From the NCBI GenBank assembly GCA_902806245.1, contig CADCVU010000012.1, positions 1 through 41,545 of the forward strand: a DNA stretch of 41,545 nucleotides, in the 5' to 3' direction. Every line of letters begins with the position of its first letter. Position 1 is the stretch's first letter. The notes under the pieces were generated by a model. It was not told where the DNA came from and made no database searches. It saw only the letters and a program-made list of their open reading frames with translations. Source of the stretch: an uncultured Solirubrobacterales bacterium (GTDB lineage: Bacteria; Actinomycetota; Thermoleophilia; Solirubrobacterales; Thermoleophilaceae). This document shows positions 1 through 41,545 of this stretch, piece after piece. A program made the translations under genes and the position numbers.

Positions 1-1
1 T

Positions 2-313
2 CCGGCCCCCGCGCCGCGCCCACCGGCGCCCACCGGCGCCCAGCTCGTGGTGCCTGGGGTGAGCCTTCGCGAGGGCCGGCCCGAGGGCCCCGGCGGGTCG
101 TTCGGCCCCGATCGGCGCGAGCCCGTCATACCGAAGGTCAACGTCCGTGAGGGCCGTCCGCCCGGGCTCGGCGGGTTCAAGCCGCGGCCCCGCCGCCGCC
201 GCACGCCGCAGAGCAATCCCGAGTTCTTCACCCGGCAGACCGTCCCCAGCACCTCCGGCGGAGGTACGCAGTCGGCGCCGCCGGGCACGACGATCGTGGT
301 TCCGAGCGGCTAG
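2..313 (+). CDS. C-terminal part of an unknown protein entering from the left edge (Pro/Gly/Arg-rich, two REGRPxGxGG-like segments)
   Basis: Frame is open from base 2 to a TAG at about 311-313; ends ...VSLREGRPEGPGG...VNVREGRPPGLGG...GTTIVVPSG. No family recognised. Confidence 0.45.
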   Translation, partial: PAPAPRPPAPTGAQLVVPGVSLREGRPEGPGGSFGPDRREPVIPKVNVREGRPPGLGGFKPRPRRRRTPQSNPEFFTRQTVPSTSGGGTQSAPPGTTIVVPSG

Positions 314-352
314 AGCGGTCGGTCGGCCGGGGAGTAGCTCGACGAGGTAGCG

Positions 353-952
353 CTACAGCGCCAGCCGTCCGCGCAGCGCCTTGCCGAGCGTGACCTCGTC
401 GGCGTACTCGAGGTCGGCCCCGACCGGCAACCCGCTCGCGAGACGGGTGACCGCCACGCCGGGTGCGCGCTCGCGTAGGACGTCGAGGATGTAGAGCGCG
501 GTCGCCTCGCCGGTGGTGGTCGAGTTCGTGGCTACCACGACCTCGCGGACGCCGTGGCTGCCGGCGCGCTCGACGAGCTCGGCGATGCGCAGGTCCTCGG
601 GGTCGACCCCGTCGATCGGCGAGAGCGCGCCGCCGAGCACGTGGTAGCGACCGGGGAACTCGTGCGTGCGCTCCAGCGGGATGACGTCGCTCGGCTGCTC
701 GACCACGCAGATCAGCTCCGGATCGCGCCGGGTGTCCTCGCAGATGCGACAACGCGACTCGACCGCGAGGTTGAAGCAGACCTCGCAGCGGCCGACGGTC
801 TCCTTCACTTCGCGGATGGCGTCGGCGAGGCCGAGGGCCTCGTCGTCGGCGACGCTCAGGAGGTGGAAGGCCAGTCGCTGGGCCGTTCGCTGGCCGATGC
901 CCGGCAGGCGCGCGAGCTCGGTGACGAGGCGGTTGACCGGGGGGGCGAGCAC
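353..952 (-). CDS. recR: Recombination mediator RecR
   Basis: 199 aa; MLAPPVNRLVTELARLPGIGQRTAQRLAFHLL, CxxC zinc motif region (CEVCFNLAVESRCRIC), Toprim-like segment ICVVEQPSDVIPLERT...YHVLGGALSPIDG; next to ybaB and dnaX. Confidence 0.97.
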   Translation of the reverse strand: MLAPPVNRLVTELARLPGIGQRTAQRLAFHLLSVADDEALGLADAIREVKETVGRCEVCFNLAVESRCRICEDTRRDPELICVVEQPSDVIPLERTHEFPGRYHVLGGALSPIDGVDPEDLRIAELVERAGSHGVREVVVATNSTTTGEATALYILDVLRERAPGVAVTRLASGLPVGADLEYADEVTLGKALRGRLAL

Positions 953-1058
953 GGTTACCCCTGAGCTTAGTTAGAGGGACGGCGTCCTCTGCACCGCGTC
1001 AGCACGGCGCCACCGCGTGTTCGAGGTCGTCCGCGGACGCGGCGGCGTCGGCCGCTCC

Positions 1059-1412
1059 CTACAGCCCGAGCCCGCCCAGGCCCCCGAGCCCGCCGGCACC
1101 TCCGAGCCCGCCCGTCGCCGCGCCGAGGCGCGACGAGGCCAGCTCCTGCGCCGAGCGCAACGCCTCGTTGACCGCAGCCAGAACCATGTCCTGGAGCAGC
1201 TCGACGTCCTCGGGGTCGACGGCGTCCGGGTCGATCCGCACCTCGCGCAGCTCGAGGTCGCCGGTGACCTTGACCGTGACCGTGCCGCCGCCCGCGCTCG
1301 CCTCGACGACCTCCGACTTGAGCTCCTCCTGGGCCTTGGCCATCTCAGCCTGCATCTGCTGGGCCTGCTGCATGATCTGGTTGAGGTTCGGCTGCTGGGG
1401 CGGCTTGGGCAC
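1059..1412 (-). CDS. ybaB: YbaB/EbfC family nucleoid-associated protein
   Basis: PNLNQIMQQAQQMQAEMAKAQEELKSEVVEASAGGGTVTVKVTGDLELREVRIDP; lies between dnaX and recR; Gly/Leu-rich C-terminal tail. Confidence 0.95.
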   Translation of the reverse strand: MPKPPQQPNLNQIMQQAQQMQAEMAKAQEELKSEVVEASAGGGTVTVKVTGDLELREVRIDPDAVDPEDVELLQDMVLAAVNEALRSAQELASSRLGAATGGLGGAGGLGGLGGLGL

Positions 1413-1415
1413 GGT

Positions 1416-3269
1416 TCAGTCCTCTCTGGCGGGGGTGTCGTCGTCGAAGATCTCACGGGCGCCGAACTCCTGCTTCAGCCGCTCGAGCAGCTCATCCTCG
1501 CTGAGTACCGGCGCGGCGGGGGACGGCAGGTCGCTCTCGGCCGGCACCTCGCCGAGCTCGAAGCGCAGGGTGAGCCCGCGCCCGGTGAGCCGCCGGAGAT
1601 TGTCCTGGACCATCCCTCGGTTGGCCTCGGCCTTGCGCTTGGAGAAGCCGGCGCTCGGCGGAAAGGCGACGGTGAGTCCCTCCTCGCCGAGGGCGGTGGG
1701 GCGAGCTTCGCCCAGCAGCGCGCCGACCATGGCGTTCTCCGCGCGGATGGCGTCGATGACCGCGGGCCAGAGCGTGCGCAGGGCGGAGAGATCGAGGGCG
1801 GGGCTCGGCGCCTCGGCCGGGTGGGGAGCCGCCTCGGGGTGGGGCTGCGCCACCGCCGGAGCGGCGAGGACCGCCGCCGCGGTGCTCGGAGGGGGCGGTG
1901 GCTCGGACGCGGGCGCCGGTGAGCCCGCTCCGTTCGCGGAGGTGACCGGGACCGGACTCACGTCGAGGTGGCGCGAAGGCGGCGCTTCGGCTGCGACCGG
2001 GCGGGGCGCGGCGGGCGCAGGGTCCGGCGCGGACGCGGGCGCCCTGCCTGCTCCAGCGTCTCCCCGCTCCGGCGGGCGAGCACTGCCACCGAGCTCCGCC
2101 ACCCGCGCCTCGAGCTGCTCCAGCCGGAAGGCCATCGCCCCGACCGAGACGTCGACGTCCGGCCGCACGGCCTTGGTCAGCGCGAGCTCGAGCTGGATGC
2201 GGGCGTCGGAGCCGTCCTTGACCGCGCCGAGGGCGCCGGCCAGCAGGTCGATCGCGCGCAGGAGCTCGCCCTGGGAGATGCGGTCGGCCTGGGCGGCGAT
2301 CCGGTCGGTGTGCTCGGCGGTGACCGAGAAGGTCTCGGGGACCTCGCCGAGGGTCTGGGTCACGAACAGGTGACGGAAGTGGACGGCCAGGTCGCGGATG
2401 AACTGGGTCAGGTCACGGCCGGAGGCCGCGAGGCGGTCGATGCACAACAGCGCGGCCTTCGAGTCGTGATCGGCCAGCGACTCGGCGGCCTCGAGCACGA
2501 GCTCGGCGTCGGCCACGCCGAGGACCTCGAGCACGTCGGCGAGCTCCACCCGGTTGCCGCCGTAGGTCACGAGCTGCTCGAGCGTCCCGAGGGCGTCGCG
2601 GAAGGAGCCGGTGGCCGCGCGCGCGATCATCCCCACCGCCGCGTCGGGGACCTCGATCTCCTCCTCGGCGGCGACGCGGCGGAGCACGCCGGCCAGCTGC
2701 TCGAGCGAGGGACGGTGGAAGTCGAAGCGGTGGCAGCGGTCGACGATCGTCGCCGGGACCTTGTGGGCCTCGGTGGTCGCGAGCACGAAGACCACGTGCG
2801 CGGGCGGCTCCTCGAGCGTCTTCAGAAAGGCGTTCCAGGCCGAGGTCGTGAGCATGTGCGCCTCGTCGAGGATGTAGACGCGGCTGGCACCGCCCATGGG
2901 CTGGAGCGCGACGTTCTCGCGCAGCTCGCGGATGTCGTCGACCGAGTTGTTCGAGGCGGCGTCCATCTCGACCACGTCGAGCGACGTCCCGGTGGCGATC
3001 GCGCGGCAGTTCGGATCGTCGGCTGCGAAATCGGCGCGCGGGCCGCCCTCGGCGTTGAGGGCGCAGGCCAGGAGCTTGGCCATGCTCGTCTTGCCGGTGC
3101 CGCGCGAGCCCACGAACAGGTAGGCGTGGTGGACCTTGCCGAGCTCGATCGCGTTGCGCAACGTGCGAACGATGTGCTCCTGGCCGACCACGTCGTCGAA
3201 CGAGCGCGGGCGGTGACGGCGGTAGAGCGACAGCACGAGGCTGGATGCTAGCCGTGCCGAGGCCGTCAC
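1416..3269 (-). CDS. dnaX: DNA polymerase III subunit gamma/tau
   Basis: LYRRHRPRSFDDVVGQEHIVRTLRNAI, Walker A GSRGTGKTSMAK, YILDEAHMLTTSAWNAFLKTLEEPP. The true start may be an internal GTG near 3236. Confidence 0.97.
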   Translation of the reverse strand: MTASARLASSLVLSLYRRHRPRSFDDVVGQEHIVRTLRNAIELGKVHHAYLFVGSRGTGKTSMAKLLACALNAEGGPRADFAADDPNCRAIATGTSLDVVEMDAASNNSVDDIRELRENVALQPMGGASRVYILDEAHMLTTSAWNAFLKTLEEPPAHVVFVLATTEAHKVPATIVDRCHRFDFHRPSLEQLAGVLRRVAAEEEIEVPDAAVGMIARAATGSFRDALGTLEQLVTYGGNRVELADVLEVLGVADAELVLEAAESLADHDSKAALLCIDRLAASGRDLTQFIRDLAVHFRHLFVTQTLGEVPETFSVTAEHTDRIAAQADRISQGELLRAIDLLAGALGAVKDGSDARIQLELALTKAVRPDVDVSVGAMAFRLEQLEARVAELGGSARPPERGDAGAGRAPASAPDPAPAAPRPVAAEAPPSRHLDVSPVPVTSANGAGSPAPASEPPPPPSTAAAVLAAPAVAQPHPEAAPHPAEAPSPALDLSALRTLWPAVIDAIRAENAMVGALLGEARPTALGEEGLTVAFPPSAGFSKRKAEANRGMVQDNLRRLTGRGLTLRFELGEVPAESDLPSPAAPVLSEDELLERLKQEFGAREIFDDDTPARED

Positions 3270-3395
3270 CGGCGGTCGCGGCGGCGGGGATCCGCGGTCA
3301 GAGCGAGAAGCGTGCGGGGGTGCGCCTTAGGCGGTCCGCGAGGCGTCGCCGAGCGCCGGTGACGGACGATCGGGCAGACTGTGCGCCGCGCGCAG

Positions 3396-4310
3396 ATGAG
3401 CTACGGCGAGATCCTCAAGACGGCGTTCGCGATCACGCGTCGCAACCGCTACCTGTGGTTCTTCGGGCTCTTCGCGGGCGGCGTCTCGAGCTTCAACCTC
3501 CCGACCAACTTCAGCCCGCCGAGCGGCGGCGGGGACGATCCGGCCGCCGGCGCGCTTCCCTCCGTCGACCCCGCGGTGATCATCGTCGCGGTCGGGGCGA
3601 TCCTGCTGCTCGTCGTCGCGGCGATCGCCCTCGGCCTGATCGCCCAGGGCGCCCTCGTCGAGAGCGTCGCGGCCATCGACCGCGGCGGGGAGCGGCGGTT
3701 CAAGACGGCGTGGAAGTCCGGCACCAGAACCTTCTGGCGCGTGCTCGGATGGGCGGCGCTGCTCGTCGCGATAGCCGTCGGCATCCTGATCGTCGTCGGC
3801 GTGCCCCTCGGCGGGATCGCGTTCGGCGTCTTCTCGGCGACGGAATCGCTCGGTGTCCGCATCGCCGTCGGCGTCATCCTCGCCCTGCTGGCGATAGCCG
3901 CCCTGATCGTCCTCCTCGTGCCGCTGCAGATCATCGGCGCACTCGCGGTGCGCGACCTCGTACTGCGCGAGGAGAGGCCGGTCGCGGCGTTCCGCAACGG
4001 CTACCGGATGTTCCGCGCGCAGCTCGGGCCGAGCCTCCTGGTCTGGCTGATCCAATTCGGCATCACCATCGGCGTGACGATCGTGACCCTCGTCCTGGTC
4101 CTCGGCCTCACGCTGGCCGTGGCCGTCCCGACGATCGCGCTGTTCGCCGCGGACCTCGCGGCGGCGGGCATCGCGGCGCTCGTGCTGGCCGCGCTGATCC
4201 TGATCCCGCTCTTTCTGGCGGTCATCGGCGCGCTCGGGACCTTCACCCACTCGATCTGGACGCTGGCGTATCTGCGGCTGGGGCGCGGGGGCCAGCAGCC
4301 GGCCGTGTGA
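3396..4310 (+). CDS. Multi-pass membrane protein, glycerophosphodiester-phosphodiesterase-membrane-domain / DUF7544-like
   Basis: MSYGEILKTAFAITRRNRYLWFFGLFAGG plus several hydrophobic segments; ORF track start is 3381, MSYGEI is the more likely start. Confidence 0.65.
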   Translation: MSYGEILKTAFAITRRNRYLWFFGLFAGGVSSFNLPTNFSPPSGGGDDPAAGALPSVDPAVIIVAVGAILLLVVAAIALGLIAQGALVESVAAIDRGGERRFKTAWKSGTRTFWRVLGWAALLVAIAVGILIVVGVPLGGIAFGVFSATESLGVRIAVGVILALLAIAALIVLLVPLQIIGALAVRDLVLREERPVAAFRNGYRMFRAQLGPSLLVWLIQFGITIGVTIVTLVLVLGLTLAVAVPTIALFAADLAAAGIAALVLAALILIPLFLAVIGALGTFTHSIWTLAYLRLGRGGQQPAV

Positions 4311-4417
4311 GCAACGACACGGGCGGGTGCGCTGTGGGCCCGCGCCCACGGAGGCAAGAACGGACCGTGCACCCGCTGTCGAGACCGGTCTCCGAGCGTT
4401 CCCGCCGTCTTCGAGCT

Positions 4418-4520
4418 CCGGCCAGGCTTCCCCGCGGCGCATGGTCGGGATCGCTTAAGGCTGCTTCCTCCCGGATCTGACCTGGTTCACGAGCGACCAT
4501 CGCGCGGGACCTGACCATCG
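4418..4520 (-). ncRNA. ffs: Bacterial small signal recognition particle RNA (4.5S type)
   Basis: Minus strand reads ...cccgcgcgatggtcgctcgtgaaCCAGGTCAGATCCGGGAGGAAGCAGCCttaagcgatcccgaccatgcgccgcggg...: canonical SRP apical motif (GGTCAG..CCGGRAGGAAGCAGCC) with GNRA-type GGGA loop, flanked by complementary arms (CGCGATGGTC / GACCATGCG). Ends approximate. Confidence 0.9.
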
Positions 4521-4675
4521 ACACCCAAAGGCGGCGTACTGGCCTCAGAGGCCGCGTCCCTCGAGCGGGGATTCAGCCTCGCTAGAGCGGATTGCGAGTA
4601 CAGGACACCGCTACCTCCCCGCCTAGCACGGTCCGTGGGCCATGGTAGCGGTGTGCGGCTCGGCGGGCGCCGGGG

Positions 4676-4930
4676 CTACGAGGGTTGAGAGCTCGACCCC
4701 TCGTCGTCACCGGCGTCGGGGTTTGACTCGGCGCCGGCCTCGCCATCGGTGCCCGCGCCGCTCTCCTGCTCGGAGCTTCCGCTGGCCTCGGCATCCCCCT
4801 CCGCCTCGCCATTCTCGCTCTCTGCCTCCGAGTCGTCGTCTTCCTTCTTCTCCTGGCGCTTGCGATCGATGTCGTCGAGCTGGTCGCTGACGCGCACCAG
4901 CGAGTCCCTGACCTTGTCGAACGGTCCCAC
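4676..4930 (-). CDS. Small acidic hypothetical protein (Glu/Ser/Asp-rich tail)
   Basis: 84 aa MGPFDKVRDSLVRVSDQLDDIDRKRQEKKEDDDSEAESENGEAEG...; plausible N-terminal helix and disordered tail. Confidence 0.55.
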   Translation of the reverse strand: MGPFDKVRDSLVRVSDQLDDIDRKRQEKKEDDDSEAESENGEAEGDAEASGSSEQESGAGTDGEAGAESNPDAGDDEGSSSQPS

Positions 4931-5064
4931 CCTGTACCTCCCTCTTCGATGTTCGAGCCTTGGGACGGTCCTACCCAGCGCCGTGGGTCTTGAGCGGTGG
5001 CGGTTTCGCCGGGGCGCGTCGCGTGGCGCGCGCGGCGATCGGATCTAGACTGCAAAGCGCCTTC

Positions 5065-5136
5065 GGGCGCGTAGCTCAGTGGGAGAGCGCTCGCTTCACA
5101 CGCGAGAGGTCGCTGGTTCGAAACCAGCCGCGCCCA
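5065..5136 (+). tRNA. tRNA-Val (anticodon CAC)
   Basis: GGGCGCGTAGCTCAGTGGGAGAGCGCTCGCTTCACACGCGAGAGGTCGCTGGTTCGAAACCAGCCGCGCCCA: full cloverleaf with 7-bp acceptor (GGGCGCG/CGCGCCC). Confidence 0.96.
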
Positions 5137-5202
5137 TGTTCCGGCTGGACCCTTAGGCGCACACTACGGAGCGCTCGTCGCGGGCCGTTGGCCCCGGGTC
5201 GC

Positions 5203-5778
5203 TCAACCGTCGCCGACCGCGACCACAGACAGGTCCGCGTTCCTCACCGAGCGCATCGAGCCGGCGGCCTCCCGGCAGCTCAGGGTCACACGGTGCGTGC
5301 CGCCGGGAACGACCCCGGTCACGGCGTTCGTGGCGAGGTTGAAGGGGCTCGACGGGGCGGTCTTCAGCTCGCCGAAGCGCCGCAGCCCGAGCCCGGCGCC
5401 CCGGTCGTCGACCTTCATTCGGCACGCCCCCTCGGCGTTGTCGACCGCCGCCGACTCCCACTCACCGGAGGCGATCAGCAACAGGCGCTGGGGCCGCGGC
5501 AGGTTGACGGCCACCGAGACGCAGTTGCGGAAATCGGCTGAGCGCCCGCACGTGCTGCGGGCGCTCTGGCGGGCCGAGCGAACGGTCGTGCCCAGATCGG
5601 CTCCGGTCAGGCTGCCGTTCTGCACGTCGGCACCGGTGAGGGACTCGTCGCGGATGTCCTCGCCCCCGAACATCGCGTCGGCTGCGTACGCGGCACCGCC
5701 TCCGAGAGCGAGGAACAGCGAGAGGTAGGCGACCACCGTGGTGTGGGAGGGGCGGGTGGAGCGAAGGGTGCGGAAGAT
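5203..5778 (-). CDS. Secreted protein with N-terminal signal segment and ESLTGADVQNGSLTGADL repeat; probable non-ATG start
   Basis: VVAYLSLFLALGGGAAYAADAMFGGEDIRDESLTGADVQNGSLTGADL...; the frame extends upstream to an ATC with AAGGAG 7 nt before it. ORF track start (5736) would truncate the signal segment. Confidence 0.7.
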   Translation of the reverse strand: MFRTLRSTRPSHTTVVAYLSLFLALGGGAAYAADAMFGGEDIRDESLTGADVQNGSLTGADLGTTVRSARQSARSTCGRSADFRNCVSVAVNLPRPQRLLLIASGEWESAAVDNAEGACRMKVDDRGAGLGLRRFGELKTAPSSPFNLATNAVTGVVPGGTHRVTLSCREAAGSMRSVRNADLSVVAVGDG

Positions 5779-5922
5779 GACGTCTCTCCTTCAGGGGGGA
5801 CTGAACCGGCGCGAGGGTAACGGCGGAGATGCCCCCACCGCAACGTTGAACGGCGAGGCGGCGGCGAGGAGGCCTCGGTGGTCAAGTTCGGGTCCGCGGC
5901 GCGTCTGGGAGAGCGCCGCCCT

Positions 5923-7578
5923 CTAGCCGACCGCCGCCGCCGCGGCCCGGCCCGCGACCCGCCCCGAGAACAGACACCCGCCGAGGAACGTCCCCTCGAG
6001 CGCGCGGTAGCCGTGAACCCCGCCGCCGCCGAACCCGGCGATCTCTCCCGCGGCGTACACTCCGCCCAGCGGCTCACCCGAGGCCCCGAGCACACGCCCG
6101 TCCAGGTCCGTCTCGAGACCGCCGAGGGCCTTGCGCGTGAGGATCGACAGCCGCACGGCGACGAGTGGGCCGGCATCGGGGTCGAGCAACCGATGGGGCT
6201 TCTCGACCCGAACCAGACGGTCGGTCAGGAACCGGCGCGCCGCGGCGATCGCGGTGAGCTGCGAGTCCTTGCCGAGGCCGGACTCGACCTGGCGATCGCG
6301 CGTCAGGATCTCCGCCTCGAGCGCCGCCGGGTCGACGCGCGGCTCGCCGGCGAGCTCGTTCATCTTGGCCACCAGCTCCGGGACGGTGCGCGCGCGCACG
6401 AAGTCCGGACATTCGCGGGCGAACCGGTCGAGCTGCGTGTCCGCGCGCGCGAGCACGCGCTTGAGCAGCTCGGGGATGTCGCGCCCGGTCAGGTCGGGGT
6501 TCTGCTCGGAGCCCGAGAGCGCGAACTCGGTGGCGAGGATGCGCTCGTTGAGCAGGAACCACGAGTGGCGATGGCCGGCCTTGACGATGTGCTCGACCGC
6601 GCCGAGCGCGTCGAAGCCGGGGAAGAGCGGGACGGGGAGCCTGCGGCCCTCGGCGTCGAGCCACAACGGCGAGGGCCCGGAGAGGATGCGGATGCCGTGG
6701 AGGGGCCAGATCGACGCCGGATTGCGCACCCCCTCGGGGTAGTTCCACATCCGATCGGCGCCGATGATCCGCCCGCCCGCGGTGTTGACGGCCGCGAGCA
6801 TGCGCCCGTCGACGTGCTCGGGCACGCCGGAGAGCATCTCCGGCGGCGGCTCGCCGAGGCGCTCGGGCCAGTTGCGCCGCACCAAGTCGTGGTCGCCGCC
6901 GATGCCGCCCGCGGTGACGACCACGGCTTGCGCGCGCAGCTGGAACTCACCCGTCACCTCACGCGAGCTCGGAGCGCCGCGCTCGGCGGAGCTCGCCGCG
7001 AGCACGTCGCCGGCCACGCCCTCGATCGCCCCGGCGTTCGACAGCACCGCGGTGACGCGGTGGCGGAAGCGCAGCGACACGAGCCCACGGGACTCGGCCT
7101 CGCGCACGCGCCGCACGAACGGCTCGACGATTCCCGGGCCGGTCCCCCAGGTGACGTGGAAGCGCGGCACGGAGTTGCCGTGTCCGACCGCCCCGTAGCC
7201 CCCACGCTCGGCCCACTGCACGAACGGGAACCAGCGCACGCCCTGCGCGTGGAGCCACGCCCGCTTCTCGCCGGCGGCGAAGTCGACGTAGGCCTCCGCC
7301 CAGCGGCGCGGCCAGGCGTCGTCGTCGCGGTCGAAGGCCGCGGCGCCGAGCCAGTCGTCGAGCGCGAGCTCGCGCGAATCGCGCACGCGCAGACGGCGCT
7401 GCTCGGGCGAGTCGACGAGGAAGAGCCCGCCGAACGACCAGAAGGCCTGGCCCCCGAGCGAGGCCTCGGGCTCCTGGTCGACGAGGATGACCCGCCGGCC
7501 GGCGTCGACGGACTCGGCCGTGGCGACGAGCCCGGCGAGGCCCGCCCCGACGACGATGACATCGGCGTCGTGGGCCAT
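5923..7578 (-). CDS. FAD-binding dehydrogenase (fumarate reductase/KstD-like flavoprotein)
   Basis: ADVIVVGAGLAGLVATAESVDAGRRVILVDQE (dinucleotide-binding fold), SLGGQAFWSFGGLFLVDSPEQRR, C-terminal GGVYAAGEIAGFGGGGVHGYRALEGTFLGGCLFSGRVAG. Confidence 0.92.
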   Translation of the reverse strand: MAHDADVIVVGAGLAGLVATAESVDAGRRVILVDQEPEASLGGQAFWSFGGLFLVDSPEQRRLRVRDSRELALDDWLGAAAFDRDDDAWPRRWAEAYVDFAAGEKRAWLHAQGVRWFPFVQWAERGGYGAVGHGNSVPRFHVTWGTGPGIVEPFVRRVREAESRGLVSLRFRHRVTAVLSNAGAIEGVAGDVLAASSAERGAPSSREVTGEFQLRAQAVVVTAGGIGGDHDLVRRNWPERLGEPPPEMLSGVPEHVDGRMLAAVNTAGGRIIGADRMWNYPEGVRNPASIWPLHGIRILSGPSPLWLDAEGRRLPVPLFPGFDALGAVEHIVKAGHRHSWFLLNERILATEFALSGSEQNPDLTGRDIPELLKRVLARADTQLDRFARECPDFVRARTVPELVAKMNELAGEPRVDPAALEAEILTRDRQVESGLGKDSQLTAIAAARRFLTDRLVRVEKPHRLLDPDAGPLVAVRLSILTRKALGGLETDLDGRVLGASGEPLGGVYAAGEIAGFGGGGVHGYRALEGTFLGGCLFSGRVAGRAAAAAVG

Positions 7579-7613
7579 CGGGGCAGACTACTTCCAGGCG
7601 CGCGCCGAACTCG

Positions 7614-7633
7614 GTTACACCATCTGATGTAAC
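7614..7633. promoter_or_regulatory. Inverted repeat GTTACA-N8-TGTAAC, candidate operator between divergent genes
   Basis: GTTACAccatctgaTGTAAC lies in the intergenic region between the FAD dehydrogenase (-) and BVMO (+) starts; perfect 6-bp arms. Confidence 0.6.
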
Positions 7634-7675
7634 GTTCACCTCGAACGCTGGCACCCGACGAACGAGTCCACCTCA

Positions 7676-9214
7676 ATGACCCAGCTCGACGCACCCACGG
7701 CACCCACCGAGGCGGACCCGCTCCCCGACCACGCACGCATCGCCATCGTCGGTGCGGGGTTCTCGGGCCTCGCCCTCGGGATGCGCCTGCTCGAGGAGGG
7801 GATGTACGACTTCGTCGTGCTCGAGCGCGCGCGCGACGTCGGCGGCACGTGGCGCGACAACACGTATCCCGGCTGCGCCTGCGACGTCCCGTCGCACCTC
7901 TACTCGTTCTCGTTCGCGCCCAACCCCGACTGGAGCCGCACCTACTCGGAGCAGCCGGAGATCTACGAGTACATCCGCCGCACCGCGGCCGAGCGAGGGG
8001 TCGACTCCTACGTGCGCTTCGGTCACGAGGTGCAGGGATCGCGCTGGGACGAGGATGCGCAGCACTGGCACATCGCGACGTCCTCGGGAGAGCTCACGGC
8101 CAACTACCTCGTGTCGGCCATGGGGCCGCTGAGCGCTCCCGCCTGGCCCGAGGTCGAAGGGCTCGACTCCTTCGAGGGGAAGATCTTCCACTCGGCGGAG
8201 TGGGATCACGAGCACGACCTCAACGGCGAGCGCGTCGGTGTGATCGGCACGGGGGCCTCGGCGATCCAGTTCGTACCGGAGATCCAGCCGCAGGTGGGCC
8301 GGCTGCACGTCTACCAGCGCACGCCGCCGTGGATCCTGCCGCGCCCCGACCGGGCCACCACCCGGCTCGAGCGGCGCGCCTACCGGCGCTTCCCGTGGCT
8401 CCAGAAGCTCACGCGAACGCTCGTCTACTGGCGCCAGGAGCTTCTGATGGTGCCCGGCCTCGTCTACCGACCGCAGATCATGAAGGCGGCCGAGGTGGCC
8501 TCGCGCTGGCACCTGCGCCGCCACGTGCGCGACGAGAAGCTGCGCGAGGAGCTGACTCCCGCCTACCGCCTCGGCTGCAAGCGCATCCTCATCTCCGACG
8601 AGTGGTACCCGGCGCTCGCGTCCGACAACGTCGAGGTCGTGCACTCGGGCATCGAGGAGGTTCGCGCGCACTCGATCGTCACCGCGGACGGGACCGAGCG
8701 CGAGATCGACACGATCATCCTCGGTACCGGCTTTCGCGCCACCGACATGGTCGGCTCCGAGCACATCTACGGGCGCGACGGCCGCAGCCTCCGCGAGACC
8801 TGGCAGGGCAGCCCGCAGGCCCACCTGGGGACGACCGTCGCCGGCTTTCCCAACCTGTTCCTGCTCGTAGGGCCGAACCTCGGTCCTGGCCACACGTCGG
8901 TCGTCTTCTACACGGAGTCGCAGGTGCGCTACCTGCTCGAGACCCTCAAGGCGCTCGAGCAGCGTGAGGCCACGAGCTTCGAGGTCCGCAAGGACGTGCA
9001 GGACGCCTACAACGCCGATCTCCAGGAGCGCATGCGCAAGACGGTCTGGACGACGGGCGGCTGCAACAGCTGGTACCTCGACGAGACCGGCAAGAACACC
9101 ACCCTGTGGCCGGGCTTCTCGTGGGAGCTGCGGCTGCGCACGCGGAGCTTCGACGAGACCGAGCACACGCTGCAGCGCGGCGGCTCGCGAGACCGCGCCG
9201 CGGCGGTCGCCTGA
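7676..9214 (+). CDS. Type I Baeyer-Villiger-type flavin monooxygenase
   Basis: IAIVGAGFSGLALGMRLLEEG, BVMO fingerprint FxGxxxHxxxWD = FEGKIFHSAEWDH, second Rossmann VGVIGTGASAIQFVPEI. Confidence 0.93.
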   Translation: MTQLDAPTAPTEADPLPDHARIAIVGAGFSGLALGMRLLEEGMYDFVVLERARDVGGTWRDNTYPGCACDVPSHLYSFSFAPNPDWSRTYSEQPEIYEYIRRTAAERGVDSYVRFGHEVQGSRWDEDAQHWHIATSSGELTANYLVSAMGPLSAPAWPEVEGLDSFEGKIFHSAEWDHEHDLNGERVGVIGTGASAIQFVPEIQPQVGRLHVYQRTPPWILPRPDRATTRLERRAYRRFPWLQKLTRTLVYWRQELLMVPGLVYRPQIMKAAEVASRWHLRRHVRDEKLREELTPAYRLGCKRILISDEWYPALASDNVEVVHSGIEEVRAHSIVTADGTEREIDTIILGTGFRATDMVGSEHIYGRDGRSLRETWQGSPQAHLGTTVAGFPNLFLLVGPNLGPGHTSVVFYTESQVRYLLETLKALEQREATSFEVRKDVQDAYNADLQERMRKTVWTTGGCNSWYLDETGKNTTLWPGFSWELRLRTRSFDETEHTLQRGGSRDRAAAVA

Positions 9215-9252
9215 GGCACCAGCGCGAGCGCCGCGCCGCGGCCTTCGATCCG

Positions 9253-10725
9253 TCAGGTCACCGCGAGCACGAGTACCGCGGCGTCGTCCTCGACGGGCCG
9301 CGGCGAGGCGTCGATCACCGCGCGCTGTATCGCGCGAGCGGTCGCGGCCGCGGAGCCACCGCGAGCGGCGCGGACCGCAGCTCGGACCCCGTCCGCTCCG
9401 AACGCTCCTCCCGAGGCGGTGCGGCGCTCCGAGATGCCGTCGGTGAGCAGGATCAGGCGCTCTCCCGGCCGCATGACACGGCCGTCGGGCCGCAGCTCCT
9501 GGCCGGTGGGCGCACGCCCGAAGGCGGGAACCGTCGTGCCCTCGAGCTCGGCGAGGCTGCCGTCCTCGCCCACCAGGAGCGGCGGCGGGTGGCCGCAGTT
9601 CACCCATCTCAGATAGCTCGTCGGCGCGTGCCAGTGGGCGACGACGCCGGTCGCCGAGAAGTCCGGCGCCCCGATCCGGTCGACGACCTCGTTCATGTCG
9701 CGGACCGCCTGCTCGATGTCCCCGCCGGTTCGCCGCGCCGCGCGCAGAGCTCCGAGGAGGACCGACGACAGTGCCGCCGCCTTCGGTCCGGTGCCCGAGG
9801 CATCGGCGATGGCGAGCCAGGCCCCGTCGCGGTTCTCGACGTGGTCGAACCAGTCGCCGCCGACGTCGTAGCTCGGCAGGAGGCTCCCCGCGAGCTCACC
9901 TCCGGCGATCCGCGCGTGGCGGGGAGGGAGGAGGTTGAGCTGGATCTCCGCGGCCGGGCTCGTCTCTCGGCGGCGGCGCGCGACCTCGAACACGTCGGTG
10001 TACGCACCCGCGAGCTCGAGCGCGGCGGTCCCCTGGCGCGCGAGCTCGGCCAGCGGCTCGCGAGGCGCCCTGAGCGCGAGCAGCACGCCGAGCGCCCGGC
10101 CGCGGAGCCACATCGGGACCGGAACGCAGCCGGGCAGCATCGACTGGACGCGGTCGTCGAGCTCGGTGAGCGCGTCGGGGGCGATCTCGGGGCCGACGGC
10201 GAGCGGACCCTCGAGGTGCGGGGGAAAGTCCTCGGAGCCCGCGAGCCGCCGCAGGTGCGAGCCGTCGATGTCGATCACGTACAGCGCCACGGAGACGCCC
10301 GCGATGCGCCGTGCCTCGGCCACGAGCTGATCGGCCACGAGATGGGGAGGTACCTCGTTGAGCACCTCGGTCGCGTCGAGCACCAGCGGGTCGCTGGCGC
10401 CGAGGCGGCCCGCGGGGCGCAGCTCGCCGAGCTCGGCCGCCCTGAGCTCGCTCGCGCCGGCGGGCGGCGCGATGACGAGTCCGTCGCTGCGCGGCGAGGG
10501 CCCCAAAGGTTCCATCGCGACCGCTGACCGCGCCTCGAGAGCTCCCATCAGGTCCTGGCGGGCCGGGAAGTGACGAAACAACGTCGAGCGCCCCAGGCCG
10601 CTTGTCGTCGCCACCTCACGCAGGCTCGCCTTCGGATTGGCGGCGAACACCGCGGCGGCGACGTTGAGGATCCGCTCGCGGTTGCGGCGGGCGTCCGCGC
10701 GGCGGCGCGTGTCGCAGCCGCTCAT
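9253..10725 (-). CDS. TetR-type HTH / GAF-like / SpoIIE (PP2C-like) phosphatase fusion, short paralog
   Basis: MSGCDTRRRADARRNRERILNVAAAVFAANPKASLREVATTSGLGRSTLFRHFPARQDLMGAL (TetR HTH), then GAF-like segment, then LPSYDVGGDWFDHVENRDG, AIADASGTGPKAA, LLTDGISERR, EDDAAVLVLAV. Start placed at internal ATG (10723-10725); ORF track extends to 10914. Confidence 0.88.
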   Translation of the reverse strand: MSGCDTRRRADARRNRERILNVAAAVFAANPKASLREVATTSGLGRSTLFRHFPARQDLMGALEARSAVAMEPLGPSPRSDGLVIAPPAGASELRAAELGELRPAGRLGASDPLVLDATEVLNEVPPHLVADQLVAEARRIAGVSVALYVIDIDGSHLRRLAGSEDFPPHLEGPLAVGPEIAPDALTELDDRVQSMLPGCVPVPMWLRGRALGVLLALRAPREPLAELARQGTAALELAGAYTDVFEVARRRRETSPAAEIQLNLLPPRHARIAGGELAGSLLPSYDVGGDWFDHVENRDGAWLAIADASGTGPKAAALSSVLLGALRAARRTGGDIEQAVRDMNEVVDRIGAPDFSATGVVAHWHAPTSYLRWVNCGHPPPLLVGEDGSLAELEGTTVPAFGRAPTGQELRPDGRVMRPGERLILLTDGISERRTASGGAFGADGVRAAVRAARGGSAAATARAIQRAVIDASPRPVEDDAAVLVLAVT

Positions 10726-10877
10726 CGCTCTCGACGCGTCGTCCGGGCGGCCTCGGTCGTCGTCGTTCGTCCGGTCGATAAGGCTCACCGCCGAGGTTGA
10801 TGCGTCCCAATTAGCCCTCGCCGAGGCTATCGGACGGGAAACTGAGACTTTCTCGGGCCAGAGCCGGCGCTCGGGCG

Positions 10878-10903
10878 GTCTACGACGCTCCACTTCGGGT
10901 ATA
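10878..10903 (+). promoter_or_regulatory. Candidate sigma-B-like promoter GTCT-N16-GGGTAT upstream of the CmpX-like gene
   Basis: GTCT at 10878-10881, GGGTAT at 10898-10903; fits the published Streptomyces sigma-B consensus form GNNT-N14-16-GGGTAC/T. Confidence 0.4.
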
Positions 10904-10967
10904 AGTCGCACCACATCGCGGCCTCCAGGCTGCGCACGCCGCTTCCCGAGACCTAAGGAGTCCCACT

Positions 10968-11876
10968 TTGAACGCCAGCGACACGCTGAACAACCTGCTC
11001 AACACGGTTCTCCAGGCCATCCCGACGATCGTCGTCTTCCTGCTGATCCTTCTCGTCGGTTACGTGGTCGCACGGGTCCTGCGGACGATCACCGCTCGGC
11101 TGCTGAGCCGGGTCGGCCTGGACCGGACGCTGCACAACAACGAGTACGGCCAGTACGCCGAGCGGGTCAGTCCCGGCTCCAGTCCCTCGCGGCTGATCGG
11201 CACCGTCGTCTTCTTCTTCGTACTGCTCGGTGCGCTTTCGGTGGCCATCTCCTACACCGGCAACCCCGGGCTGACCTCGCTGCTCGAGGGCGTGTACGGC
11301 TACCTGCCGAAGATCGTCGCCGCCATCCTGATCTTCGTCATCGCGGCCGCAGCGTCGGCCGCGCTCGGCGGGCTCGTGCAGCGCACGATGGGCGACACCC
11401 CGACGGGCAGCATCGTGAAGACCGTGGTGCCGGGCCTGATCATGGTCATTGCCGGGTTCATGATCCTCGACCAGCTCGAGATCGCTCCCGAGATCGTCCC
11501 GATCGCCTTCCAGGCGCTGCTCTACGGCCTGGCCGGAGCTCTCGCCCTGGCCTTCGGCCTCGGAGGACGGGACGTCGCCAGCAGGATGATCAACGACGCC
11601 TACGAGAAGGGCCAGGAGAAGCGCAGCGAGGTCCGCCGCGACTACGAGCTCGGCAAGGACCGCGGCCAGCAGGACGCCGAACAGGCCAAGCAGAGGGCGC
11701 AGCGCGAGCACGCCGCCCGCGGCGGAAGCCCGGGCGGAGGCCAGGAGCAGACCCAGCGCGGTGGAATCGAGCAGCCGGCGCCCGGCCGCGGGCGCCTGCA
11801 GGAGGACCCGACGCGTCAGGCCTCCAGAGGTGGCGAGGGCGGTCAGGGCCAGCCTCCGGCCGGCGGTCGGCGCTAG
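10968..11876 (+). CDS. CmpX-like conserved TM-helix / MscS-related membrane protein, copy 1
   Basis: TTG start with AAGGAG 7 nt upstream; IPTIVVFLLILLVGYVVARVLRTITARLLSRVGLDR..., ALAFGLGGRDVASRMINDAYEKGQEKR; long charged Gln/Arg tail. Confidence 0.85.
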   Translation: MNASDTLNNLLNTVLQAIPTIVVFLLILLVGYVVARVLRTITARLLSRVGLDRTLHNNEYGQYAERVSPGSSPSRLIGTVVFFFVLLGALSVAISYTGNPGLTSLLEGVYGYLPKIVAAILIFVIAAAASAALGGLVQRTMGDTPTGSIVKTVVPGLIMVIAGFMILDQLEIAPEIVPIAFQALLYGLAGALALAFGLGGRDVASRMINDAYEKGQEKRSEVRRDYELGKDRGQQDAEQAKQRAQREHAARGGSPGGGQEQTQRGGIEQPAPGRGRLQEDPTRQASRGGEGGQGQPPAGGRR

Positions 11877-11919
11877 CGACCGTCGCGCCGGGCGTCGGAA
11901 CGGATAGTGATCGCCCGGC

Positions 11920-12717
11920 GTGGCTGACCGCGACGGGGGTGGCAGGGTCGAGCCCGGTGCGGGGCCGAGCTCGACCGGCCTCTACGGGACCGACGTCGGC
12001 GCGAACATGGCGCGGACGGCGGTTGCCGAGCTCGTCGGTACCTTCGTCCTCGTACTCACCGGCATCGCCGTGGCGATCGCCGCCCTGCTCGACCGCCCGA
12101 CGGCCGGTGGAGGCTACGACTCGCTCGCGGTGGCGCTGGCCTTCGGCGTCGCGCTCGTCGCGGTGGTGGCGGCGATCGGGCACGTCTCCGGGGCGCACGT
12201 CAACCCGGCGGTGACGACCGCCCTGGCGGCCACCGGGAAGCTGCCGTGGAAGTACGTTCCCGCCTACGTGGCGGCCCAGTTCGCCGGGGCGATCCTGGCG
12301 GCGCTCGTGGCCTGGGGGATCTTCGGCGACGAGTCGCGCACGAGCGCGGGCGGGTTCCTGGCCAGCACCGGACCGGCGACCGGCGTGTCGTCGGTCCAGG
12401 CCCTCCTCGTCGAGGTCGTGATCACGTTCATCCTGGTCTTCGTCGTCCTCTCGGTGGCAACCGATCCGAGGGTGGACGAGGGAGTCGCGCCGATCGCCGT
12501 CGGCTTTGCCCTCGCGTGCGGCGTGTTCATCGCGGGTCCGATCTCCGGCGGAGCGGTCAACCCCGCCAGGGCTCTCGGGCCGATGGTGGTCTCGGGCAAC
12601 CTCGAGAGCGTGTGGCTCTACGTCGTCGGCCCGGTGGTCGGAGGGGTCGCCGCGGCGCTCCTCTACGACAGGGTGCTGGCTTCGGCCAGCCCGCCCGGCG
12701 ACGAGCCCGAGACCTGA
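11920..12717 (+). CDS. MIP family aquaporin/glycerol channel, copy 1
   Basis: GTG start; two NPA boxes SGAHVNPAVT and SGGAVNPARALGP; six-TM pattern. Confidence 0.95.
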   Translation: MADRDGGGRVEPGAGPSSTGLYGTDVGANMARTAVAELVGTFVLVLTGIAVAIAALLDRPTAGGGYDSLAVALAFGVALVAVVAAIGHVSGAHVNPAVTTALAATGKLPWKYVPAYVAAQFAGAILAALVAWGIFGDESRTSAGGFLASTGPATGVSSVQALLVEVVITFILVFVVLSVATDPRVDEGVAPIAVGFALACGVFIAGPISGGAVNPARALGPMVVSGNLESVWLYVVGPVVGGVAAALLYDRVLASASPPGDEPET

Positions 12718-12745
12718 ACCCGCGCTTCTGGGAGACTCCCGGCGC

Positions 12746-13741
12746 GTGACCTACGTCCTCCTCCTCGTCTCCTTCGTCCTCATCGTCGTCGGGGCGTTCT
12801 TCTTCACCAACTCCGTCGAGTGGGCGGGGGTGCGGCTCGGGCTCGCGCAGGGCGCGGTCGGGAGCCTGCTGGCCGCCGTGGCCACCGCGCTGCCGGAGTC
12901 GGTGATCCCGGTGATCGCGCTGATACAGGGCGGCTCGATGACGCAGCAGGAGATCGCCATCGGGGCGATCATCGGCGCGCCCTTCCTGCTCGGCACGCTC
13001 GCGATGGCCATCATCGGCTTCTCGGCCTACATGTACCGCAACCGGCGCGACCAGGACGAGCAGATCCGGTCAGAGGTGAAGACCGGCCAGCGGGACTTCG
13101 CCTTCTTCGTGGTCTTCTTCGGGCTGGCCATCCTCTTCGGCGCGCTCGGCCTCCCGACCGGCCTGCGCATCGCCGCGGCGGTCCTCTTCGTGCTCGCCTA
13201 CGTCGCTTACACGTACTGGACGGTCAAGCAGGGCAGGGGCGGCGAGGGCGAGCCCGACGCCCCGCTCTACTTCGACTGGACCCGCGACGACCCGCCCAAC
13301 AACTTCCAGCTGATCGCTCAGCTCGTCGTCTCGATCGCGGCGATCGTCGGCGGCGCCAACCTGTTCGTGGCGGAGATCGAATCCGTGGCCCTGAGCATCG
13401 GCGTGCCCATTCTCGTGCTCGCGCTCGTGCTCGCCCCGCTCGCCACCGAGCTGCCCGAGAAGCTCAACAGCGTGATCTGGGTGCGCGAGGGCAAGGACAG
13501 CCTGGCGCTCGGGAACATCACCGGGGCGATGGTCTTCCAGTCGACGCTGCCGGTGGCCTTCGGCATCGCCTTCACGTCGTGGGAGCTTCAGCCCGAGGCC
13601 ATCGTGGCCGGCATCGTCGGGCTCGTCGGGGGGTCGCTGGCCTGGTGGCGGCTGCACCAGCGCAGCTTCGGCGGTCGCTTTCAGCTCACCTGGCTCGCCC
13701 TCTTCATGGGCTTCGTCGTATACGCGCTCGTCGCGGGCTGA
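12746..13741 (+). CDS. Sodium/calcium exchanger (CaCA) family membrane protein
   Basis: GTG start at 12746; alpha-repeat-like segments ATALPESVIPVIALIQGG...IGAIIGAPF and LATELPEKLNSVIWVREGKDSLALGNITGAMVFQ. ORF track start (12506) lies inside the aquaporin gene. Confidence 0.88.
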   Translation: MTYVLLLVSFVLIVVGAFFFTNSVEWAGVRLGLAQGAVGSLLAAVATALPESVIPVIALIQGGSMTQQEIAIGAIIGAPFLLGTLAMAIIGFSAYMYRNRRDQDEQIRSEVKTGQRDFAFFVVFFGLAILFGALGLPTGLRIAAAVLFVLAYVAYTYWTVKQGRGGEGEPDAPLYFDWTRDDPPNNFQLIAQLVVSIAAIVGGANLFVAEIESVALSIGVPILVLALVLAPLATELPEKLNSVIWVREGKDSLALGNITGAMVFQSTLPVAFGIAFTSWELQPEAIVAGIVGLVGGSLAWWRLHQRSFGGRFQLTWLALFMGFVVYALVAG

Positions 13742-13797
13742 CGCGAGCGGCCGTCCCCGGCGCTCGCCGCCCGAGGCCCGGCTAGCATCCCCGCGCC

Positions 13798-14043
13798 ATG
13801 GACCAGCGGCGCGAACCTGTATTCCTCGAGACCGACCGCTACCGGATCGAGGGCAAGTTGACCCTGCCACGCGAGGGCTTTCGCAGCCGTCTCTCCGACT
13901 ACGTCAACCAGGGCGAGCGCGACTTCTTCTCGATCGAGGACGCGGCCGTCACTCCCCTCGACGGCTCGCGCGAGGCCCAGCAGGTCGGCTTCATGCTCGT
14001 GGCCCGGCGCCACGTGCGGCTCGTCATGCCGCTCGAGGTCTAG
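13798..14043 (+). CDS. Conserved small hypothetical protein (DUF6812-like)
   Basis: 81 aa MDQRREPVFLETDRYRIEGKLTLPREGFRSRLSDYVNQGERDFFSIEDAAVTPL. Confidence 0.75.
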   Translation: MDQRREPVFLETDRYRIEGKLTLPREGFRSRLSDYVNQGERDFFSIEDAAVTPLDGSREAQQVGFMLVARRHVRLVMPLEV

Positions 14044-14120
14044 GGCTTGGGCGGGTAGCCCTCGATCGAGGTAGACGGCCACGCGTAGCGTCGCTTCCGG
14101 GTGGGTAGGCAACGCGAAGC

Positions 14121-14393
14121 ATGCAGAGCCTTCCTTCCGCACTCACCTTCCCCATCATCCTCGTCGCTGGCATTCTCGGCCAGAAGCTCGCCGCGAAGCT
14201 CTGGAGCCAGGCGTTCGGCGAGGCCCCTCCGGACACCGCGCAGCAGGACGTCCAATGGCCCGCCCTGCTCGGCGCTGCGGTGATCGAGGGAACGATGTAC
14301 AAGCTGCTGCGCATGCTGGCCGACCGGAGTCTGCGCAAGGCGGTCTTCGCGATGAGCAGCAACTGGCCGGGCGAGATCGGCGACGGCGAGTAG
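14121..14393 (+). CDS. DUF4235-type small membrane protein
   Basis: 90 aa; ILVAGILGQKLAAKLWSQAFGEAPPDTAQQDVQWPALLGAAVIEGTMYKLLRMLADR. Confidence 0.75.
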   Translation: MQSLPSALTFPIILVAGILGQKLAAKLWSQAFGEAPPDTAQQDVQWPALLGAAVIEGTMYKLLRMLADRSLRKAVFAMSSNWPGEIGDGE

Positions 14394-14412
14394 CCGGGCG
14401 GGACAGCCGGTC

Positions 14413-15141
14413 CTAGGCGCCCGCTGGCACGCGGGCGCGTGAGGCCTCGACAAACGCCCCGATCACGCGGCTTCTCGCGTCGACTTCGGGGTGCCAGAGC
14501 GCCCCGAGCGCGAACCGCCGCTCGGGCAGCTCGATCGCCTCGACGACATCGTCCTCGACCGACCATCCGGTGGCCACGAGGCCCTCGCCGATCTCTGCGA
14601 GACCCTGATGGTGGTGTGAGCCGACCGTCGTCCGCTCGCCGCCGACGGCCTCGGCGGCCAGCGATCCCGACTCGAGGCGAACCTCGTGCCAGCAGAACAC
14701 GCCGGGCTCGAGGCGATGGCGATCGCTACCGAGCATGTCGGGGAGGTGGGGAACCAGCGTCCCGCCGGTGGCGACGTTGAGCAGCTGCATCCCGCGGCAG
14801 ATTCCGAGCAGGGGCAGGTCGCGCTCGAGCGCGCGGTGGGCGAGTGCGACCTCGAAACGGTCACGCGCCGGGTCGGTCCCGGTGACGCTCGGGTGCGGCG
14901 TGGCACCGTAGGTCAGGGGGTCGATGTCCGAGCCTCCGGCGAAGACCACGCCGTCGAGCAGGTCGAGCAGCTCGTCGGGTCGCTCGGCCACCGCGTCGTC
15001 TGCAGGCAACAGGATCGCCAGCCCGTCCGCCCGCTGGACCGATTCGGCGTAGGCGCGCGGGAGCATGCTCGCCGCGTCGTTCCAGACGCGATAGCTCACG
15101 TCCTCGACGGCGGCGCAGAGGCCGATGACCGGGCGTCTCAC
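14413..15141 (-). CDS. Gamma-glutamyl-gamma-aminobutyrate hydrolase family (peptidase C26)
   Basis: VIGLCAAVEDVSYRVWND, FAGGSDIDPLTYG, LLGICRGMQLLNVATGGTLVPHLPD, LGALWHPEVD. Confidence 0.92.
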   Translation of the reverse strand: MRRPVIGLCAAVEDVSYRVWNDAASMLPRAYAESVQRADGLAILLPADDAVAERPDELLDLLDGVVFAGGSDIDPLTYGATPHPSVTGTDPARDRFEVALAHRALERDLPLLGICRGMQLLNVATGGTLVPHLPDMLGSDRHRLEPGVFCWHEVRLESGSLAAEAVGGERTTVGSHHHQGLAEIGEGLVATGWSVEDDVVEAIELPERRFALGALWHPEVDARSRVIGAFVEASRARVPAGA

Positions 15142-15192
15142 CCGGGCAACGCTAGCGCGCGGTCTGTCGCGCTCGTACTGCGGCGCGGTCAG

Positions 15193-15282
15193 CGGAGAGG
15201 GAGGGATTCGAACCCTCGAGGCAGGTCAACCCCGCCCACGCGATTTCCAATCGCGCTCCTTAAGCCACTCGGACACCTCTCC
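15193..15282 (-). tRNA. tRNA-Ser (anticodon GGA)
   Basis: Minus: GGAGAGGTGTCCGAGTGGCTTAAGGAGCGCGATTGGAAATCGCGTGGGCGGGGTTGACCTGCCTCGAGGGTTCGAATCCCTCCCTCTCCG; long variable arm, acceptor GGAGAGG/CCTCTCC. Confidence 0.96.
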
Positions 15283-15312
15283 CGAGGACGGCAAGGCTAG
15301 ACGGTCGCCGGC

Positions 15313-15888
15313 TCAGAGCCCCAGCTCGCGCACGCCCTGCTCGTTCCAGCCGAGGTGGTGCGCGAGCTCGTGGCGCAGGGTGCGCTCGATCTGGCGGCCG
15401 AGGAGCTCGGGGTCGTGACCGAAGTCGCGCTCCAGGGTGTCCTGGTAGACGACGATCCGGTCCTCGTGGTGGTCGCTGGCGATCGTCCCGCCGAAGTAGT
15501 GCCCGTAGGCGCCCGCCTCGCGTCCGCGCTGCGAGACCACGACCGGCGTGTCGACGACGAGCTCGCGGAACTCGTCCGGCAGCCGGTCGATCGCCTCGCC
15601 GACGACCCGCTCGAAGTCGGTCGGCTCGCGACCGCGGGCCGGCCGCCGGGCGAGCTCCTCGCTGCGCTCGACCACGCGCTCGAACTCACCCTCCTCCATG
15701 CCTCGGCGTCCCCCGAGGGTCACGGTCGCCCACGCGGTCACGAGGACGAGCGCGAGTGCTCCGGCCACAAAGGCGACGAGCTCCCCCGCCCCCGAGAGCG
15801 ACGGCGGGTTGATCAGGAAGAGGATCGTCCCGACGACGAAGGCCGCGCCGCCGGCGGCGCGGAGGACGGGTTTGAGCGCTTCGAGCAC
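15313..15888 (-). CDS. Zincin-like metallopeptidase family protein with N-terminal TM region
   Basis: Catalytic motif TLRHELAHHLGWNEQG at the C-terminus; two N-terminal hydrophobic segments. Confidence 0.88.
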   Translation of the reverse strand: MLEALKPVLRAAGGAAFVVGTILFLINPPSLSGAGELVAFVAGALALVLVTAWATVTLGGRRGMEEGEFERVVERSEELARRPARGREPTDFERVVGEAIDRLPDEFRELVVDTPVVVSQRGREAGAYGHYFGGTIASDHHEDRIVVYQDTLERDFGHDPELLGRQIERTLRHELAHHLGWNEQGVRELGL

Positions 15889-15956
15889 CCAGCAAGGTTA
15901 GGCCGCGAACCAGGCCTGGCTTCCTCGGTCGCGCCCGGGACGCGACCTATACCGGT

Positions 15957-16127
15957 CTAGCCCGCGTTGGCGGGATTCCCGGTCGCCTGGCCGTCCTCGT
16001 TGGGCACGCCCGCGTTGGACTCGGCGGGACCGCGCGCGGCGTCGGCCTGACCCTCTTCGTCGTCGGCGACCTGCTCGGGAGGGGCGCCCTCGGGGCGCTT
16101 GTCGGATCTGTCGTGCTCGTTGTCCAT
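15957..16127 (-). CDS. Small disordered hypothetical protein (56 aa, below ORF-track cutoff)
   Basis: Read by hand: MDNEHDRSDKRPEGAPPEQVADDEEGQADAARGPAESNAGVPNEDGQATGNPANAG*. No obvious SD. Confidence 0.4.
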   Translation of the reverse strand: MDNEHDRSDKRPEGAPPEQVADDEEGQADAARGPAESNAGVPNEDGQATGNPANAG

Positions 16128-16193
16128 ACCTGAGCAGGTACCCGCGTTCGGCCGCCTCGAATCCGGCGAGCGCGCCGGCGCCCTCCGGTTGGC

Positions 16194-17312
16194 CTACGCA
16201 GCGTTGAGGTGCGGCGCGAGGCGAGCTCGAAAGCCGAGCTCCGCGGCGGCCGCGTTGAACCCCTCCTGAGTCTCGAGGACCTCGCTCCCGCGCTGGACGA
16301 CCACGAGGGCTTCGAGCAGGCAGCCGGGTATGTCGTCGGCGCGGAAGGTGGGGATGCGCGGAAGGATCCGGATGCGCTCGTCGGCCATGGCGGCCTTGAG
16401 GACTATTGCGCCGCGTTGCTCCATGGCAGCCCGGATCGGCACGGGGATCTCGGGATGGGTGTCGTCGGCGACGACCGCCCCGGGCGCGAGGTGCCGGACC
16501 ATGGTCGCCGTGTCGGTGCCCCGGGCGGTCAGCACGACCACGGCCTCGGCCTCGACAAGGTCCTCGGGGCGGTCCGTGTAGAGGATGCCGCCATCTTCGC
16601 TCGGATCTCCCTCGAAGCGGGGGTCGAGGGCGATCACTCGAGAGAACTCTCCGCCGAGGCTCGCGAGCAGGCGCGAGCCGATGAACCCGCCACTACCGAC
16701 CAGCCCGATCGTCACCTCCGCCGGTCGCTTGCCGAGCAGTCGGGCCAGCTCGCGGGCGGCTCCGGCCATCGCGCAGACGGTGCCCCTGTTGCCGTGGATG
16801 AACGGGGGCTCGAGGCCGACGCCGGTCTTCTCGGCGACACCGGGGAGGCGCCCGGCGAGGGCGATGACCTCGACGCCCGGAAACTGGCCGCGCGTCTCGT
16901 CGAGGAGAGCGCGCATGCGCTCGGGAGAGCTCTCGAGGGTCTCGGCCGTCGCGACGCCGGAGACGATCAGACCCCAGTAGCGTCCGAAGCGGATCACGCC
17001 ACTGGGGAACACGGGGCGCAGCGTCCGCTCGACCCACGGCGGGAAGTAGAGGCGCTTGTGGCGCTCCGTCCCCGGATAGGTCACGAAGAGGTAGTCCGGA
17101 CGCAGCAGGCGCCGCAGCGGCGGCCAGACGGCGTTGATCGAGGCGATGGCCGCCCCTTTGCCCATGGGACGGGTCTGGAGACGCCACCAGCTCCAGAATC
17201 CCGGCCAATCGACGGCGCGGGCCCGCGGCGCGACGCCCGCGGCGGAGAGCAGCAGCACGTCCGACAGCGCGACGGTCAAGCCGACGGTCAGGGCGAGGAT
17301 GATCCCGGTCAC
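16194..17312 (-). CDS. NAD(P)-binding Rossmann-fold protein with N-terminal membrane segment (exact family uncertain)
   Basis: Internal dinucleotide-binding motif VTIGLVGSGGFIGSRLLASLG; HGNRGTVCAMAGAARELARLLGKRPAEV. Confidence 0.65.
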   Translation of the reverse strand: MTGIILALTVGLTVALSDVLLLSAAGVAPRARAVDWPGFWSWWRLQTRPMGKGAAIASINAVWPPLRRLLRPDYLFVTYPGTERHKRLYFPPWVERTLRPVFPSGVIRFGRYWGLIVSGVATAETLESSPERMRALLDETRGQFPGVEVIALAGRLPGVAEKTGVGLEPPFIHGNRGTVCAMAGAARELARLLGKRPAEVTIGLVGSGGFIGSRLLASLGGEFSRVIALDPRFEGDPSEDGGILYTDRPEDLVEAEAVVVLTARGTDTATMVRHLAPGAVVADDTHPEIPVPIRAAMEQRGAIVLKAAMADERIRILPRIPTFRADDIPGCLLEALVVVQRGSEVLETQEGFNAAAAELGFRARLAPHLNAA

Positions 17313-17447
17313 GACGACCGCCGCCGCGATGACCGGCCCCCGACGGTCCCTGCCGCCGGCGAACCACTTCGCCGTCCGCCACGTCCCCTCCCAAGTCCGG
17401 GCCGCGCCGGTGCGCGAGCTAGCCCAAAGCTACCAGGAGAGCATTAC

Positions 17448-17789
17448 TTACACGTCGGACCACGGACCTTGCTCGGCCCGTGCGCCGCCCTCTGGCTCGG
17501 ACCTGTAGCCGGGCGCCGAGGCGATGTCCGAAAGCACCGCTCGGTGCTCGGGCGGAAATATGACCCATCCGAGCGCACCGAGGGATACGGCGAGAGTGCG
17601 GCCGCCGAGGAGGACGACGACGGGGATGCCGAGAACCAGAGCTGTCCCGACGTCGGCGGCGGAGGACGTGGCTCCGGCGAGCACCAGAGTGGTCAGAGAC
17701 AGCAGCGCGGCCGGCCCGCTGAGGCGTCGGACGAGCACGCCGACGCCGACAACGGCATGGCCCCACACGATGCGCCCCGGACTCGCCAC
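17448..17789 (-). CDS. Small hypothetical membrane protein
   Basis: 113 aa with three hydrophobic segments (GHAVVGVGVLVRRLSGPAALLSLTTLVLAGATS... TALVLGIPVVVLLGGRTLAVSLGALGWVIF). Confidence 0.5.
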   Translation of the reverse strand: MASPGRIVWGHAVVGVGVLVRRLSGPAALLSLTTLVLAGATSSAADVGTALVLGIPVVVLLGGRTLAVSLGALGWVIFPPEHRAVLSDIASAPGYRSEPEGGARAEQGPWSDV

Positions 17790-17954
17790 CTGTGAGTCGT
17801 CGGCACGAGCCCCGCCCTCCTTGACCCCATGAACGAAAACGACCAGGAGGACAGGCGAGATCCGACTCGGGGAAGGCTCCGTACAAGCCGCAAGAAACCG
17901 GCCGATGTCGGTTGACGCTCAAGGAAAAAGGCGCTCGCACCGAAAGAGTCGAAC

Positions 17955-20357
17955 ATGGCCGAACAGACGCCATCGGAGGCCGAGCGCCGCATCGCGGCCG
18001 GTGCGCGGCACACCAGCGGGCTGACGTCGAGGCTCATCCTGAGCTACGTCGAACGCGAGGCCGGCCGTTCGGGCGTGGTCGCGGTCCTCAGGCACTCGGG
18101 TCTGCAGGCTTACGAGCAGCAGCTTCGCAACCCGGGTTACTGGTTCGACTTCGCCACCAAGATCGAGCTCTTTCGCTCGGCGTCGGTGGTGCTCGGCCAG
18201 CCCGACGTCGCCTGGCGCATCGGGCAGACAGCGGCCGACAACCCGGCCCTGTCCGGCTTCAAGCTCGCCCTGCGGGGCGTCGGCAGCCCGCGCCTGGTCT
18301 ACAGCGTCCTGTCCGGGACCGCCGGGCGGATGACGCGCGCCCATCAGCTCGAGCTGCTCGAGCTCGACGACGCGTATGCGCGCTTTCGCTACGTCGACAC
18401 GGCCGGTGTGGGATACGACCGCTTCGATTGCGACTACACGGCCGGCATGCTCTCCTGCGTACCGACGATGTTCGCCCAGCCCACGGTCACGTCAGTCACT
18501 CGCAGTGTCGAGTCACCGGGGCGAGCGAGTGCATCCACGAGGTCCAGTGGGAGCGCCACCCGACCGGAGGGCGGTGGCTCGCCGCCGGGGTCGCGGGGGC
18601 GTTCGCCGCCGGCTTCGGCGCGGCCGTGCCGCGCACACGCGCGTTCATCGGTGCGCCCCTTGCCCTGGCGATGGTGGGCGGCCGTCGCGCCCTGCTCAGG
18701 CAGCGCCAGCGCCAGCGCTCGCTCGAAGCCGAGATCCACGATCAGAAGGCCGCGGCCGAGGACCTGTCGGCATCCCTCCACGACCTGGTGTCGGTTCCTC
18801 GCACCGACGAGGTTCTGCGCAAGATCATGTCCCGCGCCCAGGCCCCTCTGCTGGGTCGCGAGATCGCCGTCCTCGCGTTCCGAGGCGACCACGTCAGTGC
18901 TCACGGCTCGAAGGGCGTCCCGATCGCCTCGCTCGATGTGCTCAAGCGCTGGCGGAGGCCCGCCCGGAGCTCCTCGACCAGCCGCTGACGCTCTCCGAGC
19001 TGGCCGAGGTTCCGGAGCTGGCCGACATGGCGGCTCACCCCGACGCCCCGCTCGGAGCGCTGGCGACCGCTCCCCTCGTCTTCCGCGGCCAGCGGCTTGG
19101 GATGCTGATCGCCCTCGCCCCGGGGTCCGACACCTTCTGCCCAAGGAGACCTCGCTGCTCGAGCTGTACGCCGCGGAGGCCGCGCTGGCGCTGGCCAACG
19201 CCAACCTCGTCGAGCGCCTCGAGGCTCTCGTGCGCGTCGACTCGCTCACCGGCCTGCTCAACCACCGCGAGTACCAGGAGGAGCTGGCGCGCGAGCTCGA
19301 ACGGGCCGGGCGCGATCAGCTCCCGCTGAGCGTCGCGATGCTCGACCTCGACGACTTCAAGCAGATCAACGACAGCTACGGGCACGCCGAGGGCGACCGC
19401 ATCCTGCGCCTGGTCGGCGAGACGGTCCGGCGCATGCTCGAACCGGGCGACTCGGCAGCGCGGATCGGCGGCGACGAGTTCGGGCTGATCCTCCCGGGCC
19501 GCCGGGCCGCGGAGGCCGACACCCTGGCGTCGCAGATCGATCGGCAGGTCAAGGCGCTCAACCTCGAGCTCGGAGCATCGTGGGGCGTCGCCGAGTGGCC
19601 GACGGCCGGGCCGAGCCAGAGCCTGTTGCTCTTCAGCGCGGACCGCGCTCTGTACGACCGCAAGCTCTCGCGCCGCAACGGCGCCACCAAGGCGAGCACC
19701 GAGCGTGAGCGCCGGCCGGCGAGCGCGGATTACACGCTCACCGCAGCCGACCACCAACGCGGGCTGACCGCGGCCCTGGCCCGCGCCGTCGACGCCAAGG
19801 ACGCCTACACCCGCAGTCACTGCGACATGGTGGCCGAGCTCTGCGTGCTCGTGGGTCAGGAGCTCGAGCTGGAGCCACGCCGCGTGCTCAAGCTCAGGCT
19901 CGCCGGCCTGCTCCACGACGTCGGCAAGATCGGGATCGCCGACGCCATCCTTCAGAAGCCGGGCCGGCTAAGCGACGATGAGTTCGAGGTCATGAAGACC
20001 CACACCACCCTCGGGCACTCGATCCTCTTCGGCGCCGAGCTGTTCGAGGAGGCGTACTGGGTGCTGCACCATCACGAGTACCTCGACGGATCGGGCTACC
20101 CCGACGGCCTCGCCGGGGAGACGATCCCGCTGGAGTCGCGGATCATGCTCGTCGCCGACGCCTTCGAGGCCATGACCTCGGACCGTCCCTACCGTCGCGG
20201 GCGCGACGAGCGGGCCGCGCTTGACGAGCTCCAGCGCTGCGCCGGCACGCAGTTCGATCCGAACTGCGTGGCGGCGCTCAGTCGCGCTCTGCGCCGCGAC
20301 GCGCGCTGGCTCTCCGAGTCATCGGCGCGCGGCGGCGTGAAGAGCGTCGTCGCCTGA
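17955..20357 (+). pseudogene. Sensor-GAF-like-GGDEF-HD-GYP cyclic-di-GMP protein interrupted by three apparent -1 frameshifts
   Basis: Frame 17955 gives a sensible N-terminus, then sense moves to the frame of ORF 17912..18988 (HSQCRVTGASECIHEVQWERHP...LDVLK), then to the frame of ORF 18376..19329 (LAEARPELLDQPLTLSELAEVPELA...APGSDTF), then back (LPKETSLLELYAAEAALAL...RIGGDEFGLILP...HDVGKIGI...HHEYLDGSGYPDGL). Confidence 0.8.
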
Positions 20358-20389
20358 CGCCCTTCGTCGCCCCGCGCGCGAGGCAGCCC

Positions 20390-21337
20390 CTAGGCCGCCT
20401 CGCGTAGCTCCTCGAGGTCGCCGCTCTCGGCGAGCAGCCGCAGCGCCGCCTCCTCGACCTTGCGCGTGCGCTCGGCGTTCATTCCGAGCTCGGCACCGGT
20501 TTCGCGGACCGACTTCGGCTCGCTCCCGCCGAGGCCGAAGCGCAGGGTCACGACCTTGCGCTCATCCTCGGGAAGCTGGCGGACGACCTCGCGGACGCGA
20601 GCCTCGCCGAGTGCCTCCCCGACCTCCTCGTCCGGCTGCGGCCGATCGCTCGGCAGCAGATCGCCGAGGGCGGTCTCGCCGTCCTCGCCGACCGCCTGGT
20701 CGAGGCTGGTCAGGTGCCGAGCGATCTCGCGAGCCTCAATCACCAGCTCCTCGGACAGCTCCGCCGCCTCTGCGATCTCCGCATCGGTGGGGTCGCGCCC
20801 GAGCTTCTTGGCGAGCTCCTGCTCGACCTTGCGGACCTTCCGCTCGCGCTGGCCGATGTGCACCGGCACGCGAATCGTGCGGCCCGAGTTGGCCAGGCCC
20901 CGCTGGATCGACTGACGGATCCACAACGTCCCGTAGGTCGAGAACTTGAATCCGCGTCGCCAGTCGAACTTCTCGACCGCGCGGATCAGGCCGAGCATGC
21001 CCTCCTGGATCAGGTCACCCAGTGAGAGACCCTGGCCCTGGTAGCGGCGCGCCTGCGAGATGACCAGACGGAGGTTGGCGTTGATCATCCGGTCCTTGGC
21101 CTGGACGTCGCCACGCTCGAACCGTTGCGCGAGCTCGATCTCCTCGGCCGCGGTCAGCAGCGGGTAGCGCGTCGCCTGCTGGAAGAACAGCTGGACCGAA
21201 TCCAGGCTCGGGTCCACGGGCCGCGTCTCGGCGGCCTCGCGGGCGGTCGGCTCGGCGCTGTGCGCACCGCGTCGGCGGCGTTGACGGTCGGTATCGGGCC
21301 CTGCTCGATTTCGGCGGGGTTCGGTGTTCACTGCCAC
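20390..21337 (-). CDS. RNA polymerase sigma-70 family factor (RpoD/SigA-like)
   Basis: [94 protein letters not shown]-terminal [17 protein letters not shown]. Confidence 0.95.
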
Positions 21338-21419
21338 TCGCGTTCCTCATTCCTTCTATTGTTCGGCAACTGTCGAAGTATAGCACCCGGCGGTTCTCGG
21401 CGCAACGTTCGAGTATGAC

Positions 21420-21731
21420 TCAGATCGCTCTGCGTGCGCCGTCCACCACGCAGCCGAGGAGGCCGGGGAAGCGAGCCTCGAGCTCCTCGAGGCGGAGCGA
21501 GACGAGCCGCTGGGTCCCATCGGCGCGCGTCCGCGTGACGCCCGCGTCGCGCAGCACCTTGAGGTGGTGGCTGAGAGTCGACTTCGAGACCGGCGCCTCG
21601 AGATGCCCGCAGGCCACCTCCGAGCCTCCGTCGAGCGCGCATACGATCTCCAGCCGGACCGGGTCGCTCAGGGCGTGGAGCACCTCGGGGAGGCGCAGCG
21701 CGTCGGTCGATGGGTGGGACGGCACCCTCAT
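21420..21731 (-). CDS. ArsR-family HTH transcriptional regulator
   Basis: ALSDPVRLEIVCALDGG...VACGHLEAPVSKSTLSHHLKVLRDAGVTRTRADGTQRLVSLR. Confidence 0.93.
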   Translation of the reverse strand: MRVPSHPSTDALRLPEVLHALSDPVRLEIVCALDGGSEVACGHLEAPVSKSTLSHHLKVLRDAGVTRTRADGTQRLVSLRLEELEARFPGLLGCVVDGARRAI

Positions 21732-21841
21732 GGTCGTCGCCTAGTTCGAAGCATCTAGAACTATAATAGTGGCATGGGCAAGATCTGAGTGCTCGACGCC
21801 GAACCAAGGGCACGGGAGCGGAGATGGTGGCGCTCGGGCGA

Positions 21842-21885
21842 TGAAGGGGGAGGGGACTCGAACCCCCGGTACGGTGCGCTCGGTG
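21842..21885 (-). repeat. tRNA 3'-end-like fragment (T-arm plus 3' acceptor half)
   Basis: Minus: ...CCGGGGGTTCGAGTCCCCTCCCCCTTC, T-arm GGGGG-TTCGAGT-CCCCT like; no 5' half found. Confidence 0.5.
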
Positions 21886-22746
21886 CGAATCGCGACCTGG
21901 AACGTGAACTCGGTCAAGCAGCGCGTGCCGCGCCTGCTGCCCTGGCTGGACGACCGCCGGCCGGACGTCGTCTGCCTGCAGGAGACCAAGCTCACGGACG
22001 ACGCCTTTGTCGATCTGCTCGGCGACGAGCTAGCCGACCGCGGCTACGCGGTCGCCCTTCACGGCGAGGCGAGGTGGAACGGGGTGGCCATCCTCTCGCG
22101 CGCGGGGTTGGACGCGGTGGGGATGGGACTCGCCGGCGCGGCGGGCTTTCCGCATCCGGAGGCCCGGGCGGTGTCTGCGACGTGTGGCGGGATCCGGGTG
22201 GTCTCGGTGTACGTGCCGAACGGCCGCCAGCCCGGCTCGGAGCACTACCGGTACAAGCTGGCCTGGCTGGATTCGCTGCGAGAGACGGTCGCCGCCGCCC
22301 CGGAGGCGACGGTCGTGTGTGGCGACATGAACATCGCCCCGACCGACGACGACGTGTTCGATCCGGACGCCTACGCCGACCAGACGCACGTGACACCGCC
22401 GGAGCGGGCGGCGCTGGCGGAGCTACAGGCGCTCGGGCTGCACGACGTCGTGCGCGAGCGCTGGCCGAACGAGCGGGTGTTCACCTACTGGGACTACCGG
22501 GCAGGGATGTTCCATCAGGACCTCGGGATGCGGATCGATCTGGTCCTGGCCGGCGCTTCCCTAGCGGAGCGCGTCCAGGCGGCATGGGTGGACCGCCAGG
22601 CCCGCAAGGGCCGCGGGCCGAGCGATCACGCGCCGGTGATCGTCGACCTGGACGAGGCTCCGGACGGAGACATCGGGCCGGTCGTGCCGCCGCCCTCCGC
22701 CCCGAGGGCCAAGCGTGGCTCGGCCAGGCTGCCGCAGTCAACGTAG
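21883..22746 (+). CDS. xthA: Exodeoxyribonuclease III
   Basis: VRIATWNVNSVKQRVPRLLPWLDDRRPDVVCLQETKLTDD...ARKGRGPSDHAPVIVDLD; GTG start at 21883; ORF track start 21769 runs through a tRNA-like fragment. Confidence 0.95.
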   Translation: MRIATWNVNSVKQRVPRLLPWLDDRRPDVVCLQETKLTDDAFVDLLGDELADRGYAVALHGEARWNGVAILSRAGLDAVGMGLAGAAGFPHPEARAVSATCGGIRVVSVYVPNGRQPGSEHYRYKLAWLDSLRETVAAAPEATVVCGDMNIAPTDDDVFDPDAYADQTHVTPPERAALAELQALGLHDVVRERWPNERVFTYWDYRAGMFHQDLGMRIDLVLAGASLAERVQAAWVDRQARKGRGPSDHAPVIVDLDEAPDGDIGPVVPPPSAPRAKRGSARLPQST

Positions 22747-22756
22747 CGCTCGGTGG

Positions 22757-23821
22757 TCACCGCGGTCGGTCGCGGTCGCGCGAGGGCTGAATGCGCTTTG
22801 GTTCTCCCGGCATCTTGGGATAGTCGGGCGGGTAGGGCAGGTCCCCGTACCCCTGGGCGATGTCGTTCTCGTACATGTCGAGGAGCGGCTGCAGGGAGTG
22901 AGCGGTGTCGTCGATCGCCGCGTGACGATCGCCGAGCTCGGCGAAGCGCGCCGGCATGGTCGCCACCGTGAAGTCCTCGGGGGCGACCTCGGGAAGCTCG
23001 TCCCACGTCACCGGGGCCGAGACCGGCGCACCAGGCTTCGGCCGGATGCTGTAGGCGGAGGCGATGGTGCGATCGCGCGCGTTCTGGTTGTAGTCGATGA
23101 AGATGCGCTCGCCGCGCTCCTCCTTCCACCACTTGGTCGTCACCTCGTCGGGTAGACGCCGCTCGAGCTCGCGCCCAAAGGCGATCGCCGCGCGGCGAAC
23201 CTCCGTGAACGTCCAGCGTGGCTCGATACGGAGATAGATGTGAACACCTCGGCCACCTGAGGTCTTCGGGAAGCCGGTGTAGCCGAGCTCCTCCAACAGC
23301 ACGCGGGCCTCGGCGGCCACGCGCACGGCGTCGGCGAAGTCCGTGCCCGGCTGCGGGTCGAGGTCGATGCGCAGCTCGTCGGGATGGTCGACGTCATCGC
23401 TGCGCACCGGCCACGGATGGAAGGTGATCGTGCCCATGTGGGCCGCCCAGCCGACGTCGGCCACCTCGGTGGGACAGATCTCGTCCGCGTGGCGACCCGA
23501 CGGGAACTCGATCCGCGCCGTCTGCACGTGGTCGGGAGCTCCGCGGGGGATGCGCTTCTGAAAGAACGCGTCGCCACCGCCCTTCTCGCGCGTCGAGAGG
23601 ACGATGCCCGGGTGTACGCCCTTCGGCCAGCGCTCGAGCGTCGTCGGCCGCCGCTCGAGCGCGCGCACGATGCCGCTCCCGACGGCGAGGTAGTACTCGA
23701 CGATGCCGAGCTTGGTGACCGCGGGGGAGCGGTCGGTCTCCGGAAAGATCACGCGGTCGGGGCTTGACACGCGCAGCTCGCGCCCGCCGGCCTCGACGAT
23801 CGTGGCCTCGGAGGGGGACAT
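22757..23821 (-). CDS. LigD-type primase/polymerase (NHEJ polymerase domain), stand-alone
   Basis: VSSPDRVIFPETDRSPAVTKLGIVEYYLAVG, RPTTLERWPKGVHP, LRIDLDPQPGTDFADAV, GFPKTSGGRGVHIYLRI, RIFIDYNQNARDRTIASAYSIRPKPGAPVSAPVTWDEL. Confidence 0.95.
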   Translation of the reverse strand: MSPSEATIVEAGGRELRVSSPDRVIFPETDRSPAVTKLGIVEYYLAVGSGIVRALERRPTTLERWPKGVHPGIVLSTREKGGGDAFFQKRIPRGAPDHVQTARIEFPSGRHADEICPTEVADVGWAAHMGTITFHPWPVRSDDVDHPDELRIDLDPQPGTDFADAVRVAAEARVLLEELGYTGFPKTSGGRGVHIYLRIEPRWTFTEVRRAAIAFGRELERRLPDEVTTKWWKEERGERIFIDYNQNARDRTIASAYSIRPKPGAPVSAPVTWDELPEVAPEDFTVATMPARFAELGDRHAAIDDTAHSLQPLLDMYENDIAQGYGDLPYPPDYPKMPGEPKRIQPSRDRDRPR

Positions 23822-23833
23822 GGCGGGAGTTCT

Positions 23834-23920
23834 ACAGCGGCGGAGGAGGGATTCGACCCCTCGATGGACCGATCACGCCCGCACCCCGGCGCGACGAGAG
23901 ATCGGCGACGATGGTCCCGC
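23834..23920 (-). repeat. tRNA-Ser-3'-like dispersed repeat, copy A
   Basis: Minus ends GGTCCATCGAGGGGTCGAATCCCTCCTCCGCCGCTGTAG; resembles copy C (38918-39008). Confidence 0.6.
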
Positions 23921-24136
23921 TCACCACCGCACCCGCGGCGGTCCTCCAGGGTAGCCCGGGGGGACACCGAAGTGTCGCCCCCGCGGCTGAGGAGCTCGGC
24001 GGGGCGGAAGCCGCCAAAGGCGGCGTTCCGCTGCCGCCGGCCTCCCAGCTCGGACGGCTACGAGCGGTTCCTGCTTCTCGATCGGTCACGGCCGCCGTGC
24101 CGGGTCACCTCTCATCGGGTCGGCTCGGCCGCCGGC

Positions 24137-24991
24137 CTATACCTGCGGGCCCGGGTCGCGTCGAACCGCCCCCGTCTGCTGACGGGTGTCGGTATCGCCG
24201 CCCGGGGTCGCCCCCTGGGCCTGCTGGGCTCGCTCCTGTAGTCCGCCCGGAGCCTTCTCCCGTGCCTCCTGCTGCCCGCGCTCCTTGCCCGCTCGCGCCT
24301 CCTGCTTGACCTGCTCCTTGTTCTCCTGCCCCTTGTCGTAGGCGTCCGAGACGAGCTTCGACGCGGTGTCGCGCCCGCCGAGGCCGAAGGCGAGGGCGAG
24401 GCCGAGCCCAAGCGAGGCAAGCAGCACGGTGTAGGTGATCTGAACGATGCTCTCGGCGATCCCGAGCTCGGTGAGGATCATGAAGACCGCGATCGTCATG
24501 ATCAGCGCGGGCGCGGCCGAGCCGACGACTTTGCCCGTGGAGGTGTCGCCCATGGTCCGCGCGATGATCCCGCCGATCGCCCCGGCGAGCGCACCGGCCA
24601 CCAGGAAGATGAGCAGGGCGGCCAGCAGGTTCGGCAGGAACGCGACGATCCCCGCGAAGAAGGCCGTGACCTCGGGGATGCCGAGGCGGCCCACGCCTAT
24701 GACCAGCGCGGCGAAGACGATCAGCAGCCGCACGACGTTCGCGAGCAGTGCCGACGGACTTCCCTGCGGGCTCGCCTGCTCGATGTACTGACCGCCTGGG
24801 CCCTGGGTCAGGCGTCTGTCGACCCCCACACGGCCAAGCAGTCTGGTGATGATCTTCTTGACGATCGCGGCCACGACGTAGCCGATGACGAGAATCACCA
24901 AGAAGGCGATCAGGTTGGGCAGGAAAGCCACGACTTCGTTGAGCCCGGTGAGCAGGCTGTCGGTCACGGCTGCGGCGATGGGGATGGTCAT
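24137..24991 (-). CDS. CmpX-like conserved TM-helix / MscS-related membrane protein, copy 2
   Basis: LPNLIAFLVILVIGYVVAAIVKKIITRLLGRVGVDRRL..., ALAFGLGGRDTASKLVSDAYDKGQENKEQV; same architecture and tail as copy 1. Confidence 0.87.
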   Translation of the reverse strand: MTIPIAAAVTDSLLTGLNEVVAFLPNLIAFLVILVIGYVVAAIVKKIITRLLGRVGVDRRLTQGPGGQYIEQASPQGSPSALLANVVRLLIVFAALVIGVGRLGIPEVTAFFAGIVAFLPNLLAALLIFLVAGALAGAIGGIIARTMGDTSTGKVVGSAAPALIMTIAVFMILTELGIAESIVQITYTVLLASLGLGLALAFGLGGRDTASKLVSDAYDKGQENKEQVKQEARAGKERGQQEAREKAPGGLQERAQQAQGATPGGDTDTRQQTGAVRRDPGPQV

Positions 24992-25029
24992 TCGGTCTCC
25001 CTGGTGGGTTTCGATGGTGTGGGCATTAC

Positions 25030-25917
25030 CTAGCCCGGTGCGTCGGTCTTCGAGACGGCGCGGTCGTAGAGGAAGGCGGCAGCCACGCCGCCCAGGATGG
25101 GACCGACGATGTAGAGCCAGAAGGCGGATAGATCGCCGGCCACGAGCATCGGCCCGAGCGCTCGGGCCGGGTTCACTGCCCCGCCCGATATCGGCCCGCC
25201 GATGACGACCCCTATGAAGAGCGCGAAGCCGACGGCGAGCGGAGCCGCCTGGCTCGGAGCCCGCTCGTCCGTGGCCACGGCTAGCACGATGAAGACCAGG
25301 ATGAACGTGATGAGGATCTCGACGATGAGCGCCTGGCCGATCGTGGCCGTGTCGGTCGGGAACGTCGCCCCGAGCAGCGCACTATCGCGGGACAACCGCC
25401 CGAAGACGGCCCACGTGGCGAGTCCGGCGAGGATCGCGCCGCCGAGCTGGGCGAGCAGGTAGGGCGGAACGAGCTTCCACGGGAACTTTCCCGTGGCGGC
25501 GAGTCCCAGAGTCACGGCGGGATTGACGTGCCCCCCGGACACGTGACCGATCGCCGCCACCACGGCGGCGAGGGCCAGCCCGAACGCCAGGGCGATGACC
25601 ACGGAGTCGTAGGGACTTCCGGCGATGGGTCGTTCGAGTGCCGCAGCGGTTGCGGCGGCGATGCCCGCGAAGACGAGGATGAAGGTCCCCACGAGCTCCG
25701 CGAGGCTCGCCTTGCCGGGGTCGGCCCCGACGTCGCTGCCGTAGAGACCGCCCCCGCCGCTCTCGCTCTGTTGCGACTCGCCCCGCCGAGCTCCGCCGCT
25801 CCGACGCCGGGGGGAGGTCTCCGCGACCTCCGCCGAGGCCGCGAAGCGATCCGCGTCCGCTGTGTTGGCGCGGGCATCGTGAGCTCGCCCACCTGTTGTC
25901 TGTCGACGTCTCGCCAT
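25030..25917 (-). CDS. MIP family aquaporin, copy 2
   Basis: SGGHVNPAVTLGL and SGGAVNPARALGP; shares GLYGSDVGADPGKASLAELVGTFILVFAGIAAA with copy 1. Confidence 0.95.
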   Translation of the reverse strand: MARRRQTTGGRAHDARANTADADRFAASAEVAETSPRRRSGGARRGESQQSESGGGGLYGSDVGADPGKASLAELVGTFILVFAGIAAATAAALERPIAGSPYDSVVIALAFGLALAAVVAAIGHVSGGHVNPAVTLGLAATGKFPWKLVPPYLLAQLGGAILAGLATWAVFGRLSRDSALLGATFPTDTATIGQALIVEILITFILVFIVLAVATDERAPSQAAPLAVGFALFIGVVIGGPISGGAVNPARALGPMLVAGDLSAFWLYIVGPILGGVAAAFLYDRAVSKTDAPG

Positions 25918-25922
25918 CCGCT

Positions 25923-26720
25923 CTAAGCCGCGCCGGTGCCGTCGTCGGCCTCGATCTGTTCCTTCTGGATCTCCTCGGAGACCTGCCGCTCGTCGGTCAC
26001 GGTCTCCTTGTCGAGCCGGACGCGCTCCTTGGGCACGACGCGCTTCTCGGCCACGATCTCCTCCTCGTGGAGGACGACCTCATGCTCCTCGTCGGAGATG
26101 GCGGGACCGTCGGTGGCCTGCTCGACGTTTCCGTCGGTGATCGGCTCGCGCTCGAGACGGACCTCCTCCCGCTTGACCGGCACGGTTGTTTCGACCTGCT
26201 CGGTGACGACGTACTTGCGCAGGCGAGCGCGGCCCCGCTCGCGCTCCGCCGTCCCGACGTGAAGCTCCTCTTCCGAGCGCGTCATAGCGTCGTCGGTCGT
26301 CGGCCCCGACGTGTCATGTCCGACGGCGGGTCGCTCGCTCGCAGCCGGCCCGTCCGCCGGAGCGGCGGTCTCCGGCCCCGGAGTCGCCGTGACCGAGCCC
26401 TCGTCGGTGTAGTCGATGCCGTAGTGACGGAAGAGCTCGGCCTCCTGCTCCTGCGAGAGCTCGCCGTCCGCCTCGTAGTCGGGAGCGTTCTTGACCTGCT
26501 CCTTCGAGACAGAGACCCCGACGTTCTCGCCCTGCGGGCTCGCGCCCGCGAGAGGAACGTACGAGTGGTTCGAACCGAAGAGACCGGTCGTCACCCTCGC
26601 CCATTCGGGTTCCTCGTTCTGATTGTCGACGTAGATCTCGTCGACCTTGCCGATCTTCTCGCCGTCCTGGTCGACGAGCGTGCGTCCGCGCCAGTCGTAG
26701 GCTTCGGTCATCTGGGTCAT
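25923..26720 (-). CDS. PRC-barrel plus DUF2382 (YsnF/AvaK-type) stress protein
   Basis: N-terminal DWRGRTLVDQDGEKIGKVDEIYVDNQNEEPEWARVTTGLFG; C-terminal LRKYVVTEQVETTVPVKREEVRLEREPITD...VVLHEEEIVAEKRVVPKERVRLDKETVTDERQVSEEI; SD GAGGAG upstream. Confidence 0.95.
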   Translation of the reverse strand: MTQMTEAYDWRGRTLVDQDGEKIGKVDEIYVDNQNEEPEWARVTTGLFGSNHSYVPLAGASPQGENVGVSVSKEQVKNAPDYEADGELSQEQEAELFRHYGIDYTDEGSVTATPGPETAAPADGPAASERPAVGHDTSGPTTDDAMTRSEEELHVGTAERERGRARLRKYVVTEQVETTVPVKREEVRLEREPITDGNVEQATDGPAISDEEHEVVLHEEEIVAEKRVVPKERVRLDKETVTDERQVSEEIQKEQIEADDGTGAA

Positions 26721-26755
26721 GGTGAAACTCCTCTTCGGAAGGCGGTCTCGACTCT

Positions 26756-26782
26756 TGTCCCACGTCGAGGCGCTCGTGAAAC
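26756..26782 (-). promoter_or_regulatory. Candidate sigma-B-like promoter GTTT-N17-GGGACA upstream of PRC/MIP/CmpX operon
   Basis: Minus strand: GTTT (26782-26779), 17-nt spacer, GGGACA (26761-26756), about 35 nt before the ATG at 26720. Confidence 0.4.
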
Positions 26783-26918
26783 GACTAGTGGTAAAGACGC
26801 ATTAGAAATGAGACACGCCGACGGCGCAGGCTCCCTTACTGTCGCAGCTATGCCATAGTCGTGCCCCGTCCCGAGCATGTGACTCGAAGTCGGGGACGAA
26901 CGAGGTGCCTTCGGCGCG

Positions 26919-28982
26919 ATGACGAGCAGACCCGATCGGACTAAGCGCGCCGACGCCCGACGCAGCCGGGCCGCGATCATCGCGGCCAGCGCGCGCAGCC
27001 TCCGTGAGGGGCGCCGCCTCGATGCCCAAGAGATCGCCGAGGCGGCCGGCGTAAGCCGAGCGACCGTGTACCGCCACTTCCCCGGAGAAGCGGAGCTCGC
27101 GCGCGGCGTCGCCGGCGCGGTCCTCGACGAAGCATCAGAGGCCGTTGAGGAAGCCCTCGCGGGAGACAGGTCGCTGCTCGCCACTCTCAGGATCCTGGTG
27201 CTCCGCCTGTTCGAGATCGGCGGTCGTTACACGCCGACGCCGGTGAGTGACGCGTGTGCGGATGTCGGAACCGACGAGGTGGCACGACGGTTGCTGACGT
27301 TCGCCACGCGTCTCGCGAGCACAGCCGATCTACAGCCCTCGCCCCCACGCCAGTGGATGGCGGCGGCGGTGGCGCACTCCGTCGAGACGTGCCTTCAGCT
27401 CGGTTCGACAGCCGAGGATCCTCCCTCGGCCGCCGAGGCGCACTTCCAGCGCATGACCGACGAGGTCGATGGCGGGCTTGTTCTCCTCGACGGGGACGGC
27501 CTGGTCGTCTCGGCCAACGCGCGCGGGCGAGAAGCGATGGCGCTCGCCGATCCGGTTGCGCCCGGCCGGTCGGCCACGCCACCGGCGACCGTCTTCCTGT
27601 ACGAAGACGGGTCGCCCCTGCCTTCAGAGGCGCAGCCGATGAGCCGCGCTGTCCGTACCGGCGAGGAGGTTGGCACGACGGTCGGACACAGGCTCTCCGA
27701 CGGCGGCACCCGCTGGTACTCGATCGAGGCTCGGCCGCTTCGTCACCGCGGCGTGCTCTACGGATTCGTCGGACTCTTCGAGAACGTCACGGATCGACGG
27801 CAGGTGGAGCTCTCACAACTGAGACCGCCGGGCGAGCTCGGCGGTCTCAGGCCAGAGCCGCTCGACGCGGCGCGGGCGCTCGATGAGGTACCGGCTCCTC
27901 TCCTTCCCGAGCAGATCGTCGCCGAGGCGATGCGGCTGGTCGGAGTCCCGGTGGCCCTCTACGTCGTCGACATCGACGGCTCTCACCTTCTGCGCCTGGC
28001 CGGTGCCGAGCACTTCCCGTCCCGTCTGCCCGCCCCCCTCGCGCTCGGCCCGGAGCTCGCCGAGGACGGCATCCCCGATCTGAGGCTGCGTCTCGAGGCG
28101 GAGCTCCCCGGGGTGGCGATGGCACCGATGTGGCTGCGAGGACGGGCCGTCGGCCTGCTGCTCGCGCTGCGGGCCTCCGAGGACCGCCTGCTCGAGCTGG
28201 GTCGGCAGGGAGCAGCCGCCATGGAGCTCGCCGGTCGGTTCACCGACGTCTTCGACGCGGCGCGCCGGCGAAAGCCGATGAACCCCGCCGCCGAGCTTCA
28301 GCAGAGCCTTCTTCCGCCGCGGATCACGCATCTGGGCGCAGGTGAGATCGGCGGAAGCGTGCTGCCGAGCTACGACGTCGGAGGTGACTGGTTCGACTAC
28401 GTCGAAAATCGAGACGGTTCCTGGATCGCCATCGCCGACGCCGCCGGCAAGGGGCCGACGGCCGGCGGCTTGGGCAGCATCGCCCTGGCCGCCCTTCGCG
28501 CAGCTCGCCGAAACGACGCGAGCCTCGAGGAGGCGGCACAGACCATGCACGAGACGCTCAAGGCCATGGAGCAGCCCGAGTTCTTCGTGACCGCGGTGAT
28601 AGCGCGCTGGAATCCGGTCTACTCGCTGTTCAGCTGGATCAACTGCGGCCACCCTCCACCGCTGCTCGCACCGCGGCAGGGAGCGGTCGAAGAGCTCTGG
28701 AGCGAGCCCGCGCTCCCGCTGGGGCTCTTCGATCGCAAGCGGCGGTTCGTCCGCAGCCAGCGGCGAATCGAGAACGGCGACCGCTTGGCGCTCTACTCAG
28801 ACGGCATCTCGATGCGCAGGACCCACGACGGCTTCTTCGGCTGGAGGGGCATCGCGAGCGCCATCGACGGGGCGCCCGGACGGTCCGCGACGGCTACCGC
28901 ACGGGCGATCCAGGAGGCGGTGGTCAGTGCGTCGCCCGACCCCATCCGTGACGACGCCGCGGTCGTGGTGCTCGCCCCGTAA
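26919..28982 (+). CDS. TetR-type HTH / PAS / GAF-like / SpoIIE (PP2C-like) phosphatase fusion, long paralog
   Basis: SRAAIIAASARSLREGRRLDAQEIAEAAGVSRATVYRHFPGEAELARGV (TetR HTH); PAS-like VDGGLVLLDGDGLVVSANARGREAM; LPSYDVGGDWFDYVENRDGSWIAIADAAGKGPTAGG; LYSDGIS; RDDAAVVVLAP. Confidence 0.92.
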   Translation: MTSRPDRTKRADARRSRAAIIAASARSLREGRRLDAQEIAEAAGVSRATVYRHFPGEAELARGVAGAVLDEASEAVEEALAGDRSLLATLRILVLRLFEIGGRYTPTPVSDACADVGTDEVARRLLTFATRLASTADLQPSPPRQWMAAAVAHSVETCLQLGSTAEDPPSAAEAHFQRMTDEVDGGLVLLDGDGLVVSANARGREAMALADPVAPGRSATPPATVFLYEDGSPLPSEAQPMSRAVRTGEEVGTTVGHRLSDGGTRWYSIEARPLRHRGVLYGFVGLFENVTDRRQVELSQLRPPGELGGLRPEPLDAARALDEVPAPLLPEQIVAEAMRLVGVPVALYVVDIDGSHLLRLAGAEHFPSRLPAPLALGPELAEDGIPDLRLRLEAELPGVAMAPMWLRGRAVGLLLALRASEDRLLELGRQGAAAMELAGRFTDVFDAARRRKPMNPAAELQQSLLPPRITHLGAGEIGGSVLPSYDVGGDWFDYVENRDGSWIAIADAAGKGPTAGGLGSIALAALRAARRNDASLEEAAQTMHETLKAMEQPEFFVTAVIARWNPVYSLFSWINCGHPPPLLAPRQGAVEELWSEPALPLGLFDRKRRFVRSQRRIENGDRLALYSDGISMRRTHDGFFGWRGIASAIDGAPGRSATATARAIQEAVVSASPDPIRDDAAVVVLAP

Positions 28983-29072
28983 CGGCGCTGAGCGAGCGCG
29001 AGGGTTTCCCTTCCGGCTGCAGGGCTTCGGCAGGCGGGACGTGGTTGGGCGCCCGAAGCGGGCGCCGGCGAT

Positions 29073-29714
29073 GTGGCAGCTCGCGTCGACGTGGGTAACG
29101 ACCGTCGGATGGCCGCCCGGGAAGCAGACAGCGCACCGGCCGGCGACCTGTATGGCCCGCCGAGACCGGCCGAGCCCTCGCCGCTCCCCGAGGGCCTCGT
29201 CTACCGCGAGGAGTTCGTCACCGCCGAGGAGGAGCGGGGACTCCTCGATCTGCTCGACGCGCTCGACTTCCAGCCTGTGGTGATGCGCGGACGGACGGCC
29301 CGCCGTAGCGTGCGCCACTTCGGCCTCGAGTACTCGTACCAGCGGAAGGAGCTCGCCCCTACCGACCCGCTCCCCGAGCCGATGCTCTGGCTGCGCGATC
29401 GCTGTGCGCAGCTCATGGAGCGAGACCCGGAGGACCTCGTCCAGGTGCTCGTCGGCCGCTACCCGGCCGGAGCGGGCATCGGCTGGCACCACGACGCGCC
29501 GATCTTCGGACCGGCGATCGCAGGGGTGTCGCTGCTCGCGCGATGTCGGATGCGCTTCCAGCGCGGGTCGGGCGGCGAGCGCGTCGTCGCCGAGCTCGAG
29601 CTCGAGCCCCGCTCGGCCTACCTGCTGAGTGGGAGCGCCCGCTGGTCCTGGCAGCACTCCATATCTGCCACAGAGGCCCTTCGCTACTCGATCACCTTCC
29701 GCACGCTCCGTTAG
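29073..29714 (+). CDS. AlkB-like 2-oxoglutarate/Fe(II) dioxygenase
   Basis: VGRYPAGAGIGWHHDAPIFGPAIAGVSLLARCRMRFQR (HxD), SAYLLSGSARWSWQHSISATEALRYSITFRTLR. Confidence 0.93.
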   Translation: MAARVDVGNDRRMAAREADSAPAGDLYGPPRPAEPSPLPEGLVYREEFVTAEEERGLLDLLDALDFQPVVMRGRTARRSVRHFGLEYSYQRKELAPTDPLPEPMLWLRDRCAQLMERDPEDLVQVLVGRYPAGAGIGWHHDAPIFGPAIAGVSLLARCRMRFQRGSGGERVVAELELEPRSAYLLSGSARWSWQHSISATEALRYSITFRTLR

Positions 29715-30082
29715 GCCTCTTCGAGCCGCTTCGGTGCGCGGGCGAGCCACGCCTCCACGATCACCGCGTCGAGGCCGTCGACGTCGATCCGGTCGAGACG
29801 GACCAGGATGGCCGGGTAGCCGTCGAAGTGCGGGGTGGTGAAGAAGACGCCTTCGTCGTGGGCGAGCAGTGCATCCTCGGCGCCGAGGTGCTCGACGCGC
29901 GCGGCGAGGATCGGGCCCTCAGGCGCATCGTGGCCTAGGGCCTCCAGGTCCGAGCGACGAAGCGGGCGCTCCCAGACGAACAGCCTGTCCCTCACGCGCC
30001 ACCGACGAAGGTCGCGCGACACGCGCTCGCTCGTATCGGGCAGCGCGAGCGCGATCCGGCGCACGTCGTCCCAGGTCGCCAC
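29711..30082 (-). CDS. MmcQ/YjbR family protein
   Basis: MATWDDVRRIALALPDTSERVSRDLRRWRVRDRLFVWERP... LVRLDRIDVDGLDAVIVEAWLARAPKRL. Confidence 0.9.
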   Translation of the reverse strand: MATWDDVRRIALALPDTSERVSRDLRRWRVRDRLFVWERPLRRSDLEALGHDAPEGPILAARVEHLGAEDALLAHDEGVFFTTPHFDGYPAILVRLDRIDVDGLDAVIVEAWLARAPKRLEEA

Positions 30083-30102
30083 GGCTCATCAGGCCACCGC
30101 GC

Positions 30103-30489
30103 CTAGGCGACGGACTCGCCGGCGCCGCGGTAGGTCCCCAGCGACCAGCGGTTGCCCTCGGGGTCGGTGAGGGTGACATCGCGTGAGCCGTAGTCCTGGT
30201 CCACCGGTTCGGTCACCTCCGCCCCGGCGGCCCTCGCACGCTCGTAGGCGGCATCGGCATCGTCGACGACCACGTAGATCACGCTGACCCCGGCCGGCGT
30301 GGCCCTTGAGCCCGGGCGCTCGTCCCCGGCCATGATGGTGCTGGTGCCGATGCGCAGCTCGGCGTGGACGACGCGGCCCTCTTCGTCCTCGTAGACGGCG
30401 AGGCGCTCAGCGCCGAGCGCGCGTTCGAGCCAGTCGAAGGAGGCCTTGGCGTCTCTGAACGTGATGCATGGGAAGACGGTCTGAGTCAT
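30103..30489 (-). CDS. VOC family (glyoxalase-like) protein
   Basis: MTQTVFPCITFRDAKASFDWLERALGAE...VSVIYVVVDDADAAYERARAAGAEVTEPVDQDYGSRDVTLTDPEGNRWSLGTY; start moved from 30576 to ATG at 30489. Confidence 0.93.
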   Translation of the reverse strand: MTQTVFPCITFRDAKASFDWLERALGAERLAVYEDEEGRVVHAELRIGTSTIMAGDERPGSRATPAGVSVIYVVVDDADAAYERARAAGAEVTEPVDQDYGSRDVTLTDPEGNRWSLGTYRGAGESVA

Positions 30490-30499
30490 GACGGTGACC

Positions 30500-31276
30500 C
30501 TAGGCGCGGTCGGCAGCCCCGTCTTGAACGAATGGGAACTCCGTCGGCGAGGCGCCGCCCAGGGCACGGAACTCACGTGCGAGGTGCGCCTGGTCGGCGA
30601 AGCCGTACTCCGCGGCCAGACGGACCAGGGGCGCGGAGCCCACCTGGTGGCGCACCGCTTCGAACCGGATCAGTCGTGCGGCGACCTTCGGCGAGACGCC
30701 GACCTCTCGCTGGAACTGCTTCGCCAGGTGACGGCGTGAGCATCCGAGCCGCTCGGCGAGCGCACCGATCCGCATGCGCCCGCCGCTCGCCCGCAGCAGC
30801 GACCATGCGTGCTCGACGTCCGGGCGGACGGGGGCGCGAGCCTCGGCGAGGGCGCCGACAAGGACCTCGTCGAGGACCGCGAAGCGCGCCTCCGCGTGGG
30901 GCGCTGCGTGCAGGCGCTCGGCGAGCCTCGCCGCCTCGGCCCCGAGGAGATCCTCGAGCCTAACCGTTCGTTCGGCGAGCTCGCCGGCCGGTACTCCGAG
31001 CAGCCCGCGGACGGCAGGCGGCTCGAGGTCGAACTGGACTCCGCGGCTCGAGCCCTCGTGACGGACGCGGACGGGTCGTGCGTACAGGCCTCCGGCGAAC
31101 GATCCAAACCGCTCGCCCTCGACCGTCCAGCCGGCGTCGAGGTCGACTATCACGACCACACCTCCGCCGGGCGCCTCGCCGGTCTCCCGCGGGCCGTCCG
31201 TGTGCTCGGCGAAGTCGGCGTAGCCGCCGACGACGCCGCTCAGCGCTTCGTGTGGTCGACTGCGGATCAGGTACAT
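30500..31276 (-). CDS. AraC-family transcriptional regulator
   Basis: C-terminal double HTH: MRIGALAERLGCSRRHLAKQFQREVGVSPKVAARLIRFEAV...VRLAAEYGFADQAHLAREFRALGGASPTEF. Confidence 0.92.
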   Translation of the reverse strand: MYLIRSRPHEALSGVVGGYADFAEHTDGPRETGEAPGGGVVVIVDLDAGWTVEGERFGSFAGGLYARPVRVRHEGSSRGVQFDLEPPAVRGLLGVPAGELAERTVRLEDLLGAEAARLAERLHAAPHAEARFAVLDEVLVGALAEARAPVRPDVEHAWSLLRASGGRMRIGALAERLGCSRRHLAKQFQREVGVSPKVAARLIRFEAVRHQVGSAPLVRLAAEYGFADQAHLAREFRALGGASPTEFPFVQDGAADRA

Positions 31277-31392
31277 GCCACGGTGGCCCGCCGCGACGCC
31301 GCTGCCGACGACCTTGGACGGCCTTGCAGCGTCACAGGTGCGCTGGCTCCGCCGCGTCTCCGACCGACCGGCTCAGTCGGGAACCTCGGCGC

Positions 31393-31434
31393 TCCGACAC
31401 GCGACTTCCGACACGCGACTTCCGACACGCCACC
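31393..31434. repeat. 14-bp tandem repeat (TCCGACACGCGACT), 3 units, third imperfect
   Basis: tccgacacgcgact tccgacacgcgact tccgacacgccacc, immediately after the thermonuclease stop. Confidence 0.9.
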
Positions 31435-31435
31435 G

Positions 31436-32272
31436 TCACTCGTTGCAGCGGCCGTCGTTGTCGCCGTCGATATCGCCAGGCCCGCAGCTGAACCCGCTCG
31501 ATCCGCCACCCGACGACCCGCCACCCGAAGATCCGCCTCTGCCGCCTCCCTCGTTGCAGACGCCGTCGCCGTCTCCGTCGATGTCGCCCGGGCCGCACGA
31601 CCCGCCATCCGACGAGCCGACCCCCGTCTCCTCCTCAGCCTCTGTCTCTTGCTGTGCACGGCGTGCGGCTGCACGGTCGCTTCGAGCCTGCGCCCGGGCG
31701 GCTCGCCTCGCTCGCCTCGCCTCCCTTCTCGCGGCGGCTGCGACGCGCCTCGCCTCAGCCCGCTCCTCTCGGCGCCGCGCAGCCGCGCGCCTTGCTCTGA
31801 TCGCGTCTCGGTCGCACCTGTCCCAGAGCCCGGCGTCCGCGTCCTTGGCCTCGCGCTTGGCCTGCTCGAAACGCGCCTCGTACTTGTCGTTCGGAGGGAT
31901 GGTGAGGACCCTCGCGTACCCCTCGCTCAGGAGGGCGATGTTGTGCATCTCGCCCTCGCGAGAGAGGTAGGCGAGAGTCCGTTCGTATCGGTCCTTCGGC
32001 TCCTCGCCCAACTCATACTGCACCACCCGGCCCTCCAGGCGGTCCCGCGTGAAGCCGGTGGCGGCGTCGTCGTAGCAGCGCTTCTTCTCCGGGGCATCGA
32101 CCCCGATCAGCCGTACCTTCCCGAGGCGTTGCATCTCGACCGTGTCGCCGTCGATGACTCGGGTCACCCGCGCCCCCGGCCCGTCCCATGAGGAGCCCTG
32201 GTCGGCGCAGGCTGCGATACCCAGTGACGCGAGTAGGACGCCTCCGACGCTGAACAGGTGGCGCGATCTCAT
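31436..32272 (-). CDS. Secreted/lipoprotein thermonuclease (SNase-like) with Arg/Ala-rich linker and two C-terminal DxDxDGxxC repeats
   Basis: Lipobox-like LASLGIAAC; ARVTRVIDGDTVEMQRLGKVRLIGVDAPEKKRCYD...LAYLSREGEMHNIALLSEGYARV; two CGPGDIDGD(G/N)DG(V/R)CNE repeats. Confidence 0.9.
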   Translation of the reverse strand: MRSRHLFSVGGVLLASLGIAACADQGSSWDGPGARVTRVIDGDTVEMQRLGKVRLIGVDAPEKKRCYDDAATGFTRDRLEGRVVQYELGEEPKDRYERTLAYLSREGEMHNIALLSEGYARVLTIPPNDKYEARFEQAKREAKDADAGLWDRCDRDAIRARRAAARRREERAEARRVAAAARREARRARRAARAQARSDRAAARRAQQETEAEEETGVGSSDGGSCGPGDIDGDGDGVCNEGGGRGGSSGGGSSGGGSSGFSCGPGDIDGDNDGRCNE

Positions 32273-32624
32273 CTCGACTCTGAGTATCGAGGCTCGTTTC
32301 CAGCGGTGCGCCGCGCCGCGCTCCCCGAGTAGGTGCGACCACCTCGCTCGACGCGGCTCAGCGACGCGTGGCACCGCGGTACTCGCGGACGGTCCGCTAA
32401 GGGCCGAGAACGTCGCGCTGAGACGGGTTCGAGAAGCGATCGTCGTCGATGCCGCTGAGGTTTTCCGTGTCAGAGCCGAACGCGACGAAGCGCCTGCTGG
32501 AAGATACGAGCGAGCGGAAGCTGTCGCGGGTTGGCGGCGTGGTTTCCCGCCCTCCGGCTGCGCCTCGAGACGAGTGTCGTGGTGGCCGCTCCGCTATTCG
32601 CGCAGGAAGATGTGGCCGAACCGG

Positions 32625-32697
32625 TCCCCTCGACGGACCGAACCGACCCATCACCGTTCTCGAGCTCAACGCACGAAGGTCTCGATGACCGCCGCAC
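32625..32697 (-). repeat. Dispersed repeat, copy B (decayed, lacks T-arm)
   Basis: Minus GTGCGGCGGTCATCGAGACCTTCGTGCG..CTCGAGAACGGTGATGGGTCGGTTCGGTCCGTCGAGGG resembles copy C over about 75 nt. Confidence 0.55.
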
Positions 32698-32816
32698 TCA
32701 TCCTCTGGGTTTCGACCGCTCGGGCCAACCGCGATCACGCGGGCTTCCCGACGAGCGAGTCAGTCGACGCGGCGACTCGAGGTCGCTCGCTCGGCCTAGG
32801 AACGCACCTCCCGACG

Positions 32817-34100
32817 CTAGCTCGCTTGCAGAGGCGCGAGCGTCGGCTCGCCTGGTGGATCCGCTTCATCGAGGGGCCCGGCCGGCCCTCGTTGGCCGTG
32901 CTTGTGTCGATACATCGCCGTGTCGGCGCGATGGAGGACGTCCCAGAACTCGGCGTCGTCGGGCTCGCGCTGGGCCCAGCCGATGCTGAGGCCCTCGACG
33001 GGCAGACCGTCGACCGCCTGCTCGAGCGACCGGGCGAGCGCCTCGAGGCCGCTTCGGCCCGTCTCCTCCGTGAGGACCACGAACTCGTCGCCGCCGAGGC
33101 GGGCGAGGAGGTCGCTGCGGCGGACGCGCCCGGCGAGGGCACGCGCGAGGTCCCGGAGCAGGCAGTCGCCCGCGCGGTGGCCGTGGGCGTCGTTCACGGC
33201 TTTGAAGCCGTCGATGTCGAGGACGAGAACTCCGATAGGTCGCTCGTAGCGCTTGGCTCGCTCCCAGTCGAGGGCCGAGCGGTGATCGAAGGCGAGTCGG
33301 TTTGGGAGGCCGGTGAGCGGGTCGCGCAGGGCGAGCCGCTCCACCCGGCGCGAGCGCCGACGCTCGCGCACGAGCATGGCCAGGAGCGCGAGCGCGGCCA
33401 GGAGGCCGGCGACCAGAGCGACCCGCACCGGCAGCGGGATGTAGCTCACAAGGCGCTCCGCGGCCTTGCCGAGGTCGCGGAGAGCGTCGTCGAGGCCCGT
33501 CCCACGAGCGGTCGCGGCGGGGCTTCGAGCAGGCGCCGGCGGGGAGGCGGCGCCGAGGGGGGAAGGCCGGCGCTCGCCGCGGCGCGGGCGGTCGACCCGC
33601 CTCGCGCCCCGGGCATCGGACGGGCCCCTGCCGGCGGAGGGGTTCGGCGCTCGGGTGGCGGCCGCCCGCGGTCGCGACCCGGCGGGTCGGTCGGACCGCG
33701 ACCTAGGATCGACGTTCGTGGAGGAAGGAGGCCGGGACTGCGCCGGCGGGGCGGCGACCGGCGGCCCGGTGGGCGAGCGCAGATCCGGTGCCAGCACGGC
33801 CGACTCCGGGTGCGGGAGCTCCGCCTCGCTCTCAGGTGGCTGCGGCACCGTGGGCGGCTCGAGCCGCAGCGGCGGATGAGCGTCGAGCGGCGGAGGAGGC
33901 TCGGGGAGGATCGGGGGCGGCGGCGTGGGCTCCGGCGGGGTCACCTCGGTCGGTGAGCCACCCACCTGACCGGGCGCGGGAACTGCCCCCGCGGCGGCTG
34001 CGGGAACGGAGCAGGCAAGCACGGCGAGCAGTCCTCCCACAGCGGCGCGGACCCGAGCCCTCAGCGGCAGCCTCTCGCGTGTGTCCGTCGGTCGGGGCAT
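32817..34100 (-). CDS. Pro-rich membrane-anchored GGDEF-domain protein
   Basis: Signal segment, long Pro-rich region, TM VRVALVAGLLAALALLAMLV, then LALRDPLTGLPNRLAFDHR...LLARLGGDEFVVLTEETG. Start at MPRPTD. Confidence 0.9.
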   Translation of the reverse strand: MPRPTDTRERLPLRARVRAAVGGLLAVLACSVPAAAAGAVPAPGQVGGSPTEVTPPEPTPPPPILPEPPPPLDAHPPLRLEPPTVPQPPESEAELPHPESAVLAPDLRSPTGPPVAAPPAQSRPPSSTNVDPRSRSDRPAGSRPRAAATRAPNPSAGRGPSDARGARRVDRPRRGERRPSPLGAASPPAPARSPAATARGTGLDDALRDLGKAAERLVSYIPLPVRVALVAGLLAALALLAMLVRERRRSRRVERLALRDPLTGLPNRLAFDHRSALDWERAKRYERPIGVLVLDIDGFKAVNDAHGHRAGDCLLRDLARALAGRVRRSDLLARLGGDEFVVLTEETGRSGLEALARSLEQAVDGLPVEGLSIGWAQREPDDAEFWDVLHRADTAMYRHKHGQRGPAGPLDEADPPGEPTLAPLQAS

Positions 34101-34321
34101 CGGTTCTTCTCCATCGGCCGGTTCGGGCGCTACCTCAAGCCGCTCGTACCTCGGAGTGCGCCCCCACACCTGTCACGACGAGCCAACCAACGATCGCGAC
34201 GAGCATCTCGTCCAAAGACTGTCGGTTTCTGTCGGCGAGAGCCGATCGAGAACTTGAGTCGAACGGCCGAGCGTCTGGGGTTCCCTCGATCCCGTGACAC
34301 GACCGAGCTAGCGAGCTCCGC

Positions 34322-34892
34322 TCAGGCTCTCCTAACGCGGCTCGAGCACCTCGAGCAGGGCGCGCGCCGAGACGGGACAGAACTGGGCGCCGATGCCGCG
34401 CTCGTTCTCGGCACGGGCGAGGGCTGGATCGAGCGCACGCCCGGGGGGCGGTCGCTCACCATGGCGTGATAGGCGTCGCAGACCAGGGTGACCCGGCCGG
34501 CTAACAAGGGTTCCGCAGTGCTCGCCGTTCGAGAAGATGAGCGGGACGACGCGAAGGCTCCGACGTCGGCCGCTTCGGTCACCTCCGGCGAGGCCGCGGG
34601 TCGTCGGCGCGCACGTCGGGAAGGAGTTTGGGAAGCCGCCCTGCGAGAACCCGCTGGCAATAGGTCTGGTCGAGCGGCATGACGAGCCCCTCGTGGAGGC
34701 CGAAGGAACCGTGTCGCCCTCAAGCGCTCGAAAGCTCTGGTCGCCCTCGACGCCCTCGGTCGCGTAGGCGACGTCCATGTCCAGGAACTCTCGTACCGCC
34801 TCGAGCACCCGCTCGGCGGTCGAATTCTGCGCAAGCTCGCCCAGCCTCCGCGCGTTGCGTTTCGTCGTGCGTCTGGGCTCGATCGTCGTCAT
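34322..34892 (-). pseudogene. Decayed GAF - HD-GYP-like gene remnant
   Basis: GAF-like pieces spread over several frames (LDMDVAYATEGVEGDQSFRALEGD / SFGLHEGLVMPLDQTYCQRVLAGRLPKLLPDVRADDPR / SPEVTEAADVGAFAS / VPLIFSNGEHCGTL), then directly joined to an HD-GYP C-terminal-like tail (VTLVCDAYHAMVSDRP / RALDPALARAENERGIGAQFCPVSARALLEVL). Confidence 0.78.
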
Positions 34893-34981
34893 GGCACGCG
34901 TTCGGCCAAGCGGACGCCGGGATCATCGACGACCGGGCGCGCGCCGGGGAGACCCTTCCTTCCCCACCGAGCTAGCCTCGG

Positions 34982-35455
34982 CTACCTCTCCATCCGCCTC
35001 AGTCCCTCGCCGTCCTTCCACAGCTCGATCACGAGTCGGTCGCGCGCGTCGCTCAGACGGACGACCGCGACCTCCTCGATCCGCGCGAAAAAGAGATGCC
35101 AGGGGCCGCTCGGCTTCTCCTCGCTACCGGCGAGGAGCTGGTTCTTGCGCTCGGTGTCGTCGATCTCCTCGACGTGGCCGGAGATCTTGGCGTCGCCCTC
35201 CCACGCGGGCGGGTCGATAGAGGCGCTGTGAAGGGCGAAGCGAGGGTCGCGCCTGAGATCGAGCGCCTTGCGCGAGCGCCACATCGCGCCGAACCACAGC
35301 TCGCCGTCCGCGATCTTCGCCTCGGTCCCGCTGATGCGAGGGGACCCGTCGCGACGCAGCGTCGCGATCGTCTTATGTACGCCACCGTCGAGGAAGGCAC
35401 GCGCGCGGCCGGCGAACTCGGGCTCTGACTCCACCACCTCTCGCCAGGTCGCCAT
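34982..35455 (-). CDS. Pyridoxamine 5'-phosphate oxidase / FMN-binding split-barrel family protein
   Basis: FLDGGVHKTIATLRRDGSPRISGTEAKIADGELWFGAMWRSRKALDLRRDPRFALHSA. Confidence 0.88.
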   Translation of the reverse strand: MATWREVVESEPEFAGRARAFLDGGVHKTIATLRRDGSPRISGTEAKIADGELWFGAMWRSRKALDLRRDPRFALHSASIDPPAWEGDAKISGHVEEIDDTERKNQLLAGSEEKPSGPWHLFFARIEEVAVVRLSDARDRLVIELWKDGEGLRRMER

Positions 35456-35572
35456 GCGTCCTGAGTAGCCGCGGGGCCGCGGTGCCTAACCTCCTCCACC
35501 CGTCGCGGGCTCAGACGGCGCACGACTACGGGCCGGTCCCCTCGTGGTGGCGGGGCCCGCCCGAGGAAGCGC

Positions 35573-35878
35573 TCAACCGCCGCCGCCCCGGTTGCCTTGC
35601 GCCCACGCCGCGATGTTCTTCGAGTCCTTGATGACCTCGCCATCGTCGAGAACGAGTACCGGAACAAAGCTCTCGCCGGTCAGCCGCTTGACCTCCTTGC
35701 GCCCGCGTGTGACGTCGGGCAGCGGCGCCAAGCCGTAGGCCTTCACCACCTCCGGTGAGTGGCCGGCCTCCTTCAGCGCGTCGTGGGCCTTCTTGCAGGG
35801 GTGGGCATCGGGGCGCCACGAATGTCCGATCCGCGGCCACGGCACGGGGAACGTTCCCCAACAGACGTAGAGCCTCAC
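35573..35878 (-). CDS. Glutaredoxin/GST-N-like thioredoxin-fold protein
   Basis: VRLYVCWGTFP...PCKKAHDALKEAGHSPEVVKAYGLAPLPDVTRGRKEVKRLTGESFVPVLVLDDGEVIKDSKNIAAWA; GTG start at 35878 preferred over ORF-track 35962. Confidence 0.75.
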   Translation of the reverse strand: MRLYVCWGTFPVPWPRIGHSWRPDAHPCKKAHDALKEAGHSPEVVKAYGLAPLPDVTRGRKEVKRLTGESFVPVLVLDDGEVIKDSKNIAAWAQGNRGGGG

Positions 35879-36007
35879 GGGGTGGGTTGTAGTACGTCCG
35901 CGCCCGCGGCGCGCCGCAGGTGCTCCGTTACCTCCGAGTGCGCGAGAGGTTCCGGGGACCACGGAGCCACCTCCGGTTAGTCTGCGGCAACAGCGACGAG
36001 GAGCCCG

Positions 36008-37447
36008 ATGGACTCAGCGACAGGTGACCCTATTAGGCCCCGGCGTGCGGGCCCCGATCATCCCCGCCGGCACCGAGGACCGCGGTCGTCGGCCGTCACT
36101 CGCGGTCTCTGGGCGATGGGCCTTCCTCCCGGTCCCTCGGCCCCGCCCGTGGTCCAGACGGCCAGATGGCTCAGGCGCCCGATCGAGTTCATGGATTCCT
36201 GTCGGCGCCACTACGGCGACGCCTTCAGCATCAGGCTCCTCGGCTTTCAGACGCCGATGGTGCTGATCTCCGACCCCGAGGCCATCAAGGCCCTGTACTC
36301 GAACCGCGAGCATGGGCTCCCACCCGGGCGCACCGCGGCGCTCGGACCCGTGATGGGGCCTCGCTCGGTGCTCCTGCTCGAGGGGGCCGACCACCTGTCG
36401 CGACGCAAGCTGATGCTGCCGCCGTTCCACGGCGAGCGCATGCGGACCTACGAGTCCGTGATCGCCGAGGCGACGCGAGGGGAGATCGAGTCCTGGCCGC
36501 TTCGAGAGTCGTTTCCGATCCACCCGAGGATGCAGGCGGTGACGCTCGAGATCATCCTGCGCGCGGTCTTCGGCGTCTCGGAGCCGACCCGGCTGGAGTC
36601 CCTGAGGAGGCTGTTGGGCGACCTGCTGGCCGGCATCGCCTCGCCCGGGATAGGGCTGCGCGTGGCCGTCGCGCGTCGGCTCGGCCGCCGTGATCCCATG
36701 GAGGAGGTCGAGCGCCGAGCCCGAGCCGTCGACGACCTCCTGCACGCGGAGATAGCGGAGCGGCGGTCAGACGAGCAGATCGCCGAGCGGGAGGACATCC
36801 TCTCGATGCTCATCACCGCGCGGTTCGAGGACGGCCAGGGCATGACCGACGGGGAGCTGCGAGATCAGCTCGTGACCCTGCTTCTAGCGGGGCACGAGAC
36901 GACCGCGACGGCGCTCGCCTGGACGTTCGATCTGCTGCTGCGCCATTCGGCGAGCCTCGACCGGCTCCGACGCGAGCTGCACGACGGTGCAGAGGAGTAT
37001 CTGCACGCGGTGACCACCGAGGCGCTTCGCCTGCGTCCTGTGGTTCCACTCGCGGGCCGGCGGCTGCGCTCGGAGCTCCGGGTCGACGGACAAGTGCTCC
37101 CGCCCGGAACGGACGTCAGTCCGTCGATCTGGCTGACCCACACACGCGCCGACCGCTACCCCGAACCGCTCGAGTTCCGGCCGGAGCGGTTCCTCGACGA
37201 TGCCCCCGAGACCTACGCCTGGATTCCCTTCGGCGGCGGCGTCCGGCGGTGCCTGGGCGCCGCCTTCGCCGAGTTCGAGATGCGGATCGTGCTCCGCGAG
37301 GTACTCCTGCGCTGCGACGTGCGGGGCGTCCGCTCGGCACCGGAGCGGATCGCCCGGCGCAACATCACCTTCTCGCCGCGAAAGGGAACCCCTGTGGTCG
37401 TGACCGCCCGTGGGTCCACGCCGGGGCGTGAGCCGGCGATGGCGTGA
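36008..37447 (+). CDS. Cytochrome P450
   Basis: I-helix LLLAGHETTATALAW, ExxR TTEALRLRP, heme loop FGGGVRRCLGAAFAEFEM. Likely start is an internal Met (MGLPPGPSAPPVVQTARW). Confidence 0.97.
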   Translation: MDSATGDPIRPRRAGPDHPRRHRGPRSSAVTRGLWAMGLPPGPSAPPVVQTARWLRRPIEFMDSCRRHYGDAFSIRLLGFQTPMVLISDPEAIKALYSNREHGLPPGRTAALGPVMGPRSVLLLEGADHLSRRKLMLPPFHGERMRTYESVIAEATRGEIESWPLRESFPIHPRMQAVTLEIILRAVFGVSEPTRLESLRRLLGDLLAGIASPGIGLRVAVARRLGRRDPMEEVERRARAVDDLLHAEIAERRSDEQIAEREDILSMLITARFEDGQGMTDGELRDQLVTLLLAGHETTATALAWTFDLLLRHSASLDRLRRELHDGAEEYLHAVTTEALRLRPVVPLAGRRLRSELRVDGQVLPPGTDVSPSIWLTHTRADRYPEPLEFRPERFLDDAPETYAWIPFGGGVRRCLGAAFAEFEMRIVLREVLLRCDVRGVRSAPERIARRNITFSPRKGTPVVVTARGSTPGREPAMA

Positions 37448-37634
37448 GACCGGAAGGTCGTCGCTCAGGACCATGAAGCGAGCATGCTCGAAAGACTTGC
37501 TGCCAGACGAGTCGTCGGCAATTGAGGATTGCGCCTTCCAGCCGGGCCGGTCTGACTTCGTACCCTTACCGGGCGTGGCGTGAGTCGGCCTGAGGCGGAG
37601 CGCAGCAAGGTCTGCGGGCGGCCCTGATGCATGC

Positions 37635-38192
37635 CTAGCGGGCCTTCGAGCGAAGCCTAAGGTAAGCCGTGGGCACGGCCCAGGTCAGCCAAACGCCGTT
37701 GACAGTGACGTAGAAATTGAACCCGTCTTCGCCCATGCGGGCTGCGGCGACCTCCAGCACGACCGCTCGCCCATGCCGGGCGCCGACCCGGGTTGCGGTC
37801 GCCGTGTCGGTGGAGAGATGCACGTGGTGCCGCCCAGCTCGCTTCAGGCCCGCCCGCATGATCGAGTCGAGGTGTCGTAGTCCTGTGCCGTGGAACAGAA
37901 CGGCGGGAGGGCTAGCCGGCTCTAGTTCGAGATCGACCTCGACGCTGTGACCCTGGTTGGCGCGAATTCGCGTACGGGTCTCGTCGAAACTGAACCGCTG
38001 CTTGTCGTTCCGCTCAACTACCTGGCGGAGGTCCTCGAGGGTCAACGCGAAGGACTGACTCCGACAGGCGCCCAGCAATGCGTCGATGGAGACCCATCCT
38101 CCGGGCTCGAGCGTGAGGCCGAGGCGTCCTGGGTCGTGACGAAGGTGGCGCGACAGGTACTTCGATGTCTTCACGAGCCGCTTGTTCGTCAT
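37635..38192 (-). CDS. kptA: RNA 2'-phosphotransferase, Tpt1/KptA family
   Basis: MTNKRLVKTSKYLSRHLRHDPGRLGLTLEPGGWVSIDALL...RFSFDETRTRIRANQGHSVEVDLELEPASPPAVLFHGTGLRHLDSIMRAGLKRAGRHHVHLSTD. Confidence 0.96.
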   Translation of the reverse strand: MTNKRLVKTSKYLSRHLRHDPGRLGLTLEPGGWVSIDALLGACRSQSFALTLEDLRQVVERNDKQRFSFDETRTRIRANQGHSVEVDLELEPASPPAVLFHGTGLRHLDSIMRAGLKRAGRHHVHLSTDTATATRVGARHGRAVVLEVAAARMGEDGFNFYVTVNGVWLTWAVPTAYLRLRSKAR

Positions 38193-38917
38193 GGCACTGC
38201 AGCCCACGGCTTCTTCATGGAGGAGGTCGGAGGGGCTCGCGGACATCCCCGGGTGCGGCAAGCCGCGGCCGGAACATTCATTCCATCGTAGTCGCGCGCA
38301 TGTGCACTGCTGCCTCGAGGAGCGGCCCGGTCTTCGCCCCACCGCGAGCGCGCGCCGCCCGGTCCGCCCCCAACGATGCGCGCGAATGCTCGGCGAACCG
38401 GCTCGAAGCCGGGCGCCGTTTCCCCGCCCCCCTTCATGGCTCGAGCCTCGAAGAGCTGCGCTGGGCACACCCCGCCGAGTGGGTGGAAGCGGTCGCAATC
38501 CAGTTGCCGGCCCCATCGCCAACCGGCGCACAGGCGGAGACAGCGCTGCGCGGCGGCCGTGCGATCGAGTCTCGTGCCGAGTCGGAGACCGCTGACGATC
38601 CGCTGCCGCTCGGTGGAGATCGACTCGCCAAGGCTCTGTGCTGGTCGTGGAGAGCGGCCGATAGCGGCTGGCAGGCCGTCCGACCCGCTAAGCAGCGGGA
38701 CGGTGCCCCTGAGTGGCGAACCGCTGCCGCCACGCGGCGGCGAACGCCCTTCCCGACCCGGATTGCTCGACCTCGTCGTGCGATCGCCTTGCGATCGTCA
38801 GGAGTGCCCGCACACGGCGATTCCGCCTATCCAAGGCGCGCTGGCCAGTTGAGGGTGCCGGCGAACTCCGAGACGCCGAGCGATATTCTGCTTTTGAGCA
38901 GGGCTTTCGCTACTCTC

Positions 38918-39008
38918 AGCGGAGGGGGAGGGATTCGAACCCTCGATGGACCTAACCGGCCCATAACGGTTTTCGAGACTCGCACGATGGTCTCCATGAC
39001 CATCGCAC
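38918..39008 (-). repeat. tRNA-Ser-3'-like dispersed repeat, copy C
   Basis: Minus: GTGCGATGGTCATGGAGACCATCGTGCGAGTCTCGAAAACCGTTATGGGCCGGTTAGGTCCATCGAGGGTTCGAATCCCTCCCCCTCCGCTGA; canonical T-arm (GAGGG-TTCGAAT-CCCTC) but no matching 5' acceptor or anticodon stem. Confidence 0.7.
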
Positions 39009-39022
39009 CGAGTAGTGCTGAT

Positions 39023-40387
39023 TCAGCGGTCGGCAAGCGCTCTCGCCACCTCTCGCGCCGCCCGCTCACCGGCTTCGATCCCGCCGTCCATGTACCCGGG
39101 CCATTCGGTGGCCGTCTCGGTTCCCGCCCAGTGCACGAGGTCGACCGGCTCGCGTATCGCCGGTCCGGTCTCTGTGAGCGTGCCGGGCCCCATCACCCCG
39201 ACTGGCGCGCCCCTGCTCCATCGCTCCTTCGACCAGTGGAGGTCTAGGTAGGCGGAGGGACGAGCGGCCGGTGGCGCGACCGCGCACCCGAGCGCCTCGA
39301 GCACCGCTCGCCGACGGGCATCCCCGTCGAGTCGTCCGAGCTCGCGCGCGGGAGCCCCGGTGACAAAGGCGACGAGGACGCCGGGGCTTCCTCCCGGTGG
39401 GCTGTCGTCTACGACCATCTGGACCGGCCCTCGATCGGTGAACGCCAGGCCGGACAGACCCTCCTCTCGCCACCACGCACGGTCGTAGACGGCCGCAGCC
39501 TTCATGTACGCGCCCATCGCGACGCGCCGGTTGAGGGACTCGCGCCTCGACGGAAGGCGGGGCGTGAACTCGATCTCGCCCGCTAGCGGAGGTGCGAGGG
39601 CGACGATCGCCCGACGGGCTCTGACAATCAGCCGGTCGGACCGAACGACCACCGACGCCCCGTCTCGCTCCACCGACCGCACGGGGGAGCCGAGCACGAC
39701 CGTGTCGCCGAGCTCGTCGGCGAGGAGCCGACAGACCTGATGCGCCCCGCCTGCGAAGCGAGAGTCCTGCGCTCCGCCCTCGAACTCGGTCAAAGCTCGG
39801 TAGCCACCGGCGGCCTGTGTGTACCAGAGGAAGTACAGCAACGAGAGCTCAGCCGGCTCGGCTCCGAACACCGTCCGAGCGACCAGCTCGAAGGTGGCGC
39901 GTGCCGTCTCGGAGCGAAGCCCCCGCATCCAGTCGGCGAGCGTAAGGGAGTCGAGCCGGGCGGCCCTCCGGGTGCGCCACGGGGCACTCACGTCGACCAG
40001 GCGACGTCGGATTCCAACCCGTCCCACGGCCAGCGCGGTCTCGGCCACGGCGAAAGGCGTGGTCAAGGGAGTAGCGCCGGTGAACGTGTAGCGACGGCCG
40101 TCGAGTGTGAGGAGATGCTCGCCGTCCAGGTATTGCGGCTCGATCTCGATCGCGAGCTCGCCCGCCAGCCGTCCGAGACGCCGCTGGGTTGGGCCGATCC
40201 AGTGAGCGCCGAGGTCGACCGGACACCCCTCGATCGAGACCGTGTGCATCTTGCCGCCAACCCGCTCGCGCGCCTCGAGCAGTCGGACCGAAGCTCCGGA
40301 GCTCTTGAGCTCGCGGGCGGCGACGAGGCCGCTGATCCCTGCGCCGATCACCCCGACGTCGACGTCAGGGTCGGACCCAGCCGTCAT
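39023..40387 (-). CDS. Flavin monoamine oxidase family protein
   Basis: DVGVIGAGISGLVAARELKSSGASVRLLEARERVGGKMHTV...DLGAHWIGPTQ...VHWAGTETATEWPGYMDGGIEAGERAAREV. Confidence 0.95.
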   Translation of the reverse strand: MTAGSDPDVDVGVIGAGISGLVAARELKSSGASVRLLEARERVGGKMHTVSIEGCPVDLGAHWIGPTQRRLGRLAGELAIEIEPQYLDGEHLLTLDGRRYTFTGATPLTTPFAVAETALAVGRVGIRRRLVDVSAPWRTRRAARLDSLTLADWMRGLRSETARATFELVARTVFGAEPAELSLLYFLWYTQAAGGYRALTEFEGGAQDSRFAGGAHQVCRLLADELGDTVVLGSPVRSVERDGASVVVRSDRLIVRARRAIVALAPPLAGEIEFTPRLPSRRESLNRRVAMGAYMKAAAVYDRAWWREEGLSGLAFTDRGPVQMVVDDSPPGGSPGVLVAFVTGAPARELGRLDGDARRRAVLEALGCAVAPPAARPSAYLDLHWSKERWSRGAPVGVMGPGTLTETGPAIREPVDLVHWAGTETATEWPGYMDGGIEAGERAAREVARALADR

Positions 40388-40558
40388 GGGCGGCAGTCTA
40401 GGTAGGCGTTGGAGGAGGTGCGCTCCCAGCACAGCTTCGAGTCCAACAGTTCGTGCTCGTCACGAGCCAGCTGATGTCCTCAGGTCCGGAGTTCTTCCGC
40501 CACTTTCGCTCTCCGCATGCGAGCTGCGGCGCGGCGACGCGAGCGCAGCCTCGGCCCT

Positions 40559-41545
40559 CTAACGCCGCGCTGACGCCCTAGCGCGCGCCCACATACGTAG
40601 GTAGGCCTCCGCTCCGCGCCCCATCTCGCGCATGAGCGTCGGGCCGTCGCGCCCTGCGACCTTCCTCGTGTCCTCGACCCAGTCGGGGTAGAGCCCGTAG
40701 TGCGCGACACCGTCGTGGTTGATGTCGTAGGCGCGCGTCCCAGAGCGCTGCCGCTTGAAACTCACTCGGCCGTCGAAGGAGCGGAAGGGATAGCTGACCG
40801 GGTTGCGGCCTCCGCGCGGCCCGCCCTGCGAGCCGAAGCCGTTCATGTCCGCTCCGTAGCCGAAGCCGAAGTAGTACGGCCCCCTCTGCTTGCGGATCGA
40901 CCGCCACTTCGCGACGAAGTCCTTCGAGTTGCCGGCATACGGTGTCACCACGCCGCCGAGCTTGTATATGCGCGGGATGGCGTCCTTGGTGCTCCAGCTG
41001 TGCGAGGAGACGACCCCCGAGTACCGCTTGTCCTCGAGCACGCTCAGGGCTTCCTGCCGCGCGTAGACGCTCATGTGATCGGGATCGAAGATCATGCCCT
41101 TGGCCATGATGCGCCCGAGGGCGTGCCTGCCGAGCTCGGACAGGCCTGCCCCGGTGCGGCGATTCGAGCCCGGGGTGTAGAGCTCGTTACAGAGCGGCCG
41201 CTGCTCGGTGTAGACCGGGGCCGCGCCCTTGGGAACGAACGCTCTCAAGCCGTTCGCGATCAGCGCGTCCTCGTTGTGGTCGTGGCCCGCGCCGTGCTCT
41301 GTCTCTTCTTGCTGGTAGCGGTCGTGGAAACGCGGGTTCTCGCAGGTCCCGAGCTCCCAGAACCGGTTCGTGTCTGCGAAGTTGCCGAAGTTGGTGAGGA
41401 CGCCGGTCTCGCCCTCGTCGCCGGCAACGCCCGTGAACGCGTTGTCGAACTTGTTGACCAGCTCCAGCTGGCGCACTCCGAGCCTGTGGAACTCGTCGAT
41501 CTGGCGGTTGATCTGCGTCTTCGTGCACGTCGGCCGTCCGTTGAA
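40559..41545 (-). CDS. M19 membrane-dipeptidase-like metal hydrolase, N-terminus beyond right edge
   Basis: Open to window edge (FNGRPTCTKTQINRQIDEFHRLGVRQLELVNKFDNAFTG...MIFDPDHMSVYARQEALSVLEDKRYSGVVSSHSWSTKD...FGYGADMNGFG...HDGVAHYGLYPDWVEDTRKVAG). Confidence 0.7.
   Translation of the reverse strand, partial: FNGRPTCTKTQINRQIDEFHRLGVRQLELVNKFDNAFTGVAGDEGETGVLTNFGNFADTNRFWELGTCENPRFHDRYQQEETEHGAGHDHNEDALIANGLRAFVPKGAAPVYTEQRPLCNELYTPGSNRRTGAGLSELGRHALGRIMAKGMIFDPDHMSVYARQEALSVLEDKRYSGVVSSHSWSTKDAIPRIYKLGGVVTPYAGNSKDFVAKWRSIRKQRGPYYFGFGYGADMNGFGSQGGPRGGRNPVSYPFRSFDGRVSFKRQRSGTRAYDINHDGVAHYGLYPDWVEDTRKVAGRDGPTLMREMGRGAEAYLRMWARARASARR

What the first reader, a model, noticed from the sequence alone, without database searches (positions are those of the whole stretch)
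9253..10725. TetR-type HTH fused directly to GAF-like and PP2C phosphatase domains
After the HTH (SLREVATTSGLGRSTLFRHFP) the short paralog goes almost straight to a GAF-like segment, without the usual TetR ligand-binding bundle, and then to a phosphatase with intact acidic metal-site motifs (GDWFD, ADASGTG, TDG, DDAAVLVL). A phosphatase that may itself bind DNA would be an unusual link between the RsbU/SpoIIE pathway and one-component regulation. No STAS or anti-sigma kinase gene is in the window, so its substrate is unknown.
Basis: partly seen in the sequence, partly recalled or inferred. Interest (0 to 1): 0.7.

Follow-up and report, generated by a model that had tools for sequence, protein, structure and literature searches.

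The report
DNA-binding stress phosphatase with conserved operator
A family of bacterial proteins joins a TetR-type DNA-binding head directly to a stress-signalling phosphatase, and the DNA next to their genes carries a conserved binding-site-like motif, so one protein may both bind a promoter and switch on a general stress pathway.

Summary
Window 9253-10725 (-) encodes 490 aa: a TetR_N HTH (res 19-63), a disordered linker, a GAF-like domain and a SpoIIE/RsbU-type PP2C with its metal motifs. It is not an artefact: about 65 distinct Solirubrobacterales proteins share the design, and all 27 tested match TetR_N. 52 of 67 lie divergent to their upstream neighbour (baseline 200/632). The neighbours are recurrent membrane/stress genes: PRC-DUF2382, MscS-like TM, aquaporin, Holin-X, MpsC, BrkB, STAS. 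Both window paralogs fit this layout. New here: de novo motif finding in 47 divergent intergenic regions gives AAnYGRGACA, found in about 80% of held-out regions (controls fixed at 5%), in helically phased inverted pairs (13 bp: 8 vs 0.23 expected). It is present at all 7 PRC genes divergent to a family member and at 1 of 20 elsewhere. The recognition helix is almost invariant. Partner genes often carry a SigB-type promoter, and the genome encodes SigB-type sigma, RsbW and STAS proteins. Most likely it is a one-component DNA-binding regulator that is also an RsbU-like phosphatase. DNA binding is well supported by inference; phosphatase activity, substrate and signal are untested. No prior description was found in the library searched.

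The parts
9253..10725 (-). Short paralog: TetR_N HTH - linker - GAF-like - SpoIIE/PP2C phosphatase, 490 aa
10537..10671 (-). TetR_N HTH (residues 19-63), recognition helix GRSTLFRHF
   Evidence: Pfam; conservation in 64 members; AlphaFold pLDDT about 90
10006..10374 (-). GAF-like sensor domain (residues about 118-240)
   Evidence: AlphaFold model; Pfam GAF in only 3 of 27 homologs
9259..9828 (-). SpoIIE/PP2C catalytic domain (residues 300-489), motifs GDWFD, ADASGTG, TDG, DDA
   Evidence: Pfam 121 bits; Foldseek to RsbU domain of Rv1364c, SpoIIE, SiaA, RssB
10840..10849 (+). Candidate operator half-site AACTGAGACT; counterpart AAATGGGACT at the ortholog L031
10803..10812 (-). Candidate operator half-site AATTGGGACG; 37-bp distance to the other site is the same in the ortholog L031
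10878..10902 (+). SigB-like promoter GTCT-N15-GGGTAT (one mismatch in the -35) towards the MscS-like gene
   Evidence: inferred
10968..11876 (+). Divergent partner: MscS-like conserved TM-helix protein (PF05552)
   Evidence: same arrangement in L031
11920..12717 (+). Aquaporin / major intrinsic protein (PF00230), follows the MscS-like gene
12506..13741 (+). Na/Ca exchanger family protein (PF01699); true start is downstream of this ORF start; next to the MscS-like gene also in L031
26919..28982 (+). Long paralog: TetR_N + TetR-type helical bundle + PAS + GAF-like + SpoIIE/PP2C, 687 aa
26806..26815 (+). Candidate operator half-site AAATGAGACA; one of only 3 exact AANTGRGACA in the 2.3-Mb genome
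26840..26849 (-). Second, weaker half-site AGCTGCGACA, inverted, 34 bp from the first; the 34-bp spacing is also present in the ortholog L054
25923..26720 (-). Divergent partner: PRC-barrel + DUF2382 protein (YsnF-like)
25030..25917 (-). Aquaporin (PF00230), same strand after the PRC gene
24137..24991 (-). MscS-like conserved TM-helix protein (PF05552)

Best explanation
The protein is a bifunctional one-component regulator. Its TetR-type HTH, as a dimer probably held together by the GAF and PP2C domains, binds AAnYGRGACA half-sites in the divergent promoter between its own gene and a membrane/osmotic-stress operon, and regulates that operon and/or itself. Its GAF-like domain (plus PAS and a TetR-type bundle in the long paralog) senses a signal. 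Its PP2C domain dephosphorylates a STAS anti-anti-sigma protein, as RsbU does, which frees a SigB-type sigma that can read the partner promoter. Shown: architecture, family conservation, divergent layout, motif enrichment and phasing, and presence of SigB-type, RsbW and STAS genes in the genome. Inferred: binding of this motif by this HTH, the dimer, catalysis, STAS substrate, sign of regulation and signal.
For: Fusion conserved: full or near-full HTH-GAF-PP2C in most of about 69 loci; 66 of 232 order genomes hold a match; TetR_N in 27/27. Recognition helix: R43 100%, T45 98%, R48 100%, F50 100% of 64 (alignment columns). Divergent upstream neighbour 52/67 against 200/632 for other genes. Recurrent partner families. 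Motif: TGAGACA in 12 intergenics against 1.0 expected; TGRGACA in 18/47 targets against 5/232 control intergenics; de novo EM log-likelihood 167 against at most 72 on controls, with about 80% of held-out targets above the 95% control quantile. Inverted pairs at 13 bp: 8 against 0.23 expected, and 29/36 in helical phase against 35%. PRC genes divergent to a family member 7/7 at 13 bits or more, against 1/20 at 12 bits or more without one, including two loci not used in training. SigB-type promoter towards the partner in 9/47 against 0.11 expected, 1 towards the TetR gene. Genome: SigBFG sigma, RsbW and STAS. One member's divergent partner is a STAS protein with the DSTGL motif. PP2C fold matches RsbU-type phosphatases.
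Against: No binding or activity data. The TetR_N score of the window protein alone is marginal (24.4 against 24). The short form lacks the TetR dimerisation domain. An exact 13-bp palindrome is present in only 8 of 47 regions; many others have single or widely spaced half-sites. In three homologs (L031, L040, L043) the TDG aspartate is Asn, so catalysis may not be universal. Against other divergent intergenic regions the SigB-type motif is only modestly enriched (9/47 against 5/61); the window's short gene has a one-mismatch version and the long gene none. No Rsb genes adjoin the window genes. Homologous loci are not independent observations; training across clades recovers only 18/33 in one direction and 11/14 in the other.
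Confidence: 0.6

Rival explanations
1. The protein is purely a DNA-binding regulator: the PP2C domain has become a sensor or dimerisation module, as in adaptor-type RssB, with little or no phosphatase activity.
For: TDG aspartate replaced by Asn in L031 (closest ortholog of the window gene), L040 and L043. The model resembles RssB structures among the best hits.
Against: The window proteins and most homologs keep all acidic motifs; GGDWFD, D308 and D480-D481 are invariant. STAS/RsbW/SigB-type genes exist in the genome.
Confidence: 0.2
2. The operator-like motif belongs to another regulator of the partner stress genes; the HTH of this protein binds elsewhere or only mediates protein contacts.
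For: No direct binding evidence. Partner genes are of general-stress type and could have other regulators.
Against: The motif follows the TetR-PP2C gene across different partner families (PRC, MscS-TM, MpsC, Holin-X, STAS) and is missing at PRC genes that lack a family neighbour (1/20). In 8 genomes it occurs only 5-14 times per genome, yet in four of them a copy lies beside a family gene. The recognition helix is nearly invariant.
Confidence: 0.1
3. The protein is just an RsbU-like phosphatase; the HTH is vestigial or a wrong start codon.
For: Marginal TetR_N score for the single protein.
Against: HTH conserved in 64 members with invariant DNA-facing residues; codon bias supports coding across the HTH; operator-like motif.
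Confidence: 0.03

Closest known systems
RsbU / RsbP / SpoIIE-type PPM phosphatases (including Rv1364c and RssB)
   Same: C-terminal SpoIIE-type PP2C with a sensor domain and a helical linker; metal motifs kept; best fold matches. PMC12143880 describes N-terminal PAS, GAF, response-receiver, HAMP and RsbU-NTD sensors joined to PP2C dimers by coiled-coil linkers.
   Different: Here the N-terminus is a TetR-type DNA-binding HTH with a candidate operator next to the gene; no TetR-PP2C protein was mentioned in the passages read, and none was found in the paper searches.
TetR-family one-component repressors (e.g. TetR, EthR2, KstR)
   Same: TetR_N HTH, divergent target gene, operator-like motif in the shared intergenic region. 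The long paralog also has a TetR-type bundle (EthR2 match).
   Different: The short form lacks the TetR ligand-binding/dimerisation bundle and carries GAF and PP2C instead; operator half-sites are variably spaced but in helical phase.
SigB general stress response (B. subtilis, Streptomyces SigB homologs)
   Same: Partner genes include YsnF-like PRC-DUF2382 proteins (ysnF is listed in the B. subtilis SigB regulon, PMC7824861). Promoters resemble GTTTAA-N12-14-GGGWAW (PMC8346170). RsbW, STAS and SigBFG are in the genome.
   Different: The phosphatase gene is unlinked to rsb genes in most loci and appears to bind its own target promoter.

Membership tests
TetR-family transcriptional regulators | N-terminal TetR_N HTH | tested here: met
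   27/27 members match PF00440; window protein 24.4 bits against cut-off 24; AlphaFold helices
TetR-family transcriptional regulators | C-terminal helical ligand-binding and dimerisation domain | tested here: not met
   Absent in the short protein: residues 72-113 are disordered and GAF-like follows. Present in the long paralog
TetR-family transcriptional regulators | Palindromic operator in the regulated, often divergent, promoter | tested here: inconclusive
   Conserved AAnYGRGACA half-sites with phased inverted pairs; exact 13-bp palindrome in 8 of 47; no binding assay possible
RsbU/SpoIIE-type PP2C phosphatases | SpoIIE/PP2C domain with metal-binding acidic motifs | tested here: met
   PF07228, 121 bits; GGDWFD, D308, TDG, DD present; fold match
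RsbU/SpoIIE-type PP2C phosphatases | Acts on a phosphorylated STAS anti-anti-sigma protein | not testable with these tools
   STAS and RsbW genes in the genome; STAS neighbours in L129 and L134
RsbU/SpoIIE-type PP2C phosphatases | N-terminal sensor domain | tested here: inconclusive
   GAF-like fold in the model, weak Pfam GAF support (3/27)
SigB-type regulon for the partner genes | GTTT-N14-16-GGGWA promoter towards the partner | tested here: inconclusive
   9/47 against 0.11 by shuffling, but 5/61 in other divergent intergenics; in the window only a one-mismatch site

The most novel reading that the evidence does not exclude
A DNA-tethered partner switch: the phosphatase is held at its operator beside a SigB-type promoter, so that DNA binding and release of SigB from its anti-sigma are coupled in one protein, giving local as well as global control. 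In some loci the half-site overlaps the -35 element (L137, L139, L141) or abuts it (L104, L034).
Probability: 0.25. Interest if true: 0.85.

Novelty: new variant of a known kind. Interest (0 to 1): 0.72.

Why it matters
It would join two systems usually treated as separate, one-component repressors and partner-switching control of sigma factors, in a single polypeptide. It gives a concrete operator, target genes and testable residues in an under-studied actinobacterial order. It also suggests that a TetR-type HTH can work, and keep its binding site, without the canonical TetR dimerisation domain, and that an HTH can join the list of modules found in front of RsbU-type phosphatases.

Tried and rejected
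Chance or annotation artefact: rejected by conservation in about 65 members. Wrong start codon: rejected. Motif being a general feature of PRC/stress promoters: rejected by 1/20 at PRC genes without a family neighbour. Motif as a general feature of divergent intergenics: rejected (2/61). A plain search for any exact inverted repeat (half 5-7 bp, any spacer) showed little excess; signal appeared only once the motif was modelled. A sigma-70 consensus was not enriched. Fusion outside the order: in 397 phylum genomes only Solirubrobacterales hits covered the HTH; the others began in GAF or PP2C. Literature searches for TetR with SpoIIE/PP2C found no description. The strict motif elsewhere in the own genome (C166, C212) suggested no clear further regulon.

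Full report
OBSERVATION. The gene at 9253-10725 (-) encodes 490 aa. Pfam places TetR_N at residues 19-63 (24.2-24.4 bits, cut-off 24) and SpoIIE at 300-489 (121 bits). The single-protein HTH call is marginal, so I tested it on the family. The own genome holds two more members: the long paralog in the window at 26919-28982 (+) and a short one on C56. The order holds matches in 66 of 232 genomes, and genome contigs gave 32 loci, among them Solirubrobacter, Conexibacter and Patulibacter isolates. The HTH lies directly before GAF-PP2C in nearly all of about 69 distinct loci. All 27 aligned members match TetR_N, best E 1.6e-12. Two long-branch members, L132 (3498-5597) and L150, lack the HTH match.

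STRUCTURE. AlphaFold (27 sequences) gives mean pLDDT 83.5: HTH helices at about 90, a disordered linker 72-113, a GAF-like domain and PP2C. Foldseek finds the RsbU domain of Rv1364c, SpoIIE, SiaA and RssB. The long paralog has in addition a TetR-type bundle (EthR2 5n1i, E 4.9e-5, TMt 0.63) and a PAS domain. In the tree of GAF-PP2C the long forms form one clade and HTH-bearing short forms occur in all other major clades.

NEIGHBOURS. Both window genes are divergent to membrane genes: the short one to an MscS-like TM gene, an aquaporin and a Na/Ca exchanger; the long one to PRC-DUF2382, an aquaporin and an MscS-like TM gene. Across the family the upstream neighbour is divergent in 52 of 67, against 200 of 632 for other genes in the same loci (gene calls are my own codon-bias calls). 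Nearest divergent partners are PRC-DUF2382 (about 19), MscS-TM (7), Holin-X (5), MpsC (4), BrkB, DUF1707, DUF892 and STAS. The partner type changes several times on the tree. ysnF is listed in the B. subtilis SigB regulon (PMC7824861); that PRC-DUF2382 proteins are YsnF-like is from general knowledge, supported by the Pfam control hit in B. subtilis.

OPERATOR. The 47 divergent intergenic regions are enriched for TGAGACA (12 against 1.0 expected). EM from 60 unsupervised seeds has AAnTGRGACA as its best solution; log-likelihood is 167 against at most 72 for control intergenics; in two-fold cross-validation 80% of held-out targets exceed the 95% control quantile; training on one clade and testing on the other gives 11/14 and 18/33. 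In the full PWM the position before the first G is T or C, hence AAnYGRGACA. Inverted half-sites occur at 13 bp in 8 cases (0.23 expected), then at 34 and 45-46 bp, in steps of the DNA helix: 29 of 36 pairs in phase against 35% expected. At the short gene, sites 10840-10849 (+) and 10803-10812 (-) lie 37 bp apart, as in its ortholog L031; at the long gene, sites 26806-26815 (+) and 26840-26849 (-) lie 34 bp apart, as in its ortholog L054. The exact motif AANTGRGACA occurs three times in the 2.3-Mb genome, once here. In eight other genomes it occurs 5-14 times each, and in G025, G066, G177 and G182 one copy lies within 400 bp of a family gene. Key control: PRC-DUF2382 genes divergent to a family member carry the motif in 7 of 7 (two of these loci, L197 and L208, were not in the training set), and those without a family neighbour in 1 of 20; two further PRC loci have a SpoIIE or HTH match nearby that is not a divergent neighbour and were counted in neither group. 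The recognition helix [GS]R[SAG]TLYRHF is nearly invariant, as expected if the whole family reads one motif.

SIGMA. GTTT-N13-17-GGGWA lies towards the partner in 9 of 47 regions (0.11 expected by dinucleotide shuffling) and towards the TetR gene in 1. This agrees with SigB promoters in the literature (PMC8346170, PMC7824861). Other divergent intergenics also have it in 5 of 61, so the link is moderate. In the window only the short gene has a one-mismatch version (10878-10902). In L137, L139 and L141 the half-site overlaps the -35, and in L104 and L034 it abuts it. The genome encodes a SigBFG sigma over the curated cut-off, RsbW-like kinases and STAS proteins, with adjacent STAS-RsbW pairs on C110 and C161. 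L129's divergent partner is a STAS protein with the DSTGL phospho-site; L134's lacks it.

MECHANISM. A dimer binds phased half-sites in the shared promoter; GAF and other N-terminal domains sense a signal; PP2C dephosphorylates a STAS protein and frees a SigB-type sigma. RsbU-type phosphatases are activated by dimerisation through helical linkers (PMC12143880), which suggests how DNA binding, dimerisation and catalysis could be coupled. That coupling is inference.

DISTRIBUTION AND NOVELTY. In 397 phylum-level genomes only Solirubrobacterales hits covered the HTH. No paper in the held library described such a protein, but most subscription journals are not in it, and no architecture database was on hand. 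I file it as a new variant: known domains, a new combination with a conserved candidate operator.

CAVEATS. Related loci are counted as if independent. Catalysis may be lost in members with TNG in place of TDG (L031, L040, L043). No experiment has been done.

Noticed in passing
window 10968-12717 and 24137-25917: Two cassettes that both pair an MscS-like TM gene with an aquaporin, in different gene order, each beside one paralog of the same regulator family within 15 kb: looks like an old duplication.
   Followed up: partly
window 20390-21337 (-): A sigma-70 family factor with regions 1.2, 2, 3 and 4 (group-2-like) lies between the two regulator paralogs; its relation to them is unknown.
   Followed up: no
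window 17955-20357 (+): A GGDEF plus HD-GYP type ORF whose N-terminal part shows conflicting reading frames, possibly a frameshift in the assembly.
   Followed up: no
L031, L040, L043: TDG metal-site aspartate replaced by Asn (TNG/SNG) in three family members, including the closest ortholog of the window gene: possible pseudophosphatases.
   Followed up: no
L052 intergenic, about index 50-80 (upstream of the L052 family gene at 7821-9431): A second inverted repeat, AACCGATAC-N5-GTATCGGTT, matched in part by L058 and with different letters in L043 and L122; may be a further operator variant in Patulibacter.
   Followed up: partly
L026 and L027 (own contigs C110, C161): Two nearly identical copies of a STAS/RsbW-like locus on separate contigs with different flanking genes on one side: duplication or strain mixture in the MAG.
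   Followed up: no
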